From Bacteroidia bacterium (lineage in GTDB: Bacteria > Bacteroidota > Bacteroidia > J057): DNA of 64,000 bases. The translations under genes were made by a program, and so were the position numbers. The stretch is taken from the NCBI GenBank assembly GCA_033391075.1, contig JAWPMV010000001.1, forward strand, positions 4,340,001 to 4,404,000, read 5' to 3'. Positions 1 through 64,000 of the stretch are shown one piece after another (position 1 is the stretch's first letter; the number at the start of each line of letters is the position of its first letter). Below the pieces are notes generated by a model. That model searched no databases, had not been told where the DNA came from, and worked only from the letters and a program-made list of their open reading frames with translations.

Positions 1-994
1 AGCCTAGGGAGAGATCAAAGAGAATGTGGGTTTTCCTGAAGGGAAAGCTTTGTCCATCTTCATATTCAAGGGCATACAAATTCAATGGCCCTTTTGCAGT
101 CAACCACAAAAGTCTTAAGAAATCTCTGGGGGGATATAAATAATTCCCCTTTAGATCTCCAAACAGGGAAAAGGGAGCCTCATCATCAATGCTTTCAATT
201 TTAAAGCCTTGCCGACTTATTCCCAATTTCACTCGATCTGCTTTTTGACTGGCATTGTATCTGAAATTGATCAAAGCTGTCCCAATCGCCATCAGGTCAA
301 TATAGGCAGCATTCGCAATAGGGTCATACTCCGCTATGGGCAAGTTAGACTGAGCATTTATCAGGCTAAAACTTCCTATCTCAGCTTCAGGCGCAGGTAC
401 ATCCAGAGCTTCTACTTTTAGCTGATGAATTCTCAATTGTTCTGTGCCGGCATTGTTCTTAAAACAGATCTTAATGATCAGGGAATTGCCCTGAAGCTTT
501 TCCACCACTTCTATTTCCCCAAAGTCTTCATCATCCGGCTTATCTCCTGTCAGGGTATGTAAAGCAGAACCCAGATTTTGATAATTTTGAATTAGCCTTT
601 CCTCTCCATCTACCCATAAAATCAGATCGAAAAAATCCGAACTTTCCAAATCACCCAACTCAGATAAAGAAGCACTTAGCTTTACGGAATCATAGCTCGA
701 TATATCTATGGGATCAGATTCAAAACAAATGACTGCATCCGTATCCTGCGCCTCCAGAAAACTTTCACCCCCATCTGTCATCGTCATCACATAATCAGAA
801 CTTGCTGTTAAGCCCGAAAAATCACCAGTCAAAGACCAGGCTCCACTCGGAATTTGAATCGTGGGGGGTTGTGGACCCATAATTCCCTCTCCGGGAATGT
901 TGAAATTTTCTTCATACAGCACCTGGGCATCAGAAAGCTGGAAAAGGCCCAGCAAAAATAGAAAGCTTAGCAATTGTATTGTGTTTTTGCTCAT
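1..994 (-). CDS. Secreted protein of unknown function (C-terminus outside window)
   Basis: The minus-strand frame is open from an ATG at 994 to the window edge (331 codons, no stop), so the gene is cut at its 3' end. I do not recognise the family. Residues 1-24 form a clear signal peptide: a short polar start, the hydrophobic LLSFLFLLGLF core, and a likely cut after SDA. The mature part looks beta-rich and acidic. It has a segment (about residues 28-200) like the jelly-roll, concanavalin- or CBM-like regions found in Bacteroidota T9SS cargo, starting with LYEENFN. The end of the visible part (SFPFRKTHILFD) does not reach a sorting domain. A secreted T9SS cargo protein is an inference from composition and from similar neighbours. 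No enzyme motif is visible. Confidence 0.75.
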   Translation of the reverse strand, partial: MSKNTIQLLSFLFLLGLFQLSDAQVLYEENFNIPGEGIMGPQPPTIQIPSGAWSLTGDFSGLTASSDYVMTMTDGGESFLEAQDTDAVICFESDPIDISSYDSVKLSASLSELGDLESSDFFDLILWVDGEERLIQNYQNLGSALHTLTGDKPDDEDFGEIEVVEKLQGNSLIIKICFKNNAGTEQLRIHQLKVEALDVPAPEAEIGSFSLINAQSNLPIAEYDPIANAAYIDLMAIGTALINFRYNASQKADRVKLGISRQGFKIESIDDEAPFSLFGDLKGNYLYPPRDFLRLLWLTAKGPLNLYALEYEDGQSFPFRKTHILFDLSLG

Positions 995-1065
995 GGTAAA
1001 AAAATTTAAGTATTGCGTTTTAGATGTTAGACCCCAGGATGTCAACTCATATCAACATCAGGCAT

Positions 1066-1101
1066 AAAAAAAACAGGAGCCACTCGTGGTTGGCTCCTGT
1101 T
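1066..1101 (-). terminator. Rho-independent terminator of the TonB receptor gene
   Basis: A perfect 11-bp inverted repeat (AACAGGAGCCA at 1072-1082, its complement at 1091-1101) has an 8-nt loop. On the minus strand it is followed by a run of eight T (A-tract 1066-1073 on the plus strand). It lies 24 nt past the receptor stop codon at 1125, the right place to end that transcript before the next minus-strand gene. Confidence 0.85.
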
Positions 1102-1124
1102 AGCGTGTATCAATAGAATAATTC

Positions 1125-3758
1125 TTAGTTCATCATGTCGCTTCCATTCGTATTGAAGTTGGTATTCTTACGTTTGAAGAGAGAAATATCTGGCTTACCA
1201 AAGCGGTAGGAGAAGTTCACTCTTACAACTTGTGGGTTTCTGATTCTCCAACTGTCCTGGATGAAGAATTCAGATTCGGTATAGGTTCCAGTTCTGCGAC
1301 TTCTGAATATATCTCTTATACTAACGGTCAGACTAGCTTTACGCTTGAAAAGGTCTTTACGTAAAGCAGCATCTACAAACCAGAATTCTTTTCTGAAACC
1401 CTGAGCGGTATTACTTACGCCTCTCCACTGAAATCTCCGTCCACCACTACTTGGGATAAAGGCAGCAGGACTCTGGTATTCACCCGTAATTTGCAAGCGA
1501 AACTGAGCAGGTAATTTAATCACCAAATTCTCTTTGATAAACCAGGTAAACTGCTCGTTTATCAAACCCTCTTCCACATTACTCGCATCTACCTTTGATT
1601 GATATAGGTTGACATTCGAAGTCAATTCTATTTGCGGGCTAAAGGTATTTCGCATGGTGAATTCCGTACCATATGCCTCACTATTATTTGAGTTGGCATA
1701 GCTGGTCATGATCACCTCTCTGTCTCCGATGGTTTCCAAAAACTGATAATTGGTGATCAGGTTATTGGCCTGCTTGTAATAAATCGAAAGGAGGAAATCA
1801 TGTCCTTTCGTGATGATATTTTGATAGGTAAGTTCCAAAGAGTTGGTAAACTCAGGTAACAAATCCGGATTTCCTCTTCTCAGGTTGAGAGAGTCGGAAA
1901 AATCTGTAAACGGAAGCAATCTAAAAAAGCTGGGACGGTTGATTCGACGGCTATAAGAAAGCTGGATATTGTCCTGCTTGTTGATCTCTTTGGTCAGGAA
2001 TAAACTTGGGAAAAAACTGAAAGGGAAATCATTCTCAAAGACATCTCCGGTTTCAGGTAACTCTCCTGTATATTGGCTGCTTTCGGCTCTTAGGCCCAAT
2101 TGGTAGCTCCATCCGGAAGTAAACTGCTGGCTAAAAGTCGCATAACCCGCATAAACTGCGTCCTGGAACTGATATTCATCTGCAAAGTTTGGCACTCTGA
2201 AACGCTCTCCACTATCTCTATCAAACAAATAAGAGGCATTCTCGCTGTCATAATCTCTCAGAGCTGCACGGACCCCTACCTCCATTTTTCCGGTTTTCCC
2301 AATAGGTTCCACATAGTCGGTTTGAATGGTAAAGAATCTTGAGCCCCCATCATTTTCCTGCTCTTCTACACTGGTAAATCCAGGGAAAATATTGGTAAAG
2401 TCTCCGATTCCTTCTGTGCGCACCTCATTGATATTGATATCTGCCGTCCATTCTCTTCCTTTTTTAGGGAAAAGGTGTTTAAAGAGAACCGATCCTCCCA
2501 TATTTCTAAACATTCTCTCGGAGGTAGATAGACGTTGGGAAAGTCCACTTCCGACGATTTGATCTCCACTCAAGGTATCATTGGTGATTCCTATTTCATT
2601 GAAAGAATCAAAGCTTCCTCTCGTAAATGAACCGGAAAAAGTAAGGGTATTTCGGTTATCCAGGAAAATATCAACTCCTCCTCTGAAACTTGTGAAGGTT
2701 CCGGTAAATTCATTTTCAGTGTCCTGAAGTACATTGGTGAGGGGCGCTCCTAATAGATTGAAGCGATCCGTCTCTCCCTCTCCTTTGCTAATTCGTTGGT
2801 TGAGGTTGGCACTCAGGAATACATTTAACTTTCCTTCTCTTGCATTGATATTGGCTCCTCCATTGAATCCTCCTCTTGTATCTATACCCGCTCTTAAACT
2901 TCCATTGTATCCAATTTTTCTTTCTTTCTTCAGAACTATATTCACGATCCCGGCCTGTCCACCAGATGCATCGTATTTAGCGGAAGGATTGGTAATGACC
3001 TCAACAGACTCTATTTCATCAGAAGCAATTTGATCCAGGGTCAAGGTACTGGGTCTTCCATCTACAAAGAGTTGAGGAGCCGCATTTCTCAAGGTTAGGT
3101 TGCCATCTATATCTACTGATAGAGAGGGAACATTTCTTAAAGCATCTTCCGCAGTACCTCCAACAGCTACAGAGTTTTGATCTACTTTAAATATCTTTTT
3201 ATCTAATTCAAGCTTAACCAAAGTAGCTTCACTTTCAATAACTACTTCATCTAATGTAGTGGTTTGGGTTGCCAGCTTGATGTTGCCGAGGTCTTTGTCA
3301 AAGTTTCCTCCAGCCATAGCCCCCCATCCACCGGAACCAGGTCTTCCACCCGGTCTTTGTCCGTCTGCTGTAGCTTTTCCCCCACCTTCCGGACGCTTTA
3401 ATCCGAAATCAACTTTTTGTTCAATGGTTGCATATCCCAGGACACTGATCTTAAGGGTAAATTCACCCATGACCGGCAATTTTGTAAGATCAAAATCACC
3501 ATTCTCTTTGGTGATTTGTCCTGCTAAAACAGCTTCTGTACGGCTTTTCGTCTTGGGATCAAATTTCATCCCGATCAATTGGACAGACGCATAGCCAATA
3601 CCTTTGCCTGCATCATCAACTACCTTTCCATAAAGCCTTCCAATATTCATGGCTTCACGGTTCCATCCTCCCTGACCTTGTCTACCACCTTGAGATAATG
3701 ACAGAGAAAATGTGCTAAAAAGGATAGTTGCAAAAAGTAAATATGATTTTAAATTCAT
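1125..3758 (-). CDS. TonB-dependent receptor, outer membrane beta-barrel family
   Basis: An 877-residue outer membrane receptor expected to import a ligand through a TonB-energised barrel. Residues 1-22 are a signal peptide. Residues about 40-170 are a carboxypeptidase-regulatory-like beta domain (GRLYGKVVDDAGKGIGYASV start), interrupted by a Gly/Arg-rich stretch at about 123-150. Next comes a plug domain (about 190-280, with EDALRNVPSLSVD and the IESVEVITNPSAKYDASG region). The rest is a barrel of alternating strands of the OMP_b-brl_3 type. The substrate cannot be read from sequence. No SusD partner is adjacent, so a polysaccharide-utilisation locus is not indicated. The gene stands alone with its own terminator and is divergent from the sugar dehydrogenase gene at 3972. 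Family assignment is firm; ligand unknown. Confidence 0.9.
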   Translation of the reverse strand: MNLKSYLLFATILFSTFSLSLSQGGRQGQGGWNREAMNIGRLYGKVVDDAGKGIGYASVQLIGMKFDPKTKSRTEAVLAGQITKENGDFDLTKLPVMGEFTLKISVLGYATIEQKVDFGLKRPEGGGKATADGQRPGGRPGSGGWGAMAGGNFDKDLGNIKLATQTTTLDEVVIESEATLVKLELDKKIFKVDQNSVAVGGTAEDALRNVPSLSVDIDGNLTLRNAAPQLFVDGRPSTLTLDQIASDEIESVEVITNPSAKYDASGGQAGIVNIVLKKERKIGYNGSLRAGIDTRGGFNGGANINAREGKLNVFLSANLNQRISKGEGETDRFNLLGAPLTNVLQDTENEFTGTFTSFRGGVDIFLDNRNTLTFSGSFTRGSFDSFNEIGITNDTLSGDQIVGSGLSQRLSTSERMFRNMGGSVLFKHLFPKKGREWTADININEVRTEGIGDFTNIFPGFTSVEEQENDGGSRFFTIQTDYVEPIGKTGKMEVGVRAALRDYDSENASYLFDRDSGERFRVPNFADEYQFQDAVYAGYATFSQQFTSGWSYQLGLRAESSQYTGELPETGDVFENDFPFSFFPSLFLTKEINKQDNIQLSYSRRINRPSFFRLLPFTDFSDSLNLRRGNPDLLPEFTNSLELTYQNIITKGHDFLLSIYYKQANNLITNYQFLETIGDREVIMTSYANSNNSEAYGTEFTMRNTFSPQIELTSNVNLYQSKVDASNVEEGLINEQFTWFIKENLVIKLPAQFRLQITGEYQSPAAFIPSSGGRRFQWRGVSNTAQGFRKEFWFVDAALRKDLFKRKASLTVSIRDIFRSRRTGTYTESEFFIQDSWRIRNPQVVRVNFSYRFGKPDISLFKRKNTNFNTNGSDMMN

Positions 3759-3971
3759 TTCCCAGCTTTCGTTAGATTCTTTACTGAATGTGTGTTTAAT
3801 TTGTATGTTAGGCTACAAACTGAACCGCTTTATTCCCGAAAGGTTCAGCATTTAGATCAGAATGCCTGCATTTACGGCAAACGATATAAAATCACCGACC
3901 AAATTGATTTTGGTTTTTTCCTTTTCCTCTACCTTATCGTAAACTCGAAGTATGTTCAAACATTAATTCTC

Positions 3972-5378
3972 ATGTCAAAACATTTCTTTGTCCTACTATA
4001 CTTATGCATTTGTCTCATTCCATCCCTAAAAAGTCAGGATGGATCCAGTTTATACAAGACGTATTGTAGCGGATGTCATGGGGCTAATATGGAAGGAGGA
4101 ATCGCTACCGCTTTGATTAAGGATGATTGGCAGTATGGCAAAAGCAGGAGCTTGATTAGCCGAAACATTAGATTTGGAATTCCGGGTACAGAAATGATCG
4201 GCTGGAAGGAATCTTTGGGTAATGCAGCTGTGAGATCTATCGTGGATGTAATCATGCGAGCCCAAAAGACCTCAGCAAATGTGAGCAGAAATTTTCCAAA
4301 AAGTCTGCAAACGGAGGATTATGAATTAGCGGTAGAGGTTATCGGTAAAGGCAAGATCGAGACCCCCTGGGGAATCGAATTCATTCATAAAGATCTGGCC
4401 CTAATCAGTGAGCAGAAAGGGCAGTTGCGTTGGCTGAGAAAGGGGAAAGTGGATCCGAAACCAATTACAGGCTTGCCTGAAGTGCATATTTTCACCGGAA
4501 CCCTGGGTGGACTAATGGATATTGCCCTCGATCCTGATTATCATGAGAATGGCTGGGTATACCTGGCTTTTAGTCAAACGGATGGGATAGTTGGAGACAG
4601 GACTTCAGCTGCTATGACGAAAATCGTACGGGGAAAAATCAAAGATTATCAATGGACAGAAAACCAGGATCTATTTAGTGCTCCCAAAAGTATTCGCGTA
4701 AGGATGGCGACTCGTTGGGGGGGCAGAATGCTCTTTGACAAAGAGGGTTATCTTTACTTTAGCATAGGAGATCTGGATTTTGGAGAAGATTGTCAGGATT
4801 TGAGCAGGGCAAATGGAAAGATCTTTCGCATACACCCGGATGGAAGTATACCAGAGGACAATCCCTTTGTAGATACAGAAGGAGCCTTGCCAGGAATTTA
4901 TGCCCTGGGTAGCAGAAATACGCAGGGTTTGGCCCTACATCCTGAAACAGGTGATATTTGGGCGACAGAGCATGGACCTATGGGGGGAGATGAGTTGAAT
5001 ATCATCCGAAAGGCTGCCAATTATGGATGGCCCATTATCACCTACGGGAAAAATTACGATGGGAATATGGTTTCGAATTTGACGGAAAAAGAAGGCATGG
5101 AACAGCCCGTTTTACATTGGACACCTTCTATAGCCGTTTGTCCGATTGATTTTTCTTCGGGGGAATCCTTTCCTAAATGGAAAAATGATCTCTTTGTGGG
5201 CGCACTGGCATTCGAAGAAATCAGGAGGCTAAGAATTGTTGAAGGAAAAGTAATTTCCCAGGAAATAATCCTCAAAAACTACGGCAGGATTCGTGGTTTA
5301 AAATTTGGAGCCGATGGTGCGCTCTATGCATTGGTTAATAAGCCTGACGCGATTTTACGGATTACTCCCCGGGAATAA
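3972..5378 (+). CDS. Cytochrome c - PQQ-type glucose/sorbosone dehydrogenase fusion
   Basis: I use the ATG at 3972 (468 aa) because it is followed at once by a signal peptide (MSKHFFVLLYLCICLIPSLK). The frame stays open upstream to a GTG at 3792, but that part does not look like a protein. Residues about 22-100 hold a c-type cytochrome with the haem motif C32-S-G-C35-H36. Residues about 130-467 are a six-bladed propeller of the glucose/sorbosone dehydrogenase (GSDH) family, with TEHGPMGGDELN and a GWPIITYG strand. Such enzymes oxidise sugars in the periplasm with PQQ; the fused haem would accept the electrons. PQQ use is inferred from the family. The gene converges on 5386-5814 with only 7 nt between stop codons. 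Confidence 0.88.
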   Translation: MSKHFFVLLYLCICLIPSLKSQDGSSLYKTYCSGCHGANMEGGIATALIKDDWQYGKSRSLISRNIRFGIPGTEMIGWKESLGNAAVRSIVDVIMRAQKTSANVSRNFPKSLQTEDYELAVEVIGKGKIETPWGIEFIHKDLALISEQKGQLRWLRKGKVDPKPITGLPEVHIFTGTLGGLMDIALDPDYHENGWVYLAFSQTDGIVGDRTSAAMTKIVRGKIKDYQWTENQDLFSAPKSIRVRMATRWGGRMLFDKEGYLYFSIGDLDFGEDCQDLSRANGKIFRIHPDGSIPEDNPFVDTEGALPGIYALGSRNTQGLALHPETGDIWATEHGPMGGDELNIIRKAANYGWPIITYGKNYDGNMVSNLTEKEGMEQPVLHWTPSIAVCPIDFSSGESFPKWKNDLFVGALAFEEIRRLRIVEGKVISQEIILKNYGRIRGLKFGADGALYALVNKPDAILRITPRE

Positions 5379-5385
5379 ATTTTGT

Positions 5386-5814
5386 TTATTTCTTAATGCT
5401 GTATTGCTCCTCATGATTGATGACCACCGCAGCTACGCCTTCATCCCAACCCATTAGCGTAAAAGGGCCTTTAATGAGGGCATACTTTTGAGTCTTGCCT
5501 TTTTTCCGAAAGCTGATTATGTGATCATCTCCAGCCCTAAGTTGTCCTGTAAAAGGTTTCAGGTGCAGAATACCATCAGAATTCTTGAAGCTCAACACAC
5601 GATCAGTCAAAGACCACTTTCCTTTTACCGAAACTTCGTTTGGATTGAGGTCATAGGCCATGGTAAAACTCCCATTCTTGTGCATCTTAAGGATAAAGCC
5701 CATAGGCTGTCCGTTTTTTACAGTTTTTCCTTTCCAAACACCAATCAAGGAGGTCTGGGCGGATACACTCAGGCCGATCAGGATGCTGAAGGCAATAGCT
5801 AATAGAGATTTCAT
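5386..5814 (-). CDS. Small secreted protein, lipocalin-like fold suspected
   Basis: A 142-aa protein with a signal peptide (residues 1-19, ending VSAQ). The mature part begins SLIGVWKGKTVKNGQPMGF and continues through a series of short beta strands (KWSLTDRVLSFKN, DDHIISFRKKGKTQKYALI). The LIGVWKG start and the alternating strands resemble small lipocalin-like or DUF2147-like barrels. I cannot assign a family with confidence. No catalytic or metal motif is visible. It is single, divergent from the collar-protein gene at 6290, and shares a 475-bp intergenic region with it. Confidence 0.75.
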   Translation of the reverse strand: MKSLLAIAFSILIGLSVSAQTSLIGVWKGKTVKNGQPMGFILKMHKNGSFTMAYDLNPNEVSVKGKWSLTDRVLSFKNSDGILHLKPFTGQLRAGDDHIISFRKKGKTQKYALIKGPFTLMGWDEGVAAVVINHEEQYSIKK

Positions 5815-6289
5815 AATGATGAGGTTAATGGATCGTATTATTTTTGGGGGCTTAAACTTAAAGAATCAGTCTTCCTCCCTTTTCCCTTAGTAAATTAAGT
5901 ATATCAAAATGTAATCTCATTCATTTTCTTCTTCCGCTCTTTAAGAAGAAATTTCTGGAAATTTATTCCTAAAGAGGTATTAGGAATGGGCTGCCCTGAA
6001 ATCAGTATTAATTCTCATTGTTACCTTACCTCAAATTGAACAAGAAAGATACAAAGAGGGAATGAAATAAAAGTCTAACAAAAGTAAAAAAAAGGCCGTT
6101 TTTGCTCTCCGAGGCAATATTCATTTTTATTGAAAATACATTTAATTTATAAATTTTAAGCACACAAAACCTATTTTGTGTTATTTCAACAATGGAATAT
6201 TTCAGATATGCGTGCCTGTAAATTTGGCATAAACAGCCTATTTATTCATATTCGGCTTTCGAAATTCAAACATCAATACATTCAACATT
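5815..6289. other. Divergent intergenic region, 475 bp
   Basis: This AT-rich non-coding region lies between two divergently transcribed genes and must hold both promoters. It contains a perfect 8-bp inverted repeat at 5965-5987 (listed separately) and a perfect 8-bp hairpin ACACAAAA/TTTTGTGT at 6162-6181. I found no exact copy of the Bacteroidota -7 motif TAnnTTTG at a convincing position and no ORF that looks coding. Confidence 0.6.
5965..5987. promoter_or_regulatory. Operator-like inverted repeat
   Basis: ATTCCTAA, 7 nt, then TTAGGAAT: a perfect 8-bp inverted repeat in a divergent intergenic region, about 150 nt from the gene at 5814 and 300 nt from the gene at 6290. The CCTAA/TTAGG half-sites resemble those in front of feoA at 35.1 kb. 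Binding by the same regulator is only a guess. Confidence 0.4.
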
Positions 6290-6865
6290 ATGGATGGCAC
6301 GCTAGCCGAAATCCGCATATGGGCGGCAAACTTTGCTCCGAGAAACTGGGCCTTTTGCCTAGGTCAAACACTACCCATTACTTCCAATACTGCTCTCTTT
6401 TCTCTTTTAGGAAACACCTATGGGGGAGATGCCAGGACTACTTTCGCACTTCCCAATTTAAAAGCCAGAATTCCCATTGGAAACGGAAATAATGGAAATC
6501 TTAATCTTCAACTGGGAATGATAGGAGGAAATTCTCAATCCGTTCTCAATATCCTGAATATGCCCAGTCATAATCATGAGGCAGAATCTCACCTAAATAT
6601 AGGAGGAGGAATAGCATTGATCGTAAATAGTGAGGAAGGTGAAGAAGGGAATCCCAATAACAATTACCTTGCCGGGACAAATGGAAGCGGATATAGTGAT
6701 GAGCAGGGATCGGGAACCTTAAATGGTTTGCAGAATAATTTGAATGTGGAAGGAACTGTTACAACCGGCTTAACAGGAGGTGGTCAGCCATTTAGCATCA
6801 TGAATCCTTTTATCACCCTAAATTTCATTATCTGCACAGAAGGTTTATACCCACAAAGAAGCTAA
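6290..6865 (+). CDS. Phage tail-collar domain protein (MdpB/microcystin-dependent-protein-like)
   Basis: A 191-aa protein with the typical tail-collar start (EIRIWAANFAPRNWAFCLGQ, residues 6-25), the short LFSLLGNTYGGD motif (about 38-49) and the PNLKARIPIG strand (about 54-63). Its end, NPFITLNFIICTEGLYP, is also typical of the family. Such proteins are common in free-living Bacteroidota and other bacteria, usually outside prophages. Their role is unclear, and adhesion or a contractile-device fibre tip have both been suggested. No signal peptide is visible and there are no phage genes nearby, so a prophage is not supported. The T9SS gene at 6931 follows after 65 nt and may be co-transcribed. 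Confidence 0.88.
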   Translation: MDGTLAEIRIWAANFAPRNWAFCLGQTLPITSNTALFSLLGNTYGGDARTTFALPNLKARIPIGNGNNGNLNLQLGMIGGNSQSVLNILNMPSHNHEAESHLNIGGGIALIVNSEEGEEGNPNNNYLAGTNGSGYSDEQGSGTLNGLQNNLNVEGTVTTGLTGGGQPFSIMNPFITLNFIICTEGLYPQRS

Positions 6866-6930
6866 TCCATTAAGGGGAGCATTTCGGGTCGAATCGTCGA
6901 GCTTACATCCATACAATCAAGAAGTAATTT

Positions 6931-8220
6931 ATGGAGATTAGAAATAATCTTAAGTATCTCATTTTCTCATTTGCTCTTTTATTACCATCGCATTCATCTT
7001 TCGCTCAAACCAGTCTTGTGACCGAAAGTTTCGAAACAGAGGGTGATGGGAGCAGGTATGAAGCCAACTATTTTGCAGATTTCTGTGGGAATACGGATTG
7101 GTATAGGAGAATGGTTGCTTCAGAATGTACTGCGGGTTCTGAAAATGATTTTATCGCATTTTCAATTACGGGCATAGATGGCAGTTATTTTATGGCAGCA
7201 GATGATGCTGAAGAGTCTCCGGAAAATCCCTTGGGAAGTGGAGAAGCCGCTTATGTAACCCTGGCAACCCTGGATGTTTCCAGTTATGATGAAATCACGG
7301 TATCAGTAAAAGTTGCAGCCAATACGGTTACAAACTTTGAGAATGATCATGCGATTGAAGATGCATTTCTTGCCCAATATGCATTTGATGGAAATATTGC
7401 CACCGGCGCAAACAGCGCCGGTGCTTTGCCTTCTGAAGCTAATTTAAATACGGGTAGTTATACCAATGCTATAGCTTTCTATGCAAGCAGTGCCTCCAGT
7501 CTCCTTTCAGAAGATACTGACCTGAATGGGACTCCGGATGGTTCAGATCTGGGAGCAACATTGACTACTTACTCGTCAACCTTCAATACAGGAGGAGCAT
7601 CGAACTTAAGCGTCCGCTTTGTCATTCGCACCGATCAGGGGGGAGAAGACATAGCATTTGATGATATTGAAGTTATAGGAGATGTAACGCTGCCTGTTGT
7701 CCTGGCAGATTTCTCAGCAAAAGCAGAAGCCGATAATATCAGCCTCTCGTGGGAAACCTTCTCGGAAATCAATTCAAAAGGCATGATGCTTGAATCTAGC
7801 TTTCAATCCGGCCAATGGGAAGACCTGATATGGATACCTGCTAAAGGAATCAATAATGAGGGGGCTGATTATCAAATTACCCTTGAACGCATGCCTCCAG
7901 GTGAATATCAGTTCAGACTTCGAATGGAAGATTGGGACGGTAGCAAAGAATGGAGTTCTACTTTGTCTCTTATTGTTTCGGAAGAAGATAGATGGAAGGT
8001 TTACAGCAGCACTGATTTTATTCATATTGATCAGGGAAGCTTTGAAGATTCATTCACCTTCCAGTTATATGACCAGACCGGGAAATTAATCAAGAACCTT
8101 AATCTACAAGGAGCAAAAAATGAATTTCCGCGGGATGAAAGCCTCCCTTCAAATCTTTACTATTTCATCATTCGAAATAATAGGGGCAGATATTTTAGCG
8201 CAAGAATCTTCATTCCCTAA
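6931..8220 (+). CDS. Secreted T9SS cargo protein of unknown function
   Basis: A 429-aa protein. Residues 1-25 are a signal peptide (LIFSFALLLPSHSSFAQ). Residues about 28-230 form a beta-sandwich-like acidic domain starting SLVTESFETEGDG, a pattern common in Bacteroidota surface proteins. Residues about 232-335 look like a fibronectin-type segment (TLPVVLADFSAKAEADN, then LSWETFSEINSKG). That segment very often precedes the sorting tail. The last 80 residues have the rhythm of a T9SS type A sorting domain (FQLYDQTGKLIKNLNLQG, then LYYFIIRNNRGRYFSARIF). It is therefore expected to be exported by type IX secretion and held at the surface or released. No catalytic motif is seen. The gene converges on 8287. 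Confidence 0.85.
   Translation: MEIRNNLKYLIFSFALLLPSHSSFAQTSLVTESFETEGDGSRYEANYFADFCGNTDWYRRMVASECTAGSENDFIAFSITGIDGSYFMAADDAEESPENPLGSGEAAYVTLATLDVSSYDEITVSVKVAANTVTNFENDHAIEDAFLAQYAFDGNIATGANSAGALPSEANLNTGSYTNAIAFYASSASSLLSEDTDLNGTPDGSDLGATLTTYSSTFNTGGASNLSVRFVIRTDQGGEDIAFDDIEVIGDVTLPVVLADFSAKAEADNISLSWETFSEINSKGMMLESSFQSGQWEDLIWIPAKGINNEGADYQITLERMPPGEYQFRLRMEDWDGSKEWSSTLSLIVSEEDRWKVYSSTDFIHIDQGSFEDSFTFQLYDQTGKLIKNLNLQGAKNEFPRDESLPSNLYYFIIRNNRGRYFSARIFIP
7401..7423. other. GC-rich perfect hairpin inside the T9SS cargo gene
   Basis: CACCGGCGC (7401-7409), loop AAACA, then GCGCCGGTG (7415-7423): a perfect 9-bp GC-rich stem within codons for TGANSAG in an otherwise AT-leaning gene. It has no T-tract, so it is not a canonical terminator. 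Function, if any, is unknown. Confidence 0.5.
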
Positions 8221-8286
8221 ATGCAGGTATTACAGTATGACAAATTCAAATAATCGACTGCCTATCAGTTTATTCGCAAAAAGCTA

Positions 8287-9351
8287 TCATATTCCATACT
8301 TTTCAAAAAAGCCTGCAATTGCATTTGAAAAAAGTCGAGGCTTTTCTACAAAAGGAAAATGTCCGGCTCCCTCGATTTCTATCAATTCCGCATGAGGAAT
8401 ATTCTCCCGATATAACTGCAAACTACTCAAGGGAATAAGGTCCTCTTTTCCGTGCATCAGTAGGGTGGGTGCTTTGATATTTCTCAATGCCTCAGAATAG
8501 TCATGTTTCATGCCCATACTCAAGAAGCACGCATTCTGTATCCAACCCCCGATACCTTTCACTTCTCCTGTAGCAGAATTATTTGTTGCCAAATTATAAA
8601 AGCGGATAAACTCCTTATTCTGTACTACCAATTCTTCTTCGGACATCTCAAATAACTTGGAGTAATCAAATACCCTTTCCATATAACTTCTGTATTCCTC
8701 TACGTATTCCTCAGGCAACTTCTTTTCAACCACCCCATACAGCCCATCTCCATCAGAAGGCATTTTCAGAACTTCCGCAGGAGTAATTAGTACCAAAGCT
8801 TCTACCCTCTCCGGAAATTCAAGGGCATACAAACTCGCAATAAAACCTCCAAAGGAATGACCCATGAGGACTATTTTATCCTGCTTAAGGATACGTCTCA
8901 GCTGCTCGATATCGGCAATCTGTGCAGGTAAGCCCAGATGTTCATTGAGCGACTTCATGTTTTCGTAAAAATTAGAAGTGGGAAACTTGTCAAACGGTCG
9001 GCTAGAATTCCCACATCCTCTTTGGTGGTAATAATAATATCGATACTCCTGCCCCAGGCTATCCAATCCCGCCCAATGTTGGTCATATGGTATCCCTGGG
9101 CCACCATGCACAATCAGGACAGGCTTTCCACTTCCCTGAGTAGTATAGTAAAGGGAAATATCATCATTGAGTTGGAAGTAATTTTCTTTGCCCTGATCTG
9201 GAGCTTCTTTTAACAAATGAGCATAAGCAGCTTCACTTTTCAAGCTACCGGTCAGGTAAAGGGGGCCGGAGAAAATAGCAGACAAAAAGAAATAGGCTCC
9301 TATGGCCAATACCAGAAGTACGGCCCCAATTGTCACATACAGTTTTTTCAT
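8287..9351 (-). CDS. Alpha/beta hydrolase, proline-iminopeptidase-like, membrane-anchored or exported
   Basis: A 354-aa protein with a hydrophobic N-terminal segment (residues 5-25) that should anchor or export it. The rest is a canonical alpha/beta hydrolase: oxyanion-loop motif HGGPG at 82-86, HQRGCGNS at 109-116 (the DQRGxGxS-like motif of prolyl iminopeptidases), nucleophile elbow GHSFGG with Ser166, acid Asp304 and His331. The family cleaves N-terminal proline or hydrolyses esters; the real substrate is unknown. It lies 5 nt behind the AraC-type regulator gene, so the two form a small operon. Because the GyrI-like half of that regulator binds small molecules, control of the hydrolase by its own substrate is plausible but not shown. 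Confidence 0.88.
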   Translation of the reverse strand: MKKLYVTIGAVLLVLAIGAYFFLSAIFSGPLYLTGSLKSEAAYAHLLKEAPDQGKENYFQLNDDISLYYTTQGSGKPVLIVHGGPGIPYDQHWAGLDSLGQEYRYYYYHQRGCGNSSRPFDKFPTSNFYENMKSLNEHLGLPAQIADIEQLRRILKQDKIVLMGHSFGGFIASLYALEFPERVEALVLITPAEVLKMPSDGDGLYGVVEKKLPEEYVEEYRSYMERVFDYSKLFEMSEEELVVQNKEFIRFYNLATNNSATGEVKGIGGWIQNACFLSMGMKHDYSEALRNIKAPTLLMHGKEDLIPLSSLQLYRENIPHAELIEIEGAGHFPFVEKPRLFSNAIAGFFEKYGI

Positions 9352-9356
9352 TTTAT

Positions 9357-10271
9357 TTAATCAATAGGTAAGTAGATTTCTACTTTTATTTTATTCCGTT
9401 TTTGCTCGAGATCGAGTGGATAATAAATCTCGAAGCAATCCCTTTTGGGGTTGTTATAGCCATGTTCATATAGCCAGACAAACATGCTTTGCCAAGCTTT
9501 TTCAAATTCATTAAATCCAATTTTAAAGCTTCCGCAAACACATCTTGAGGCTTTGAGCACCTTTATTCCAATTTCTCCATCTGCCTCAATTGCTTCTTCC
9601 AAAATAATGGCAACACTTGACCGCAGCCTGGAAAGATCTGTGATATTGGGATCATCATGATAAACAGTTAAAGATCTGTTTTGGGCATCCGTAAACAAGC
9701 CTCTGGGATCTGCCCATCTTTTCAATTTATGGAAAGCTTTAGGTGCTTTTCCAAAATCCCCAATATGAGTAACAAAGGCGATGGGTATATCCGGCATTTG
9801 CTTGATTTCAACTTCTCCATGCATACTCAGCCATTCTTTATGAGATTCTATGTTACGAATGTAGGTATCAAAAGAAGTTTCTATTTGTCCATTCTTGCTT
9901 TTCGTTTTGCCAATCTTGCTAAAGTTCTTGCTTCTTTTTCGGAATTCTGTGGGGCTGAGTCCAAAGTATTTTTTAAAGGCTTTGCTAAAAGTGGCATTAT
10001 TACTCCATGCAAAATCCAGGGCGATCTCGTATATGCTTTTTTCTTTTTCTTCAATTAGTTTGGCCGCAGATTTTTCAAGTTTTTTCCTACTGATGTATGC
10101 ATTCAGAGGTTCATTGATTACCGTCGAAAAGATTCTGTGAAAATGAAAGGGAGAATAATTAGCCTCTTTTGCCACCATTTCCAGGCTTAAAGACTTGTCC
10201 AGGTTTTCATCGATAAATTGAAGGGCTTTATTTACCCTGGCGATATATTCTTTAGGTGGAGACTTTTCCAT
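9357..10271 (-). CDS. AraC-family regulator with GyrI-like effector-binding domain
   Basis: A 304-aa protein of the Rob/SoxS-plus-GyrI type. Residues about 8-113 carry two AraC helix-turn-helix units (LSLEMVAKEANYSPFHFHRIF, then IYEIALDFAWSNNATFSKAFKKYFGLSPTEFRK). Residues about 150-304 form a GyrI-like/BmrR effector domain (VEIKQMPDIPIAFVTHIGDF, ending in CFEIYYPLD). Such regulators sense hydrophobic small molecules and usually control resistance or detoxification genes. It is the first gene of a pair with the hydrolase at 8287. Two motifs above are quoted in part only as landmarks. The target genes cannot be seen. Confidence 0.9.
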   Translation of the reverse strand: MEKSPPKEYIARVNKALQFIDENLDKSLSLEMVAKEANYSPFHFHRIFSTVINEPLNAYISRKKLEKSAAKLIEEKEKSIYEIALDFAWSNNATFSKAFKKYFGLSPTEFRKRSKNFSKIGKTKSKNGQIETSFDTYIRNIESHKEWLSMHGEVEIKQMPDIPIAFVTHIGDFGKAPKAFHKLKRWADPRGLFTDAQNRSLTVYHDDPNITDLSRLRSSVAIILEEAIEADGEIGIKVLKASRCVCGSFKIGFNEFEKAWQSMFVWLYEHGYNNPKRDCFEIYYPLDLEQKRNKIKVEIYLPID

Positions 10272-10385
10272 AAGGCTCTGAGCATCAATCCTGGCAGCAA
10301 AGAATGGACCTTCTATCTATAGGAATTAGATATTAAGGTACAAAATTGCAGCATGATTTTAGCCTCGCTGACTATTTTAATTTCT

Positions 10386-12578
10386 TCAATATCCGCTTAG
10401 CAGAACCTTATCTATTCGCCGGATACTTTCGCCCGAAATCTCCAATAAATAAATCCCTCTTGGAAATTTTTTCAAAGGCTCACAACTAAGAATCAGGGAT
10501 TGATCCTTTTCATAGCTTCCTGTATAGAGACTCATCAATTCCTTACCATCAAGACTTAGCAATTTGATGGATAAATATCGGGCGTCTGGCAATTGGATTT
10601 CTATTTGGGAAAAGGGAGTCAAAGGATTTTCATAGTGTATTTTTTCTCCTGTTTGAGTGGCCAGAGGATCGAGTCCTGCTTCGGCTTCCAATACAGCTTC
10701 CACCCCAAAAGCAGAAGTATTGCCATTGGGGTCCGTAGCTGTTGCAGTAAGGATGGGTTCAGCAGCCGTGATTGTTACCGCAAAGGTCTCATTCAATCCA
10801 TAATTTCCTGCAGCATCCGTAGTGATATTGCTAAAACCCAAAAAGGTCTTTCCTTGTGCAGAGGTAGGACTGCTAAAAAACTCTAATCGATAATTCGTAT
10901 TAGGAGCGCTGCTAAAGGTCCCGTTTATGGTCGTATTTATTGTCCCGGAAAATCCTGTAATATCAGGAGCCGCCTGATTGTTGTTTCCCCCACTCAATAA
11001 GATACCGGGATTGGGATGATCATAAATGCTATTGCCGAGTATGCGATGGTTGAGGGCGGAAGCAGAATTTACATCAATTCCTCTTTGCAGATTGTTGGCA
11101 ATATAGTTACCCTCACCTGCCACTGTGCCTCCCACCAGACTATTGGTATTATTTAAGCGAATGTATATACCCGTCAGGCTATTGGGTAGATATTGAAGGC
11201 CAGAAAAATCTGTCCCGATATAGTTATGCTGAATAAAGGTACTATCATTGCCGTTGGAAAGGATGATCCCATTTTCCTGATTGCCAGAAATAATATTGGC
11301 TCCCGCAGCTGTCCCATTGCCTATAAAGGTAAGTCCGCAATTGCTTATCGAAATGCCATTGGTTTGATTTCCAAGAGCAAGGGTCCCACTGATATCCGTA
11401 CCTATGAAATTGCCATAAATGATGGTAGAATCTGAAAAATTGATATGAATTCCCTGTGTAGCATTGCCGGAAATCACATTTCGGTGAGCGGGAGTGCTTC
11501 CGCCAATTTCTGTTCGATGTACACCAACCCCTATCGATATTCCCATTCGATTTGGAATGGCAAGGGTCCCACTTATATCTGTTCCTATGAAATTGCCTAA
11601 AATTTGATTTCCAAAAGCCGAGTCTCCAAGAACTGCTCCTGAGAACAAGGTAATGCCTCCATTTCCATTCCCCGAGATCAAATTTCCCTGCCCCGCCAAT
11701 ATGCCTCCGATTTGATTGCTATCTCCTCTTACATACAATCCATTAGAAGTATTCGGGATCGCTGTCGTCCCATTAATATCGGTACCGATATAATTTCCAT
11801 AAACATGGTTGTGACTGCTTTCATACATCTGAATACCAATTCCATTTCCTGAAATCAAATTCCTATGTGCAGCCGTGTTTCCTCCTATAGTGATCTCCCT
11901 ACAAGAATTTGCTGAGGTTCCCTGGGCATTTCCTATGGCAATCGTCCCACTTATATCCACGCCTAATTTATTCCCCAATACAAAACTGGAATCAGAATTA
12001 CTGAAGAAGATTCCTACGCCTCCATTTCCGGCAACCAGATTTCCTTCATTCGCTGCCGTTCCGCCTATATTTACATGACTAGAATTATATATACCGATTC
12101 CCATAAAATTGTTGGGCAGTGCTGTGCTTCCAGCTCCATCTACCCCAATATGACAAGCCGTAATGGTCAGCCGGTCTGCAAAAGACTGAATCCCTGCATA
12201 AGTCGATCTTGTCACTATGAGTGCATGAATTTTTGAAAAGGCAGCATTGGCATTTAGAAAGAAGCCATTGGTTTGTCCATTAGCATTGATCTCGATCAGG
12301 GGAAGGCCCACATAAGCCGGATCAGAACTCCCATCAATAAAAAGCGTGTCCTGAATCGTAGGAAAAGCAGAAAGCAGGTTTATGGTCTTCACGCCTGCTC
12401 CAAGAATATTGAACTGGATGGTGTCCCATCCTACAGTAGTATTCGCAAGGCTAATCGCCTCCCTCAGGCTACCGGCTCCAGCATCATTTGAATTAGAGAC
12501 CGTAAATATTGTCGAATAAGCAGGGGATAGGATAAATAACAGTAGAGCAAAGCAAAAAGTAAACTTTTTACCGTTCAT
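10386..12578 (-). CDS. Secreted right-handed parallel beta-helix protein with T9SS sorting tail
   Basis: A 730-aa protein. Residues 1-22 are a signal peptide (FCFALLLFILSPAYS). The mature start FTVSNSNDAGAGSLREAI is the CSLREAI-like motif found at the start of many bacterial surface beta-helix proteins. Residues about 95-550 contain many imperfect repeats with cores such as GNYIGTDINGTTAIPN and NLISGNGNGGI; each probably makes one or two helix rungs. A beta-sandwich segment (about 555-640) and a T9SS type A tail (about 650-730: LSIKLLSLDGKELMSLYTG, then FPRGIYLLEISGE) follow. Beta-helix proteins include pectate lyases and adhesins; I see no lyase active site and favour adhesin or polysaccharide binding. 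Repeats give scope for length change by recombination. Confidence 0.88.
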   Translation of the reverse strand: MNGKKFTFCFALLLFILSPAYSTIFTVSNSNDAGAGSLREAISLANTTVGWDTIQFNILGAGVKTINLLSAFPTIQDTLFIDGSSDPAYVGLPLIEINANGQTNGFFLNANAAFSKIHALIVTRSTYAGIQSFADRLTITACHIGVDGAGSTALPNNFMGIGIYNSSHVNIGGTAANEGNLVAGNGGVGIFFSNSDSSFVLGNKLGVDISGTIAIGNAQGTSANSCREITIGGNTAAHRNLISGNGIGIQMYESSHNHVYGNYIGTDINGTTAIPNTSNGLYVRGDSNQIGGILAGQGNLISGNGNGGITLFSGAVLGDSAFGNQILGNFIGTDISGTLAIPNRMGISIGVGVHRTEIGGSTPAHRNVISGNATQGIHINFSDSTIIYGNFIGTDISGTLALGNQTNGISISNCGLTFIGNGTAAGANIISGNQENGIILSNGNDSTFIQHNYIGTDFSGLQYLPNSLTGIYIRLNNTNSLVGGTVAGEGNYIANNLQRGIDVNSASALNHRILGNSIYDHPNPGILLSGGNNNQAAPDITGFSGTINTTINGTFSSAPNTNYRLEFFSSPTSAQGKTFLGFSNITTDAAGNYGLNETFAVTITAAEPILTATATDPNGNTSAFGVEAVLEAEAGLDPLATQTGEKIHYENPLTPFSQIEIQLPDARYLSIKLLSLDGKELMSLYTGSYEKDQSLILSCEPLKKFPRGIYLLEISGESIRRIDKVLLSGY

Positions 12579-12861
12579 CTCGACGACAGATTAAAGAATG
12601 TACCCGATACTCTGGGAGGGATTGTGAGGGTTTGGAAGGAGTTCAAATATACGAAAGACGGAATATAATTCATCCTCGAACTTTCCCTTAATATTTAACC
12701 ATTTACGAAAAAACTTCCAGCTCATCCCTATAGGATAAGACTGGAAGCTCCGAAAGTACATGATATTCAAAAATTCCAAATCACAATCTCAGACTTGTGA
12801 TAGCTATATCTTCATTTTAGCTGAAAAGAACGATTGCTGAGATTTGTGAATCGGAACAGAA

Positions 12862-14172
12862 TTAATCTACGTTGTCATGTAAAAACCCATTGTTCTCCCT
12901 CATTCTGTACTTGTTCACCTCATCTTCCTCTACACTAATTCTGGACAGTTTTGGGCTGGTAGGAACAGAGTCTGCATCAAAGAGTACCTGTTGCTTACGA
13001 ACATAAGCGGGTACCTTCTCCAATCCGGAAAGGCTTTCAGGATCGTGGATGTCATAGACTTTAGAGTTGAGCTTTTTGATACGCTCTTCTCTTTCCTTAT
13101 GATCCAATCTGCGAAGGTGTTCGCGACGGATAGGAGCCTGCTCCATTAGCTGAGGGGCTGCAGCTTGCTCTACGGGCTGTTCTAAAGTTTCTTCCGTGAA
13201 ATTGCTGCTGGCATTGTCATCATAGCGAGTAGCAATTACGGTTACACGGATTCTCTCACCCATGGACTCATCATATACGATACCGTAGATGATATTAGCT
13301 TCATTACCGGCTTCTGCCTGAACGTGCTCTACAATGTCTGTTGTCTCATCCATACGAAGAGAGTCTTCAGAAGCTGTGATATTTACAACAATCCCTCTTG
13401 CGCCGTGAACTCCCAAATCATCCAATAATGGAGAATTGATCGCTTCTTCAACGGCCTTCATTGAACGGCCTTCACCCTCAGCTGTTGCGGTTCCCATCAG
13501 AGCTTTACCTCCATCACGCATGATGGTGCAAACATCTGCAAAGTCCACATTGATATAGCCTTCGGTGGTGATGATCTCTGCGATACCTTTAGCGGCATTG
13601 CACAGGACCTGATCCGCTTCTTCGAAAGCCTTGCGCATAGTCACGCTGGTTCCGAGGATTTTATGGAGATTGTTATTGTCAATTACAATCAGGGTATCTA
13701 CCTGGCTTTGCAGGTCTTTGATTCCTGCAATTGCCTGCTGGGTACGTCTGGGTCCTTCAAATTTGAAAGGAGTGGTAACGATACCTACAGTCAGTATACC
13801 CATTTCTTTTGCCATAGCGGCAATTACCGGAGCAGCACCTGTACCGGTTCCTCCTCCCATACCGGCAGTTACAAAGAGCATCTTTGTACCGTCCATGAGA
13901 GAATTACGAACCTCTTCAAGGCTCTCAATGGCTGCTTTTTTACCAACTTCAGGATTGGCTCCTGCGCCAAGTCCTTCTGTCTGATTAGCTCCCAAACGAA
14001 TCTGAGTGGGAACGTCGCTATTATTCAAGGCCTGAAGATCTGTGTTACAGACCATAAATTCTACGCCTTCTATGCCTTTTTCGTGCATGTTATTTACGGC
14101 ATTTCCGCCGCCGCCACCTACACCAATAACCTTGATGATGGCATTTTCTTTAGATGGAAATTCAAATTGCAT
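12862..14172 (-). CDS. ftsZ: Cell division protein FtsZ
   Basis: A 436-aa tubulin-like GTPase that assembles the cytokinetic ring. The tubulin signature GGGTGTG lies at 106-112, an N-terminal Gly-rich loop GVGGGGGNAV at 17-26, and the T7/synergy loop NVDFADV further on (about 208-214). After the conserved core (to about residue 317) comes a long variable linker rich in Gln, Glu and Arg, then VPAYVRK, the short motif expected to dock FtsA and other partners. The C-terminal extension past it is typical of Bacteroidota FtsZ. It is the last gene of the dcw cluster, 80 nt behind ftsA. Downstream is an inverted repeat at 12781-12849. Confidence 0.98.
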   Translation of the reverse strand: MQFEFPSKENAIIKVIGVGGGGGNAVNNMHEKGIEGVEFMVCNTDLQALNNSDVPTQIRLGANQTEGLGAGANPEVGKKAAIESLEEVRNSLMDGTKMLFVTAGMGGGTGTGAAPVIAAMAKEMGILTVGIVTTPFKFEGPRRTQQAIAGIKDLQSQVDTLIVIDNNNLHKILGTSVTMRKAFEEADQVLCNAAKGIAEIITTEGYINVDFADVCTIMRDGGKALMGTATAEGEGRSMKAVEEAINSPLLDDLGVHGARGIVVNITASEDSLRMDETTDIVEHVQAEAGNEANIIYGIVYDESMGERIRVTVIATRYDDNASSNFTEETLEQPVEQAAAPQLMEQAPIRREHLRRLDHKEREERIKKLNSKVYDIHDPESLSGLEKVPAYVRKQQVLFDADSVPTSPKLSRISVEEDEVNKYRMRENNGFLHDNVD

Positions 14173-14252
14173 GATACTTTCGCTTATAGGTTGAGATAAT
14201 TGGTAAAACAGGTGCTATTCTGATCCGGGTTTTACCTCATTCATAATTATGT

Positions 14253-15578
14253 CTATTCAATAAAATCGCCTGTGTTAGTTAGCGTACTTTCAAACCAGGT
14301 TTTCACTTTGTCGATGAAGCTGATGCGGGGACCTGAGGTTCCTGCACCTACTCGCTGGTACTGCATAGCTGATTCCCCTCTTCCACTTGCACGTACGGGA
14401 GCAAGCTCCTGTGCTTCCAGTCCCATGATGACCAAACCCGTTCCGGTTGCGTACATAGGGAAATTCACTTCGTCAACCAATCCACTTGCCAAATGCTCTC
14501 CGGGAAGTCCGACACGGGTATCGATTCCGGTTACGTATTCTACACACTCCTTCATGTTCTGGAGTTGAGAACCCCCACCAGTTACCACGATACCTGCTAC
14601 GAGTTTGTCTTCGTATCCAGAGTTTTTAATCTCAGCTACCACAAATTCCATGATCTCTTCCATACGAGACTGTATCACCTGAGCCAGCATGCTCTTGTGA
14701 ATCTCCTTCGCAGAACGATCTCTTGGTCCGGGGATGCTGATTACTACATCTTCATATACTGCTTCAGCTAAAGCGCTTCCATACTGGATTTTCAGTAATT
14801 CGGCATGCTTCTTCATCACTTTACAGCCATGTTTGATGTCATCGGTTACAATGTTTCCTCCGAAAGGAATCACTGCAGTATGGCGAATGATGTTATTTTC
14901 AAATACAGCAATGTCAGTAGTTCCTCCTCCGATATCTACCAGGCAAACACCTGCTTCTTTTTCTTCTTCAGTCAAAACAGCTGCACTTGAAGCCAGGGGC
15001 TCAAGAATAAGCTCTGCAACTTCCAGTCCTGCACGAACTACACATTTATAAATATTGTTGGCGGCAGTGGTCTGTCCGGTTACGCAATGGAAGTTTCCTT
15101 CCAGACGCACCCCTGACATGCCGATCGGATCGATAATGCCACTTTGATTGTCAACCGTGTACTCCTGAGGTAGCACATGAATGATCTCTGTTCCCGGCTG
15201 GGTAGCGATCTTGAACATGTCCTCATGGAGGCGATTTACATCTGACTGTGTGATTTCGAAATCGGGGTTATTGAGGGTAATGATGCCTTTGTGCTGCATG
15301 CTACGCACATGCTCACCGGCAATTCCCACATGGACCACTTCGATTTTGATTCCGGAATGCTTTTCTGCTTCTTCAATAGCCTCGCGAATAGCCTGTACCG
15401 TTTTTTCGATATTGACTACTACTCCACGGCTAACTCCGGCAGAATGAGATTTACCCACTCCGAGGATGTTGATTTTGCCGTATTCGTTGCGTTTCCCAAC
15501 GATGGCGCAAATCTTTGTAGTCCCGATGTCTAATCCGACTACAATTTTTTCGTTTGCTGAAATTTTCTCTGAAGACAT
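14253..15578 (-). CDS. ftsA: Cell division protein FtsA
   Basis: A 441-aa actin-like ATPase that tethers FtsZ filaments to the membrane and recruits later division proteins. The phosphate-1 motif is VGLDIGTTKICAIVG (residues 13-27) and the phosphate-2 motif VDIGGGTTDIAVF (about 217-229). The SHS2-like 1C subdomain fits residues about 90-165. The C-terminus ends in a stretch with Phe/Trp (ISFIDKVKTWFESTL) that fits the amphipathic membrane-targeting helix. It lies directly upstream of ftsZ, as in most bacteria. Start by ATG at 15578 and length agree with the family. Confidence 0.97.
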   Translation of the reverse strand: MSSEKISANEKIVVGLDIGTTKICAIVGKRNEYGKINILGVGKSHSAGVSRGVVVNIEKTVQAIREAIEEAEKHSGIKIEVVHVGIAGEHVRSMQHKGIITLNNPDFEITQSDVNRLHEDMFKIATQPGTEIIHVLPQEYTVDNQSGIIDPIGMSGVRLEGNFHCVTGQTTAANNIYKCVVRAGLEVAELILEPLASSAAVLTEEEKEAGVCLVDIGGGTTDIAVFENNIIRHTAVIPFGGNIVTDDIKHGCKVMKKHAELLKIQYGSALAEAVYEDVVISIPGPRDRSAKEIHKSMLAQVIQSRMEEIMEFVVAEIKNSGYEDKLVAGIVVTGGGSQLQNMKECVEYVTGIDTRVGLPGEHLASGLVDEVNFPMYATGTGLVIMGLEAQELAPVRASGRGESAMQYQRVGAGTSGPRISFIDKVKTWFESTLTNTGDFIE

Positions 15579-15681
15579 AGCTATTATGTTAATTTTTGAA
15601 CTGTTTAGACTGAGCGTAAAGTCGGTGTGCGTTGGACTTCGGTGTTGCTGCTAGCCTTCACGTGTCTATTAGTTATTTGGT

Positions 15682-16554
15682 TTATTTCCTTTTCTTTTTG
15701 GCCACTACCTGACCATTTACTTTTACATTTAGTGATTTGTACTTATCCCATCCTACCTTGGGTACTACCTGCTTGTAGAAGACCAGGGCATTGTCAAACT
15801 TCTCTGCAATCCTATCCGGAAAGCCAAAATCTATAGTCATATCCCCTACCTGAGGATAAATGATCATTTCTCCACTGGTTTTAATTGCGATCTCTGATAC
15901 TTGCGCATTCCAGAATTTGTTGTGCTGGATGTACTTCAATACCGGCAATGCATTCTCCAGGGTTTCACATACAAAAGTGTCAGCTACCGTCTCCTCAAAA
16001 TCTCCTCTGATCAAAGGCACTCTTGCGGAATGCAATCTGGAATCCGGAAACTTATGCCCTTCTTCATCCAGATAGAGGTAATTCCCACTATTGTTGATCA
16101 ATCTTGCAATCGGTTTCCTCAGAGCAACATCCACATTCAAAACTCCACTATTGCTTTTGTAAACCTCCGCTTCTTTGATTGTCGGATTTGCAATCAATTC
16201 CTGCTCCAACTCTCTCAAAGCAATTTCTCCCATTTTCTCTCCCAACAATTCTCTCTCCTGATCGAAAGAGATCAAATCTTTCACCGCATCGGCATCCAGA
16301 AAGGAGTTGTTATCCTGATCAACAAATGTTACCTGGATGTCTTGCAGTGGTAAATTCTCCTGATAAGTATTAACCATTGCGAGCAGGGCCATCATCGTAA
16401 GAGCAACAAGGGGGTAAAACCAGATACCTCTCATTTTAAAAGGTATATGCTTGCTTGCCTTTTTGGCTCCTTTCTTCTTTGCAGGTTCTGCTTCTACAAA
16501 AGGACGATTTTGCCGAGGCGCTTTTTGCTTGTATGTCTTTACCAAGAGGAACAT
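15682..16554 (-). CDS. ftsQ: Cell division protein FtsQ/DivIB
   Basis: A 290-aa bitopic protein of the divisome that links the early ring to FtsI/FtsW. The N-terminal cytoplasmic part is very basic and Lys/Ala-rich (residues 1-43). One membrane segment lies at about 45-63 (WFYPLVALTMMALLAMV), followed by a periplasmic POTRA domain (about 70-150: QDIQVTFVDQDNNSFLDADAV) and the FtsQ beta domain (to about 280). The sequence is poorly conserved, as usual for FtsQ. The position between murC and ftsA settles it. A GTGTT/AACAC inverted repeat separates it from murC. Confidence 0.93.
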   Translation of the reverse strand: MFLLVKTYKQKAPRQNRPFVEAEPAKKKGAKKASKHIPFKMRGIWFYPLVALTMMALLAMVNTYQENLPLQDIQVTFVDQDNNSFLDADAVKDLISFDQERELLGEKMGEIALRELEQELIANPTIKEAEVYKSNSGVLNVDVALRKPIARLINNSGNYLYLDEEGHKFPDSRLHSARVPLIRGDFEETVADTFVCETLENALPVLKYIQHNKFWNAQVSEIAIKTSGEMIIYPQVGDMTIDFGFPDRIAEKFDNALVFYKQVVPKVGWDKYKSLNVKVNGQVVAKKKRK

Positions 16555-16563
16555 TTTCTTTAA

Positions 16564-16640
16564 GTGTTTATGTGTTGTGGTGTTAGAGTGTTGTCGTTTC
16601 GCTGCTGCTTAGAACTACCGCACTTCAACACTAAAACACA
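16564..16640. repeat. GTGTT/AACAC octamer inverted repeat, copy A (murC-ftsQ)
   Basis: The left arm has four GTGTTNNN units in exact 8-bp register at 16564, 16572, 16580 and 16588. The right arm has AACAC-type units at 16619 (degenerate), 16627 and 16635. The arms pair imperfectly over about 23 bp around a loop of about 23 nt. The element fills the whole murC-ftsQ gap and ends 2 nt from the murC stop codon. Confidence 0.8.
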
Positions 16641-16641
16641 T

Positions 16642-17988
16642 TCATATTTTCTTTATCCTTTCTTTAATTTTCTTCACTTCCTTATCAATATCACCGGCAC
16701 CTAAACTCATGACAAGCGTAGGGGCCTGAATGCATTGTTCTATTTTATCGGACAGATCTTTGCGAGCAATCATTTCGGCTTTATCAAGACTCATCTTTTC
16801 CAAAAGGGCAGATGAGGTGATGCCGGGAATGGCGCTTTCGCGAGCTGGATAAATCTCCATGAGTAAGACCTGATCTGCTTTGGAGAGGGCTGCTGCGAAT
16901 TCATCCATGAAATCGCGGGTCCTCGTAAACAGATGCGGTTGAAAGATCACCAGCAGTTGTCTGTCCGGAAACAAAGCTCTTCCAGTACTGATTGCAGCCT
17001 CCAATTCGGTGGGATGATGCGCATAATCATCGATATAGGTCAGCATCTCTGAGTGATGATGTACCTGAAATCTTCTGTATATGCCGGAGAAAGTTGAGAC
17101 TGCCTCTCTGAGTTTCTCCACATCCACGCCTAATTCAAGACTCATAGCCATCGCTGCTGTCATATTGAGCACATTGTGCTCACCCGGAAAATGGGTTTTG
17201 ACATCTTTTAGATCTCCATAAGGAGAAGTAAAGTCGAAACGCATTCCCAATTCCTCTGCTCTTAGATTGGAAGCCTGAAAGTCACCACTGCTTATTCCGT
17301 AGCTTTTCACTGCTTTCCCCCAATCAAACTCCCGAATCGAATCATGTACCAGCAATTCCTTTGTCTGATCGGCAAAGGCCCTGAATCCTGCCCGCATATT
17401 TTCCACTTCTCCATATATATCCAGATGATCTGCATCCAGAGAAGTGATGATGGCTTTGTCCGGGTGGAGTGTCAAAAAGGAACGATCAAATTCGTCCGCT
17501 TCGACTACCATGAGATCTGATGATCCAAATCTGAAATTTCCGTTCAGATTATTGGCGATCCCTCCCAGAAAAGCAGTAGGCTCTTTTCCTGTTTCTAGCA
17601 GTAAATGGGTCAACATGGAAGAAGTTGTTGTCTTCCCATGAGTTCCTGCTACTGCCAGACATCTGTAGTCTTCGCTGATCATTCCCAATATCTGCGAACG
17701 CTTATAAATGGGAATTCCCTTCTCCTCTGCTGCCTGAAACTCTTCGCTGCTTTTGGCTATGGCAGGGGTATAAACCATCAGGTCTGTATCCTGCACATGA
17801 GCTTTGTCCATTACGTAAAAGATCTTCATCCCCTCTTTTTCCAACTCCTCAGTTACCACTGACTTTGTTCTATCATAACCCGAAACACCTACTCCTTTTA
17901 AGTGGAAATAGCGTGCGAGGGCGCTCATTCCTATGCCTCCGATTCCCAGAAAGTAGATGTCATTGATATGCTTGTTTGTAAATTTCAT
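16642..17988 (-). CDS. murC: UDP-N-acetylmuramate--L-alanine ligase
   Basis: A 448-aa cytoplasmic ligase adding the first amino acid of the peptidoglycan stem peptide. The N-terminal Rossmann part has GIGGIGMS at 15-22 for UDP-MurNAc binding. The Mur-ligase P-loop GTHGKTTT lies at 115-122, and the family motif DDYAHHPTE lies at about 323-331. Length is normal. Its start codon lies inside the end of murG (29-nt overlap), which suggests translational coupling. The stop codon is followed at once by repeat copy A. Confidence 0.97.
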   Translation of the reverse strand: MKFTNKHINDIYFLGIGGIGMSALARYFHLKGVGVSGYDRTKSVVTEELEKEGMKIFYVMDKAHVQDTDLMVYTPAIAKSSEEFQAAEEKGIPIYKRSQILGMISEDYRCLAVAGTHGKTTTSSMLTHLLLETGKEPTAFLGGIANNLNGNFRFGSSDLMVVEADEFDRSFLTLHPDKAIITSLDADHLDIYGEVENMRAGFRAFADQTKELLVHDSIREFDWGKAVKSYGISSGDFQASNLRAEELGMRFDFTSPYGDLKDVKTHFPGEHNVLNMTAAMAMSLELGVDVEKLREAVSTFSGIYRRFQVHHHSEMLTYIDDYAHHPTELEAAISTGRALFPDRQLLVIFQPHLFTRTRDFMDEFAAALSKADQVLLMEIYPARESAIPGITSSALLEKMSLDKAEMIARKDLSDKIEQCIQAPTLVMSLGAGDIDKEVKKIKERIKKI

Positions 17989-19057
17989 CTACGATTTCTG
18001 CAGCTGCATTATGTTTCTCCATCGCCTCAATTTTCCCAGTCAGGGTCTTTAGTTTATTTTCATCTCCCAAAATGCTCAAGGCTTCCGGGATCAGTTTTCC
18101 TTTAGCTTCCACATCCTTAACCAGTACTGCTGCTTCCTTTTCAGAAAGGGATAAAGCATTTTTGGTTTGGTGATCCTCTGCCACATTGGGAGAGGGTACC
18201 AGGATGGCCGGTTTTGATAAAGCAATCAGTTCTGAGATCGTGCTACCTCCTGCTCTACTCACAATCAGATCAGCTGCGGAATAAGCTGCGGCCATATCAT
18301 TGATAAAAGCCATAAGCTTTACATTGGGATGCTTCTGAACCCTGGCATTTAGGGCTTCGAAATAGCGCTTTCCACACTGCCAGATGATCTGTACATCCGC
18401 TTCGATGATCTGCTGCAATCCCCCTTCAAGCGCCTCATTGATCTTCATCGCTCCCAAAGAACCTCCCAAACTCAAGAGAATGGGCTTATTAGGATCCAGA
18501 TCAAATTTCTTGGCTGCTTCCGCTCTATCAATCAGTTTGAATTCGCGGATTGGATTGCCAGTAACGACGATCTTGCTTTTGTCAAAGTACTTGGCTGCAT
18601 CTCCATTGCCGAGCAAAATTTTCTCTGCTTTGGGAGCTAGCCATTTGTTTACCAAACCGGGGTATGCATTCTGCTCACAGATAAAGAGCGGTACATTTTT
18701 TCCGGCGGCTACTCTTCCCAGAGGACCACTTGCATATCCTCCAACTCCTACAACAGCTTCCGGCTTGAATCTTCTTACAATCTTGCCGGATTGCATAAGG
18801 CTGCTGATGAGTTTGATGGGGAATGAAAGATTCCTCCAGATGTTTTTCAGGCTGAGCTGTCTGTGTATTCCGCTGATCCAAACCGTTTCGATCGGATAAT
18901 TGTACTGCGGAACGACACGAGTTTCCATTCCTCCTTTGGCCCCTACGAACAAGATATCAGCATCAGGATCGCGACGTTTGATTTCGTTTGCGATGGAAAC
19001 GGCCGGGAAAATATGCCCGCCTGTTCCGCCTCCTGATATGATGATTCTTTTATTCAT
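17960..19057 (-). CDS. murG: UDP-GlcNAc--lipid I N-acetylglucosaminyltransferase
   Basis: A 365-aa peripheral membrane GT-B glycosyltransferase that turns lipid I into lipid II. The N-terminal glycine loop GGGTGGHIFPA (residues 9-19) is the lipid I/diphosphate-binding motif. A second G-loop, LSLGGSLGAMKIN, starts the C-terminal domain (about 193), and SRAGGSTISELIAL (about 268-281) is the UDP-GlcNAc-binding motif. Length is typical. It overlaps murC by 29 nt and is separated from ftsW by repeat copy B. Confidence 0.98.
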   Translation of the reverse strand: MNKRIIISGGGTGGHIFPAVSIANEIKRRDPDADILFVGAKGGMETRVVPQYNYPIETVWISGIHRQLSLKNIWRNLSFPIKLISSLMQSGKIVRRFKPEAVVGVGGYASGPLGRVAAGKNVPLFICEQNAYPGLVNKWLAPKAEKILLGNGDAAKYFDKSKIVVTGNPIREFKLIDRAEAAKKFDLDPNKPILLSLGGSLGAMKINEALEGGLQQIIEADVQIIWQCGKRYFEALNARVQKHPNVKLMAFINDMAAAYSAADLIVSRAGGSTISELIALSKPAILVPSPNVAEDHQTKNALSLSEKEAAVLVKDVEAKGKLIPEALSILGDENKLKTLTGKIEAMEKHNAAAEIVDEIYKQAYQ

Positions 19058-19064
19058 TAATAAT

Positions 19065-19140
19065 GTGTTCTTGTGTTCTCGTATTCTTTTGTTCTCGATT
19101 TAGATTCTGGCGCTCCTGAACACATGAACACCAGAACACT
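19065..19140. repeat. GTGTT/AACAC octamer inverted repeat, copy B (ftsW-murG)
   Basis: Left-arm units in 8-bp register start at 19065, 19073, 19081 and 19089 (GTGTTC-type subfamily). Right-arm units containing AACAC start at 19117, 19125 and 19133. The loop is about 20 nt. The right arm ends 10 nt past the ftsW stop codon and the left arm begins 8 nt before the murG start codon, so the element occupies the whole gap inside the operon. Confidence 0.8.
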
Positions 19141-19149
19141 TCTTATTTG

Positions 19150-20307
19150 TTAGGTAAATCTTAATTGTGTTCTTAATCCTTCTCCTCTTTTCTTTCCTTT
19201 ATTTTCTATCGCATCCCTGCTTACACTCAGGATGATCCCCAAAGAGATACAGGTGATCAGGATAGAGGTTCCTCCTTTACTTATCAGGGGCAGGGTAAAT
19301 CCGGTAACGGGTAATATTCCCACGGTTACGCCCATATTTATCATCGCCTGTAAGACCAGTATAAATGCCAGTCCCGAAGCCATTAATGCTCCAAAGGTTC
19401 TACTCATAGTTGCAATACTTACACTGCGGAATAATAGGAGCAGATAGAGCAGGACAATAAATATTCCTCCCATAAGTCCGTATTCCTCAATGATAATGGC
19501 ATAGATATAATCCGCATCTGCTTCAGGCAGATAGTTTCTTTGGGCGCTTTTCCCTACTCCTTTTCCAAGCAATCCACTAGTAGCTATTGCGATGTGGGCC
19601 TGTGTAATCTGAACATTAGGGGTATAATCCGAATCTACCATACGCATCACATAATCATCCCAACGAGCTTTCCAGGTGGCAGAACGTTTTGCGGTACTGT
19701 TCAAGATTCCTAATCCCATGACACCTACCAAAATCAGCAAACCGATATATTTTACATCTACCCCTGCGATGAACATGACCATTACACTGGCTATAAACAT
19801 CAACATGGCAGTACTCAAGTCAGATGGCGCAATCAATCCGCAGATGACTGTTACCCAGAATAAGGCAGGTAAAAATCCCTCTGTAAAATCCTTGATTACA
19901 TCCTGCCTCATGGTCAGAAGTTTAGCCAGGTAAATCATCAAGGTGATTTTGGCCAGATCAGAAGGCTGGAAGGAAGTTCCAAAGATCGAGATCCATCGTG
20001 CAGTTTCATTGGTTTCACTTCCCGAGGCTATGGTGTAGATCAGCAAGGGAATGGTAACCAGCAAAAGGCCATTAGATAGTTTTGCAAAGATTCTATAGTT
20101 CAAGAGGTGAACAACAAACATGATCAGAAGTCCCGCTCCCAGGAGAAAGGCATGACGTAAAACCATTCCTTCAGTATCTCCACCGTAGATACGGTAAGCC
20201 CTCGCGCTTCCCGCACTATATAGTGCAAGAACACTCACCAAAACGATCATGAATACCGTTATCCAGATCATTTTGTCTCCTTTCAGTCTTGTTAAAATCC
20301 AACTCAT
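19150..20307 (-). CDS. ftsW: Peptidoglycan glycosyltransferase FtsW (SEDS family)
   Basis: A 385-aa polytopic membrane protein with about ten hydrophobic segments. SEDS proteins polymerise lipid II glycan strands; FtsW does so at the septum with FtsI. Family landmarks are ARWISIFGTSFQPSDLAKI (about 123-141) with the conserved FQPSE/D-like motif, and the C-terminal TGFTLPLISKGGTSI (about 335-349), which is the conserved P-x-x-S-x-G-G-S/T signature. FtsW rather than RodA is chosen from its place in the dcw cluster between murD and murG. Confidence 0.96.
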   Translation of the reverse strand: MSWILTRLKGDKMIWITVFMIVLVSVLALYSAGSARAYRIYGGDTEGMVLRHAFLLGAGLLIMFVVHLLNYRIFAKLSNGLLLVTIPLLIYTIASGSETNETARWISIFGTSFQPSDLAKITLMIYLAKLLTMRQDVIKDFTEGFLPALFWVTVICGLIAPSDLSTAMLMFIASVMVMFIAGVDVKYIGLLILVGVMGLGILNSTAKRSATWKARWDDYVMRMVDSDYTPNVQITQAHIAIATSGLLGKGVGKSAQRNYLPEADADYIYAIIIEEYGLMGGIFIVLLYLLLLFRSVSIATMSRTFGALMASGLAFILVLQAMINMGVTVGILPVTGFTLPLISKGGTSILITCISLGIILSVSRDAIENKGKKRGEGLRTQLRFT

Positions 20308-20340
20308 GTCTTTCTTCTGTTAATTTTTTCCTGTTGAATC

Positions 20341-21678
20341 TTAGTCTTCCTTATTCTTTACTCTTGATAAAACTTCTTCTTTAAACTGCCTGCCCCGATC
20401 CTCATAGTTCTTAAAGAGGTCGAAACTGGCACATGCTGGAGAAAGTAGAACCGTATCGCCTTCTTCTGCCATTTCAGCTGCAAGGGCTAGTCCTTCTTTC
20501 ATGCTCATGGCTTGCTGCAGGGGTTTGTCAAAGTTTTCTTCAAACTTCCTCTTGTCCTCCCCTAATACCACAATGCCTTTCACTTTCTTCTCAACCTCCT
20601 CTTTCAAATCACTGTAGTCATTTCCTTTGTCTACTCCTCCTGCCATCCAAATCAAAGGCCTGTCCATAGCTTCCAGCGCAAAAGCAAGCGCGTCTACATT
20701 GGTGGCTTTGGAATCATTTATATATCTCACTCCTTCAATCTCGGCTACCCATTCCAATCTGTGTTCGACTGGTTTGAATTCACAAAGCGCATCTTTAATC
20801 TTCTCTACTTCCACTCCGAAAGCCTGTACAGCCAGCAAAGCAGCTAAGGCATTGAGTTGATTATGTCGGCCAATCAGCTTGAGGTGGGTAAAGTCCAGAA
20901 ATTCTGTTCCTCCTAATTGCAAGTGATTATTGGCTACCCATGCTTTAGATCCTTTGAGTTCTTTCAGGCTGAAGGGAAGTCGCTCTGCTTTAGGCTTTGC
21001 ATCAAACAGCTGCTTGGCAATCTCTGTATCTTCCATCCAGTAGATCAGCTTGTTATTCTCTTCCTGATTCTCTGCGATTCGCATTTTTGCAGCTCCATAT
21101 TTTTTGAGGCTGTAATTGTAGCGATCGAGATGGTCCGGGGTGATGTTGAGCAAAAGCGCGATTTCCGGCTTAAAGGTCTCGACATCATCCAATTGGAAAG
21201 AGCTGATTTCCAGCACATAGGCATCAAAAGATGCTTCTGCCAGCTGCCAGGCAAAACTTTTTCCGATATTTCCTGCCAATCCTACTTTTATACCTGCTGC
21301 ATTCAAGAGGTGCCAAATGAGGGAAGTTGTGGTAGTTTTTCCATTGCTTCCGGTAATGGCAATCAATCGTGCGTCGGTATGAAGACTGGCAAATTCAATC
21401 TCGGAAATGATCCTGCCTCCTTCTCCTCTAATTTCTTGTATGATCCCTGCATGCTCCGGAATACCGGGGCTTTTTACGATCATATCTGCTTCAAAGAACT
21501 TTTCTTTTGTATGTTTTCCCTCTTCAAAAGGGATCTCTTTCTCTTCTAATATTTTTTTGAACCTTTCGGCGATATTTCCTGCATCTGATACCCATACCTC
21601 ATAGCCTTCCTTTTGGGCCAAAATGGCTGCCCCAATTCCGCTTTCTCCAGCTCCCAGTATGGATACTTTCTTACTCAT
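20341..21678 (-). CDS. murD: UDP-N-acetylmuramoylalanine--D-glutamate ligase
   Basis: A 445-aa cytoplasmic ligase that adds D-glutamate to UDP-MurNAc-L-Ala. GAGESGIGAA at 9-18 is the UMA-binding loop, the P-loop ITGSNGKTTTTS is at 108-119, and NDSKATN (about 318-324) is the MurD-typical loop of the C-terminal half. Length is normal. It begins immediately before the mraY stop region (mraY ends at 21679, with no gap), so the two are probably translationally coupled. Confidence 0.97.
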   Translation of the reverse strand: MSKKVSILGAGESGIGAAILAQKEGYEVWVSDAGNIAERFKKILEEKEIPFEEGKHTKEKFFEADMIVKSPGIPEHAGIIQEIRGEGGRIISEIEFASLHTDARLIAITGSNGKTTTTSLIWHLLNAAGIKVGLAGNIGKSFAWQLAEASFDAYVLEISSFQLDDVETFKPEIALLLNITPDHLDRYNYSLKKYGAAKMRIAENQEENNKLIYWMEDTEIAKQLFDAKPKAERLPFSLKELKGSKAWVANNHLQLGGTEFLDFTHLKLIGRHNQLNALAALLAVQAFGVEVEKIKDALCEFKPVEHRLEWVAEIEGVRYINDSKATNVDALAFALEAMDRPLIWMAGGVDKGNDYSDLKEEVEKKVKGIVVLGEDKRKFEENFDKPLQQAMSMKEGLALAAEMAEEGDTVLLSPACASFDLFKNYEDRGRQFKEEVLSRVKNKED

Positions 21679-23115
21679 CTATCTCAGTTTCAAAGTTGCG
21701 AAGGCTACCAAAACGAGTAGGACTGCTACGATAAGAAAGCGAGCCACAATTTTTGCTTCGTGTAAACCTTTCTTTTCGTAATGGTGGTGAAGTGGAGCCA
21801 TCAAAAAGACTCTTTTCCCTTCGCCTGTGCGTTTTTTGGTGTATTTAAAGTAGCTAACCTGTATGATGACAGATACTGCTTCAGCAATGAAGATTCCACA
21901 AAGAATCGGAATGAGTAATTCCTTTTTCACCATCAGTGCAAGTATTCCCAATGCTCCTCCCAGCGCCAAACTTCCCGTATCTCCCATGAATACCTGTGCC
22001 GGATAGGCATTGTACCAGAGGAATCCCAGACATCCACCGATTAGGGCTGTGGAATAAACCAACAGCTCTGCCGAGAGAGGGATATAACTGATATTCAGGT
22101 AAGTGGAAAACACAAAGTTTCCAGACACATAGGCAAACAATCCAAGACCTGCTCCTACGATAGCTGTAACACTGGAGGCCAAGCCATCAATTCCATCGGT
22201 AAGATTCACCGCATTGGAAACGAAGGTGATGATGAAGATCACTACCAGCAGATAGACCACTCGTCCCAGGATCTTCGGCTCAATGAAGTTCTGAAGTATG
22301 GGTACTTTGGAATAATCAAATACAAAGGATTTGAAGAATGGGAAATCTGTGATGTAGATAAAGCTTTCATCCTTAGGGCCGAAAAGCTCACTGGCAACCA
22401 GTTTGCGGTTGATGGCCGGGATATCCACTTCAAATTCTGTATTCATCAGGTTTCCTGCCAGGTCGTGAAAATCTCTCATGACCGTATAGGTCCCGATATC
22501 AATGTAATTTTCACCATCAGGCGCTTCTTCGTAGGCTACTCCATTTATTTTAACCAGCACATCACCCGGTCTGAATCCTACGTCCGTCAACAGCTTATTC
22601 GTTTTGATGACGTTTAGTTGAGTCAGGTTGGCTCTACTCCCCATAAAATCAGGGTGGTTGAGCATAACCAAGCCAACTACAATTCCTAAACCGACTTGTC
22701 CGACAATTTTGAATTTACCTTTCAATCCCGCTTTATCCTTCTTGAATACTTTTATGTAGTCGTCTACAAATCCAATGGCACCCATCCAAACTGTGCCCAG
22801 GAGAATCAACCATACGTAGCTGTTTTTGATGTCTGCCCACAAAAGGGTAGGAATCACTATGGCTGCTATGATGATAACCCCTCCCATAGTCGGGGTACCT
22901 GCTTTCGCCGCATGATCGGGTCCAGTATCCGAATCCCGGACAACTTCTCCGATCAGGTTCTTTCTCAATAAGTCAATGATCTTCTTGCCGATAAGCAAGG
23001 ATATTATCAATGAAAAAATGATTGATAGTATCGCTCTGAAGGTGATAAATCGAAAAACACCAAAGCCAGGAATATCATAGAGTTCGTTCAGCCAGTCTAG
23101 AAAATAGTAAAGCAT
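21679..23115 (-). CDS. mraY: Phospho-MurNAc-pentapeptide transferase MraY with an enlarged periplasmic loop
   Basis: A polytopic enzyme that makes lipid I from UDP-MurNAc-pentapeptide and undecaprenyl phosphate. The core is standard: GTPTMGG (73-79), VDDYIKV with the catalytic Asp pair (117-123), NLTDGIDGLA (304-313) and LHHHYEKKG near the end. At 478 aa it is much longer than the E. coli enzyme (360 aa). The extra length lies between membrane segment 4 (about 134-152) and the next one (about 285-300), a loop that faces the periplasm in known MraY structures. Part of it (about 175-245, with GFRPGDVLVKINGVA) reads like a PDZ domain core. See findings. Confidence 0.96.
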   Translation of the reverse strand: MLYYFLDWLNELYDIPGFGVFRFITFRAILSIIFSLIISLLIGKKIIDLLRKNLIGEVVRDSDTGPDHAAKAGTPTMGGVIIIAAIVIPTLLWADIKNSYVWLILLGTVWMGAIGFVDDYIKVFKKDKAGLKGKFKIVGQVGLGIVVGLVMLNHPDFMGSRANLTQLNVIKTNKLLTDVGFRPGDVLVKINGVAYEEAPDGENYIDIGTYTVMRDFHDLAGNLMNTEFEVDIPAINRKLVASELFGPKDESFIYITDFPFFKSFVFDYSKVPILQNFIEPKILGRVVYLLVVIFIITFVSNAVNLTDGIDGLASSVTAIVGAGLGLFAYVSGNFVFSTYLNISYIPLSAELLVYSTALIGGCLGFLWYNAYPAQVFMGDTGSLALGGALGILALMVKKELLIPILCGIFIAEAVSVIIQVSYFKYTKKRTGEGKRVFLMAPLHHHYEKKGLHEAKIVARFLIVAVLLVLVAFATLKLR

Positions 23116-23220
23116 GTTTCGTTGTACATTTGGTTGATTGATAAATAAGAACGTGCTTCTAATTAAGCTTCCTGCTGTCTGTATTTTGTTGTATATCGCC
23201 TAAGCGTCATCATCTTTTGA

Positions 23221-24669
23221 TTATTCGTTCATGGCTTCCATCAACACTTCGCGATCATCGAAAGGATGTCGCACTCCTTTGATTTCCTGATAGGTCTCAT
23301 GACCTTTTCCGGCAACCAGAACGATGTCTTCGGGCCTTGCCAATTGGCAAGCGAGTCTAATCGCTTCTTTGCGGTTGCTGATTCTCAGTACTTTTCTTTG
23401 CAAAGGGAGTGGCACTCCTACATACATATCCTCGATGATTTGATCCGGGTCCTCATTGCGGGGATTATCAGAGGTCAAAATGATCTGCTCCGAATAATCT
23501 GTAGCAATTTTGGCCATTTTCGGCCGTTTAGTTTTATCCCGATTTCCCCCGCAGCCTACTACAGTCAGGATTCTGCCTTGCCCTTTATGGATGTCCTTCA
23601 TTGTCCTCAAGACATTTTCCAGTGCATCCGGGGTATGTGCATAATCCACGATGGCAGTAAGTTTGTTTTGCCTCAACACTTCAAATCTTCCAGCGGCTCC
23701 TTCCAGCATACTCATTTCTCTTAGCACTTCCTGTGGTTCAAAACCCAGCTCAACGGCACAGGCATAAACCATCAGAAGATTGTAAGCATTGAAACTTCCC
23801 CTCAATCGAAACCAAACTTCAGACCTTCCTATCTGCAGGTTTAATCCTTCCAGTGCGTTTTCCAGAATCCTGGCGTGATAATCAACTGCTCGCTTTAGTG
23901 CGAAATACTTCACAACAGCTGATGTATTCTGTACCATGACCTTGCCATTTTTATCATCTGCATTGATGATGGCCACACTTTTTTTTCCCATCGAATCAAA
24001 GAGCATTTTCTTGGCCTGGATATAGGCTTTAAAAGTGCTGTGATAATCCAGATGGTCGTGGGTAATATTGGTAAACATTCCCACGCGGAAGGGTATACCT
24101 GCTACTCGATCCTGATCAAGTGCATGACTGCTCACTTCCATGAAACAGTACTCACAACCTGCTTCCAGCATCTTTGCGAACAATTGATGCAAAGATTTGG
24201 GATCAGGGGTTGTATGGGTAGCATGAACTACTTCGTTTCCGATGCGGTTCTCTATGGTAGAAACAAGTCCGGTCTTTATCCCCAGGCCGGTAAACAACTG
24301 GTACAAGAGCGTAACCGAAGTTGATTTTCCGTTGGTACCTGTGATACCAATCAGAGAGAGCTTTTGGGCTGGGTTTCCGAAGAAATTTGCCGATATATAG
24401 GCTAAAGCCCGTGAACTTTTTTCTACCTGTACCCAAGTAATCCCCGGTGCAGGATGATCAGGAAGCTGCTCCAGCACTACGGCTGAGGCTCCCTTTGCTA
24501 TCGCCTTGTCAATGAACGCATGCCCGTCTACTTGTGTGCCTTTAACGGCTATAAACAAGTGGCCCTCTTCTACTTTTCTGGAATCGAAATGAAAATCTCC
24601 GATTTCGATTCCCGCGTCTCCCTGTATCTGCTTTACCTGAACATTACTGAGTAAGTCTTGCAGTTTCAT
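23221..24669 (-). CDS. murE: UDP-MurNAc-tripeptide synthetase, probably meso-DAP-adding
   Basis: A 482-aa cytoplasmic ligase adding the third residue of the stem peptide. The P-loop GTNGKST is at 111-117. The motif DNPRNEDP (401-408) matches the DNPR motif of meso-diaminopimelate-specific MurE; lysine-specific enzymes differ there. This supports a DAP-type peptidoglycan. The start ATG at 24669 lies 2 nt after the ftsI stop codon, so coupling is likely. The 105-nt gap to mraY contains nothing I recognise. Confidence 0.97.
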   Translation of the reverse strand: MKLQDLLSNVQVKQIQGDAGIEIGDFHFDSRKVEEGHLFIAVKGTQVDGHAFIDKAIAKGASAVVLEQLPDHPAPGITWVQVEKSSRALAYISANFFGNPAQKLSLIGITGTNGKSTSVTLLYQLFTGLGIKTGLVSTIENRIGNEVVHATHTTPDPKSLHQLFAKMLEAGCEYCFMEVSSHALDQDRVAGIPFRVGMFTNITHDHLDYHSTFKAYIQAKKMLFDSMGKKSVAIINADDKNGKVMVQNTSAVVKYFALKRAVDYHARILENALEGLNLQIGRSEVWFRLRGSFNAYNLLMVYACAVELGFEPQEVLREMSMLEGAAGRFEVLRQNKLTAIVDYAHTPDALENVLRTMKDIHKGQGRILTVVGCGGNRDKTKRPKMAKIATDYSEQIILTSDNPRNEDPDQIIEDMYVGVPLPLQRKVLRISNRKEAIRLACQLARPEDIVLVAGKGHETYQEIKGVRHPFDDREVLMEAMNE

Positions 24670-24671
24670 AT

Positions 24672-26765
24672 TCAGCTAAGAAACAGGGTTATTCTTGCCT
24701 GATCTGTAAACTTGTAACCGGGCAGTAAAGACTGCCTCCGTACACGGCCTATTCCTCTTAGAGTTACTTCAACTCCCATATTTTCGAGGAGGTTGATTGC
24801 ATCTCTACTAGTCATGCCTTTGAGATCAGGGATTATATTTTCTTCCATCTCAAGCTTTTGGGTACGATATCTTGCGCTATCCACAAATGCCTGGATCCAT
24901 TCTTCATTTTCTATGTTTTTGACCGGGATTTGAAGACTGGCAAAAACTTCTTTCGCACTATTCGCTTCAATCTTCGGGGCATTGGGGAATGGATTTGAAT
25001 TTTCCGTATCCAATGGCTCGGCTTCAATCCCATTATCCATCCGATATACTTCCTGTGCAATGCGGCGGAAAATCGGAGCTGCTACACTCGCACCAGAACT
25101 GGTACCAGCATCTGGCTCGTCAACCATGATAAAGAGCGTATATCTGGGGTCATTGGCGGGGAAAAATCCACCGAATGAAGCCCTGTATTTTCTGATATAT
25201 CCGTATTTGCCCGTTTTCTTTGCAGTACCGGTTTTACCCGCCACCTCAAAAGGCATATTTCTAAATTGTCTCTTTGCTGTGCCATCCCGTACTACCAACT
25301 TCATCATTTCTCTCACTGCTACTGCTACCTCAGGGCTACACATTTGCTCCGTCACTACCTCAGGTGCATATGCCTGGATCACATTTCCGTTGTCGGAAAC
25401 TTGCTTGATGATCCATGGACGCATCAGTTTTCCTTTATTAGCTATACCGTTATAGAAAGAAGCCATTTGCATAGCGGTAACTCCAATCGAGTAGCCGTAA
25501 GCGAGGTTAGGCAAGGTAAAACTGGTGTAATCTTCATGGCCGGGCTCAATGATCAAGGGATTAGGTTCCCCTTTGATCTGCTGATTAGGCTTTTGGTAGA
25601 ATCCAAAGTTTTTCAAGTGCTCGTAGAAACGCTCGGGATTCCCTCCGAAGTATTTTTGGACGATCTTAGCGATTCCAATGTTGGAGGATTCTTTGATCAC
25701 CTCTTCAAGGGTAATGATTCCAAATGCATGACCATTATCCGAAATCTCCTTATCGTCAAGCATCATTTTACCATTGCCGGTATCAACTGAATCACAAACA
25801 TCGAAGAGTTCGTCCTGCAAGAGAGCCGTTGCAGAGGCAATTTTGAAAGTCGATCCTGGCTCATAGCGTGTTGCAAGGGCCTGGTTATAGGTTTCAGGAT
25901 AATTGGCAAGCGCCTTTACCTTTCCAGTTTCTACTTCAATTAAAATAGCAGTCCCGGACTGGGCATAATGACGGGTAACGCCGTCTTTCAGTGCTGACTC
26001 GACTACATCCTGTAGATCGACGTCCAGAGTTGTGGTAATATCGTAGCCATCATGTGCTCTTATTTCACCAAATTGATCGAGGGGCAAATAAGAATCTCCG
26101 ACTACTTTTTGAGCAAGGACATAGCCATCGCGTCCACGCAATTCTCTATTAAAAGAATGCTCGATACCGCGAATACCTAAGGTATCATCCGCTAATTGTC
26201 CTAATGTAACCCGCGCCATATCATTAAAAGGATAAAAGCGCTCGTTTCGGAATTTTTCAACGACTAAACCTGCTTCCCAGCGTCCCCGGCGAAGGATGGG
26301 CCAGTTTTTAACCGTCTGCAATTCCTGAAAATTGATCTTTTTGCGAAGAAGATAGACGTGGCGATCTCCTTCGGCCATAGCAGTGCGTACCTTTTGGTAA
26401 ACGCGAGTATGAGCCAGCGAATCCTCTTCCAAGTCAAAGAATTGATCCGCCATCAGACTGGATAAATGTTTCAAAGAGTCATCAAAATTGTCCCACTTGG
26501 TGGAATCAATAATTGAGGGGTCCAGGGCGATTTTGTAGAAAGGGATGGAGGTTGCCATGATGGTTCCTTTCTCATCCAAAATATTTCCACGATCAGCTAC
26601 CAGCTTTTTAATAGAAATCTGTCCTTCTTCCAATTCCTTCTCGGACCAATAGGTAGAATTGAACTGCAATCCGACCACGCGCAGAATGATCATCAGTCCC
26701 ATCAATAGGAAGAGACCGAAGAGCATGTACACTCGTGATAATATGTTGTCGGATACTTTCTTCAT
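24672..26765 (-). CDS. ftsI: Septal peptidoglycan transpeptidase FtsI (PBP3-type) with C-terminal PASTA domain
   Basis: A 697-aa class B penicillin-binding protein. One membrane anchor lies at about 12-34, followed by a dimerisation/pedestal domain (about 50-240). The transpeptidase domain has the three active-site motifs S305-T-F-K308, S360-S-N362-like and K511-T-G-T514. The last 55 residues (IIPDLKGMTSRDAINLLEN start) form a PASTA domain, found in many Bacteroidota and Gram-positive FtsI homologues but not in E. coli PBP3. It crosslinks septal peptidoglycan together with FtsW. A 107-nt gap with a small hairpin separates it from ftsL. Confidence 0.97.
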   Translation of the reverse strand: MKKVSDNILSRVYMLFGLFLLMGLMIILRVVGLQFNSTYWSEKELEEGQISIKKLVADRGNILDEKGTIMATSIPFYKIALDPSIIDSTKWDNFDDSLKHLSSLMADQFFDLEEDSLAHTRVYQKVRTAMAEGDRHVYLLRKKINFQELQTVKNWPILRRGRWEAGLVVEKFRNERFYPFNDMARVTLGQLADDTLGIRGIEHSFNRELRGRDGYVLAQKVVGDSYLPLDQFGEIRAHDGYDITTTLDVDLQDVVESALKDGVTRHYAQSGTAILIEVETGKVKALANYPETYNQALATRYEPGSTFKIASATALLQDELFDVCDSVDTGNGKMMLDDKEISDNGHAFGIITLEEVIKESSNIGIAKIVQKYFGGNPERFYEHLKNFGFYQKPNQQIKGEPNPLIIEPGHEDYTSFTLPNLAYGYSIGVTAMQMASFYNGIANKGKLMRPWIIKQVSDNGNVIQAYAPEVVTEQMCSPEVAVAVREMMKLVVRDGTAKRQFRNMPFEVAGKTGTAKKTGKYGYIRKYRASFGGFFPANDPRYTLFIMVDEPDAGTSSGASVAAPIFRRIAQEVYRMDNGIEAEPLDTENSNPFPNAPKIEANSAKEVFASLQIPVKNIENEEWIQAFVDSARYRTQKLEMEENIIPDLKGMTSRDAINLLENMGVEVTLRGIGRVRRQSLLPGYKFTDQARITLFLS

Positions 26766-26790
26766 GCCAGATATCTTTTTATAGGGTTAT

Positions 26791-26813
26791 GGATATGAAT
26801 CTTTTTCATATCC
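26791..26813. other. Small hairpin in the ftsL-ftsI gap
   Basis: GGATATGAA (26791-26799), loop TCTTT, TTCATATCC (26805-26813): a perfect 9-bp stem just upstream of ftsI on the minus strand. It has no T-tract and does not look like a terminator. It may affect ribosome loading or mRNA processing. Next to it (about 26846-26870) is a CTGTGT/CTGTTT simple repeat. Confidence 0.45.
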
Positions 26814-26872
26814 AGGTTAAAGCGTAAAGAATGAGAGGGAAAAGCTGTGTCTGTGTCTGTTTCTGTTGATGG

Positions 26873-27235
26873 TTATTCAGTATTCGATTTGGTCTTGATC
26901 AATTTGTACGGGGGCTGTGCCAGTGGCCGTAGCCCTAAAGTGTCTACTGCGGGTTTTAACTCGGAGAACCTGGTCCCGGCACTCAAGGTAGATTTCCGAA
27001 GCAAGTATTTGGATTTCAGGTCCTTCACATCTTTCTCCAGCATTTCTATTTCCTTTACTTGCCGTTCTGCGTAATGTGTGTTTCCGATATACAGCATACC
27101 AATCAGAGCAAGGAAGATGATGAATCTCAGATAATCATCTACGCGTTTAACCGAAAGGCCTTTTTTGCCTTTGGCAGCCACCCCGTTTATCAGGGGTCCA
27201 TTCTGCTTTTTTCGGTTTTTACTGATCACTTGCAT
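26873..27235 (-). CDS. ftsL: FtsL-like bitopic division protein
   Basis: A 120-aa protein with a basic cytoplasmic N-terminus (about 1-33), one membrane segment (about 36-53, LRFIIFLALIGMLYIGN), then a heptad-like coiled coil (about 57-85, VKEIEMLEKDVKDLKSKYLL). This is the plan of FtsL, which forms a trimer with FtsQ and FtsB. The sequence itself is hardly conserved; the position between rsmH and ftsI is the main argument. It matches the FtsL-like family annotated in Bacteroidota. Confidence 0.9.
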   Translation of the reverse strand: MQVISKNRKKQNGPLINGVAAKGKKGLSVKRVDDYLRFIIFLALIGMLYIGNTHYAERQVKEIEMLEKDVKDLKSKYLLRKSTLSAGTRFSELKPAVDTLGLRPLAQPPYKLIKTKSNTE

Positions 27236-27263
27236 GATATATTCAGTTCACGTTTTTGTGTTT

Positions 27264-28163
27264 CTATTTTCTTTCTACTGCCCTCAGCCTCGCACTTCTC
27301 GCCCTGTTATTCTCGTCGATCTCTAGCTGCGAAGCCTGAATCGCCTTTCTTGTTATTTTCTTCCAGGGACTCAAATCATTTCCGTAGAAATCTTTTTCCA
27401 CTTTTCCAGCAAGATTTCCACTCCTGAAAAAATTCTTGACCATCCGGTCTTCCAGGGAGTGATATGCCATGACTACAAATCTTCCTCCGGGCTTCAGGAT
27501 ATTGAGGGAAGCGAGCAAAAGCTTTTCTAAAGCCTCCATTTCCTGATTTACCTCTATTCGAAGGGCTTGGTACACTTGAGCCAGAAATTTTGCCCTTCTT
27601 TTGTGAGGAATGGCCGACTGAAGAATATTCTCCAATTGACCCGTAGTCCTGATCTCCTCTGATGCCCTCCGCTCTACGACCAGATGTTGAACCTTTTTTG
27701 CATTGGGCAATTCGCCGTATACTTTAAAGATTCTGTAGAGCTCCGACTCCTCATATGTATTCAAAATCTCTGCAGCTGTGATTCCTTCACTTGTATTCAT
27801 CCTCATATCCAGGGGCGCATCAAAACGATAGCTAAATCCCCGCTCCGCTGTATCAATCTGATGAGAAGAAATCCCCAAATCCGCAATGATTCCATCTACT
27901 CCTTTTATTTGCTGCGCTTCAAGCGCAGATTCAATGAACGCAAAGTTGCTCGCCACAAATTCCAACCGCTCGTCTTCCAATAGATTCCGTTTCGCATCAG
28001 CATCCTGATCAAAAGCGATCAGCTTGCCTCCTTCCAGCCTTGAGAGAATTTCTCTCGAGTGGCCTCCTCCCCCGTACGTTACATCGACATAAATTCCATT
28101 GGGATCAATGGAAAGCAGCTCAATGGTCTCTTTCAGCATGACCGGCACATGATAAGGAGTCAT
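27264..28163 (-). CDS. rsmH: 16S rRNA (cytosine(1402)-N4)-methyltransferase RsmH
   Basis: A 299-aa SAM-dependent methyltransferase acting on C1402 in the 16S rRNA decoding centre. The SAM-binding loop VDVTYGGGGHSREIL lies at about 26-40, GIIADLGISSHQID (about 91-104) is the catalytic-site motif region, and MAYHSLEDRMVKNFF (about 229-243) is the family-specific C-terminal motif. Its ATG overlaps the mraZ stop codon in a TAATG arrangement, so translation is probably coupled. Second gene of the dcw cluster. Confidence 0.98.
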   Translation of the reverse strand: MTPYHVPVMLKETIELLSIDPNGIYVDVTYGGGGHSREILSRLEGGKLIAFDQDADAKRNLLEDERLEFVASNFAFIESALEAQQIKGVDGIIADLGISSHQIDTAERGFSYRFDAPLDMRMNTSEGITAAEILNTYEESELYRIFKVYGELPNAKKVQHLVVERRASEEIRTTGQLENILQSAIPHKRRAKFLAQVYQALRIEVNQEMEALEKLLLASLNILKPGGRFVVMAYHSLEDRMVKNFFRSGNLAGKVEKDFYGNDLSPWKKITRKAIQASQLEIDENNRARSARLRAVERK

Positions 28164-28630
28164 TATTGTCCTCCTTCCCCTGAACCCAGGTCTTTCATGA
28201 CTTCTTCAGCAAGCATTCCAAAATCGTATCCGGGATCTTCCATCCAGCCTTCAAAGGCGTTTTTGTCCCAGATCTCCACCCGGTCGCTTTGAGCTTCCAA
28301 GACCAATGCTTTTCCCAAGCCTGCATGCTCGATCAAAAAACTGGTTAGCAAAACTCTTCCACTTCCATCCAGCTGCACTTCTCTCGCTCCACTAAAGAAC
28401 ATCCGCTGAAAAGCCCTACGCTTGGGGTCATAGCTATTTAAAGCGCGAATCTTGGCAGATTCTTTTTCCCAAACCGCCAAGGGCCATAAAACCAGACACT
28501 TGTCCAAGCCGCGGTTAATTACGAAATCATTTTGTTGATCCTCGGGCAATTGCTTACGAAGACCTGAAGGCATCAAGAAGCGGCCTTTAGCGTCCAGTTT
28601 ACAATGATATTCTCCGATTAATGATTTCAT
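28163..28630 (-). CDS. mraZ: Transcriptional regulator MraZ
   Basis: A 155-aa DNA-binding protein with two AbrB/SpoVT-like swapped-hairpin units: CKLDAKGRFLMPSGLRKQ (about 10-27) and VQLDGSGRVLLTSFLIEH (about 85-102). MraZ forms a ring-shaped oligomer and represses its own dcw promoter in E. coli and other bacteria. Here it is the first gene of the cluster, and a matching operator (28676-28700) lies 46 nt upstream of the start, so autoregulation is well supported by the sequence. Confidence 0.97.
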   Translation of the reverse strand: MKSLIGEYHCKLDAKGRFLMPSGLRKQLPEDQQNDFVINRGLDKCLVLWPLAVWEKESAKIRALNSYDPKRRAFQRMFFSGAREVQLDGSGRVLLTSFLIEHAGLGKALVLEAQSDRVEIWDKNAFEGWMEDPGYDFGMLAEEVMKDLGSGEGGQ

Positions 28631-29172
28631 TCGTCAATGTACTTTCGGAATCAACGACATAAAGAAAAGCATTTTTCCCACTTTTTCCCACTTTTATACA
28701 CATTTTTTACACAATATGTTCCACTTTATGTATTGATGCTAACAATAATGGAAATTATTTTTTATTATCCAACTTAATTAGCACAATACGCCAACATCTT
28801 TGGCTATTTAGCAAATATTATTACTAAACAGCTTAGGATATCGGGGCGAAAAGTGGAGAAGAGTGGAGAATCCGAACCTGATTTGGTCCAAATCCGAAGA
28901 AGATTTGAAAAAATTGCCCATTTCTATGCACGTTTTTACTCACATGCGGTTTCACAATTACATGATCATTTGATCAATTCCGCATGATTCAGTAGTAAGA
29001 CAATGTGAAAGGGGAAATTGCATGGAGGACCCTTACGCGCGGCCCCCATTTCCCTTAAAAAGGAAATGAGCGCGCGGGGCCAAATCGAAGATTTACTATA
29101 ATATACTATTGGAAATAGGACATGCAGGGTCGTTCCTCTCTTAAGGGGAACGGGCTTGTGGCGGAGGGATAC
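28631..29172. other. Long structured non-coding region upstream of mraZ, 542 bp
   Basis: No coding ORF is convincing here. From the mraZ side it holds the MraZ box (28676-28700) and an AT-rich stretch (28700-28840). Next come a 10-bp direct repeat on the plus strand (AAGTGGAGAA at 28851, GAGTGGAGAA at 28861) and an interrupted inverted repeat (CATGCGG at 28943 with CCGCATG at 28980, enclosing two TGATCA palindromes). Last is a GC-rich fold-back around 29041-29082 (GGCCCC/GGGGCC outside CATTTCC/GGAAATG). This is an unusually long and structured leader for a dcw cluster. A small RNA is possible but not shown. Confidence 0.5.
28676..28700 (-). promoter_or_regulatory. MraZ box in front of mraZ
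   Basis: On the minus strand two exact TGGGA pentamers are separated by exactly 5 nt (28686-28690 and 28676-28680), with a degenerate third pentamer TGTAT one 10-bp step upstream (28696-28700). TGGGN repeats with 5-nt spacers are the known MraZ recognition pattern. The site lies 46 nt upstream of the mraZ ATG, where a repressor could block the dcw promoter. Confidence 0.75.
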
Positions 29173-29203
29173 AAAAAATACGGCAGCCCTTGCGGACTGC
29201 CGT
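29173..29203 (-). terminator. Rho-independent terminator of gene 29233-29841
   Basis: A 10-bp stem with one mismatch (arms 29180-29189 and 29194-29203, ACGGCAG/CTGCCGT outer part) closes a TTGC loop. On the minus strand it is followed by six T (29173-29178). It starts 30 nt after the stop codon at 29233. Confidence 0.8.
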
Positions 29204-29232
29204 TCCTGATTTCTTGTATGTATGTTTGTTTG

Positions 29233-29841
29233 CTAGTTCAGGCTGAGCTCCTCAGTCTGAGTAGTTTTGCCAGCATATACACGGAAGGTGTATGTTCCTT
29301 TGGCAAAGCCGTCGAAGCGGAAAGTTCTGGAACCGTCTTTGTTCAATTCGATAGTATCATCGAACATAACGCTTCCTCTCTTGTCCTCAACATAAACGTA
29401 GATCTCTTTGATCTCCGGATTGTCAATTTGCAAAAGCACTTTTCCACTTCCTTCAAAAGTGGTCAGCTGGGCCGTGAAGTCTTTTTGATCCTTGATACGA
29501 AGAATCTCCAACTTCTCTGTCTTTCTCCAGCCTTTACCTGAAAACTCGATGAAGTACTCACCTTCAGGCAAATTTGCAAAGTCGTAAAGTTTGGCGAATT
29601 CAAGGGTACTTTTGAATTCCTCTGAATAAAGCTTCTCCTTGTACTTGTCATAGATTCGCAGCCATACGTTTTCCATTTGTTCTCCCTGGAAAAAGATCCT
29701 GTAACGATCTCCCTTGACTGCCTGAACCTTGATCATAGGATCAGACTCCGAAATACTCACACGCGTAGTAAAGTCATTTGCTGTTGCGGTAGCCATTTTT
29801 ACCATAAAAAGTACTACCATTGCATACTTGAAAAATTTCAT
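29233..29841 (-). CDS. Secreted two-domain beta protein of unknown function
   Basis: A 202-aa protein with a signal peptide (residues 1-21, ending ATATAN). The mature part seems to contain two similar beta-sandwich units of about 90 residues. Each ends in an F..LPEGEY.IEF or F.KGTYTFRVY pattern (LPEGEYFIEFSGKGW at about 91-105; FAKGTYTFRVYAG near the end). This resembles the Ig-like DUF3244 or T9SS tail folds, but no conserved family motif is certain. It stands alone with its own terminator and lies upstream of the dcw cluster on the same strand. Codon use looks like its neighbours. Confidence 0.8.
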   Translation of the reverse strand: MKFFKYAMVVLFMVKMATATANDFTTRVSISESDPMIKVQAVKGDRYRIFFQGEQMENVWLRIYDKYKEKLYSEEFKSTLEFAKLYDFANLPEGEYFIEFSGKGWRKTEKLEILRIKDQKDFTAQLTTFEGSGKVLLQIDNPEIKEIYVYVEDKRGSVMFDDTIELNKDGSRTFRFDGFAKGTYTFRVYAGKTTQTEELSLN

Positions 29842-29978
29842 AACAAATGATTTTTGCTTTATTGTTTAACTCGGGAGTAAAGCAACGTCACATTTATTAA
29901 TAATGCAAATTATTTATGTATTTTTTATTGATTTAATAATTATTCATTAATTTTTTAACAAATTATTAATATTAGCAA

Positions 29979-32405
29979 TTAATTCTTTAGCAGCTTCTTA
30001 TATAAGATCTCGCCTTCACTTTCCAATTTCAGGAAATACACTCCCAGACTGAGTTTATCTGTTGCTATTGTGTACTGATAGCTACTTTGTGAATCCGAAC
30101 TCTCTTCTATTTTCCTAATCAAACGTCCCTGCATATCTAGTAATTCCAAACTAAAAGAAGCATTATTCGGGATTTTCACTTCTATATTTATAAAGTTCCT
30201 AATCGGATTGGGATCAGCCTTTAATCCAAAAGATGCATTGATAAAAACAGTACGCACCTCTGAATAACTATAGTTCCCATCCACTTCGATCTCTTTCAAT
30301 CTATAATAGAGTTTCCCTTCTGGGGGACTTTGATCCGTAAACGAATAGGTCTCATTACTTCCTTTCGCCAATACTCTCCCTACCCTTTCAAACATCTGTC
30401 CATCAATGCTCCTTTCTATTTGAAAGAAATCACTGCCTGTTTCTACAGTCGTTTTCCACCTCAGTTCAACTTTCGCATTTCTTTCATAGGCTACAAAGGA
30501 TTCATATTCTACTGCCAGGGTAGAAGAACTTTGTTCAACATACTGAGACAGCAAATGGATATAAGCAGCCTGATAATAAATTGCCGGTTCCGTGATTTGC
30601 CAGGAATCCTGTGGCCAGGACGTATTCCAATCTAAATAAGATTTCTGCGCAGGTTGGTCCTGCGGAGGAGAGAAGTATCCCTGAGAAGGCGCATAACTGG
30701 GATTAGGGCCACCGGAAAGATATCCGGGAACAGGTCCCACCGAAGAAGTTTGCGCATTATCATACACGGTTCCATCCCCAAACCAGGCATGGTAGATTTC
30801 ATTTATTGAATTCTCAGCACCAAAATCTTTCATATTGCTGAGAAAAACCAGATTCATCGGATTTACCCCATGCATAAAATGAATGTATCCAGCAGCTCCA
30901 TTTTTAAAATCCTCCTTTTGGTCATCATTGGCTGCCAGGTCATAATAAACCATATTATTCATAATCACCCCAGTATGGGATTTGACCTGATTACTTCCCC
31001 AGACATAATCCTGATCAGCTAAATAGGCCCGATAAGGGTCAGATCCATTTTGATAAGCCGGCAATAAGCCCGCATTTCCACTACTGGCCGAATTGATGAA
31101 GTTATTTTTAATGGCATTGGCGACCGTGGGAGTAGCACTACCATTATTAGCATAATACAAAAGTGCATCCTGGTAAACATTCTCATAGGGATACCAGAAG
31201 TTCCATTGCAGGGCATGAATGTCTGCATAATTTGCATCTACAAAGGATTTATATTGAGCTTCTCCAGTTTTAATGAAAAGGTAAACGGCAGTAGCGAATT
31301 TTGTTGCATCCTGGTCGTATTCACTGACTTCAGGATTTGCGCTTTGAAAACCGCTATTGTCATAAAAGGAAGCTGCAGGATTATTTTGTATCCAGTTCCA
31401 GGCTTTCACAGCTCTTGCCAGGAGGGTATCTCCATAGGTCTGCATGCCTGCATCTGACAAAGAACCAAATATGATAGAAGCTTTGGCGAAATTGCTAGCG
31501 AGGGTTAAAGTTGCAGATGCCTGTGCAGGTCCATATCTGCGGAAAGCATTGTCTGAAGTCGGAGGACTGGAAGCGGCAAAATCGGTTACCGAGACTTTCA
31601 TCAAACCACTTCCATCTGCTTCCTGCATTTTCAATAGCCAATCCAATTCCCATTTGATTTCGTCCAGCAAATCCGGGATGCCATTTCCAGATTCTGGTAT
31701 ATTAAAGTCGTCTGTCCAGATGTCGGGATTCTTTTCATAAGCCGAAAGGAGATTGTGAACTACGGTATGGGTAAAATTCACATACTTATTATAATCTCCT
31801 GCATCATACCAGCCTCCACTCAAATCTTTGGAAGTTGATGCCAGGGGATTGCTAACCAGTCGACAATCCAGATCTTGTTCTGTACCCAAATGACTGGCAC
31901 CATCTGACCATTTTGCATCGGTATAGGGAGCTTGTTTGGCGAAACCACTTCTTTGGTAGAAGAAAGTTCGTACGGCTTGTTTTAGAACTTCTGTATAGAC
32001 ATCCTCTCCTATTTTAAAGGGAAAGGAGGCTACATCATTGCCAGGATCATAGATATAATATTCTCCCGGCACATTGAGGGAGCTAAAATCAAACCACCAG
32101 GCCTTATCTCCACTTTGATTATGGGTAGCCCCTCCGTTCCAGCTAGTGATGGTCCCTGAAAGAATAAGATTCTGATCCGGATAGGAGCGAACTTCATAGG
32201 TATTTCCCGGGCTAAAGGATTCATTGGAATTGAAACCCATTTGTGGATCGCTAATTACAGCGACTTTTTCTGCATCTGGCAGATAGCCGAATTGATCAAT
32301 ATGGATATGAGGGGAAGGAGTAGGAAGTTGAGCGTAAACTGCGATAATCTGGCAACAAAGGAGGAAAGAGAGTAAAGAATGTCGCAAATACATATAGCTT
32401 TTCAA
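29979..32405 (-). CDS. Glycoside hydrolase family 9 (cellulase) with T9SS sorting tail
   Basis: An 808-aa secreted enzyme. Residues 1-25 are a signal peptide. Residues about 32-130 are the Ig-like N-terminal cellulase domain (HIHIDQFGYLPDAEKVAVI). Residues about 135-625 are a GH9 alpha/alpha barrel: the signature GGWYDAGDYNKY at 197-208 holds the catalytic-base aspartates D201 and D204, and WQITEPAIYYQAAYI (about 602-616) provides the general-acid Glu region. A fibronectin-like segment and a T9SS type A tail (about 730-808, FSLELLDMQGRLIRKIEES, then LSLGVYFLKLESEGE) follow. It should cleave beta-1,4-glucans or related plant or algal glucans outside the cell. There is no polysaccharide-utilisation locus around it. 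Confidence 0.94.
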   Translation of the reverse strand: MKSYMYLRHSLLSFLLCCQIIAVYAQLPTPSPHIHIDQFGYLPDAEKVAVISDPQMGFNSNESFSPGNTYEVRSYPDQNLILSGTITSWNGGATHNQSGDKAWWFDFSSLNVPGEYYIYDPGNDVASFPFKIGEDVYTEVLKQAVRTFFYQRSGFAKQAPYTDAKWSDGASHLGTEQDLDCRLVSNPLASTSKDLSGGWYDAGDYNKYVNFTHTVVHNLLSAYEKNPDIWTDDFNIPESGNGIPDLLDEIKWELDWLLKMQEADGSGLMKVSVTDFAASSPPTSDNAFRRYGPAQASATLTLASNFAKASIIFGSLSDAGMQTYGDTLLARAVKAWNWIQNNPAASFYDNSGFQSANPEVSEYDQDATKFATAVYLFIKTGEAQYKSFVDANYADIHALQWNFWYPYENVYQDALLYYANNGSATPTVANAIKNNFINSASSGNAGLLPAYQNGSDPYRAYLADQDYVWGSNQVKSHTGVIMNNMVYYDLAANDDQKEDFKNGAAGYIHFMHGVNPMNLVFLSNMKDFGAENSINEIYHAWFGDGTVYDNAQTSSVGPVPGYLSGGPNPSYAPSQGYFSPPQDQPAQKSYLDWNTSWPQDSWQITEPAIYYQAAYIHLLSQYVEQSSSTLAVEYESFVAYERNAKVELRWKTTVETGSDFFQIERSIDGQMFERVGRVLAKGSNETYSFTDQSPPEGKLYYRLKEIEVDGNYSYSEVRTVFINASFGLKADPNPIRNFINIEVKIPNNASFSLELLDMQGRLIRKIEESSDSQSSYQYTIATDKLSLGVYFLKLESEGEILYKKLLKN

Positions 32406-32566
32406 AGGTTAATTGAAGCAAATCTTGAGCATAAACTGTTGAATAGGGGTAATCAGGATGTAGCAAATGAGCTTTTGCTATAGAGACTAAACTAAAAAGT
32501 TTTCCGGAATGTTGGGATGCTCGTACTAAGGTTTTCAGAATTGGTAAAGGGGGGAGATGTTTTCAC

Positions 32567-32640
32567 GTATTCTGGAGTTCTTGTGTTCTGGTTTAGGGAT
32601 AACTCTCTAGAACATGAGAACACATGAACACCGGAGCACC
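32567..32640. repeat. GTGTT/AACAC octamer inverted repeat, copy C (after feoB)
   Basis: Left-arm units in 8-bp register start at 32567, 32575 and 32583 (GTGTTC-type, one GTATTC). Right-arm units containing AACAC or a one-base variant start at 32609, 32617, 32625 and 32633. The loop is about 18 nt. The element ends 4 nt past the feoB stop codon. The remaining 160 nt to the GH9 gene start show nothing else. Confidence 0.8.
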
Positions 32641-32643
32641 TCC

Positions 32644-34782
32644 TTAGCTCATGACTTGATATGCTACGAAAGCAGCCACATAGGCCATAAGAGTCAAATA
32701 GGTCAACATAATAAAGACCCAGAAATTACCTAGCTCCTTTTGGGTGACGGCCAGCGTACTCATGCATTGCATCGCAATGGCGAAGAAGATGATGAGTGAA
32801 AGGACTACAGCTGGTGTATATAAGGGTGAGCCATCGGGCTTTTTCTCTGCTCGCATACGATCTATGAGGGCGACTCGACCTTTTTCCTGTGCCTCATCCC
32901 CATCCATTGCATCCGGATCATCCTGTTGATAGATGATGCTCATGGTTCCGACAAAAACTTCTCGGGCTGCGAAGGAGGTAATGAGGGATATCCCAATCTT
33001 CCAGTCATATCCCAAAGGTTTAATGACGGGTTCCAGGCTTTTGCCCAGAATGGCGGCATAAGAAGCTTCCAGCATTTTGGAACCTTTCTGCATCTCCAAT
33101 TCCTGAACTTCCGCTTCTGTCAGATCATCTGCACTCAATAATTCTGTGTATTCTTGCTCGACTTCCTGCATCTGATTTCCCGGTCCATAAGCAACCAGAA
33201 ACCATAACACGATAGAAATACCCAACATGATCTTCCAAACCCCCAGGACAAAGTCCAGAGATTTTTGCCAGACAGTTATCCCAACATTTTTCCAGCGGGG
33301 CATACGATATGTAGGCAATTCCATCACGAAGACCCTGTCTGACTTATATTTCAAGGCTTTTTTAAAGGCAAAGGCTATCAATAAAGCTGCGAAAAAGCCT
33401 AAAAAGTACAGCGCTGTCATATAAAGTCCCCTTTGGTCAAAGCCCAGAAAGCTTTGAGAGGGAATGAACATGGCAATCAAAAGGGTATATACAGGAATAC
33501 GAGCAGAACAACTCATCAAAGGAGTTACCATCACCGTGATCAGTCGCTCGGAACGATTGGGGATATTTCGCGTCATCATGATCGAAGGAATGGCACATGC
33601 CATGCCTCCCATCAAAGGAATCACTGACTTTCCACTAAATCCGAAAGGCCGCATGATCCTATCCATCAAATAGACCACCCGTGCCATATAGCCGGATTCT
33701 TCCATGACCGTGATGAAAAAGAATAGAAAGGCTATTTGAGGAATAAATACAATCACACCCCCAAAACCTGCAATAATTCCATCCGTTATCAAATCCCGGC
33801 TCCAATGTTCCGGGAGTATATTTTTAATGAGATCGCTAACGGATTCCGTTAATCCTTCAATCAATCCCATAGGGCCTTCTGCCCAGGAAAAAATTGCTTG
33901 AAAGACCAGCATTAAAATGGCTATGAAGATCACATACCCCCATATTTTATGGGCGAGGATCTCATCCAATTTATCACTTAGAGACAGTTCTTCTCGTCCC
34001 AGCCTGAACTTACTTTCGGTAAGGAGACCATCAACCTTATCCAGTCTTACCAGTAATTCATTGCTGATCAATCGTCGTGAAGTTTCTGATGAAAGCTTCG
34101 CTTCCTTACGGGCCTGCTCAATTACTTCTGTATACTCCTCCCCCAGACTTTCTCCATCCAACAAATTCTGATAGGCCATATAATCAGAATCTGTATTCAG
34201 TTTCTCTTTTATCGGCCCCAATAAAGGAAGAAAAGGAGCCGGTATCCGCATAAATGGTCGATCAGAGCCTTTTAATTCAGCTCCCATGGCTTGCTTGAGC
34301 TTTTTGAGGCCGGATTTCTTCAAAGCAGAGACTGAGAAGACAGGAATCCCCAACAATTGAGAAAGCTTCTCTTCATTGAGGGAAATCTTCTCTTCCGCCA
34401 TGCGGTCAGCCATATTCAGAACCAAAATCAGCGGGATTTTCAAATCCATTACCTGACTACAGAGCAATAAGCCCCTGGATAATTGGGTAGCATCTGCAAC
34501 TACAATTACCTTATCCGGATGGTCAGGATGCTGCGGATTCTTCAATACGCCACAAGTAATGCTTTCATCCTGGGAGGAAGCATAGAGGCTATCTGTTCCC
34601 GGCAAGTCCATCAGCCTTAGCTTCTGCTTATTAGCAAGATTGATTTCTGCCAGTTTCCGATCAACTGTTATCCCTGGAAAGTTCCCAACTTTCTGGTTTA
34701 ATCCACTTAGTACATTAAAGAGGGAAGTTTTGCCGGAATTAGGAGTTCCGACCAGGGCAATAAGGGGGGTATTTTCCTTCAC
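32644..34782 (-). CDS. feoB: Ferrous iron transporter FeoB
   Basis: A 712-aa inner-membrane Fe(II) importer. The N-terminal G domain has G1 GTPNSGKTS at 12-20, G3 DLPGTDSLYASS (about 59-70) and G4 NMAD (about 122-125). It is followed by a helical spacer (to about 265) and a membrane domain with two Gate repeats (LMGGMACAIPSIMMTR and SLITSFAAREVFVGTMS). Cys in the first gate is in the usual place. It overlaps feoA by 4 nt (ATGA), so both come from one transcript starting upstream of feoA, probably iron-repressed. Confidence 0.97.
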   Translation of the reverse strand: MKENTPLIALVGTPNSGKTSLFNVLSGLNQKVGNFPGITVDRKLAEINLANKQKLRLMDLPGTDSLYASSQDESITCGVLKNPQHPDHPDKVIVVADATQLSRGLLLCSQVMDLKIPLILVLNMADRMAEEKISLNEEKLSQLLGIPVFSVSALKKSGLKKLKQAMGAELKGSDRPFMRIPAPFLPLLGPIKEKLNTDSDYMAYQNLLDGESLGEEYTEVIEQARKEAKLSSETSRRLISNELLVRLDKVDGLLTESKFRLGREELSLSDKLDEILAHKIWGYVIFIAILMLVFQAIFSWAEGPMGLIEGLTESVSDLIKNILPEHWSRDLITDGIIAGFGGVIVFIPQIAFLFFFITVMEESGYMARVVYLMDRIMRPFGFSGKSVIPLMGGMACAIPSIMMTRNIPNRSERLITVMVTPLMSCSARIPVYTLLIAMFIPSQSFLGFDQRGLYMTALYFLGFFAALLIAFAFKKALKYKSDRVFVMELPTYRMPRWKNVGITVWQKSLDFVLGVWKIMLGISIVLWFLVAYGPGNQMQEVEQEYTELLSADDLTEAEVQELEMQKGSKMLEASYAAILGKSLEPVIKPLGYDWKIGISLITSFAAREVFVGTMSIIYQQDDPDAMDGDEAQEKGRVALIDRMRAEKKPDGSPLYTPAVVLSLIIFFAIAMQCMSTLAVTQKELGNFWVFIMLTYLTLMAYVAAFVAYQVMS

Positions 34783-35024
34783 GACAATCGACTCATCCAG
34801 ACTTCAGAGGCATCTTTTTTACGCAAAAATACTTTTACCTGATTGGCAGTAAAGGCGATAGGATCACGTAAGGGAGATCGGCCAGACAATCGACAGGTAG
34901 CTCCTACACTGATGCCCATTTTCAAAAGGGCTAATTCAACTTCCTCGGAGTTTATACGTGAGATTACTCCTTTCTCACCTGGATTTAGAGCTGCCAGGCT
35001 AAACTCTTCAAGCGTTTGCTTCAT
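34779..35024 (-). CDS. feoA: Ferrous iron transport accessory protein FeoA
   Basis: An 81-aa SH3-like protein that partners FeoB in the cytoplasm. The family pattern is visible: SLAALNPGEKGVISRI (residues 9-24), ALLKMGISVGATCRLSGRSP (about 33-52), ending with DPIAFTANQVKVFLRKKDA. It is the first gene of the feoAB operon; upstream are a Bacteroidota-type -7 box at 35044-35051 and paired palindromes at 35081-35117. Confidence 0.93.
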   Translation of the reverse strand: MKQTLEEFSLAALNPGEKGVISRINSEEVELALLKMGISVGATCRLSGRSPLRDPIAFTANQVKVFLRKKDASEVWMSRLS

Positions 35025-35043
35025 ATCTGGAACCTATATTGCA

Positions 35044-35051
35044 CAAATATA
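35044..35051 (-). promoter_or_regulatory. Putative -7 promoter element of feoAB
   Basis: TATATTTG on the minus strand fits the Bacteroidota -7 consensus TAnnTTTG, 20 nt upstream of the feoA start. The usual upstream TTG (-33) is not clear; that area runs into the palindromic operator sequence. Confidence 0.55.
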
Positions 35052-35080
35052 TGGAATAAGGTGGGCTAAAGATTTAAATA

Positions 35081-35117
35081 TTAGGGAATTACCTAATTTG
35101 GTTACCTAATTTTAGGT
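35081..35117. promoter_or_regulatory. Paired palindromic operators of feoAB (metal-regulator type)
   Basis: Two palindromes lie side by side: TTAGGGAATTACCTAA (35081-35096) and ACCTAATTTTAGGT (35104-35117). Their centres are 22 bp apart, about two helical turns. TTAGG/CCTAA half-sites resemble DtxR/IdeR-family iron boxes. The position just upstream of the -7 box would let a metal-bound repressor block feoAB when iron is sufficient. The regulator itself is not in the window. Confidence 0.65.
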
Positions 35118-35201
35118 ATGTCCTCGGCCACAATATCCGCGCAATATAAGAATTACTTAGAATGATTCTAAATAAAGAGAAGAATTGCAGAAATAGGCAG
35201 A

Positions 35202-38200
35202 TTAGAAAATAAATTCGATCGCATCCAAATCCATTAGGGTCTTGTTTCCAGCCTCTTCATTTTGAAATACAAAGTACAAATCATGAAATCCCTTTATTGA
35301 TTTAATCTTTCCACTTATCTCCGCCCAATTTGTTCCTCGGATTTGCACAAATCCGATCTCCTCCCCTTCAGGGCTTCCTATCCGCATACTTATTTTTCCT
35401 CCCCTTAATCCAAGAGCATAAATTGAAATCTCAGAGATGGAAGTAAGATCGATCTGTTTGAAGGATATCCAGGATCCATTTCTGATCTGCTTTACCCGAT
35501 CAATATCCCGATTTTCTCCGTCAACCAAAATGCTGACTCCCTTAGCTTCATCAAACTCTTTGGCGGGAATTCGGCTATTTCTCATCAAATAGGTCTTTCT
35601 CGTGCTCAAGGGAGAGAATTCTTCCTTCCCTTTATCTGTATAGCTGGCGGAAAGGATGTACATGCCATTTTCCTGGCCCTCACTATGTTTATCAAAATCC
35701 AGTCTCCCGGAAGGAGTCAGGGATTGTCGGGAGCGCTCATCCAAAGACAAGATATAGCGAACCATTTCGGAGCAATCTTCCAGGCTATGCTGGGGATGCC
35801 CCGCCATGATTTTCTCTCCCCAGTTTCCATTTCCTCCTGCGATTATTTTAGAGGCCAGATAGCCCACCATATCGTATTGTTCCCGGTATCGATCTGCAAT
35901 GGCAAAATAACTTGGCCCTACCGATTTGGTTTTCAGGGAATGGCAAGTGGCGCAATCACTATTTGCTATCAATTTCTGTCCGGCTAAATGACTCATTGTT
36001 CCCCGGTCTAATACCTCCTCCAAAGACATTCGCTCCAGCATTTCGGCATCTTCGAGGTAGAGAAATCTTATATCTGCATCAGCGGGGATTAATTTTCCAG
36101 CCGCGGCATCTTCCGGATCTTCGACTTGTATTTGGTAGGGGAAAGAAGTTCCCCTTTGGAAGAAAGTCTTATTTCCTGCAAAAGCAATGTCTAGCTCAGG
36201 AGCAGCATTTCCTACTTGTATCCTGATCGGAGCTAATTCGAATGCCCCCAGACTGTCGATCACTTTCGCCTGTACAATGTAAATACCAGGATTCTCAAAG
36301 GTATGCTCCACCTTCATCCCCTTGGCATCAGCTTCAGCCTGTTGGGTAAAAAACCACTCAACGCGTATGCTATCATCCTCATCAAAATCATAGGAGGAAG
36401 AAGCATCAAAAGAGACGGACAAAGGGGCTGCTCCTGCATAGGTATCAGCCTGAACCAAAGCCACAGGCTTTCTATTTGCACCAGCATATTCCAATTTGAT
36501 CAGGCGTGCGTCCGGATTGTCGGCAAAGTAGTTTTGGCCATATTCCAGTATATACATGGATCCATCCGACCCAAATTCCATTTCGATGGGCTTGGATAAG
36601 GGCATTTCCGTGAGGAATGGTTCAATACGCTTTACATAGCCTTCTTCATCAAAGGTTACTGCTTTTATCCAGCTCCTTGCCCATTCATATATAAACCATT
36701 TTCCTTCATAGTATGGGGGAAAAGCATTTGAAGAGTTTGCTGCATACATATCCCGATGATAAATGGGTCCTGCCATAGCACTATTGGACCCTTTGCCTAA
36801 CATCGGAAACTCTTTGGAAGCCTGTTTGGGATACCAGATATAAGCAGATTGAGCCGGAGGTAAATTCTGAGCTCCTGTATTGTGGGGAGAATTATTGATC
36901 GGTTTTGCCGGATCAAAAAGATCTCCTAATTGATCATTGTTAAAGTCCCGATCTGGAAAGGCTTTATTGTCCCCCATGAAATACGGCCAACCAAAGTATC
37001 CAGGTTCTCTTGCCTGATTGAATTCGTCATAGCTCTGCGGACCAAATTCTCCATCGAGACCTGCATCAGGTCCTACATCCCCCCAATACACATAGCCGGT
37101 TTTATGATCGACTGCTATTCGAAAGGGATTTCTGGCTCCCATCGCATAGATTTCCGGTCTTCCCTTCGAACCATCTTTGGGAAAAAGATTGCCTTCGGGA
37201 ATGTCATAACTTCCATATCGGTTAGGTTTGATCCGGAGTACTTTTCCTCTGAGGTCATGGGTATTGGCAGAAGATTTTTGTGCATCAAAAGGGCCTCTTC
37301 CGGGCCTTTCATCCAGGGGAGAATAGCCATTTGATTCTTTGGAAGAAGTATTGTCTCCGGTAGAAAGCCAGAGATTACCCTCAGGCCCAAAAGTAACTGA
37401 GCCTCCAGAGTGGCAGCAGGTCTCCCTTTGTACCGCTACTTTGAGAATCACTTTCTCTGAAGCCAGGTTCAGGCTATCTCCATTTGGAAAAGTAAACCGA
37501 GAGAGATATTGTGCTTTCTCACATTCTTTCCCAGGAGAATAGTAGAGATAGATATAATTATTTCGAGCAAAATCGGGATCTATGGTCAATCCCAATAAGC
37601 CATCTTCATAATTTCCGGATGTACAAACGTCAAAGTTGTGAATCAATCGGCTTTCTTCCGTGACAGGATCGTAGAGCTTCATTTTCCCTCTACGTTCGAT
37701 AAAAAGAATTTTATCATCAGGGAAAACACATAGCTCCATCGGTTCTATCAAATCATCATCCAGGACTTTGCGGGTAAATCGGTTTTCCTGGGGAGCTGCC
37801 GGGGATTTTATGGAGGAAAGGGAATAGCTGTTTTTCCCGATGGCAAAACGGATCAGTTCAATCAATTCATCCGTTGAGGAATTTTCTGTTTGGACAATTC
37901 TCCCTCCATCGTAGAATACTTTTTCCTTATCGGAAGCAGAGCTGATATCGTTTACTTTAACTGAAGCTTCTGAAGTGAGCTGACTATTTTTAAACTCCTC
38001 ATACCAGGGCCAGGTTAATCTTTGCTCCAGGCCACTATTGAGCATGACCAAACCACCGCCTGATTGAACATACCTTTCCAGCATACTCAATTCATAAGGG
38101 CTCATAGATTTGAAATCTTTTCCTATCAATATCAGGGCACTATAAGACCAGCAATCCTTATCTCTGAGTTTATAAAATTTGCTTTGCGAATGAATTTCCC

Positions 38201-38384
38201 ATGATTGAGCTTTCGCTTGCAAGTCCTTCAATAGCTCAGCGGGATAGGCTTTCGAAAAGTCATCCGCTATAAGCAGGACTTTTTGACTCTCTCGCTGGAT
38301 GATATCGGAAGAATTGCAGGAAGGGAGAAAAACAAGGGCACAAATGGCCCAAAGGTAGTAGCTTAGGTTTAGATCGACTCTCAT
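35202..38384 (-). CDS. Multidomain lipoprotein: ThuA-like, GSDH propeller, PKD, cytochrome c, C-terminal CBM-like domain
   Basis: A 1060-aa protein. I use the ATG at 38384; the frame continues 7 codons to a TTG at 38405. A lipoprotein signal ends in LPSC (about 20-23), so it is lipid-anchored. Order: ThuA-like glutamine-amidotransferase fold (about 33-190); glucose/sorbosone dehydrogenase propeller (about 200-655, with GLLGLTIDPDFARNNYIYLY and GARNPFRIAVD); PKD domain (about 665-745); cytochrome c with C-A-T-C-H at about 811-815 and a KIMAGHP Met ligand; and a C-terminal CBM6-like beta-sandwich (about 900-1060). It probably oxidises sugars at the cell surface or periplasm and passes electrons to its own haem. 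This combination is known in Bacteroidota and Planctomycetota; the substrate is unknown. Confidence 0.9.
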   Translation of the reverse strand: MRVDLNLSYYLWAICALVFLPSCNSSDIIQRESQKVLLIADDFSKAYPAELLKDLQAKAQSWEIHSQSKFYKLRDKDCWSYSALILIGKDFKSMSPYELSMLERYVQSGGGLVMLNSGLEQRLTWPWYEEFKNSQLTSEASVKVNDISSASDKEKVFYDGGRIVQTENSSTDELIELIRFAIGKNSYSLSSIKSPAAPQENRFTRKVLDDDLIEPMELCVFPDDKILFIERRGKMKLYDPVTEESRLIHNFDVCTSGNYEDGLLGLTIDPDFARNNYIYLYYSPGKECEKAQYLSRFTFPNGDSLNLASEKVILKVAVQRETCCHSGGSVTFGPEGNLWLSTGDNTSSKESNGYSPLDERPGRGPFDAQKSSANTHDLRGKVLRIKPNRYGSYDIPEGNLFPKDGSKGRPEIYAMGARNPFRIAVDHKTGYVYWGDVGPDAGLDGEFGPQSYDEFNQAREPGYFGWPYFMGDNKAFPDRDFNNDQLGDLFDPAKPINNSPHNTGAQNLPPAQSAYIWYPKQASKEFPMLGKGSNSAMAGPIYHRDMYAANSSNAFPPYYEGKWFIYEWARSWIKAVTFDEEGYVKRIEPFLTEMPLSKPIEMEFGSDGSMYILEYGQNYFADNPDARLIKLEYAGANRKPVALVQADTYAGAAPLSVSFDASSSYDFDEDDSIRVEWFFTQQAEADAKGMKVEHTFENPGIYIVQAKVIDSLGAFELAPIRIQVGNAAPELDIAFAGNKTFFQRGTSFPYQIQVEDPEDAAAGKLIPADADIRFLYLEDAEMLERMSLEEVLDRGTMSHLAGQKLIANSDCATCHSLKTKSVGPSYFAIADRYREQYDMVGYLASKIIAGGNGNWGEKIMAGHPQHSLEDCSEMVRYILSLDERSRQSLTPSGRLDFDKHSEGQENGMYILSASYTDKGKEEFSPLSTRKTYLMRNSRIPAKEFDEAKGVSILVDGENRDIDRVKQIRNGSWISFKQIDLTSISEISIYALGLRGGKISMRIGSPEGEEIGFVQIRGTNWAEISGKIKSIKGFHDLYFVFQNEEAGNKTLMDLDAIEFIF

Positions 38385-38405
38385 GATGCGTAATTCTTGT
38401 CCCAA

Positions 38406-38729
38406 TTTAAATGAAAATTTAAAGCTGAACAGGGAAAAAAGAATTCAATTTTCTAAAAAAGGGATAGATCAAGTACGAAAAGCTGAATGAAATCCAAGTA
38501 AGAAAATGAAGTTTTGGGCTAAAATGATGATATGGCGTTCTTATTTACTTGACAATTGGTGCAAATTTTCGCACAAATCCAGAACTCATATCCTGCTTTT
38601 TCGCCTTCGATCAAATCTATAAGAAGTTAGATTTTTTGCACTTTCCCTATTTGCCGAAATATCAAAATGTTTAATATGCAGAAAAGGACGACAAAGTAGA
38701 TTCTCCCAAATCTTTGATCTGTTGTCCCC
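38406..38729. other. Divergent intergenic region, 324 bp
   Basis: AT-rich, non-coding, between the divergent genes at 38384 (minus) and 38730 (plus). I see only weak promoter-like words (a TTGACAATT at about 38552). No repeat of the GTGTT family occurs here and no ORF looks coding. Confidence 0.5.
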
Positions 38730-38993
38730 ATGAATAAGCTCATGATTCATAATATTAGCACCCAAACGACCTCCTCGCTCTCGACACTAGATTATCACCT
38801 GGGCAGTGCAAGCGATATTTATATTGCCATCCATGATCAGGAAGGGAATATGAAAAGAGTACTGCTAGACGATCATCACACCAAAGGAAAACACAGACTA
38901 AGTTGGGATCCCCGTACACTGAGAAAGGGACCTTACTTTATACACATCAGAATGCCTAACAGAAGATTAGTTAAAAAGATTGATGTAGCTTAG
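38730..38993 (+). CDS. Small protein resembling an isolated T9SS-tail/FlgD-like beta domain
   Basis: An 87-aa ORF with its own terminator directly behind it. Residues about 20-87 read like the last domain of a T9SS cargo or an FlgD-type Ig fold: DIYIAIHDQEGNMKRVLLDD, then HRLSWDPRTLRKGPYFIHIRM and a basic end RRLVKKIDVA. There is no signal peptide, so it cannot be ordinary T9SS cargo. It may be a remnant of a larger gene, but upstream sequence shows no matching coding region in frame. A free-standing cytoplasmic domain is the other reading. Real-gene status is likely from its length, start and terminator. Confidence 0.65.
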   Translation: MNKLMIHNISTQTTSSLSTLDYHLGSASDIYIAIHDQEGNMKRVLLDDHHTKGKHRLSWDPRTLRKGPYFIHIRMPNRRLVKKIDVA

Positions 38994-39015
38994 GCATAAG
39001 CTGGACAAAAAAACG

Positions 39016-39041
39016 AAAGCCCATTTTTTCAAATGGGCTTT
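39016..39041. terminator. Bidirectional terminator between convergent genes
   Basis: A perfect 11-bp stem (AAAGCCCATTT at 39016-39026, complement at 39031-39041) with a TTTC loop. It has T-rich sequence after it on the plus strand and a run of seven A before it (39008-39013 region), i.e. T on the minus strand. It serves both the 38730 gene and the TlpA-like gene ending at 39063. Confidence 0.85.
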
Positions 39042-39062
39042 TCTATTTTCTATAAATATCTT

Positions 39063-40451
39063 TTATCTGCTTTCTTTATCGCCAAGCAATCTTTCGAGTT
39101 CTTTCTCCAAAGCAGCTCCTCTCAATTTCTTGGCAATGATTTTTCCATTAGGATCAAGGAGAACGGTATAAGGGATGGAATGCACTCCATAGGTTTTGGC
39201 TGCGAGACTTCCCCACTGTTTTAGATCACTTACATGCTTCCAGGGAAGTTGATCCTTTTCGATGGCTTGTACCCATCGATCGCGATTTCTGTCAAGACTG
39301 ACTCCCAGAATTTCAAATCCTTTATCCTTATAGGCCGCATACATGCGTCGCACATTGGGATTTTCTTGTCGACAAGGCCCGCACCAGGAAGCCCAAAAGT
39401 CCACCAATAAGTATTTTCCTCTGTAATCTTTCAGGCTTATTGTTTCTCCATCAGGAGAAGGCAGGGGAATATCTGGTGCAGTCACACCGATAAGCCTATG
39501 TTTCATACTCGCCAGACTCTTGCTCAGCTGCTGGGCTATTGCGGGATTGTCATTGGGATAGTATTCGAGGTATTCGGCTGTGAATCTGGCAAAGGCATCT
39601 TCATCCTTGGATTGAAAGCCAGCTACAAGTCCCAAAAGGGCCGCCTTATGTGCCGAACTAGGTTTAGGAATGCCCGACAACTGTTTTTCAGCATGAGCGA
39701 TGACATCCGACGTATTGAGCCCTACCTGAGCGACATTACTCGAATAACTTTTGAAAGCATCATGAAATTGAGGAATGCGATTATATGCAGGGTCAGAAAA
39801 ATCAACGAATTGAAAATATTTTGAGGCAAAGTATTCAGCTTCACTAGTAAAACCTTCTCCACCGGACTGAAAACTCACATAAATCTGGGGGGCAATGACC
39901 TTGGCCAGATAAGGATGCGTTTCTTTCAATTCATTCAAAAAACCGATTTTCAGCTGATCGACTTTTTGCATTTTGGCAATGGTGGCTGATTGGTCCCGTT
40001 TGGCCCTTTGGTTTACCCTAAACTCTCCAATCAATTTCCCCATTTGGGCTTGCCAGGCTTTCAGTTTCTGATTGGCTTCCTGAAGTTTTACATGTATAGG
40101 CGAATTACCTACCATAGCCCGGGAGAAACTTTCGCAGGCTCCCTCCACATAAATCTGGTCTTCAGATCCCAGGATCAGAGGCACGGTATTCTGAGGCTTT
40201 CCCAGACCCAGGAAATAAAATCCTAAGGGTATCTGATTGATTTTTATTGAAAACACTTTATCCTCTCCTTGTTGCATGACGGCTATAACCGCTACCTGCC
40301 GTAGGGAAACCCCATCCAGGATAAAAAGCCGTAAAGAATCAGCATTACAGGAAGTAAGTTTACCTGTAAGCCATACTTCTTTTTGGGCAAATAATTGATG
40401 GGAGGTACATGATAAAGCCAGGACAAGGAGAAATAAGAGGATCTTTTTCAT
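39063..40451 (-). CDS. TlpA-type thiol-disulfide oxidoreductase with N-terminal DUF4369-like domain
   Basis: 462 aa from the ATG at 40451, chosen because a signal peptide follows (MKKILLFLLVLALSCTSHQL); the frame continues upstream without coding character and would overlap the yqgE gene. Residues about 25-130 form a beta domain like DUF4369 (GKLTSCNADSLRLFILDG). Residues about 320-460 are a thioredoxin fold of the TlpA/AhpC-TSA type with the redox pair C357-G-P-C360 and a cis-Pro in SIPYT (P427). Such periplasmic proteins reduce disulfides or deliver electrons to other thiol proteins. Its gene follows yqgE on the same strand after 17 nt. Confidence 0.9.
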   Translation of the reverse strand: MKKILLFLLVLALSCTSHQLFAQKEVWLTGKLTSCNADSLRLFILDGVSLRQVAVIAVMQQGEDKVFSIKINQIPLGFYFLGLGKPQNTVPLILGSEDQIYVEGACESFSRAMVGNSPIHVKLQEANQKLKAWQAQMGKLIGEFRVNQRAKRDQSATIAKMQKVDQLKIGFLNELKETHPYLAKVIAPQIYVSFQSGGEGFTSEAEYFASKYFQFVDFSDPAYNRIPQFHDAFKSYSSNVAQVGLNTSDVIAHAEKQLSGIPKPSSAHKAALLGLVAGFQSKDEDAFARFTAEYLEYYPNDNPAIAQQLSKSLASMKHRLIGVTAPDIPLPSPDGETISLKDYRGKYLLVDFWASWCGPCRQENPNVRRMYAAYKDKGFEILGVSLDRNRDRWVQAIEKDQLPWKHVSDLKQWGSLAAKTYGVHSIPYTVLLDPNGKIIAKKLRGAALEKELERLLGDKESR

Positions 40452-40468
40452 AAGATCGAAATGCGAAA

Positions 40469-41032
40469 TTAATTCATGCGTGGATCTACGGGATAATTGG
40501 AGATAATACGATATTTTTCTCCCATTCCCTGCAGGATTTCTCTCCAAAGGTCGGTATAATCTTCCTGAAATACGAAGGAGGAATTTTCCGGGGCAACAAT
40601 CCAAGACTTCCTTTCCAGTTCTGTTTCCAATTGGCCAGGTCCCCAGCCAGAGTAGCCTACAAAAAAGAGGATATCCTGAGGCTCAGCCTGTCCCATAAGG
40701 ATCATTTCTTTGAGCTTGGAGAAATCTCCTGCCCAATAGAGATCCTCTGCGATTTGATGACTCCCATCCAATTGTTCCCCAAGTCGGTGAACAAAGTGCA
40801 GGGTGCTTCTTTCCACAGGTCCTCCAACAAAGACCGGAGCATTAAATTCTGGTAATCCGTCAACGACCTCATTGATTTTCACTTTCAACTGTCGGTTCAT
40901 AACGAAACCAAGACTTCCATTCTCATTATGCTCTACGAGGAGAACAACGGAACGTTGAAAGTTTTCATCATGCATGAAAGGCTCAGAGACAAGAAATCTA
41001 CCGGCGCTGGGTCTATAAGAACTTGTAAGCAT
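40469..41032 (-). CDS. YqgE/AlgH family protein (UPF0301)
   Basis: A 187-aa cytoplasmic protein with the family landmarks PSAGRFLVSEPFMHDENFQR (about 8-27), NGSLGFVMNR (about 36-45), VFVGGPVE (about 67-74) and FFVGYSGWGPGQLETEL (about 122-138). The biochemical role is not settled; links to alginate regulation and transcription have been proposed in other bacteria. Length is normal. It is upstream of the TlpA-like gene and may share its transcript. Confidence 0.93.
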   Translation of the reverse strand: MLTSSYRPSAGRFLVSEPFMHDENFQRSVVLLVEHNENGSLGFVMNRQLKVKINEVVDGLPEFNAPVFVGGPVERSTLHFVHRLGEQLDGSHQIAEDLYWAGDFSKLKEMILMGQAEPQDILFFVGYSGWGPGQLETELERKSWIVAPENSSFVFQEDYTDLWREILQGMGEKYRIISNYPVDPRMN

Positions 41033-41200
41033 ATCATATATACATTAAAAATGGCACGGAACCCCAGGAGCATATATGTTTATAAATACGTTGCCACACT
41101 GTAATTACGAAAGTGGCTAAAGAAAAGATGCTTTAATATACAGGATGTTTCCAAGGAATTAAAAATAAATGTATAAACGTGGGGAAGGGGTGGGATTTGC

Positions 41201-41326
41201 GTGTTTGGGTGTTAGGGTTTTAGGGTGTTAGAGGAGAACGTATTGCTATGTTGGTGTATTGGCGATTCTTCGAATTTCACCAATTGGGAAACACCAACAC
41301 GCCTATACACTAACACACTAACACCC
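41201..41326. repeat. GTGTT/AACAC octamer inverted repeat, copy D (upstream of yqgE)
   Basis: Left-arm units in 8-bp register start at 41201, 41209, 41217 and 41225 (GTGTTAGG-type), with a second set at 41240, 41248 and 41256. Right-arm units in the same 8-bp register start at 41288, 41296, 41304, 41312 and 41320. The pairing is imperfect. Unlike most copies it is about 190 nt past the nearest stop codon, with a terminator in between. Confidence 0.75.
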
Positions 41327-41354
41327 CTTTCTTTATTTGTGGACTACAAATAAA

Positions 41355-41382
41355 GAAAGGGGACTGATCCAAAGTCCCCTTG
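41355..41382 (-). terminator. Rho-independent terminator of the DUF2807 gene
   Basis: On the minus strand GGGGACT (41373-41379 complement), loop of 7 nt, AGTCCCC, then TTTCTTTATTT. A perfect 7-bp GC-rich stem with a T-rich tail, about 130 nt past the stop codon at 41512. Confidence 0.7.
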
Positions 41383-41511
41383 ATGTGCTGTACACACAAA
41401 ATCCGCTAATTAATGGAGCTTTCACTCCAGTCTAACGAAGCCATCAAAAGCCGCTCGGGGCTTGTTGATGACTGCGTAAGAATGGTATTGCAAATAGTGT
41501 ATGAAAAGCAA

Positions 41512-42300
41512 TTAGTTTACACTTTCCAGTTGACCGCTGCCTGTGATGCTGGCGTCAACGGAAGGAGTTCCTTTATAGCGTACATCTCCACTTCCGAGGA
41601 TGCGTACGCTGAGTTCGTCAATAACGTGGATATCGGCATCACCACTACCTTCGATTCTTACATCGCATACCTCTGAGACAAAGTCAAAAGACTCCATATT
41701 TCCGGAACCATCCATATCAATGTTATGGATCTGCGTTTCTCCTGTAAGGAAAACATCCCCAGCACCTTTGATGCGAGTTTCAAATTCAATGGCTTCTGTA
41801 TCCATGCTGATATCTCCTGATCCATCTACTTCGACATATACTTTCTGGTAATCTCCCAGCATATCAATACTCCCGGATCCTTTCACAAAGAGATCAAGAT
41901 TACTTCCGGTAAAGCGATCCAGTACATAAATATCACCCGAACCATCAACTTCCAATGAACTTAGATCAGGAAGGGTGATGTCAATGCGAATGGTTTTATA
42001 GGAACGAATGCAACGATTGTTTTTAATCTCCAGAAGAGATCCCGTTACCTGGGTTTCAATTTCGTCGATAATGTTTTGCTGTGCAGTAATCTCCATGGCA
42101 AAATCCTGGCCCTGGCTGATATACACATCTCCCGGCAAATCCAGAAGAATCTTATCAAATCCTGTTTCTGTGCGTGCTTCAGATACTCTTGTTCCGTCTC
42201 CGTTCTCACAAGGCAAAATCCCTTCGGCATCACAAGCCGTCAGAAAAAAGCCTGCCACTAAAGCTAAATAGAGCGTGCGTGTTAGTTGTAAAGTTTTCAT
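41512..42300 (-). CDS. DUF2807 (head GIN domain) lipoprotein
   Basis: A 262-aa putative lipoprotein: signal peptide with lipobox LTAC (C23). The body, about residues 50-262, is the DUF2807 parallel beta-solenoid. It is recognisable from the GSGD/GSGS motif that recurs about every 20 residues (VDGSGDIYV, VKGSGSIDM, VDGSGDISM, IKGAGDVFL, MDGSGNMES, IEGSGDADI, ILGSGDVRY). Function is unknown; these proteins are common in Bacteroidota. It is divergent from the sigma factor gene at 42744, across a 443-bp region with the tandem octamer array. Confidence 0.92.
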   Translation of the reverse strand: MKTLQLTRTLYLALVAGFFLTACDAEGILPCENGDGTRVSEARTETGFDKILLDLPGDVYISQGQDFAMEITAQQNIIDEIETQVTGSLLEIKNNRCIRSYKTIRIDITLPDLSSLEVDGSGDIYVLDRFTGSNLDLFVKGSGSIDMLGDYQKVYVEVDGSGDISMDTEAIEFETRIKGAGDVFLTGETQIHNIDMDGSGNMESFDFVSEVCDVRIEGSGDADIHVIDELSVRILGSGDVRYKGTPSVDASITGSGQLESVN

Positions 42301-42385
42301 TACATATAAAGATTAAAGGGTTTAAAAGTTCACGTCACGAATAGACAGGAGGATTGGCGCGGGGTTGCGCGGGAGGAGGAAAAAA

Positions 42386-42616
42386 GTGTTCTGGTGTTGG
42401 GGAAGAGTGTTAGAGTGTTAGAGTGTTAGAGTGTTAGAGTGTTAGAGTGTTAGAGTGTTAGAGTGTTAGAGTGTTAGAGTGTTGTAGTTTATTATTTCGA
42501 GAACACCAGAAGACTTCCATTCTTCATTTCCTCAAAAACGTGTTGGTGTGTTGGGGTTGAAGGTTTTCTTTAATGCAAGAACACTAACACGCTAACACGC
42601 TAACACCCAAAAACAC
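42386..42616. repeat. GTGTT/AACAC octamer repeat cluster, copy E
   Basis: A compound copy. The left part has GTGTTNNN units at 42386 and 42394, then nine identical GTGTTAGA units from 42407 to 42478 and one variant to 42486. An AACAC stretch at 42502 pairs with the first two units. A second element has left units at 42540 and 42548 and right AACAC units at 42580, 42586, 42594, 42602 and 42612. It lies between divergent genes rather than after a stop codon. Confidence 0.8.
42407..42478. repeat. Tandem array: nine perfect copies of an 8-bp unit
   Basis: GTGTTAGA is repeated nine times without a mismatch, followed by one diverged unit (GTGTTGTA, 42479-42486). The unit equals the arm unit of the dispersed inverted repeats, so the array most likely grew from one by slipped-strand copying. 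Such arrays are prone to length change. Confidence 0.95.
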
Positions 42617-42634
42617 CAATAGGTTCTTCCCTCT

Positions 42635-42697
42635 TCCACTCCCCTCTTATTCCGATTCACTCCCCCTCTTCTCGGGTTCACTCCATCTCTTTTCGCC
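42635..42697 (+). promoter_or_regulatory. 21-bp direct repeats upstream of the sigma factor gene
   Basis: Two adjacent 21-bp units (42656-42676 and 42677-42697) share TTCACTCC, then CTCTT or TCTCTTT and TCGS at the same places. A more diverged unit precedes them (about 42635-42655). The 21-bp period is two helical turns, so bound proteins would sit on one face. The last unit ends 46 nt before the ATG. This suggests an activator or repressor site for the sigma factor gene. Confidence 0.5.
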
Positions 42698-42743
42698 ATG
42701 CTGCAATTATCCCCGTATTTGGAGGAAACAAATCGATAATATC

Positions 42744-43280
42744 ATGTCAACAATTCTTTCTTTCTCACAAGCTCTCGTAGACCGTTGTAAAAATGGAGAT
42801 CGCCGCGCAGAACCTGAATTATATCAGCGCTATGCTCAAGGGATGTACAAAGTTGCTGTACAAATGCTTCGTGACCCTATGGAGGCAGAAGACGTTGTGC
42901 AGGTTGCATTTACCAAGGCTTTCAGAAGACTTCACACCTATAAAGGAGATGCAAGTTTTGGTGCCTGGCTTAAAAGGATCGTAGTCAATACGGCTATCAA
43001 CCACATGAAAAAGAGAAAACTCGAGTATTTCTCTTTGGAAGAGAATCATCACAATCATAGTGAAGATAACCCGACAGACGAAGCGGTTCGTATCGATATG
43101 ACTCAAATCCAGTGGGCTATCCAACAGCTACCCGTAGGATATCAAAAAGTATTTACTCTTTACCAATTGGAAGGATACGATCATGGCGAGATCAGCAACA
43201 TCCTCGATATCAGCGAAGCTACTTCCAAGTCTCAATTTTGCAGAGCCAAGAAGAAGCTGAGGGAAATGCTTACAGCATAA
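42744..43280 (+). CDS. RNA polymerase sigma factor, sigma-70/ECF type
   Basis: A 178-aa protein with region 2 at about 24-90 (YAQGMYKVAVQMLRDPMEAEDVVQVAFTKAF; -10 recognition and core binding) and region 4 at about 122-175 (LPVGYQKVFTLYQLEGYDH, then ISNILDISEATSKSQFCRAKKKL, the -35 helix-turn-helix). There is no region 1 or 3, so it is an alternative factor of the extracytoplasmic-function group. No anti-sigma gene is adjacent: the next gene, pabB, is unrelated. Upstream are the 21-bp direct repeats. The stop codon is followed after 3 nt by repeat copy F. Confidence 0.93.
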   Translation: MSTILSFSQALVDRCKNGDRRAEPELYQRYAQGMYKVAVQMLRDPMEAEDVVQVAFTKAFRRLHTYKGDASFGAWLKRIVVNTAINHMKKRKLEYFSLEENHHNHSEDNPTDEAVRIDMTQIQWAIQQLPVGYQKVFTLYQLEGYDHGEISNILDISEATSKSQFCRAKKKLREMLTA

Positions 43281-43283
43281 GAG

Positions 43284-43366
43284 GTGTTAGTGTGTTTGAG
43301 TATTAGTGTGTTAGTATAATATAATTCCAACTCTCATACCCTAACACCCATAAACCCTAACACACC
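43284..43366. repeat. GTGTT/AACAC octamer inverted repeat, copy F (after sigma factor)
   Basis: Left-arm units in exact 8-bp register start at 43284, 43292, 43300 and 43308. Right-arm units start at 43343, 43351 and 43359. The loop is about 27 nt. It begins 3 nt after the stop codon of a plus-strand gene, so the link to stop codons holds for both orientations. Confidence 0.8.
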
Positions 43367-43427
43367 AAATGTAACCATTTGCAATCACCTGCGAATAAAG
43401 GAGTAGACTCGACAAGCAAACTCCTTT

Positions 43428-44405
43428 ATGACAAAAGAGACTTTTATTGCTCAAATAAATCACTATACATCCTCCGGCATTCCCTATCTCTTTTTGATAG
43501 ATTTTGAGATGGAATCCTTTTTCCTCTGCAAGCTGGATGAATGTGCAAAAAAGGGAGTTTATTTTGAGGTAAAAAGCAAAGACAATCTGGGACAATGGAA
43601 GCAAGACCAACATAGCAGGGTTGATATCCTGAAAACCCAAGCAATAAGCCCAGAAAAATACCACAAAGCCTTCCATTATGTGAGAGATAACATCCGTCAG
43701 GGTAACTCCTTTCTCACCAATCTAACTTTCCCAACTTCACTTGAGCTGTCGGTAGACTTGCGAGAAACTTTTCTGGCCAGTCAGGCACCGTATAAATTGC
43801 TCTTCAAGGACCGATTTGTCCTCTTTTCTCCTGAATGTTTCATCAGGATTAAGCATGGACATATCTATTCCTATCCCATGAAAGGGACCATAGATGCCTC
43901 TCTGCCCGATGCAGCAGAATCTATCCTGAATAATGATAAGGAATCCTGGGAGCACAATACCATTGTCGATCTGATTAGAAATGATCTGTCTATGATCTCT
44001 TCTCAGGTTAAGGTGCTGCGGTTCCGATATCTTGACTATATCAAAACCAATCAAAAGGATCTTATTCAAGTAAGTTCCGAAATAAGAGGGACCCTGCCTT
44101 ATATGTGGCAGTCCCGAATTGGAGATATGCTCATGCGCATTCTTCCTGCCGGTTCTATAAGTGGAGCACCCAAGAAGAAAACGCTTGAAATCATCCAATC
44201 TGCCGAGCAGGGAAAAAGAGGTTGGTACACTGGGGTCTTTGGCATATTTGACGGAAAGGAACTCGACAGTGCAGTCAACATCCGTTACATTGAGCAAGAT
44301 GAAAATGGCCTTCAATTTAGAAGTGGAGGAGGAATCACTGCCTACAGTGATGCAGATGCTGAGTATCGTGAACTTTTGGACAAAGTCTATGTACCCGCTA
44401 TTTGA
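43428..44405 (+). CDS. pabB: Aminodeoxychorismate synthase component I
   Basis: A 325-aa chorismate-binding enzyme that aminates chorismate to 4-amino-4-deoxychorismate for folate synthesis. The core motifs are present: YPMKGTIDAS (about 148-157), HNTIVDLIRNDLSMIS (about 176-191), ILPAGSISGAPKKKTLEII (about 240-258) and the final RSGGGITAYSDADAEYRE. The PIKGT-like lysine (K151) suits amino transfer by PabB-type enzymes. It lacks the extended N-terminal domain of E. coli PabB (453 aa), as usual in Bacteroidota. The glutaminase partner PabA is not in the window. The stop codon overlaps the pabC start by 17 nt. Confidence 0.93.
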   Translation: MTKETFIAQINHYTSSGIPYLFLIDFEMESFFLCKLDECAKKGVYFEVKSKDNLGQWKQDQHSRVDILKTQAISPEKYHKAFHYVRDNIRQGNSFLTNLTFPTSLELSVDLRETFLASQAPYKLLFKDRFVLFSPECFIRIKHGHIYSYPMKGTIDASLPDAAESILNNDKESWEHNTIVDLIRNDLSMISSQVKVLRFRYLDYIKTNQKDLIQVSSEIRGTLPYMWQSRIGDMLMRILPAGSISGAPKKKTLEIIQSAEQGKRGWYTGVFGIFDGKELDSAVNIRYIEQDENGLQFRSGGGITAYSDADAEYRELLDKVYVPAI

Positions 44406-44985
44406 AAGCATTAAAATAGAAGCAGGCAAAGCTCCCTATTTGAGCTGGCACCAGGAAAGGGTCAATTGCTCCTATCCTCAATTATTTGGAGCACAAAATC
44501 CTTTCGAGCTGGAAAAACTGATAAGAATCCCTGCGGCTGTCAAGGAAGGTTTATTTAAGGCCCGTTTTGTCTATGATGAAAAAGAGTATTACTGGGAGTT
44601 TCACCCCTATTCCCCTAAAAAAATCCATAGCCTAAAAACAGTAGAAGCCAATACCCTGGAATATTCCCTGAAATACCAGGAAAGAACAGCACTTAAGAAC
44701 CTTCTCATTGATACAAAAGAAGGAGAAGAAATCATTATTCTAAAGGGAGGATTCGTAACCGACAGCTCTTACAGCAATCTCATTTTTCGTTCGGGGGAAA
44801 GCTGGTATACCTCTGATACTCCTCTGCTGGAAGGTACCTGTAGAGCGAGACTATTAGCTGAGAGAAAAATAGAAAGTGTTAGCATTCGAAAAGAAGACCT
44901 TGGTCAATTCGAAGCGGCCAAACTCATCAATGCCATGCTGGATATGAGCGAGACAAAAGAAATCGCCCTTTCTTTAATGGCCTAA
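44389..44985 (+). CDS. pabC: Aminodeoxychorismate lyase-like class IV aminotransferase fold enzyme
   Basis: I use the ATG at 44389 (198 aa), which overlaps pabB by 17 nt; the frame stays open further upstream but that part lies inside pabB. The protein looks like a compact PLP enzyme of class IV: ERVNCSYPQLFG (about 20-31), LKYQERTALKNLL with the probable PLP Lys (about 93-105), and GGFVTDSSYSNLIF (about 120-133). Its partner position behind pabB suggests release of p-aminobenzoate and pyruvate from aminodeoxychorismate. It is shorter than E. coli PabC (269 aa). The stop codon overlaps that of the convergent gene at 44982. Confidence 0.87.
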   Translation: MYPLFESIKIEAGKAPYLSWHQERVNCSYPQLFGAQNPFELEKLIRIPAAVKEGLFKARFVYDEKEYYWEFHPYSPKKIHSLKTVEANTLEYSLKYQERTALKNLLIDTKEGEEIIILKGGFVTDSSYSNLIFRSGESWYTSDTPLLEGTCRARLLAERKIESVSIRKEDLGQFEAAKLINAMLDMSETKEIALSLMA

Positions 44986-46049
44986 GGAATATCTATACTC
45001 CCCCAGGCATCATCCGAAAGACTTCCCATATAAATTTTATCTCCAAACTGATGCACACTTGTAATAGGTGCGAGGATTCCTTGGGTGTCTTGCAGATTAT
45101 GAAGGAGGTTAGCTTCCGTATCAAAGGCCATTACCATACTATATCGCTCCACTGCGGGCTGCATAAATTCCGGTAGGCGCCATACTACTTTTCTGAGAAA
45201 AGGATTGGGCATGATAGCATCCATTTCAGGTTTGCGCGGATTAGGAAAAGCTACCCAAAAGATATCCTCGCCATTAAAACTCAGATTATCAGGAAAGCCA
45301 GGAAGATTGTCAATAAAAACATCATGCTGCCCGGCCTTGGGACCTTTCAACCAATATCTCACGATCTGATAAGCTGCTGTTTCATTTACCAACAAATAAG
45401 ACTCATCCTTATTCAATGCGATACCATTTGCAAAGTGAAGGCTATCCAGCAATAAAGTGGTTTCTTTGGTCTGGGTATCATAGCTAAATAGTCTTCCCCA
45501 GGGACCATGCTCCATCAAATCCTCCCGAAAACCATGCAGCGCAAATTTAGAACTGGCATCTGAGAAATAAATCTTGCCATCAGAGCCTATATCCAAATCA
45601 TCCACAAGTTCCAGCTTTTCCCCCTTATAGCTATCCGTAAGTACTTCAATTTTTCCATCAGGAGAAATCGAAAGCAATCCCCGCGGAGCATCTGCTACGA
45701 TAAGATTACCCAGGCTATCAAATTGCATCCCCAGCGGTCTTCCCCCTGTGTTCACAAATTCTTCCACCCGGGACTGATCCGGACTAAAACGAATGATTTT
45801 TCCATTGGTCAAACCGGTATAGACATTGCCCAGGCTATCGATGGCCAGATCTTCAGGGCCTTCGCCAAATTCACTTACCACATGTCGATCCATGGCATTG
45901 AGCTTATCATTCTTTTGAAAGGGGCCTTCCTCAAGGGAAGGAGCCTCCGGGGGATGCCATACAACCGGGTCTATATCCACCGGCCAAAAGCAGAGGTAAG
46001 CAATCAATAAAGCCAATCCAACGAAAAGGGAGCGTAGCAGTAGTTTCAT
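44982..46049 (-). CDS. SMP-30/strictosidine-synthase-like beta-propeller protein, membrane-anchored
   Basis: A 355-aa protein with an N-terminal hydrophobic anchor (residues 4-22, LLRSLFVGLALLIAYLCFW) and a six-bladed propeller. Landmarks are GPEDLAIDSLGNVYTGLTNG (about 64-83), RPLGMQFDSLGNLIVADA (about 104-121), VDDLDIGSDGKIYFSDAS (about 149-166) and the family motif FANGIALNKDES (about 207-218). Relatives include SMP-30 lactonases, strictosidine synthase and the animal protein APMAP. The activity is probably a lactonase or arylesterase, but the true substrate is unknown. It is convergent with pabC, the stop codons overlapping by 4 nt. Confidence 0.88.
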   Translation of the reverse strand: MKLLLRSLFVGLALLIAYLCFWPVDIDPVVWHPPEAPSLEEGPFQKNDKLNAMDRHVVSEFGEGPEDLAIDSLGNVYTGLTNGKIIRFSPDQSRVEEFVNTGGRPLGMQFDSLGNLIVADAPRGLLSISPDGKIEVLTDSYKGEKLELVDDLDIGSDGKIYFSDASSKFALHGFREDLMEHGPWGRLFSYDTQTKETTLLLDSLHFANGIALNKDESYLLVNETAAYQIVRYWLKGPKAGQHDVFIDNLPGFPDNLSFNGEDIFWVAFPNPRKPEMDAIMPNPFLRKVVWRLPEFMQPAVERYSMVMAFDTEANLLHNLQDTQGILAPITSVHQFGDKIYMGSLSDDAWGSIDIP

Positions 46050-46075
46050 AATCCTTATTTAAAAAGGCAAACTAC

Positions 46076-46627
46076 TCAATCCTCTGCATCCCGCAAAAAT
46101 TCTTCTATGGGTTTATCCTGAATATATAGTTGTTCAATCACTGCCATGCCTTCTTTGATGCGTACATCCACAAATACCTCCTCTTTCCCCCACTCAGAAA
46201 ACTTCCGAACAGCCTCTTCAGCTTTGGGAGCCATTTCCTCATTCATATAATACTCATCAAAGGGATAGGAAAATCCCACTTCCTTATCGGTAATGTAGTT
46301 TATTTCAACCCGTAGATAGTTCCCATTTTCAGGAGCCCGCGGAAAAATCTCCTGAGGTACAGACAAGCCCGTTGAATCTTTGCCGAGGCTTATAAAAGCA
46401 GAGGTTCCGTACTCAAAGACTTCAAGTCCATTTTCATAAGGCAATTGGGGATTCTCATATTGGAGAAATACATAACGCCCTTTAAATGGATTGTAGGGAT
46501 CTATGGGCCGGGGTTGAAAGCGATGGAGCTCTCCTTCGCTCAGGACTGATTCGTAGCCAGAGATCATTTGCAAGGGAAAGCCTGCATAGAGGATCATGGT
46601 CAGAATGAATGCGATATTTCTATACAT
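46076..46627 (-). CDS. GDYXXLXY-motif membrane-associated protein
   Basis: A 183-aa protein with a hydrophobic N-terminus (residues 3-20, signal or anchor) and the motif F-K-G-R-Y-V-F-L-Q-Y (about 48-57), the GDYXXLXY-type signature. The rest is a small beta-rich extracytoplasmic domain. The gene follows a DUF2157 membrane protein gene, the usual partner of this family; the two probably form a complex. Function is unknown in all cases I know. Repeat copy G fills the gap between the two genes. Confidence 0.85.
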   Translation of the reverse strand: MYRNIAFILTMILYAGFPLQMISGYESVLSEGELHRFQPRPIDPYNPFKGRYVFLQYENPQLPYENGLEVFEYGTSAFISLGKDSTGLSVPQEIFPRAPENGNYLRVEINYITDKEVGFSYPFDEYYMNEEMAPKAEEAVRKFSEWGKEEVFVDVRIKEGMAVIEQLYIQDKPIEEFLRDAED

Positions 46628-46644
46628 TGTCTTATGTTTTAGAA

Positions 46645-46724
46645 GTGTTCTCGTATTCTGGTGTTCATGTGTTCTGGAAAATCAATTCAAACTAGAACAC
46701 TTGAACACCAGAACCCCTGAACAC
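46645..46724. repeat. GTGTT/AACAC octamer inverted repeat, copy G (best-preserved)
   Basis: The cleanest copy. Left units in 8-bp register start at 46645, 46653, 46661 and 46669. Right AACAC units (one with a CCC variant) start at 46696, 46704, 46712 and 46720. The arms pair over about 32 bp with only about seven mismatches, around a loop of about 18 nt. The last unit ends at the DUF2157 stop codon. Confidence 0.85.
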
Positions 46725-48038
46725 TTATTTCTTTTTCTTCATCAAATAAATATTCACGCCAAAGAAGGCAGAGCCAATGAGCAGAAAGGCGATACCTTTC
46801 ACCAGGAAGCTAAAGTCGGGATCGAAAAACCTCATGACAAAGAGGGAGGACATGATAAACATCCCTGCATTGACCAATCCCAATCTTTCTTTAATGATCC
46901 CTTCTCTTAAATAATAGGCACCAAAGGCCAGAAGGAATACATTAAAAAGAACCATAAAGATTTTGGGGGGAAGGGTATCCGTACTTCCTAAGAGCAGGTA
47001 AGAGATCACCAATACCGGAAAACCCACAATGAAGTAATTCAACCAGTTATTCTTTCTGAGGTGATAAACGAGTAGGCCTCCCATTCCTGCCAGGGCACTC
47101 ATGAATACACCTATATTCGTCCATGAAGCCCAGGAAGCGTATTTCTTACCTCCCAGTATTTCCGCCCATTCCAGATCAAAATCAATGGATTCAAATGAGA
47201 AGAACATGGCCATCACATAAGTCCCGATAATTGCAATAGACTGAAAAGGTCTTTGCCAGGGGTATTCTTCTTTGCCATAGAATTTTCTTCCGATAAGATA
47301 TAGCAGGCCAAATACCATGGCATAAGCAATGATGCCCCCACTTTCTACCCGCCATTCTGGTACTCGCATTATAGAGAATAAAAGAGAAATCCCAAGTGCC
47401 CATCCCAATTGATTGGCACGTATTCTACGATCCGGATGTGAAATATTCATCCAAAGGTGAGGAATTGCAGCTCCCAATAAGAGCCAGTACCTTACAATAT
47501 GGCTGCTACTTTCCGGTACATGAAAGGTCCAGGAACTGATTCCTGCCAGGAACATCATCGTAACCAAAGTAGAATTTCTCAAATACATAAGTGGGATACT
47601 CAATAGCATCCATATCCAGAGAAATTCTTCCATACTGCCGGCTATATTATAGGTTTGGCTGATGAGGGCTATGGAAGAAGCCAGCATCAACATCAAAAAG
47701 CCAGAGGTACTTTCTATCCAGGCCACAGAATCCTTCTTCTTGAAATAGGCATAGGCATAAAAGCCCTGGGCGATCAATAAAGGTGCGACACTCAGGAAAG
47801 CCCGAAGCCCCCTTCCAAAGTTGTCCCAATTATAGGCGAAAATTGAGATGATCCCTGCTCCGATTAGCAAGGCTCCCAGTATTCCCGTAATAATGAAAAT
47901 TGGATTGTTTCCCTTTTGCATAGCCAGAGGCTGATAATGTGCCTCCAGCTTTTGGGCCGACTCCTGATTCAGGACTTTTTCATGTAAAAGTCCCGGCAAT
48001 TCAGCAAGCAGCCATCGTGCATGTTTCGAATTTGACAT
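46725..48038 (-). CDS. DUF2157 polytopic membrane protein
   Basis: A 437-aa protein. The N-terminal cytoplasmic part (about 1-45) has the family start (LLAELPGLLHEKVLNQESAQKL), followed by about twelve hydrophobic segments from residue 46 on (IFIITGILGALLIGAGIISI first). It ends in a short basic tail (YLMKKKK). DUF2157 proteins have no assigned activity. Co-occurrence with a GDYXXLXY protein, as here, is common and suggests one system. Start and length are normal. Confidence 0.88.
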   Translation of the reverse strand: MSNSKHARWLLAELPGLLHEKVLNQESAQKLEAHYQPLAMQKGNNPIFIITGILGALLIGAGIISIFAYNWDNFGRGLRAFLSVAPLLIAQGFYAYAYFKKKDSVAWIESTSGFLMLMLASSIALISQTYNIAGSMEEFLWIWMLLSIPLMYLRNSTLVTMMFLAGISSWTFHVPESSSHIVRYWLLLGAAIPHLWMNISHPDRRIRANQLGWALGISLLFSIMRVPEWRVESGGIIAYAMVFGLLYLIGRKFYGKEEYPWQRPFQSIAIIGTYVMAMFFSFESIDFDLEWAEILGGKKYASWASWTNIGVFMSALAGMGGLLVYHLRKNNWLNYFIVGFPVLVISYLLLGSTDTLPPKIFMVLFNVFLLAFGAYYLREGIIKERLGLVNAGMFIMSSLFVMRFFDPDFSFLVKGIAFLLIGSAFFGVNIYLMKKKK

Positions 48039-48159
48039 GGGGATAATATTAAGTCATAAGCCCCCTTAAAAAGAAAGGCCTTTTGGGCAAGTGAACGCAA
48101 ACACAGCACCCAGGTTTAGGAATTTAAGATAAAAAAAGGACTTTTGAATATGACTATAA

Positions 48160-50427
48160 TCAGTCTTTCATGACCCAGCGGATCAAAACAGGGAGCAAAA
48201 ACAGATCTGCCAGCATAGCAAATAGGATGGTCAAAGCCGTAAATAATCCCGTACTAAAGGTCCCTCCAAAATCGGAAAAGAGTAAAAGGATGAATCCCCC
48301 ACAAAGGACAAAAGAGGTCAATAACATAGCTTTCCCCGTACCTTGCAAGGTGTGCATAATGGCCGTTTCCAAATCATGGCCCAAGCTTCTTTCGAGGCGG
48401 TAACGAGACAGGAAATGAATGGTGTCATCAACGGCTATTCCGAAGGCAATCACGAAGACAAGAGCCGTGGAAGCTGTTAAGGTAATACCAACTAAGCCCA
48501 TCAAGCCTCCCGTCAGAATGAGAGGTACAACATTGGGGATCATGCTGATGAAAAGCATCTTCCAGGAACGAAAGAGAAAGCCCATGATAAAGCCAATTGC
48601 AATGAAAGCCAGACCTAATCCCCAAAGCAGGCTGGAACGGATATAGTTGAGGTTATGCTCCGTGAGGAAGGCATGTCCGGTTATTTTGTAGGAATAAAGG
48701 CTTGTATCTGTTTCTGTAGCAATGAAATCATTCAGTTTTTGATTGAGTTCCTCAAATTTGTAAGTCCCCATATCTGCTGTTCGTGAACTCATCCTCGCAA
48801 AGCGACCATCGGGAGTCATCACTTTATTCAATAAAGCCTCGCCTCCATTCAGTTGAGCCATGCTCAGGTATTGGTCGATATCCGATTGCTTGCGAGGAAT
48901 CCGTCTATATCTATCTCGATTGAAGTGATAGACATAGTTTGCTTCAGAGACTAAGGAAACCGGAGATAGAAAGGGACTAAATTTAGCTTCCTCCTTCAGA
49001 AAGTTCTGAATCTTCTCCATTTGCACCAGCACTTCCCGATCACTCACCCGCAGGCTACTATCTTTGACTTCGATACCTAACTCAAACGGACGTAGGCCAT
49101 AGGCTTTTTCTTCAAAAAATTCCATAGACTTCCGTACCGGATCATTTTTTCCGATATCCTCAATCAAATAGGTATCCAGGGAAATGCGGAATATGAGTAG
49201 AATACTAGCAATGATGATAAAGAGGAAGCCACTAAAAACCAGCTTGTCTTTTTCTTTGGTAATGCGGTGAACCCAATTGAAGAACTTAATCCAGACCGGT
49301 TGATTTTCCAGAGAGGGTGCTTTAAGAAATTTATCAGCAGGAACGCCCAACATCAAATTGGGGAGAATAACTACTGATACTAAAAAAGTAAAGAGTACTC
49401 CCGCAGCAGCATACAAGCCAAATTCACGGATGGGAGGAATTCGAGATACATATAAAGAAGCAAATCCTATCGCCGTAGTAATACTAGTCAATAATATGGA
49501 GAGACCGATTTCCTTCAAGGAACTTTTCATCGCTTCCCACTTCCCTTTTCCCAAACGCAATTGAGCCAGGTATTGGGTATTCAGGTGAATAACATCTGAC
49601 ATCCCCACCACAAAAACTATAGGGATCAGAAGGTTATTGATGAGGTTGATCGTTTGTCCGGTCCAACCCATAAAGCCCAAAACCCACAATAGTCCGGTAA
49701 GAACGGCCAATTGAGGAATCAGTACCCCTATCCAATTTCTATAGGTCAGAAATAATACACTTACAATCAACAGAAAAGCCAAAGACAAAAACATCAATAA
49801 TTCTGTCCCGATCTTTTCGACATATTTGGTACGGATAAAAGGAATGCCACTTATGATGTATTCTAGACCAGAAGCATTAAGGGCATCTTCCAGTTGATAA
49901 CTCAATTCGTCTCTTGCCTCTGAATCAAAGATGGCAGCATCGATGAAATAGTATCCGCAAAGATAGTCCAGGTCGTGGGTGGCAAATATTCCCAGCATAC
50001 TGGAATCTTTCAGAATTCTTTCCCGGGATTCATCCAGGGATTCCTGGCTATCCCATTCTAACCAGGGCTGCTGACTAAACTGCAAAGCTTTTCTTTCTAC
50101 AAAAGAAAAGTTAGTTGCTGTAAGCATAGAATCGACCCCGGAATAGGTACCCATTTCCTCAAATAGTGCATGGGCTTTATCTACGAAGGCTTTCTCAAAT
50201 ACATGTCCAGAGGGACTTTTCAAAGAGATATAGACCATGTAATTCTGATCCTCTCCAAATCTTCCCTGATATTGGTTATAAAATATGTATTCCGGATCGT
50301 CTTTGGGATAGAAGCTTTCAAAACTAAAGCTGATCTGCAATTTACTCAGTCCCCAGGTCAGGAAGAGAGTGAGGAGTAATATGATCCCAAATATGAGTTT
50401 TCTACGCTTTAGTAAAGATTCTATCAT
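48160..50427 (-). CDS. RND/MMPL-family exporter
   Basis: A 755-aa polytopic inner-membrane protein of the RND superfamily (MMPL branch). A first membrane helix (about 11-28) is followed by a periplasmic domain (about 35-205). Then comes a bundle of five helices with VVGMSDVIHLNTQYLAQLRLG (about 272-292), a second large periplasmic domain (about 435-600) and a second bundle with AFGIAVDDTIHFLSRYRLE (about 663-681). The Asp-rich GxxxDD/GMSD motif in each bundle fits proton coupling. MMPL proteins export lipids, hopanoids or other hydrophobic molecules; no partner adaptor or outer-membrane gene is adjacent. Substrate unknown. Confidence 0.9.
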   Translation of the reverse strand: MIESLLKRRKLIFGIILLLTLFLTWGLSKLQISFSFESFYPKDDPEYIFYNQYQGRFGEDQNYMVYISLKSPSGHVFEKAFVDKAHALFEEMGTYSGVDSMLTATNFSFVERKALQFSQQPWLEWDSQESLDESRERILKDSSMLGIFATHDLDYLCGYYFIDAAIFDSEARDELSYQLEDALNASGLEYIISGIPFIRTKYVEKIGTELLMFLSLAFLLIVSVLFLTYRNWIGVLIPQLAVLTGLLWVLGFMGWTGQTINLINNLLIPIVFVVGMSDVIHLNTQYLAQLRLGKGKWEAMKSSLKEIGLSILLTSITTAIGFASLYVSRIPPIREFGLYAAAGVLFTFLVSVVILPNLMLGVPADKFLKAPSLENQPVWIKFFNWVHRITKEKDKLVFSGFLFIIIASILLIFRISLDTYLIEDIGKNDPVRKSMEFFEEKAYGLRPFELGIEVKDSSLRVSDREVLVQMEKIQNFLKEEAKFSPFLSPVSLVSEANYVYHFNRDRYRRIPRKQSDIDQYLSMAQLNGGEALLNKVMTPDGRFARMSSRTADMGTYKFEELNQKLNDFIATETDTSLYSYKITGHAFLTEHNLNYIRSSLLWGLGLAFIAIGFIMGFLFRSWKMLFISMIPNVVPLILTGGLMGLVGITLTASTALVFVIAFGIAVDDTIHFLSRYRLERSLGHDLETAIMHTLQGTGKAMLLTSFVLCGGFILLLFSDFGGTFSTGLFTALTILFAMLADLFLLPVLIRWVMKD

Positions 50428-50484
50428 GCAGCCAAATTCACGCTATCCTATTTGCCTCGGGCCTTGCCCTTTTCTATCTATATG

Positions 50485-53310
50485 CTAACTCTTTTGGAGC
50501 TTTTTTGGTTTTTTTGAACCGGCTAATTCTTTTTTAAGAAAACGTCCGGTATGGGAATCCGGATGATTGGCAACTTCTTCAGGACTGCCCTCAACCAAAA
50601 TCATTCCTCCCTTTGCTCCCCCCTCAGGACCCAGATCTATGATATGATCCGCAACTTTTATCACATCCAGGTTATGTTCGATCACTAGTACCGTATTTCC
50701 CCTGTCCACCAATTGATTTAATACGATCAACAACATCTCGATATCCTGAAAATGCAAACCGGTAGTCGGTTCATCCAGGATGTAGAAGGTATTTCCTGTA
50801 TCTTTTCTGGAAAGTTCAGCCGAAATTTTGATCCGTTGAGCCTCCCCTCCGGAGAGAGTGGTCGCAGGTTGTCCCAGCGTAAGGTAGCCCAATCCTACAT
50901 CTGCCAGGGTTTTCAGTTTACGTTTGATCCTGGGCATGGCATCAAAGAATTCGAGGGCATCAGAGATGCTGAGATTTAGCACATCCGAAATGGACTTCCC
51001 TTTAAAACGAACCTCCAGAGTTTCCCGATTGTAACGCCGCCCCTGACATTTAGGACAGGTAACATAGACATCCGGAAGGAAATTCATTTCTATGGTTTGC
51101 ATACCTCCGCCATGACACTCTTCACATCTACCGCCCTTTACATTGAAGGAAAAGCGGCCAATTTTATAGCCCCTGATCTTTGATTCAGGCAGGTTTGCAT
51201 AGAGTTCACGGATATAAGTGAATAAACCGGTATAGGTTGCCGGATTAGATCGAGGAGTTCGCCCAATAGCAGATTGATCTATACGTACAATTTTATTTAC
51301 ATAGTCCAGGCCTTCGAAAGACTCATAAGGCATGGGCTTCTTTTTGGAACGATAGAGATATTGACTGATGATAGGAAAGAGCGTCTCATTGATGAGGGTA
51401 GATTTTCCTGAACCAGAAACCCCACTTACGCAGATAAACACTCCCAGGGGCAATGTTAAATCTACAGATTTGAGGTTATTTCCTGTAGCTCCTTTGAGGA
51501 TCAATTGATTGGGCTGTGCCTCTCTTCTTTCTGTAGGCACTTCTATTTCTCGTCTCCCTGCCAGATAATCTGAGGTGGGACAATCGGATTTCAGGATTTG
51601 CTCCGGCGTACCCTGTGCTACTATTTCCCCTCCATACAATCCTGCTCCCGGACCAAAGTCTATAATATGATCTGAAGCCAGCATGGTATCTTTATCATGC
51701 TCTACTACCAACACCGAATTGCCCAAATCTCTCAATTCGAGCAAAGACTGTATCAATTTTTCATTATCTCTTTGATGCAAACCTATGCTAGGCTCGTCAA
51801 GGATGTATAATACATTGACCAATTGAGAACCAATCTGGGTTGCCAGACGAATTCGTTGAGCCTCCCCTCCTGAAAGGGATTTAGCCGGTCTGTCCAGGGC
51901 CAGATAATCCAGTCCCACTTGCATCAGGAAGCCAATTCTTTTGCGAAGTTCTTTGATCACTTCCTGACCGATTTGCACCTGTCTTTTACTCAGCCTGTCT
52001 TCCAGGCCTTCTATCCATCCTGCGAGGGAACCAATGTCCATGGAGGATAACTCATAGATATTGTGCTCTGCAATCTTGAAATAGAGACTCTCTTTCTTGA
52101 GTCGACTTCCACCACAGGTCGAACAGGTAGAAATTTTCATAAACTGTTCGGCCCAGGTCTTTATTTTTTCGGAATTGGAGCTATGGTACTGGTCATGAAC
52201 AAAGCTTCTGATCCCATCAAATCGGGTTCTGATCTTTTTGGCTGTGGCAGTGATTCTATCTCCTTTCAGGATAAACTCCACAGCTTCTAAAGGAATCTCA
52301 TTAAAGGGAGTTGCCAATGAGAAGCCGTATGCCTCCGCAATTTTTCTAAGCTGACGGAAAATCCAGATATCCCGGTATTCTCCCAGAGGTTCAACTGCAC
52401 CTCGATTGATTGACTTGCTGGGATCGGGAACCAATAAGCCATTGTCAACCTCAAATACCTGCCCCAGTCCATTACAGTTTGGGCAAGCTCCATAGGGAGA
52501 ATTGAAGGAGAAGCTATTCGGAGAGGGAATATCATAACTGATCCCTGATTCGGGATCCATGAGGTTTCGGCTGTACCAATAGGTTTCCTCAGTCTCGGCA
52601 TGAAGCAGAAGCACGATCCCTTCTCCGGTTTTCATCGCCTGGCGAACACTTTCCCCCAGACGATTACTGTCTTTGCCCACTCGCACCCTATCTACAACCA
52701 GCTCTATATCATGGATCTTGTAGCGATCCAACTGCATGCCTTTAACAATCTCCTGCACCTCTCCATCAACCCGAACCTTGCTAAAGCCATTTTTGGCCAG
52801 GTTTTGAAAAAGCTCCCGATAATGTCCTTTTCGGGACCGAATCAAGGGTGCCAGGATCAGCATTTTTTCATTTTTGAACTGATTTTCGATTGCATCGATT
52901 ACCTGCTCATCAGACATCTGCACCATTTTCTTCCCACTCTTATAGGAATAGGCATCTGCTGCTCTGGCAAAGAGCAGGCGAAAAAGGTCATAGATTTCTG
53001 TGACCGTACCTACAGTAGAACGGGGGTTTCGGGAGGTAGTCTTTTGTTCGATTGCGATGACCGGACTCAGGCCCTCAACCTTATCTACGTCCGGACTCTT
53101 CAGGTTCCCGAGAAATTGACGTGCATAGGCGGAAAAGCTCTCCAGGTATCGCCTTTGTCCTTCAGCATAAAGGGTATCAAAGGCAAGGGAACTTTTACCA
53201 GAACCACTCACACCCGTTATAACCACAAGCTTGTTGCGGGGGATGTTCAGGTCAATGTTTTTGAGATTATGCTCTCGGGCTCCGTAAACTTCAATTTGCG
53301 GCTCACTCAT
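50485..53310 (-). CDS. uvrA: Excinuclease ABC subunit A
   Basis: A 941-aa ATPase that finds bulky DNA lesions in nucleotide excision repair. Two ABC units are present: Walker [10 protein letters not shown] at 33-41 and GVSGSGKST in the second half (about 639-647); ABC signatures LSGGEAQRI in both halves. Zinc sites are visible as CPNCNG, CSTCGG, and CEECHGGG with CPKCQG. Length is standard. It ends 57 nt upstream of the RND exporter gene and follows the lytic transglycosylase gene by 27 nt, probably as one transcript. Confidence 0.98.
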
Positions 53311-53337
53311 TCCAGGAAAAGACTTTGCAGGCCCCTC

Positions 53338-54294
53338 CTATCTGTCGGTTCTCAACTCGTATGCAATTGGGTTGGAAACGATGGGAAATCGAATTTCGTA
53401 ACTCTCGCCTTCACTCACTGTCAACTGATCAGTCAGCAACCAGGGGTTCATAATTTTCAAATCCCGATAGGTGGAACCGTGTGACTGCGCAAAGGTAGCA
53501 AGATCATCTATATTTTCCTTGACCAGAGTAGTACGATATGGGATTGGATGATAATATTCTATGGCATCCAGATCAAAGCCATAACGTTCAGCTCCTTCGA
53601 GGACACTTTTGTATCCCAGGATTCTGTAGAGATATGCCCCTGTTTCAGGGTTGAGGTCCATTTGGAAGTAATCACGGGTCCCATTGTTCTTGACTGCGCG
53701 TTCAACACCGGTGGGGCCCATATTATATGCTGCTGCTACCAAAGTCCAGTCTTCCAATTGCTTGTAAGCAGACTTTAAGAAGCGAGCGGCTGCGTAGGTT
53801 GCTTTATCCGGGTGGAGTCTTTCGTCCACCTGATCCGAAACTTCCAATCCATATTGCTTTGCAGTAGCTGGCATAAACTGCCAGAAACCTTTAGCACCTA
53901 CCACGGAGGTAGCATTGGAAAGTTTACTTTCGGCTATACTTAAGTAGAAAAAGTCGCTGGGAATTCCTTTGGCTTCCAGGATATCCATAAAGCGATCCTG
54001 ATAGCGATAAGCCCTCTTCAACAATAGTTTTGTTGCAGCGGGATAATTGAGACTTTTCCGTATTTCTCTGTTGATTTTTTTCTCGATGCGAGGATTCTGG
54101 ATATCTACAGTTTCTCCTGCAAAATCCAGGCTCAGAGGGGCTCCGTAGTTGAAAGCTGATACCTTGCCGGAAAGCGCTTTTAATTTAGCGTCAGATCTTG
54201 GACCGGGGGTTTCTGCCTCCACTTTCCAGACAGGGAATAAAAGGCCCGCTGAAATCAATCCTAACGTAAGGATAATAAGGAGTGTACGTTTCAT
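53338..54294 (-). CDS. Membrane-anchored lytic transglycosylase (GH23, MltD-like)
   Basis: A 318-aa protein with an N-terminal signal or anchor (residues 3-22). The catalytic domain (about 85-255) has the GH23 pattern: the acid Glu122 in SIAESKLSN, GAKGFWQFMPATAKQYGL (133-150), and VAAAYNMGPTGVERA (about 190-204). It cleaves the MurNAc-GlcNAc bond with formation of 1,6-anhydroMurNAc. Unlike E. coli MltD it has no clear LysM repeats; residues about 270-318 (ATFAQSHGSTYRDLKIMNPWL) may be one degenerate LysM. A role in wall remodelling is likely. Confidence 0.93.
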   Translation of the reverse strand: MKRTLLIILTLGLISAGLLFPVWKVEAETPGPRSDAKLKALSGKVSAFNYGAPLSLDFAGETVDIQNPRIEKKINREIRKSLNYPAATKLLLKRAYRYQDRFMDILEAKGIPSDFFYLSIAESKLSNATSVVGAKGFWQFMPATAKQYGLEVSDQVDERLHPDKATYAAARFLKSAYKQLEDWTLVAAAYNMGPTGVERAVKNNGTRDYFQMDLNPETGAYLYRILGYKSVLEGAERYGFDLDAIEYYHPIPYRTTLVKENIDDLATFAQSHGSTYRDLKIMNPWLLTDQLTVSEGESYEIRFPIVSNPIAYELRTDR

Positions 54295-54536
54295 AGTGTT
54301 TGCAAAAAGGTCTGTTTGTTGCTTTCTTTCTGTGTTTGTTAGGTACTTATACGTACCGAAGGCGCAAAAGTGCTACCGTTACCGGTAAATTTCGAGACAC
54401 TTTCGCCCGATTTCTTTCAAGGCTCCGTTATTTTGGAGGACTTGAACACTTCAAAGGTATAAGGTAAACTTGCTTCTATAGGGTGGGAATAGCTTGAATA
54501 GGGTTTTTTCTCGCTTTACTTGTACGAAATCCAGTC

Positions 54537-55244
54537 TTAAAAGTTGGGTTTGAGTAAGTTATCGGTGTAAAAGTTAGTAAAATGCTCTACTACTTCATCC
54601 GCAGAATCTACTACTTTAAACAAATCCATATCTTTTTCAGAAATGTTGTTTTCCTGCTCCAGGAGCACTTTTTTGATCCAGTCAATCAGGCCTCCCCAGA
54701 AATCACTTCCTACTAAAACTACGGGGAAACGGTCAATTTTCAGGGTTTGAATGAGGGTAAGTGCTTCAAAAAGCTCATCCAGCGTACCAAATCCTCCGGG
54801 CAAGACCACAAAACCCTGTGCGTATTTGACGAACATCACCTTGCGCACAAAGAAATAATTGAAGTCTATGTCTTTATCCTTATCAATCCAGGGATTGGAA
54901 TGGGTTTCAAAAGGGAGCTCAATATTTAAACCTACAGAAGTTCCTCCTGCTTCGAAAGCTCCTTTATTACCGGCTTCCATGATCCCAGGTCCTCCTCCGG
55001 TAATAATTCCAAAACCACTTTGGGTAAGTTTAGCGGCTATTTCTGTCGCCAGTTTGTAATACTTGGTATCAGGTTTTGTTCTGGCAGAACCAAAAATTGA
55101 TATACAGGGCCCAATCGCGGACATCTTCTCAAATCCTTCCACAAATTCAGACATGATCTTAAAAACGATCCAGGAATCTTTCCCAGGCGCTTTTTTCCAT
55201 TCTCTTTTATGCTCGGTGAAATAAGAATTGATTCGTTTGTCCAT
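54537..55244 (-). CDS. LOG-family (TIGR00730) Rossmann-fold protein
   Basis: A 235-aa cytoplasmic protein with the family motifs GGGPGIME (83-90) and PGGFGTLDE (149-157). These motifs mark LOG-family enzymes such as the cytokinin-activating nucleotide phosphoribohydrolase LOG and the bacterial nucleosidase PpnN. The usual start of the family, ISIFGSAR (about 48-55), is present. Its reaction is therefore probably cleavage of the base-ribose bond of a nucleoside monophosphate; the natural substrate here is unknown. It is a single gene with about 240 nt on each side. Confidence 0.92.
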   Translation of the reverse strand: MDKRINSYFTEHKREWKKAPGKDSWIVFKIMSEFVEGFEKMSAIGPCISIFGSARTKPDTKYYKLATEIAAKLTQSGFGIITGGGPGIMEAGNKGAFEAGGTSVGLNIELPFETHSNPWIDKDKDIDFNYFFVRKVMFVKYAQGFVVLPGGFGTLDELFEALTLIQTLKIDRFPVVLVGSDFWGGLIDWIKKVLLEQENNISEKDMDLFKVVDSADEVVEHFTNFYTDNLLKPNF

Positions 55245-55400
55245 GTGATTGAATGTTTTAGCGGGGCAAAACTATCTAAAATTGCCTAATAAAGAAGGGT
55301 TTTTCCTACAAAATTGTTTCAAAGGACCCCTTATTTAGGAAAAGGCACCGATATCTCATTGTGGTCAAAGCATATTTACCCTAACATCAAGCCAAAGAAT

Positions 55401-55432
55401 AAGGGCATAAATGATTCATTTATGCCCTTTTT
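55401..55432. terminator. Strong hairpin terminator downstream of gene 55455-57071
   Basis: A perfect 13-bp stem AAGGGCATAAATG with its complement (55401-55429) and a 3-nt loop. It lies 26 nt past the stop codon at 55455. A T-run is clear on the plus strand (55428-55432) and weaker on the minus strand (TTATTCTTT). It can act in both directions and isolates the LOG gene from the T9SS gene. Confidence 0.75.
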
Positions 55433-55454
55433 AAGATCCTTATGCGAAGATTCT

Positions 55455-57071
55455 TTATTCAGTAATGATGATTTTCTCGAAATGGCTGAAATTCCAACCT
55501 TGTACCCTTAATACATACAATCCTCCCGGCAAATCTCCCCTTCCTAATTCCAATTCAAAGGCTTGACCATTCTCCAGAAGTCCTGATCCAACTTTTTGCA
55601 CCAGCTTTCCGTCAGTACTCAGAAGGTCCACACGAACTTCCTGTTTTTCCTGCACTTCCACCAGCAATTTAGAATTTGCATTTATGGGATTTGGTGCAAT
55701 GGAAACAAAGTATGCATTACTAAGGTCCACACTTAATTCCAGATTATCAGAATAGCTAAAGCTACCATCATAATCTATTTGTCTAAGGCGGAAGATATAA
55801 CTTCCACTATTGAGGGCTCCGGTACGGAAGGTATATAGATTTACATTTGTGCTATTTCCGATTCCATCTACAAAGCCAATATTTTCAAAGTCCAGACCAT
55901 CTTGACTAATCTGTACTTCAAAGCCACGGTTATTGATCTCTTGTGCGGTGGCCCAATTGAGTTCGACGCTTTGGTCGATCTGTTTCCCGTCGAAACTCAG
56001 CATTTCTACCGGGAATACTCCCTGACATTCAGGAGAAGTACTTGAAATGACATTTATAGGTTCACTAGAATGCCCACAAGTTGCTCCTGCAGGATCTTCA
56101 TAAGCGATCATAAGATACTCTCCCTGGTATCCATTGGTCGGATCGAGCGTAGGTGCATAAGTACCATTGGCATCTCCCTGCATCAATACCCCATCTCTGA
56201 ACCACTCATAATACAACCAGCCAGCGCTTTGGGTAGCAGGATCGGGGTCCAGGACGATTGCCGTAGGGCTTGCATCATCCTGACAGGTAGTCCCATTCAC
56301 AGCAACTCCTACTTCTTTACCACATAGGCCAAAGAAGATTCCATCAAGTGCCAGGTCATTTCCTTGCGCACCAGGAACCAGGTTTCTCATTACGAGATTG
56401 GCAGATGTACTCGTTCCAGACTCCCAGGCTCCAGATATCTGAAACCAGACGGCAGAGTCTGCTTCTGGCATTTTGGGAAGTTCAAAACTTCCATCTGTTG
56501 AGAGCACTCCATCGATGTAGTAACCGGATACCGTATCTCCATTGATCCTGAGTTCAAAATCAGGGAGTGTATCGGAACCCGGATAATTGATGGCTTCCTG
56601 GGTATAAATGTTTTTTACAAATACTGAAAAGGTATAGGTATTGTTGGGACAGACATCCAGGGTCTGTTCCCAAATAATCCCGCTGAGATCTGTCGTACTA
56701 CAACTGGTACCGACCGTATCGCAGGGATCGACAATCATGAAATTTCCTGGAGTGTAAGTTCCGCTACTAGCATTTATACGGTCCGTGACCTTCCAAATAG
56801 TTTGGAGGTTAAAACCAGGCGCATTATAACAGGTAACCGCAGGATCGTTTATCACTGTACTTGCAATGGTATAATCTCCAAAAGAACAGGTATATCCGCT
56901 ATTAAAGCTGAAACTGTTTGTAAAGCCGGTATTTCCATCATCAAATTCAGGATTTACAACCATATTGGGTCCAACAGTACCACAGCCTCCCGGAATCGGA
57001 TCTTGAGCGTATAGATTACAGGTAAAGAAAAACGAGGTAAGTAGGAAAACAAAGGTAGAATTTCTAATCAT
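55455..57071 (-). CDS. Secreted T9SS cargo protein of unknown function
   Basis: A 538-aa protein with a signal peptide (residues 1-22, FVFLLTSFFFTCNLYAQ). The N-terminal domain (about 24-250) starts with CGTVGPNMVVNPEFDDGNTG, like carbohydrate-binding jelly-roll domains of Bacteroidota surface proteins. It has ten or more cysteines, unusual for a T9SS protein, probably in disulfides. Residues about 345-450 form a fibronectin-like unit (SFDGKQIDQSVELNWATAQE). Residues about 455-538 are a T9SS type A sorting domain (VRVDLLSTDGKLVQKVGSG, then LPGGLYVLRVQG). No catalytic site is recognised. Confidence 0.87.
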   Translation of the reverse strand: MIRNSTFVFLLTSFFFTCNLYAQDPIPGGCGTVGPNMVVNPEFDDGNTGFTNSFSFNSGYTCSFGDYTIASTVINDPAVTCYNAPGFNLQTIWKVTDRINASSGTYTPGNFMIVDPCDTVGTSCSTTDLSGIIWEQTLDVCPNNTYTFSVFVKNIYTQEAINYPGSDTLPDFELRINGDTVSGYYIDGVLSTDGSFELPKMPEADSAVWFQISGAWESGTSTSANLVMRNLVPGAQGNDLALDGIFFGLCGKEVGVAVNGTTCQDDASPTAIVLDPDPATQSAGWLYYEWFRDGVLMQGDANGTYAPTLDPTNGYQGEYLMIAYEDPAGATCGHSSEPINVISSTSPECQGVFPVEMLSFDGKQIDQSVELNWATAQEINNRGFEVQISQDGLDFENIGFVDGIGNSTNVNLYTFRTGALNSGSYIFRLRQIDYDGSFSYSDNLELSVDLSNAYFVSIAPNPINANSKLLVEVQEKQEVRVDLLSTDGKLVQKVGSGLLENGQAFELELGRGDLPGGLYVLRVQGWNFSHFEKIIITE

Positions 57072-57430
57072 ACTAGGGGAAGTAATTGTGTTTTTCCGAA
57101 TTTTTAAGAACTCTTATCCAGAAATTGAATAATTATTTACGAGTACCTTTTAACTCGTCAATGTTAGACTCCGACTAAAGTACAAAAAAAAAATCATTTC
57201 CCTGAGGCCAATTTTTTACAATTTCCGATTTGTATTTCTATCTGTATGAAAATTTTAATTAATCCGAACAAATAGGCTCAGATTTCGTCCTCTAGGTAGA
57301 AACAGATTCTAAACGTAGAAAGCTTAAGGCTGCTTAAAGATTGAGAAATCGAATAATTCTATGCTAATTGGATCTGGCCATCTGAAATGCTTGAGAAACG
57401 GAACACCTAATTAAGTACCGTTATATTCCT
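57072..57430. other. Divergent intergenic region, 359 bp
   Basis: AT-rich and non-coding, between the divergent genes at 57071 (minus) and 57431 (plus). It holds a 6-bp inverted repeat with ACGAGT/ACTCGT (about 57138-57157), a poly-A run (57183-57192) and no clear Bacteroidota promoter or repeat of the GTGTT family. Confidence 0.5.
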
Positions 57431-57916
57431 ATGGAAAACAGTAATCTCATCATCCTCATTTTATCTGCCGGAGCTATTATCTATATCCTGTTCAAGGTTG
57501 CTCAAAAGGTCTTGAAAGCAATTTTGGTTCTGGCTATTGCAGCCCTTGCTTTTTATTTATGGCAAGGAGGCAGCATCAATGAACTGAAAGGGAAGGGCAT
57601 GGAGGCCCTGATCGATCAATCTTCAATAAGTAGACTGGAAGAAAATAATTGTGAAGGAGATAATGCGGATAAGACCAAATGCCTCTGCATAGTAGGTCCG
57701 ATTAAAGAAGACCTCAGTTCACGCTTGAGTATTTCTGATATGGCAAGTATTGACCTGGATAAAGAACTGGTCAAAAAAGAGATTCGAATCAGCCTGAAGA
57801 ACAAACAAAAAAATATCCGCAAGTGCATCATCAGCAAAAAGGGACCGGAATACTGGGATGGTATAAAAGGTGCCTGGGAAAAATTGAAAGATGTAGTTGA
57901 AAAGGAGCCGAGCTAA
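57431..57916 (+). CDS. Small membrane protein of unknown function
   Basis: A 161-aa protein with two hydrophobic segments (about 5-23 and 26-46), a short Gly-rich turn, then a soluble part of about 110 residues. This has the cysteines C74, C84, C86 and C124, close together in LEENNCEGDNADKTKCLC (about 69-86), which could make disulfides if the domain is outside the cytoplasm. The C-terminal half is highly charged (LDKELVKKEIRISLKNKQK). I do not recognise the family. It is a single gene with a strong terminator behind it. Confidence 0.72.
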   Translation: MENSNLIILILSAGAIIYILFKVAQKVLKAILVLAIAALAFYLWQGGSINELKGKGMEALIDQSSISRLEENNCEGDNADKTKCLCIVGPIKEDLSSRLSISDMASIDLDKELVKKEIRISLKNKQKNIRKCIISKKGPEYWDGIKGAWEKLKDVVEKEPS

Positions 57917-57941
57917 TCTTTAGGCAGTATTCAATTGCCAC

Positions 57942-57989
57942 AAAAAGAAAGACGCAAAACAATCTGTTGATTGTTTTGCGTCTTTCTTT
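57942..57989. terminator. Bidirectional terminator, 22-bp perfect stem
   Basis: Arms 57942-57963 and 57968-57989 are perfect complements around a TGTT loop. The plus strand continues with T-rich sequence, and the plus-strand left arm starts in an A-run, giving T on the minus strand. It separates the convergent genes ending at 57916 and 58002. An unusually long and perfect terminator. Confidence 0.9.
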
Positions 57990-58001
57990 TATGTTTTTGC
58001 T

Positions 58002-58358
58002 TTACTCTTCGGTTCCGGCAGCAGGTTCGGCAGGAGCTTCTGGAAGGCTAGCTGGATCTTGTAGAGGACCTGCATTAGGTACTACAAGCTCATCGATAGC
58101 AGTCTCTGTACGGATTGTATCAGGATCAACTTCAGGGCTACCAAAAGTAAGGTTGGCTATGATGGCAACAAGTGCCAATCCGCCAGCGAGATACCAGGTG
58201 ATCTTTTCGATTACCTCATTACTTCTCCTCGCACCCATAATTTGCTGGGCACCACCCCCGAAAGTTGAAGATAGTCCTCCACCTTTGCTGTTTTGAACAA
58301 TTACTACCAGCGTAAGGCCGACAGAAATGAGTATGCATAGAAAGCTAAAAAAAGCCAT
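58002..58358 (-). CDS. secG: Preprotein translocase subunit SecG
   Basis: A 118-aa inner-membrane protein with two membrane helices (about 4-24 and 52-72). The family motif in the cytoplasmic loop between them is present (VIVQNSKGGGLSSTFGGG, about 21-38). SecG assists SecYE and SecA in protein export. An acidic Pro/Ala-rich tail follows. The start ATG overlaps the previous gene's stop codon (TAATG). It is the last gene of the miaB operon. Confidence 0.93.
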   Translation of the reverse strand: MAFFSFLCILISVGLTLVVIVQNSKGGGLSSTFGGGAQQIMGARRSNEVIEKITWYLAGGLALVAIIANLTFGSPEVDPDTIRTETAIDELVVPNAGPLQDPASLPEAPAEPAAGTEE

Positions 58359-59131
58359 TATTTCTTGTTTATTTCTAAAATTTGAGCGTCAAAATAAGCA
58401 CTTTTTTCAGGGAATAGCAAACTGAGTTTCTTATATATACGGATTGCCTCCCGGGTATTGTTTTGCTGGAGATGAAGTTTTGCCAAAGTCTCTGATGCAA
58501 TTTCCTCATCCAGGCTTATACTCATGCTTGCAAAATCCTCTGTTTTCTGATAATTCTTTTCTGGATTGGGCCGCCTGATCTTAGGATTTTTGTTGAGGAA
58601 ACGTTGAATCAGGTCCCTGGCCTCCGGACTGGAAGTGGCCTCTTCTGTATGCTTGAAATCTTTTCGAAGAATTTCCGTCCGTATCTTTTCAGCTAGCCAG
58701 AGATGTTTTTGCGTTTTTTCTTTAATCAAACTATCTAAAAAACCCTGAAAATCAGCTCCCAAATCATTGCCCACAACTGAAAAAGGGATATCCAGACTAC
58801 TTAGCTGCTCTTCAACAGAAGTATCCACGATGCTAAAGAGCTCGTGCTTTTGGTGAATGGATACGGTTTTTTCCGGACTTTCCTCCATTGTCTCGGTTAT
58901 TATTTTTTCTCTAATACTCTTCTTGCCCTCCATGAAGGCTTTTAACAATGGGCGATTCGAAGCATGTGCTGAGGCCAGACCAATATTAGCTGTACTAGGC
59001 ACAGCTTTGGCCTTGAGATACCTTGCCATCGCAAAATAAGGATATTTCCGGATCATTGTATCCAGAAAATCCAATTCTTCGCTATTTAACTCTCGCTCGA
59101 AGGATTTGTGATATAATTCCCAAATATTCAC
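58358..59131 (-). CDS. Tetratricopeptide-like helical protein of unknown function
   Basis: A 257-aa soluble protein without signal peptide. It has an N-terminal helical segment (about 1-60, LYHKSFERELNSEELDFLDTM), a charged middle and a C-terminal helix pair (about 210-257) with TPR-like spacing (ASETLAKLHLQQNNTREAIRIYKKL). The position between lptE and secG is kept in many Bacteroidota, so it may aid envelope biogenesis; that is an inference. The gene overlaps secG by 1 nt. Confidence 0.8.
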   Translation of the reverse strand: MNIWELYHKSFERELNSEELDFLDTMIRKYPYFAMARYLKAKAVPSTANIGLASAHASNRPLLKAFMEGKKSIREKIITETMEESPEKTVSIHQKHELFSIVDTSVEEQLSSLDIPFSVVGNDLGADFQGFLDSLIKEKTQKHLWLAEKIRTEILRKDFKHTEEATSSPEARDLIQRFLNKNPKIRRPNPEKNYQKTEDFASMSISLDEEIASETLAKLHLQQNNTREAIRIYKKLSLLFPEKSAYFDAQILEINKK

Positions 59132-59200
59132 GATTCAATGATACAGGGATTTTCGGATATTTTTTCAGGCGGAATGTTGGATTTCTTACAGAGGGGAAAA

Positions 59201-59296
59201 GGTGTTGGCATGTTAGAGTTTTAGTGTGTTGGTGTTATTATTATCTAGCAAAATGCATACGCTAATACCCCAACTCGTTAACACTCCAACACCTTT
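59201..59296. repeat. GTGTT/AACAC octamer inverted repeat, copy H (after lptE)
   Basis: Left units in exact 8-bp register start at 59201, 59209, 59217, 59225 and 59233. Right units (AATAC, AACTC, AACAC, AACAC) start at 59263, 59271, 59279 and 59287. It lies inside the miaB-secG operon and ends 4-8 nt past the lptE stop codon. Outermost pairing AAAGGTGTTGG with its complement is perfect. Confidence 0.8.
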
Positions 59297-59299
59297 CGC

Positions 59300-59821
59300 T
59301 TACCACTTCCCCAAAGACTTGGTAAATATATCCTGCGTAATCTGCTCGAGAATTTCGTTGATTTTTTCTTCTTCTACAGAGGTAAAATCTTCACTGGCAT
59401 CGAAGTCTACAAATCCACTAAAGGTTTGTTCCCAGCTAGCATTTTCGTCTTTGTTGTTTTTGAAACTGACCCGCACGCTTATGCTGAGCCGGTTTTGTTC
59501 AGCCGAAGTGGTTCCTGTAATGGCAATAGGAGCTACATCATAACGAGTAATACTCCCTCCTAGCTCGACATCAGCCGGTGGGTCGGTCAAACTCAATTTA
59601 CTTTGGCTCAAAAATCTGTCCTGTAGCTGCAAAGTCATCTCGGGAGCGAGATAGGGAACTACGATTGGGGCTTCATTTATAAACTGATCCACATAAAGGG
59701 TTTCCAATACGACTCCGGAGGTTCCCCCTATTTTAGGTACACCGGTAGTATTGAAGGAAACTCTACATGCTGCCAGGATCAGGCAGGCAGCAAATAAAAC
59801 CAAATAGCTTACATTTTTCAC
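59300..59821 (-). CDS. lptE: LPS-assembly lipoprotein LptE
   Basis: A 173-aa outer-membrane lipoprotein that plugs and assists the LPS transporter LptD. The lipobox is LAAC with Cys19. The mature part has the family look (FNTTGVPKIGG, then TLQLQDRFLSQSKLSL, then VELGGSITRYDVAPIAI). The start is a GTG overlapping the regulator's stop codon by 4 nt (GTGA), so translation is coupled. No lptD gene is in the window. Repeat copy H follows. Confidence 0.9.
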   Translation of the reverse strand: MKNVSYLVLFAACLILAACRVSFNTTGVPKIGGTSGVVLETLYVDQFINEAPIVVPYLAPEMTLQLQDRFLSQSKLSLTDPPADVELGGSITRYDVAPIAITGTTSAEQNRLSISVRVSFKNNKDENASWEQTFSGFVDFDASEDFTSVEEEKINEILEQITQDIFTKSLGKW

Positions 59822-61044
59822 AGGTCTATGTTGTAGTTATTGATTTTTCGGTACAAAGTCCTTTCGGAGATGCCCAATTCCTGAGCGGCTTTTTTCCGGT
59901 TGTTGTTATGTTTGAGCAAAGCCTTGGTGATCAGGTCTTTTTCGTTTTTCTCCAAAGAAAGCGAAGCTTCTACTAAAAGTGGTGCTTCTTTGGCAATGGG
60001 TTGTACCTGGGGTTCTGGTGCCTGAATGATTTCCGTTTCACCATACCGACTCTCATCATAAGCGGGAGTCGAATTGAAACTCATGCCTCCGGAAGGATCG
60101 AAATCCCTGCCTTGCTGCATGGCCATAAATAGCATTTTCTTTAAATCAGTTACTTCTTTCCCCAGATCGTGAATCATTTTGAACAAAAGATCACGGTCCT
60201 CGGTAGTCACCGACTCTCCCCCATTCGATCCAGGCATGTGAACAATGCTGGGCAGATAAGATTCCTGAATCAATAGATTCTTTTGCAGGACAGTTGCTGC
60301 TACCATTTCCCCTTTTACCAGAACCGTCAATTTCTCAACCAGGTTTCGAAGCTCCCGAACATTCCCAGGCCAGCGATATTTATATAGCAGCTCTACAGCT
60401 TCCGTTTCGAGTACAATAGGATCTCTTTTATACTTTTCGGCAAACTCAAGGGCAAAATAGTTGAACAAGAGTTCTATATCCTGTCCCCGGTCTCTCAATG
60501 CGGGCACAACAATAGATACCGTATTGAGGCGAAAGTAGAGGTCCTCTCTAAATTTCCCCTGGCGGATCATTTCCACCAGATTCTTATTCGTCGCAGCAAT
60601 CACCCGTACATCAGCTTGACGGACTTTGGAAGATCCCACCCGCAGGTATTCACCATTTTCAAGTAAACGCAAAAGTCTCGCCTGGGTCTTGAGGGGCATT
60701 TCTGCAATTTCATCCAAAAAGATGGTTCCGTCTTCTACTTCTTCGAAATACCCTTTGCGGGTATCATAAGCCGAAGTAAAAGCCCCTTTTTCATGTCCAA
60801 ATAGTTCTGAATCAAGGGTCCCTTCCGGTATAGCACCGGTATTTACTGCCAGAAATCGTTTGTGTTTTCTTTTGCTAAATTGATGGATGATCCGTGAGAA
60901 CACATCCTTTCCACTCCCATTCTCCCCATAAACGAGTACGGAAACCTCAGTAGGAGCTACTTGCATAGCTACCTCCACAGCCGAATTTATCTCTCGGCTG
61001 TTTCCGATGATTCCATATCTCTGTTTTACCTGCTGTATGGTCAT
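59818..61044 (-). CDS. Sigma-54-interacting AAA+ transcriptional activator (variant GAFTSA loop)
   Basis: A 408-aa regulator: AAA+ domain at about 10-240 with Walker A GENGSGKD (40-47), the L1 loop GAFTSA (87-92) in place of the usual GAFTGA, and Walker B TIFLDEIA (107-114). It ends with a Fis-type helix-turn-helix (about 365-405, KALLKHNNNRKKAAQELGISERTL). There is no N-terminal receiver, PAS or GAF domain, so it may be constitutive or controlled by amount. Between them lies a Gln/Glu-rich linker. Orthologues sit between miaB and lptE in many Bacteroidota, hinting at envelope control. The ATG overlaps the miaB stop codon (TAATG). Confidence 0.93.
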   Translation of the reverse strand: MTIQQVKQRYGIIGNSREINSAVEVAMQVAPTEVSVLVYGENGSGKDVFSRIIHQFSKRKHKRFLAVNTGAIPEGTLDSELFGHEKGAFTSAYDTRKGYFEEVEDGTIFLDEIAEMPLKTQARLLRLLENGEYLRVGSSKVRQADVRVIAATNKNLVEMIRQGKFREDLYFRLNTVSIVVPALRDRGQDIELLFNYFALEFAEKYKRDPIVLETEAVELLYKYRWPGNVRELRNLVEKLTVLVKGEMVAATVLQKNLLIQESYLPSIVHMPGSNGGESVTTEDRDLLFKMIHDLGKEVTDLKKMLFMAMQQGRDFDPSGGMSFNSTPAYDESRYGETEIIQAPEPQVQPIAKEAPLLVEASLSLEKNEKDLITKALLKHNNNRKKAAQELGISERTLYRKINNYNIDL

Positions 61045-62531
61045 TAGATCATTTCACCTTTTAGGGTCGCGCTGCTGGCTTCAGTACAACGTACCTGAAC
61101 ATAATCGCCTGGCTTATGGTCTCCTTTTTTTCCGAAAACCATCATTTTATTCTGGTCATTTCTTCCACACCAATCTTGATCGGAGCGGCGGGAATTCCCT
61201 TCAATCAAGACCGTAAAAGTCTTGCCTGCATCTGCCTGATTCAATTCGGCAGAGATTTCATTTTGCAATTTGATGATCTCAGCCAATCTGGACTTTTTTA
61301 CCGATTCCTCTACATCATCTTCAAATTTCTTGGCTGCAGCTGTACCCGGTCTTTCACTATAGGCAAACATATAAGCATGGGTATAGCGCGAAGCTTTGAT
61401 GATATCTACTGTCTTTTGGTGATCTTCATCTGTTTCAGTACAAAAACCAGTAATGATATCCGAAGAAATGGCACAGTCGGGAATGATCTCCCGTATGCGT
61501 TTCACCTTATCCATATACCAATCATAGGTATAGCCTCTATTCATCATTTCCAGGATACGATCTGATCCTGATTGTACAGGCAAATGGATATAGTTACAGA
61601 TATTGTCATACTTAGCCATGGTATGCAGGACATCATCTGTAATATCTTTAGGATGGGAAGTAGAAAAACGCACCCGCATATCCGGAGCAAGCTGTGCAGT
61701 CATTTCCAGGAGTTGGGCGAAATTGACGGTCTCTACCTCAGTCCCTTTATTTATGGCTTTATTGATCTGAGCTTTCCCCTTCAGGCTGCTGTCGGGAGAC
61801 CATTTATAGGAATCCACGTTTTGGCCCAAAAGCGTTACCTCTTTGTATCCATTTTCATATAACTCTTTAACTTCTGCTACAATGGATTGAGGATCTCTGC
61901 TTCTTTCTCTTCCTCGAGTAAAAGGCACAACACAGAAAGTACACATATTGTCGCAGCCCCGCATAATGGTTACAAAAGCTGAAACCCCATTGGTATTGAG
62001 GCGAACGGGAGAAATATTTGCATAAGTCTCTTCCCGGGACAAAAGCACATTGACTGCTTTTTGCCCACTTTCTACCTCTCCTACCAAACGCGGCAAATCT
62101 CTATATGCATCAGGTCCCACTACCAGATCCACCAGTTTTTCCTGATCCAGGAGTTTCTCTTTCATTCGCTCCGCCATACATCCCATCACTCCAACCATCA
62201 GATGTGGCTTTTCTTCTTTTTTCTTGCGAAAGTTTTTTAGGCGGTTCCAGACCTTAGTCTCTGCATTTTCACGAATACTACAAGTATTGATGAAAACCAG
62301 ATCTGCATCGTCTACCTCTGTGGTAAAGCCATACTTCATATCGGTCAAGACAGAAGCGATAATCTCGGTATCAGAGAAATTCATCTGACAACCATAGGTT
62401 TCTATATATGCCAAGCGTCCGGAAGCCGGATGTATCGCATCACTTTGATAAGCAACTCCCTGCTTGCTCTCGTCTATATCTCGGCTTAAAGCGCCCGGGG
62501 CGAAGGTTTTTTGCGTGATTTTATCTCTCAT
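61044..62531 (-). CDS. miaB: tRNA-2-methylthio-N6-dimethylallyladenosine synthase MiaB
   Basis: A 495-aa radical-SAM methylthiotransferase that converts i6A37 to ms2i6A37 in tRNA. The N-terminal UPF0004 domain (about 40-170) holds a [4Fe-4S] cluster with C in [10 protein letters not shown] and in the NTCSIREN and GCMAER motifs. The radical-SAM domain (about 190-420) has C-DNM-C-TF-C in [20 protein letters not shown] domain ends the protein (about 430-495). First gene of an operon with the regulator, lptE, an unknown gene and secG. Confidence 0.97.
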
Positions 62532-62726
62532 GTTTCTATCGCTACTCTTTCAGCCTGCAAATATACAGAAAAAAAATCCGCATCCTGCCATTTTGTCAGC
62601 TAGTCTTAGGAAATTTTTACTGAGATTAAAGAGAAATGATCTCGCATTGTCTAGCCCATTACACTTTCAGCTTCAGATTTGACTTAACTAGCCTTATATA
62701 CATACACATTTATCGCCCACCTAAAT

Positions 62727-64000
62727 ATGAGTAAATCAAAAAAACAAGCATGGTTCAAAGTACTGGATGACAGTGCTGAACTAGCTGAAGGCCGTGTTCG
62801 TACCGTAACTGCGCAACATAAAGATCTATGCCTGGTGCATTTTGAAGGTAAATTTTGTGCCATGGATAATAAATGCCCTCATCAGGGCGGGCCTCTGGGA
62901 GAAGGAAGCATCGAAAATGGCCTCTTACGCTGTCCCTGGCATGGCTGGGATTATCATCCTTGCACGGGTAAAGCTCCTGGCTATGATGATGGAGTCGAGA
63001 CCTTTCCTACTGAAATAAGAGAGGGAGCGGTATATGTGCAAATGGAAGTCGAAGAGAAGCATGAAAGCACGATCACAGACCTCATGGCGGAAACCATGAC
63101 CAATTGGGGAGTGGAAGTTGTATTTGGAATGGTAGGCCATTCAAACCTTGGGCTGGCGGATGCTTTACGGAGACAGGAAGAAAAAGGAAATTTAAGGTAT
63201 TTTGGTATTCGCCATGAAGGAGCGGCTTCCTTTGCTGCTTCAGCTTATGGAAAGCTTTTGGGAAAACCCGCTGCCTGCTTTAGTATCGCAGGTCCTGGCG
63301 CAACCAATCTATACACCGGTCTCTGGGATGCAAAAGTAGACCGGGCACCTCTTTTGGCCCTTACCGGTCAGGTTGCAACTCAGGTGCTGGGAACGGGTAA
63401 TTTTCAGGAACTGGATTTGGTACAGGCTTTTGATTCGGTCGCAGCCTTCAATCATAGGGTTGATCATGGAAGTAAGCATACAGAACTGATGAGTCTGGCC
63501 ATTAAACATGCTCTAATCAAAAGGGAGGTTGCTCATCTTACCTTCCCCGATGAAATACAGGAAATGCCTGCTCCTCAAGGGCTCGAAGCTCAGACACCTG
63601 AAGGAAGAATGGCCGATTTTCGCATCAGCCCCTCACAAGATAGCCTGGATTCCGCACTGAACATCCTGAAAAATAGTAAAAGACCCTTAATCATTAGCGG
63701 GCATGGAGCTCGTTTTGATATGCCCGCCATTATTGAACTGGCAGAAAAACTCAAGTGCCCCGTCGTAACTACCTTCAAAGGCAAAGGGCAAATTTCGGAT
63801 GCGCATCCGAATGCAGGAGGAGTATTGGGAAGAAGTGGTACGCCTATCGCTTCCTGGTTCATGAATGAATGTGATGCGATTCTGGTCTTTGGGGCTTCAT
63901 TCTCCAAACATACCGGGATAACTGATAAAAAACCGACTATACAGATTGATTTTGATCCTATGGCCCTGGCAAAGTTCCATAAAGTGGATGTGCCTCTTTG
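62727..64000 (+). CDS. Rieske ferredoxin - ThDP-dependent enzyme fusion (3' end outside window)
   Basis: The frame is open from the ATG at 62727 to the window edge (424 codons visible). Residues about 8-108 are a Rieske [2Fe-2S] domain with C50-P-H52 and C69-P-W-H72. Residues about 113 onward are an acetolactate-synthase/pyruvate-oxidase-like thiamine-diphosphate enzyme: the PYR domain has the activating Glu164 in IRHEGAASFAASAYG and the typical FSIAGPGATNLYTGL (186-200), then comes the central domain (from about 300). The C-terminal ThDP/Mg-binding domain is beyond the edge. Fusion of an electron-transfer domain to a ThDP enzyme suggests oxidative decarboxylation of a 2-oxo acid with electrons passed to the Rieske cluster. 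The reaction is inferred. Confidence 0.9.
   Translation, partial: MSKSKKQAWFKVLDDSAELAEGRVRTVTAQHKDLCLVHFEGKFCAMDNKCPHQGGPLGEGSIENGLLRCPWHGWDYHPCTGKAPGYDDGVETFPTEIREGAVYVQMEVEEKHESTITDLMAETMTNWGVEVVFGMVGHSNLGLADALRRQEEKGNLRYFGIRHEGAASFAASAYGKLLGKPAACFSIAGPGATNLYTGLWDAKVDRAPLLALTGQVATQVLGTGNFQELDLVQAFDSVAAFNHRVDHGSKHTELMSLAIKHALIKREVAHLTFPDEIQEMPAPQGLEAQTPEGRMADFRISPSQDSLDSALNILKNSKRPLIISGHGARFDMPAIIELAEKLKCPVVTTFKGKGQISDAHPNAGGVLGRSGTPIASWFMNECDAILVFGASFSKHTGITDKKPTIQIDFDPMALAKFHKVDVPL

Follow-up and report, generated by a model that had tools for sequence, protein, structure and literature searches.

Tandem-octamer hairpins placed just behind stop codons, a putative REP-like 3'-end family in a Bacteroidia genome and in species of several phyla

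The window (the whole 64-kb stretch of DNA analysed here) occupies 4340001 to 4404000 of an 8.16-Mb contig, and its gene content, for example a Por secretion tail, points to a Bacteroidota. It contains eight copies of an octamer-array hairpin, to none of which a strand is assigned. In copy G (46645 to 46724), the hairpin begins 0 nt after the stop codon of a gene for a DUF2157 membrane protein (46725 to 48038, minus strand) and ends 17 nt before the start of a gene for a GDYXXLXY protein (46076 to 46627, minus strand); it folds at -40.9 kcal/mol (z -7.7). Five further copies have similar positions: copy A between murC and ftsQ (16564 to 16639; 2 nt after the murC stop; fold z -2.6), copy B between ftsW and murG (19065 to 19139; 10 nt after the ftsW stop; z -5.2), copy C (32559 to 32639; 4 nt after the feoB stop; z -2.6), copy F (43284 to 43363; 3 nt after the stop of a plus-strand ECF-type sigma gene; z -3.7), and copy H (59202 to 59292, or 59216 to 59292 by its outermost GTGTT/AACAC; 7 nt after the lptE stop; z -3.4). 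These distances, measured from the stop codon to the outermost GTGTT or AACAC, agree with those of the original prediction, which had six of eight copies abutting a stop. The two exceptions are copy D (41201 to 41324; z -5.7), a longer hairpin 187 nt from the upstream stop, and copy E (42399 to 42622; z -4.4, measured on 42536 to 42625), which comprises two overlapping octamer hairpins in the divergent gap that precedes the sigma gene. Directly adjoining copy D is an octamer-free inverted repeat, CCCCTTTCTTTATTTG/CAAATAAAGAAAGGGG (41324 to 41362). Pfam matches back the gene names (Mur ligase domains, FTSW_RODA_SPOVE, FeoB, Sigma70_r2/r4, DUF2157, and LptE), and Rfam models gave zero matches at gathering score across the window. 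All eight copies fold below the mean of their dinucleotide shuffles (z -2.6 to -7.7), with 3 of 200 shuffles folding equally well for each of copies A and C.

Each element is an imperfect hairpin with a left arm of tandem GTGTTNNN octamers, a loop, and a right arm of NNNAACAC octamers. The unit consists of the core GTGTT and a spacer NNN, and the spacers come in three "dialects," one common to most arm pairs. The order GTGTT-then-AACAC was found in 65 pairings and the reverse in 1, which places the GTGTT arm on the left, and element length ranges from 49 to 197 nt (mostly 60 to 105 nt). Being palindromic, the element reads alike on both strands and has no orientation of its own; the earlier description of copies lying "in either orientation" can apply to the gene but not to the element. 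Copy E contains a perfect AGAGTGTT tandem, which suggests that arms may grow by slippage in 8-nt steps. Among all 5-mer cores scanned at periods of 6 to 12, palindromic matches numbered 36 at period 8 and 0 to 3 at every other period, and 34 of the 36 represent one array in shifted frames (GTGTT, 20; TGTTC, 12; GTTCT, 2); both the octamer core and its period are specific. A first sample of the source genome (1.664 Mb, comprising 16 blocks of 100 kb and the window) yielded 77 elements at a detector score of at least 22, whereas a Markov simulation gave 1 and the reversed sequence 4. In a second 0.8-Mb sample, separate from the first, 16 were found, so that element density is unequal between the two. 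Across the source genome the pattern GTGTTNNNGTGTTNNNGTGTT occurs 128 + 115 times and its backward control 2 + 2 times.

We compared element positions with genes called by a purpose-made in-frame hexamer caller. In the first sample 74 of the 77 elements are intergenic; one at a block edge and two inside called genes, both with the lowest score, were dropped. A stop codon lies no more than 5 nt from 40 of these 74 and no more than 20 nt from 58, far above the expectation from uniform placement in gaps (2.5 ± 1.6, with a maximum of 11 in 2,000 trials, and 7.9 ± 2.7, respectively), and a null model that keeps each element in its own gap still predicts 21.9 ± 2.6 within 5 nt. The mode of the stop distance is 4 nt. 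Start codons are mildly enriched (20 elements within 20 nt; null, 10.7 ± 2.9), as short gaps would yield. For 43 of the 48 elements in co-directional gaps, the upstream stop is nearer than the downstream start; where at least 100 nt of spare room is available, 13 of 20 lie within 20 nt of the stop (uniform expectation, 2.1) and 1 of 20 equally close to the start. The preference is therefore for the stop codon and not for gap compactness alone. Divergent gaps are under-used (6 of 74 elements versus 25.4 ± 4.0 expected). The second sample gave the same picture, with 8 of 16 elements within 5 nt of a stop (null, 0.5), 11 of 16 within 20 nt (null, 1.6), and 2 of 16 in divergent gaps (expected, 5.0 ± 1.8), which brings the divergent total for both samples to eight. 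Contig stretches of other species, selected by a strict hairpin pattern, contributed 64 placeable elements out of 89 (16 fell inside an ORF call and 9 at an edge). Across these genomes from several phyla, a stop is at most 5 nt away for 29 of the 64 (null, 2.0) and at most 20 nt away for 49 (null, 6.5 ± 2.4), and 4 are in divergent gaps (expected, 17.3 ± 3.5). Because stop-side placement recurs in both samples and in other genomes, the six distances in the window are an instance of a rule valid in several phyla.

The inference drawn earlier from this tight placement, that insertion is not random, stands insofar as position is tied to the stop codon; function does not follow from it, since REPs and stable stem-loops sit likewise. 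Stable stem-loops in general concentrate behind stops, according to the available part of one study (PMC1590033), and hairpins arising everywhere through slippage and template switching might simply survive where they do least harm, with no function at all. The patchiness of the elements (79 occurrences of the hairpin pattern in the source genome and 0 in 12 genomes of the same family) and the differing densities of the two samples suit such passive tolerance, as does the arm-swap result described below. It is harder to reconcile with the spacious co-directional gaps, in which 13 of 20 elements hug the stop even though mid-gap positions should be equally harmless, and with octamer hairpins that persist at one orthologous gap across two genera of Balneolaceae. 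On balance we consider this account unlikely, though it deserves to be taken seriously.

Terminator-like action, one of the roles originally proposed, did not survive in its usual sense. Runs of T after the right arm (at least six T in an 8-nt window) were found in 6.9% of 72 flanks and 8.4% of 630 controls, indicating no excess, and because they have no U-tract the elements are not ordinary intrinsic terminators. In addition, the next start codon is no more than 20 nt away for 16 of the 48 co-directional elements, including copies A, B, and G, which leaves little room for a new promoter; the canonical terminator was rejected on these two grounds. With the element length subtracted, co-directional gaps in the first sample resemble element-free ones (32% of each are shorter than 30 nt; KS p 0.24), and operon-like junctions, as judged from gap lengths, thus appear not to be spared in this sample.

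The elements could instead be unusual bidirectional terminators, long hairpins without a U-tract that replace canonical ones. In convergent gaps of the first sample, a simple purpose-made scan called canonical terminators in 2 of the 20 that hold an element and in 60 of the 169 that do not (p 0.023). Differences in gap length may account for part of this exclusion, and none was seen in long co-directional gaps (5 of 25 with an element versus 95 of 472 without). Occupancy in the first sample was 5.2% of co-directional and 10.6% of convergent gaps, an equal rate per stop, whereas the second sample favored convergent gaps (8 of 102 versus 6 of 420 co-directional). We dropped the equal per-stop rate as a general statement, as it holds in the first sample only; the convergent preference of the second fits a terminator role better than an equal rate does. 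At the 3' end of a transaldolase-family gene in Balneolaceae, 5 of 15 genomes have an octamer hairpin and the other ten score a U-tract terminator (weak in one, G120), but the neighboring gene also differs between the two groups, which weakens the case for a simple terminator swap. Given also that a third of co-directional elements, including those in the division and cell wall gene cluster, lie so close to the next start, we regard bidirectional termination as a general explanation as distinctly improbable; in convergent gaps the elements may still act as weak or slow terminators.

The original prediction pointed to orthologous gaps in related genomes as a check on random insertion, and three junctions bear it out. 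The murC-ftsQ junction measures 2 to 55 nt in 8 of 10 same-family relatives, overlaps in 1, and is 113 nt long and octamer-free in 1; the ftsW-murG junction measures 0 to 36 nt in 4 of 5 relatives and overlaps in 1; and the DUF2157 and GDYXXLXY genes overlap in all three relatives that have the pair (the first possible ORF start was taken throughout). An octamer hairpin was seen at these junctions in none of the 10, 5, and 3 relatives compared. The corresponding junctions in the source genome span 87, 92, and 97 nt, nearly all of it element. The element was therefore gained in the source lineage at all three sites, right behind the stop.

New insertions of about 75 to 80 nt directly behind stops, even where the genes of relatives overlap, are what a non-autonomous, REP-like mobile element would produce if it were moved by a transposase that targets gene 3' ends. 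This proposal concerns origin and is compatible with function. The many copies, their patchy occurrence in unrelated phyla, and the like placement of REPs, as set out in the available part of one REP study (PMC3733652), agree with it. A common loop or fixed length was not seen among the elements listed, though, and spacer dialects vary per genome. The whole source genome holds one match to PF01797, a single Y1 transposase domain that is not flanked by elements: the sole octamer hairpin in its 3.3-kb locus lies 0.9 kb downstream, beyond another ORF. A RAYT partner was accordingly rejected. The strict hairpin pattern was also found in 1 stretch only of a viral collection of 2.9 million contigs, on which ground phage-borne spread was rejected as well. 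Overall we judge mobilization to be a fairly improbable source of the family. Expansion through loss of the hairpin nuclease SbcCD was likewise discarded, as SbcD is present in 10 of 13 genomes, including the source genome.

The 12 other same-family genomes lack the pattern GTGTTNNNGTGTTNNNGTGTT, as they do the hairpin pattern. Among 395 genomes drawn from the phylum, 16 carry the hairpin pattern, the source genome included, and 14 of the 15 other carriers belong to one family. That family is probably Balneolaceae, judging from a 57-nt identity between an element of one carrier (G182) and a Balneolaceae contig (L156). A scan of one genome per species found at least 81 stretches with the hairpin pattern in several phyla; carriers among the matches listed include Saprospiraceae, Chitinophagales, Chitinophaga, Cyclobacteriaceae, Flammeovirgaceae, Splendidivirga, Balneolaceae, Calditrichaceae, Neomarinimicrobiota, Deltaproteobacteria, Chloroflexi, UASB270, and others. 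The octamer rule recurs across genomes and the spacer dialects differ from one genome to the next. Five carrier contigs (L130, L102, L114, L159, and L169) contain long hairpins of the same design with units of 7 nt (ATGATGA, GACGGTA), 9 nt (CACAGAG.., CGCAGAG..), or 10 nt (GGTTGAGAGG), so that octamer hairpins may belong to a broader class of hairpins built from repeats. Octamer-like hairpins with another core (ATTGTTNN/ATTGCTNN) occur at L149:7523-7617 and L115:4538-4625, in contigs that also hold GTGTT elements.

The Balneolaceae hairpins are older than the gains in the source lineage. At one convergent gap, with both neighbors orthologous in 11 of 15 Balneolaceae genomes, a GTGTT octamer hairpin is present in 6 of the 11 (four of one genus and two of another); the remaining genomes have another long hairpin (3), other sequence (1), or a gap of under 30 nt (1), where hairpin types were judged from the letters and G083 and G351 were counted as other hairpins despite a loose octamer flag. 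Spacers and loop have been wholly replaced at this orthologous gap, and the octamer hairpin is still found in both genera. Unrelated long palindromes occupy the sites of L252 and L238 (both G083), L242 (G144), and L247 (G351), where sister species have GTGTT hairpins, as if the hairpin had been kept while its letters were replaced. At two loci the loop has been inverted between species. Between G095 and G155, 16 of 16 loop positions are identical when inverted, compared with 4 of 16 when read directly, and at a second Balneolaceae locus a 68-nt stretch matches the opposite strand at 97 to 100% between flanks of unchanged orientation. Both loops were flipped in place, as replication template switching would do. 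As far as the available portions of two papers go, template switching homogenizes the arms of inverted repeats and inverts their spacer (PMC8604942) and also makes and mends RNA hairpins (PMC8794818).

Arm pairing in the source genome appears at the level of the family more than of the single element. The two arms share a spacer dialect in 51 of the 68 elements classed on both arms (of 74). When arms of the same dialect are swapped between elements, neither spacer identity (own, 0.589; swapped, 0.593 ± 0.016) nor duplex energy (own, -25.1 kcal/mol; swapped, -25.2 ± 0.5 kcal/mol) changes, so individually maintained stems were rejected for this genome: own arms are no more complementary than swapped ones, and pairing is guaranteed by the unit rule and not tuned element by element. 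Six other genomes (5 to 19 elements each) were divided, with the own-arm duplex stronger than the swapped in three (JAFLBP, JABWBP, and CALIZI) and not in three; in CAUJEY swapped arms pair better than own. In close Balneolaceae orthologs, broken pairs and double compensatory changes number 8 versus 2 and 12 versus 4, respectively, as counted in two alignments of four sequences with the first sequence as reference.

Weak own-arm tuning and broken pairs are compatible with a protein that binds by recognizing the core. The inverted arrays could, on this argument, be paired sites for a nucleoid or other DNA-binding protein, with the stop-side position merely avoiding promoters and genes; the core GTGTT is conserved while spacers do not pair individually, and paired arrays in Geobacter metallireducens were read by their authors as putative IHF/HU binding sites (PMC2700814, in the part of the text available). 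Promoter avoidance does not, however, account for a mode 4 nt from the stop, and a dialect common to both arms in 51 of 68 elements is explained by pairing and need not arise in independent sites. Nor does the 8-bp step match the helical repeat of DNA. We hold paired DNA-binding sites to be a very unlikely basis for the family.

The reading that we prefer, to which we give about an even chance, is that the elements form a REP-like family of 3'-end hairpins acting on the mRNA of the gene just ended. They are intergenic stem-loops with tandem-octamer arms, gained just behind stops. In the mRNA, the stable hairpin flanking the 3' end would most likely block 3'-to-5' exonucleases (a PNPase domain is present in the source genome), and it may also slow trailing ribosomes or RNA polymerase. 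Control of re-initiation at the next gene, another of the roles originally proposed, would be a further possibility. The message of the upstream gene would in this way be marked off and stabilized, in operons and convergent gaps alike. Slippage in 8-nt steps would lengthen the arms, and template switching during replication would keep them complementary and flip loops in place. The mechanism, both the action on mRNA and the mutational source, is proposed from sequence comparison; the readings considered here overlap, and the chances that we assign to them do not sum to one.

A further lead links the hairpins to a protein family. Genes of PF05635, the 23S rRNA intervening-sequence protein, lie upstream of octamer hairpins in four Balneolaceae contigs (L266:975-1406, L198:1062-1439, L186:721-1116, and L225:1987-2355), identified by Pfam in the first three and by a purpose-made profile in L225. 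An octamer array is also present on the far side of the gene in two Balneolaceae contexts, L266/L187 and L198, although that of L187/L266 is short and imperfect. The purpose-made profile found no PF05635 in 2.46 Mb of the source genome (the 1.66- and 0.8-Mb samples) or in 80 other contig stretches. In 23S rRNA intervening sequences, as the available part of one paper describes them, the PF05635 gene is located in a stem's loop (PMC4990558). By analogy, a single element family might have two forms: a coding one, with a PF05635 four-helix-bundle gene flanked by octamer arms, and one without a gene, represented by the octamer hairpins. The protein would then bind, keep, or spread gene-end hairpins. 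This is a long shot, but if true it would give PF05635 a function and would link rRNA intervening sequences with intergenic palindromes.

If the elements do act as REP-like 3'-end hairpins, a REP-like solution has been reached in at least two ways that are unrelated in sequence, and position itself would be what selection wants. The visible 8-nt steps and flipped loops would then document, in nature, how slippage and template switching create and maintain long hairpins, and the Balneolaceae provide orthologous gaps with and without octamer hairpins. Extrapolating from 77 elements in 1.66 Mb and 16 in 0.8 Mb, the 9.49-Mb genome should hold a few hundred natural sites at which protection of mRNA 3' ends and effects at the end of translation could be measured.

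Literature searches on repeats with 7- or 8-nt units, REPs at stops, Saprospiraceae repeats, template switching, and IVS proteins, which covered mostly titles and abstract openings outside subscription papers and supplements, returned no recognized description of a GTGTT octamer hairpin. Intrinsic terminators are likewise RNA hairpins behind genes and can be bidirectional in convergent gaps; the octamer hairpin differs in having no U-tract, a much longer imperfect stem, and apparently frequent occurrence in operon-like junctions. REPs resemble the octamer hairpins in being multicopy intergenic palindromes that prefer gene 3' ends, and they are thought to act as RNA, the same action that we propose here. 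A paper of 2015 reportedly assigned REPs near stop codons a role in ribosome stalling. The unit of a REP is 20 to 40 bp long and has no internal tandem repeat, in contrast to the 49- to 197-nt elements with tandem-octamer arms. GTAG REPs go with RAYT (Y1) transposases flanked by the repeats, an arrangement that the octamer hairpins do not share, and their 72 stop-side flanks show no fixed tetranucleotide comparable to the GTAG/CGTC tag at the foot of the REP stem, with positions -4 to -1 before the arm led by A (0.47), G (0.49), A (0.79), and A (0.39). Placement is closely similar: in the available part of the REP study, REPs occupy mostly co-directional and convergent gaps, those in convergent gaps lying mostly less than 20 bp from 3' ends and co-directional ones lying near the upstream gene at a variable distance from the next (PMC3733652).

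Three other repeat systems share parts of this construction. The TAACTGA heptamers of Beggiatoaceae, Cyanobacteria, and some Bacteroidetes occur in many intergenic regions and have been given a proposed post-transcriptional role; unlike the octamer hairpins they are, in the part of the account available, direct repeats without predicted structure that lie mostly upstream of starts in the main genome described (PMC4679880). The arrays of G. metallireducens, also as partly available, are degenerate tandem octanucleotides (class 1, GTTGCTYN; also TWGTTGAY) facing each other on opposite strands in many copies, with variable spacing in class 1. They are thus paired arrays like ours, with the consensus GTTGCTYN in place of the core GTGTTNNN, and the available text does not describe placement at stops (PMC2700814). 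Stem P6b of the Nostoc trnL intron is built of degenerate tandem heptamers (TDNGATT or NNTGAGT); its units are gained and lost, and its arms are complementary (PMC4476775, in part). It too is a stem of degenerate fixed-length tandem repeats, although confined to one locus in a group I intron and built on a 7-nt unit. Within the portions of these papers at hand, the G. metallireducens arrays and the heptamer-built stem of Nostoc are the closest printed constructions that we found to a gene-end hairpin with arms of tandem octamers.
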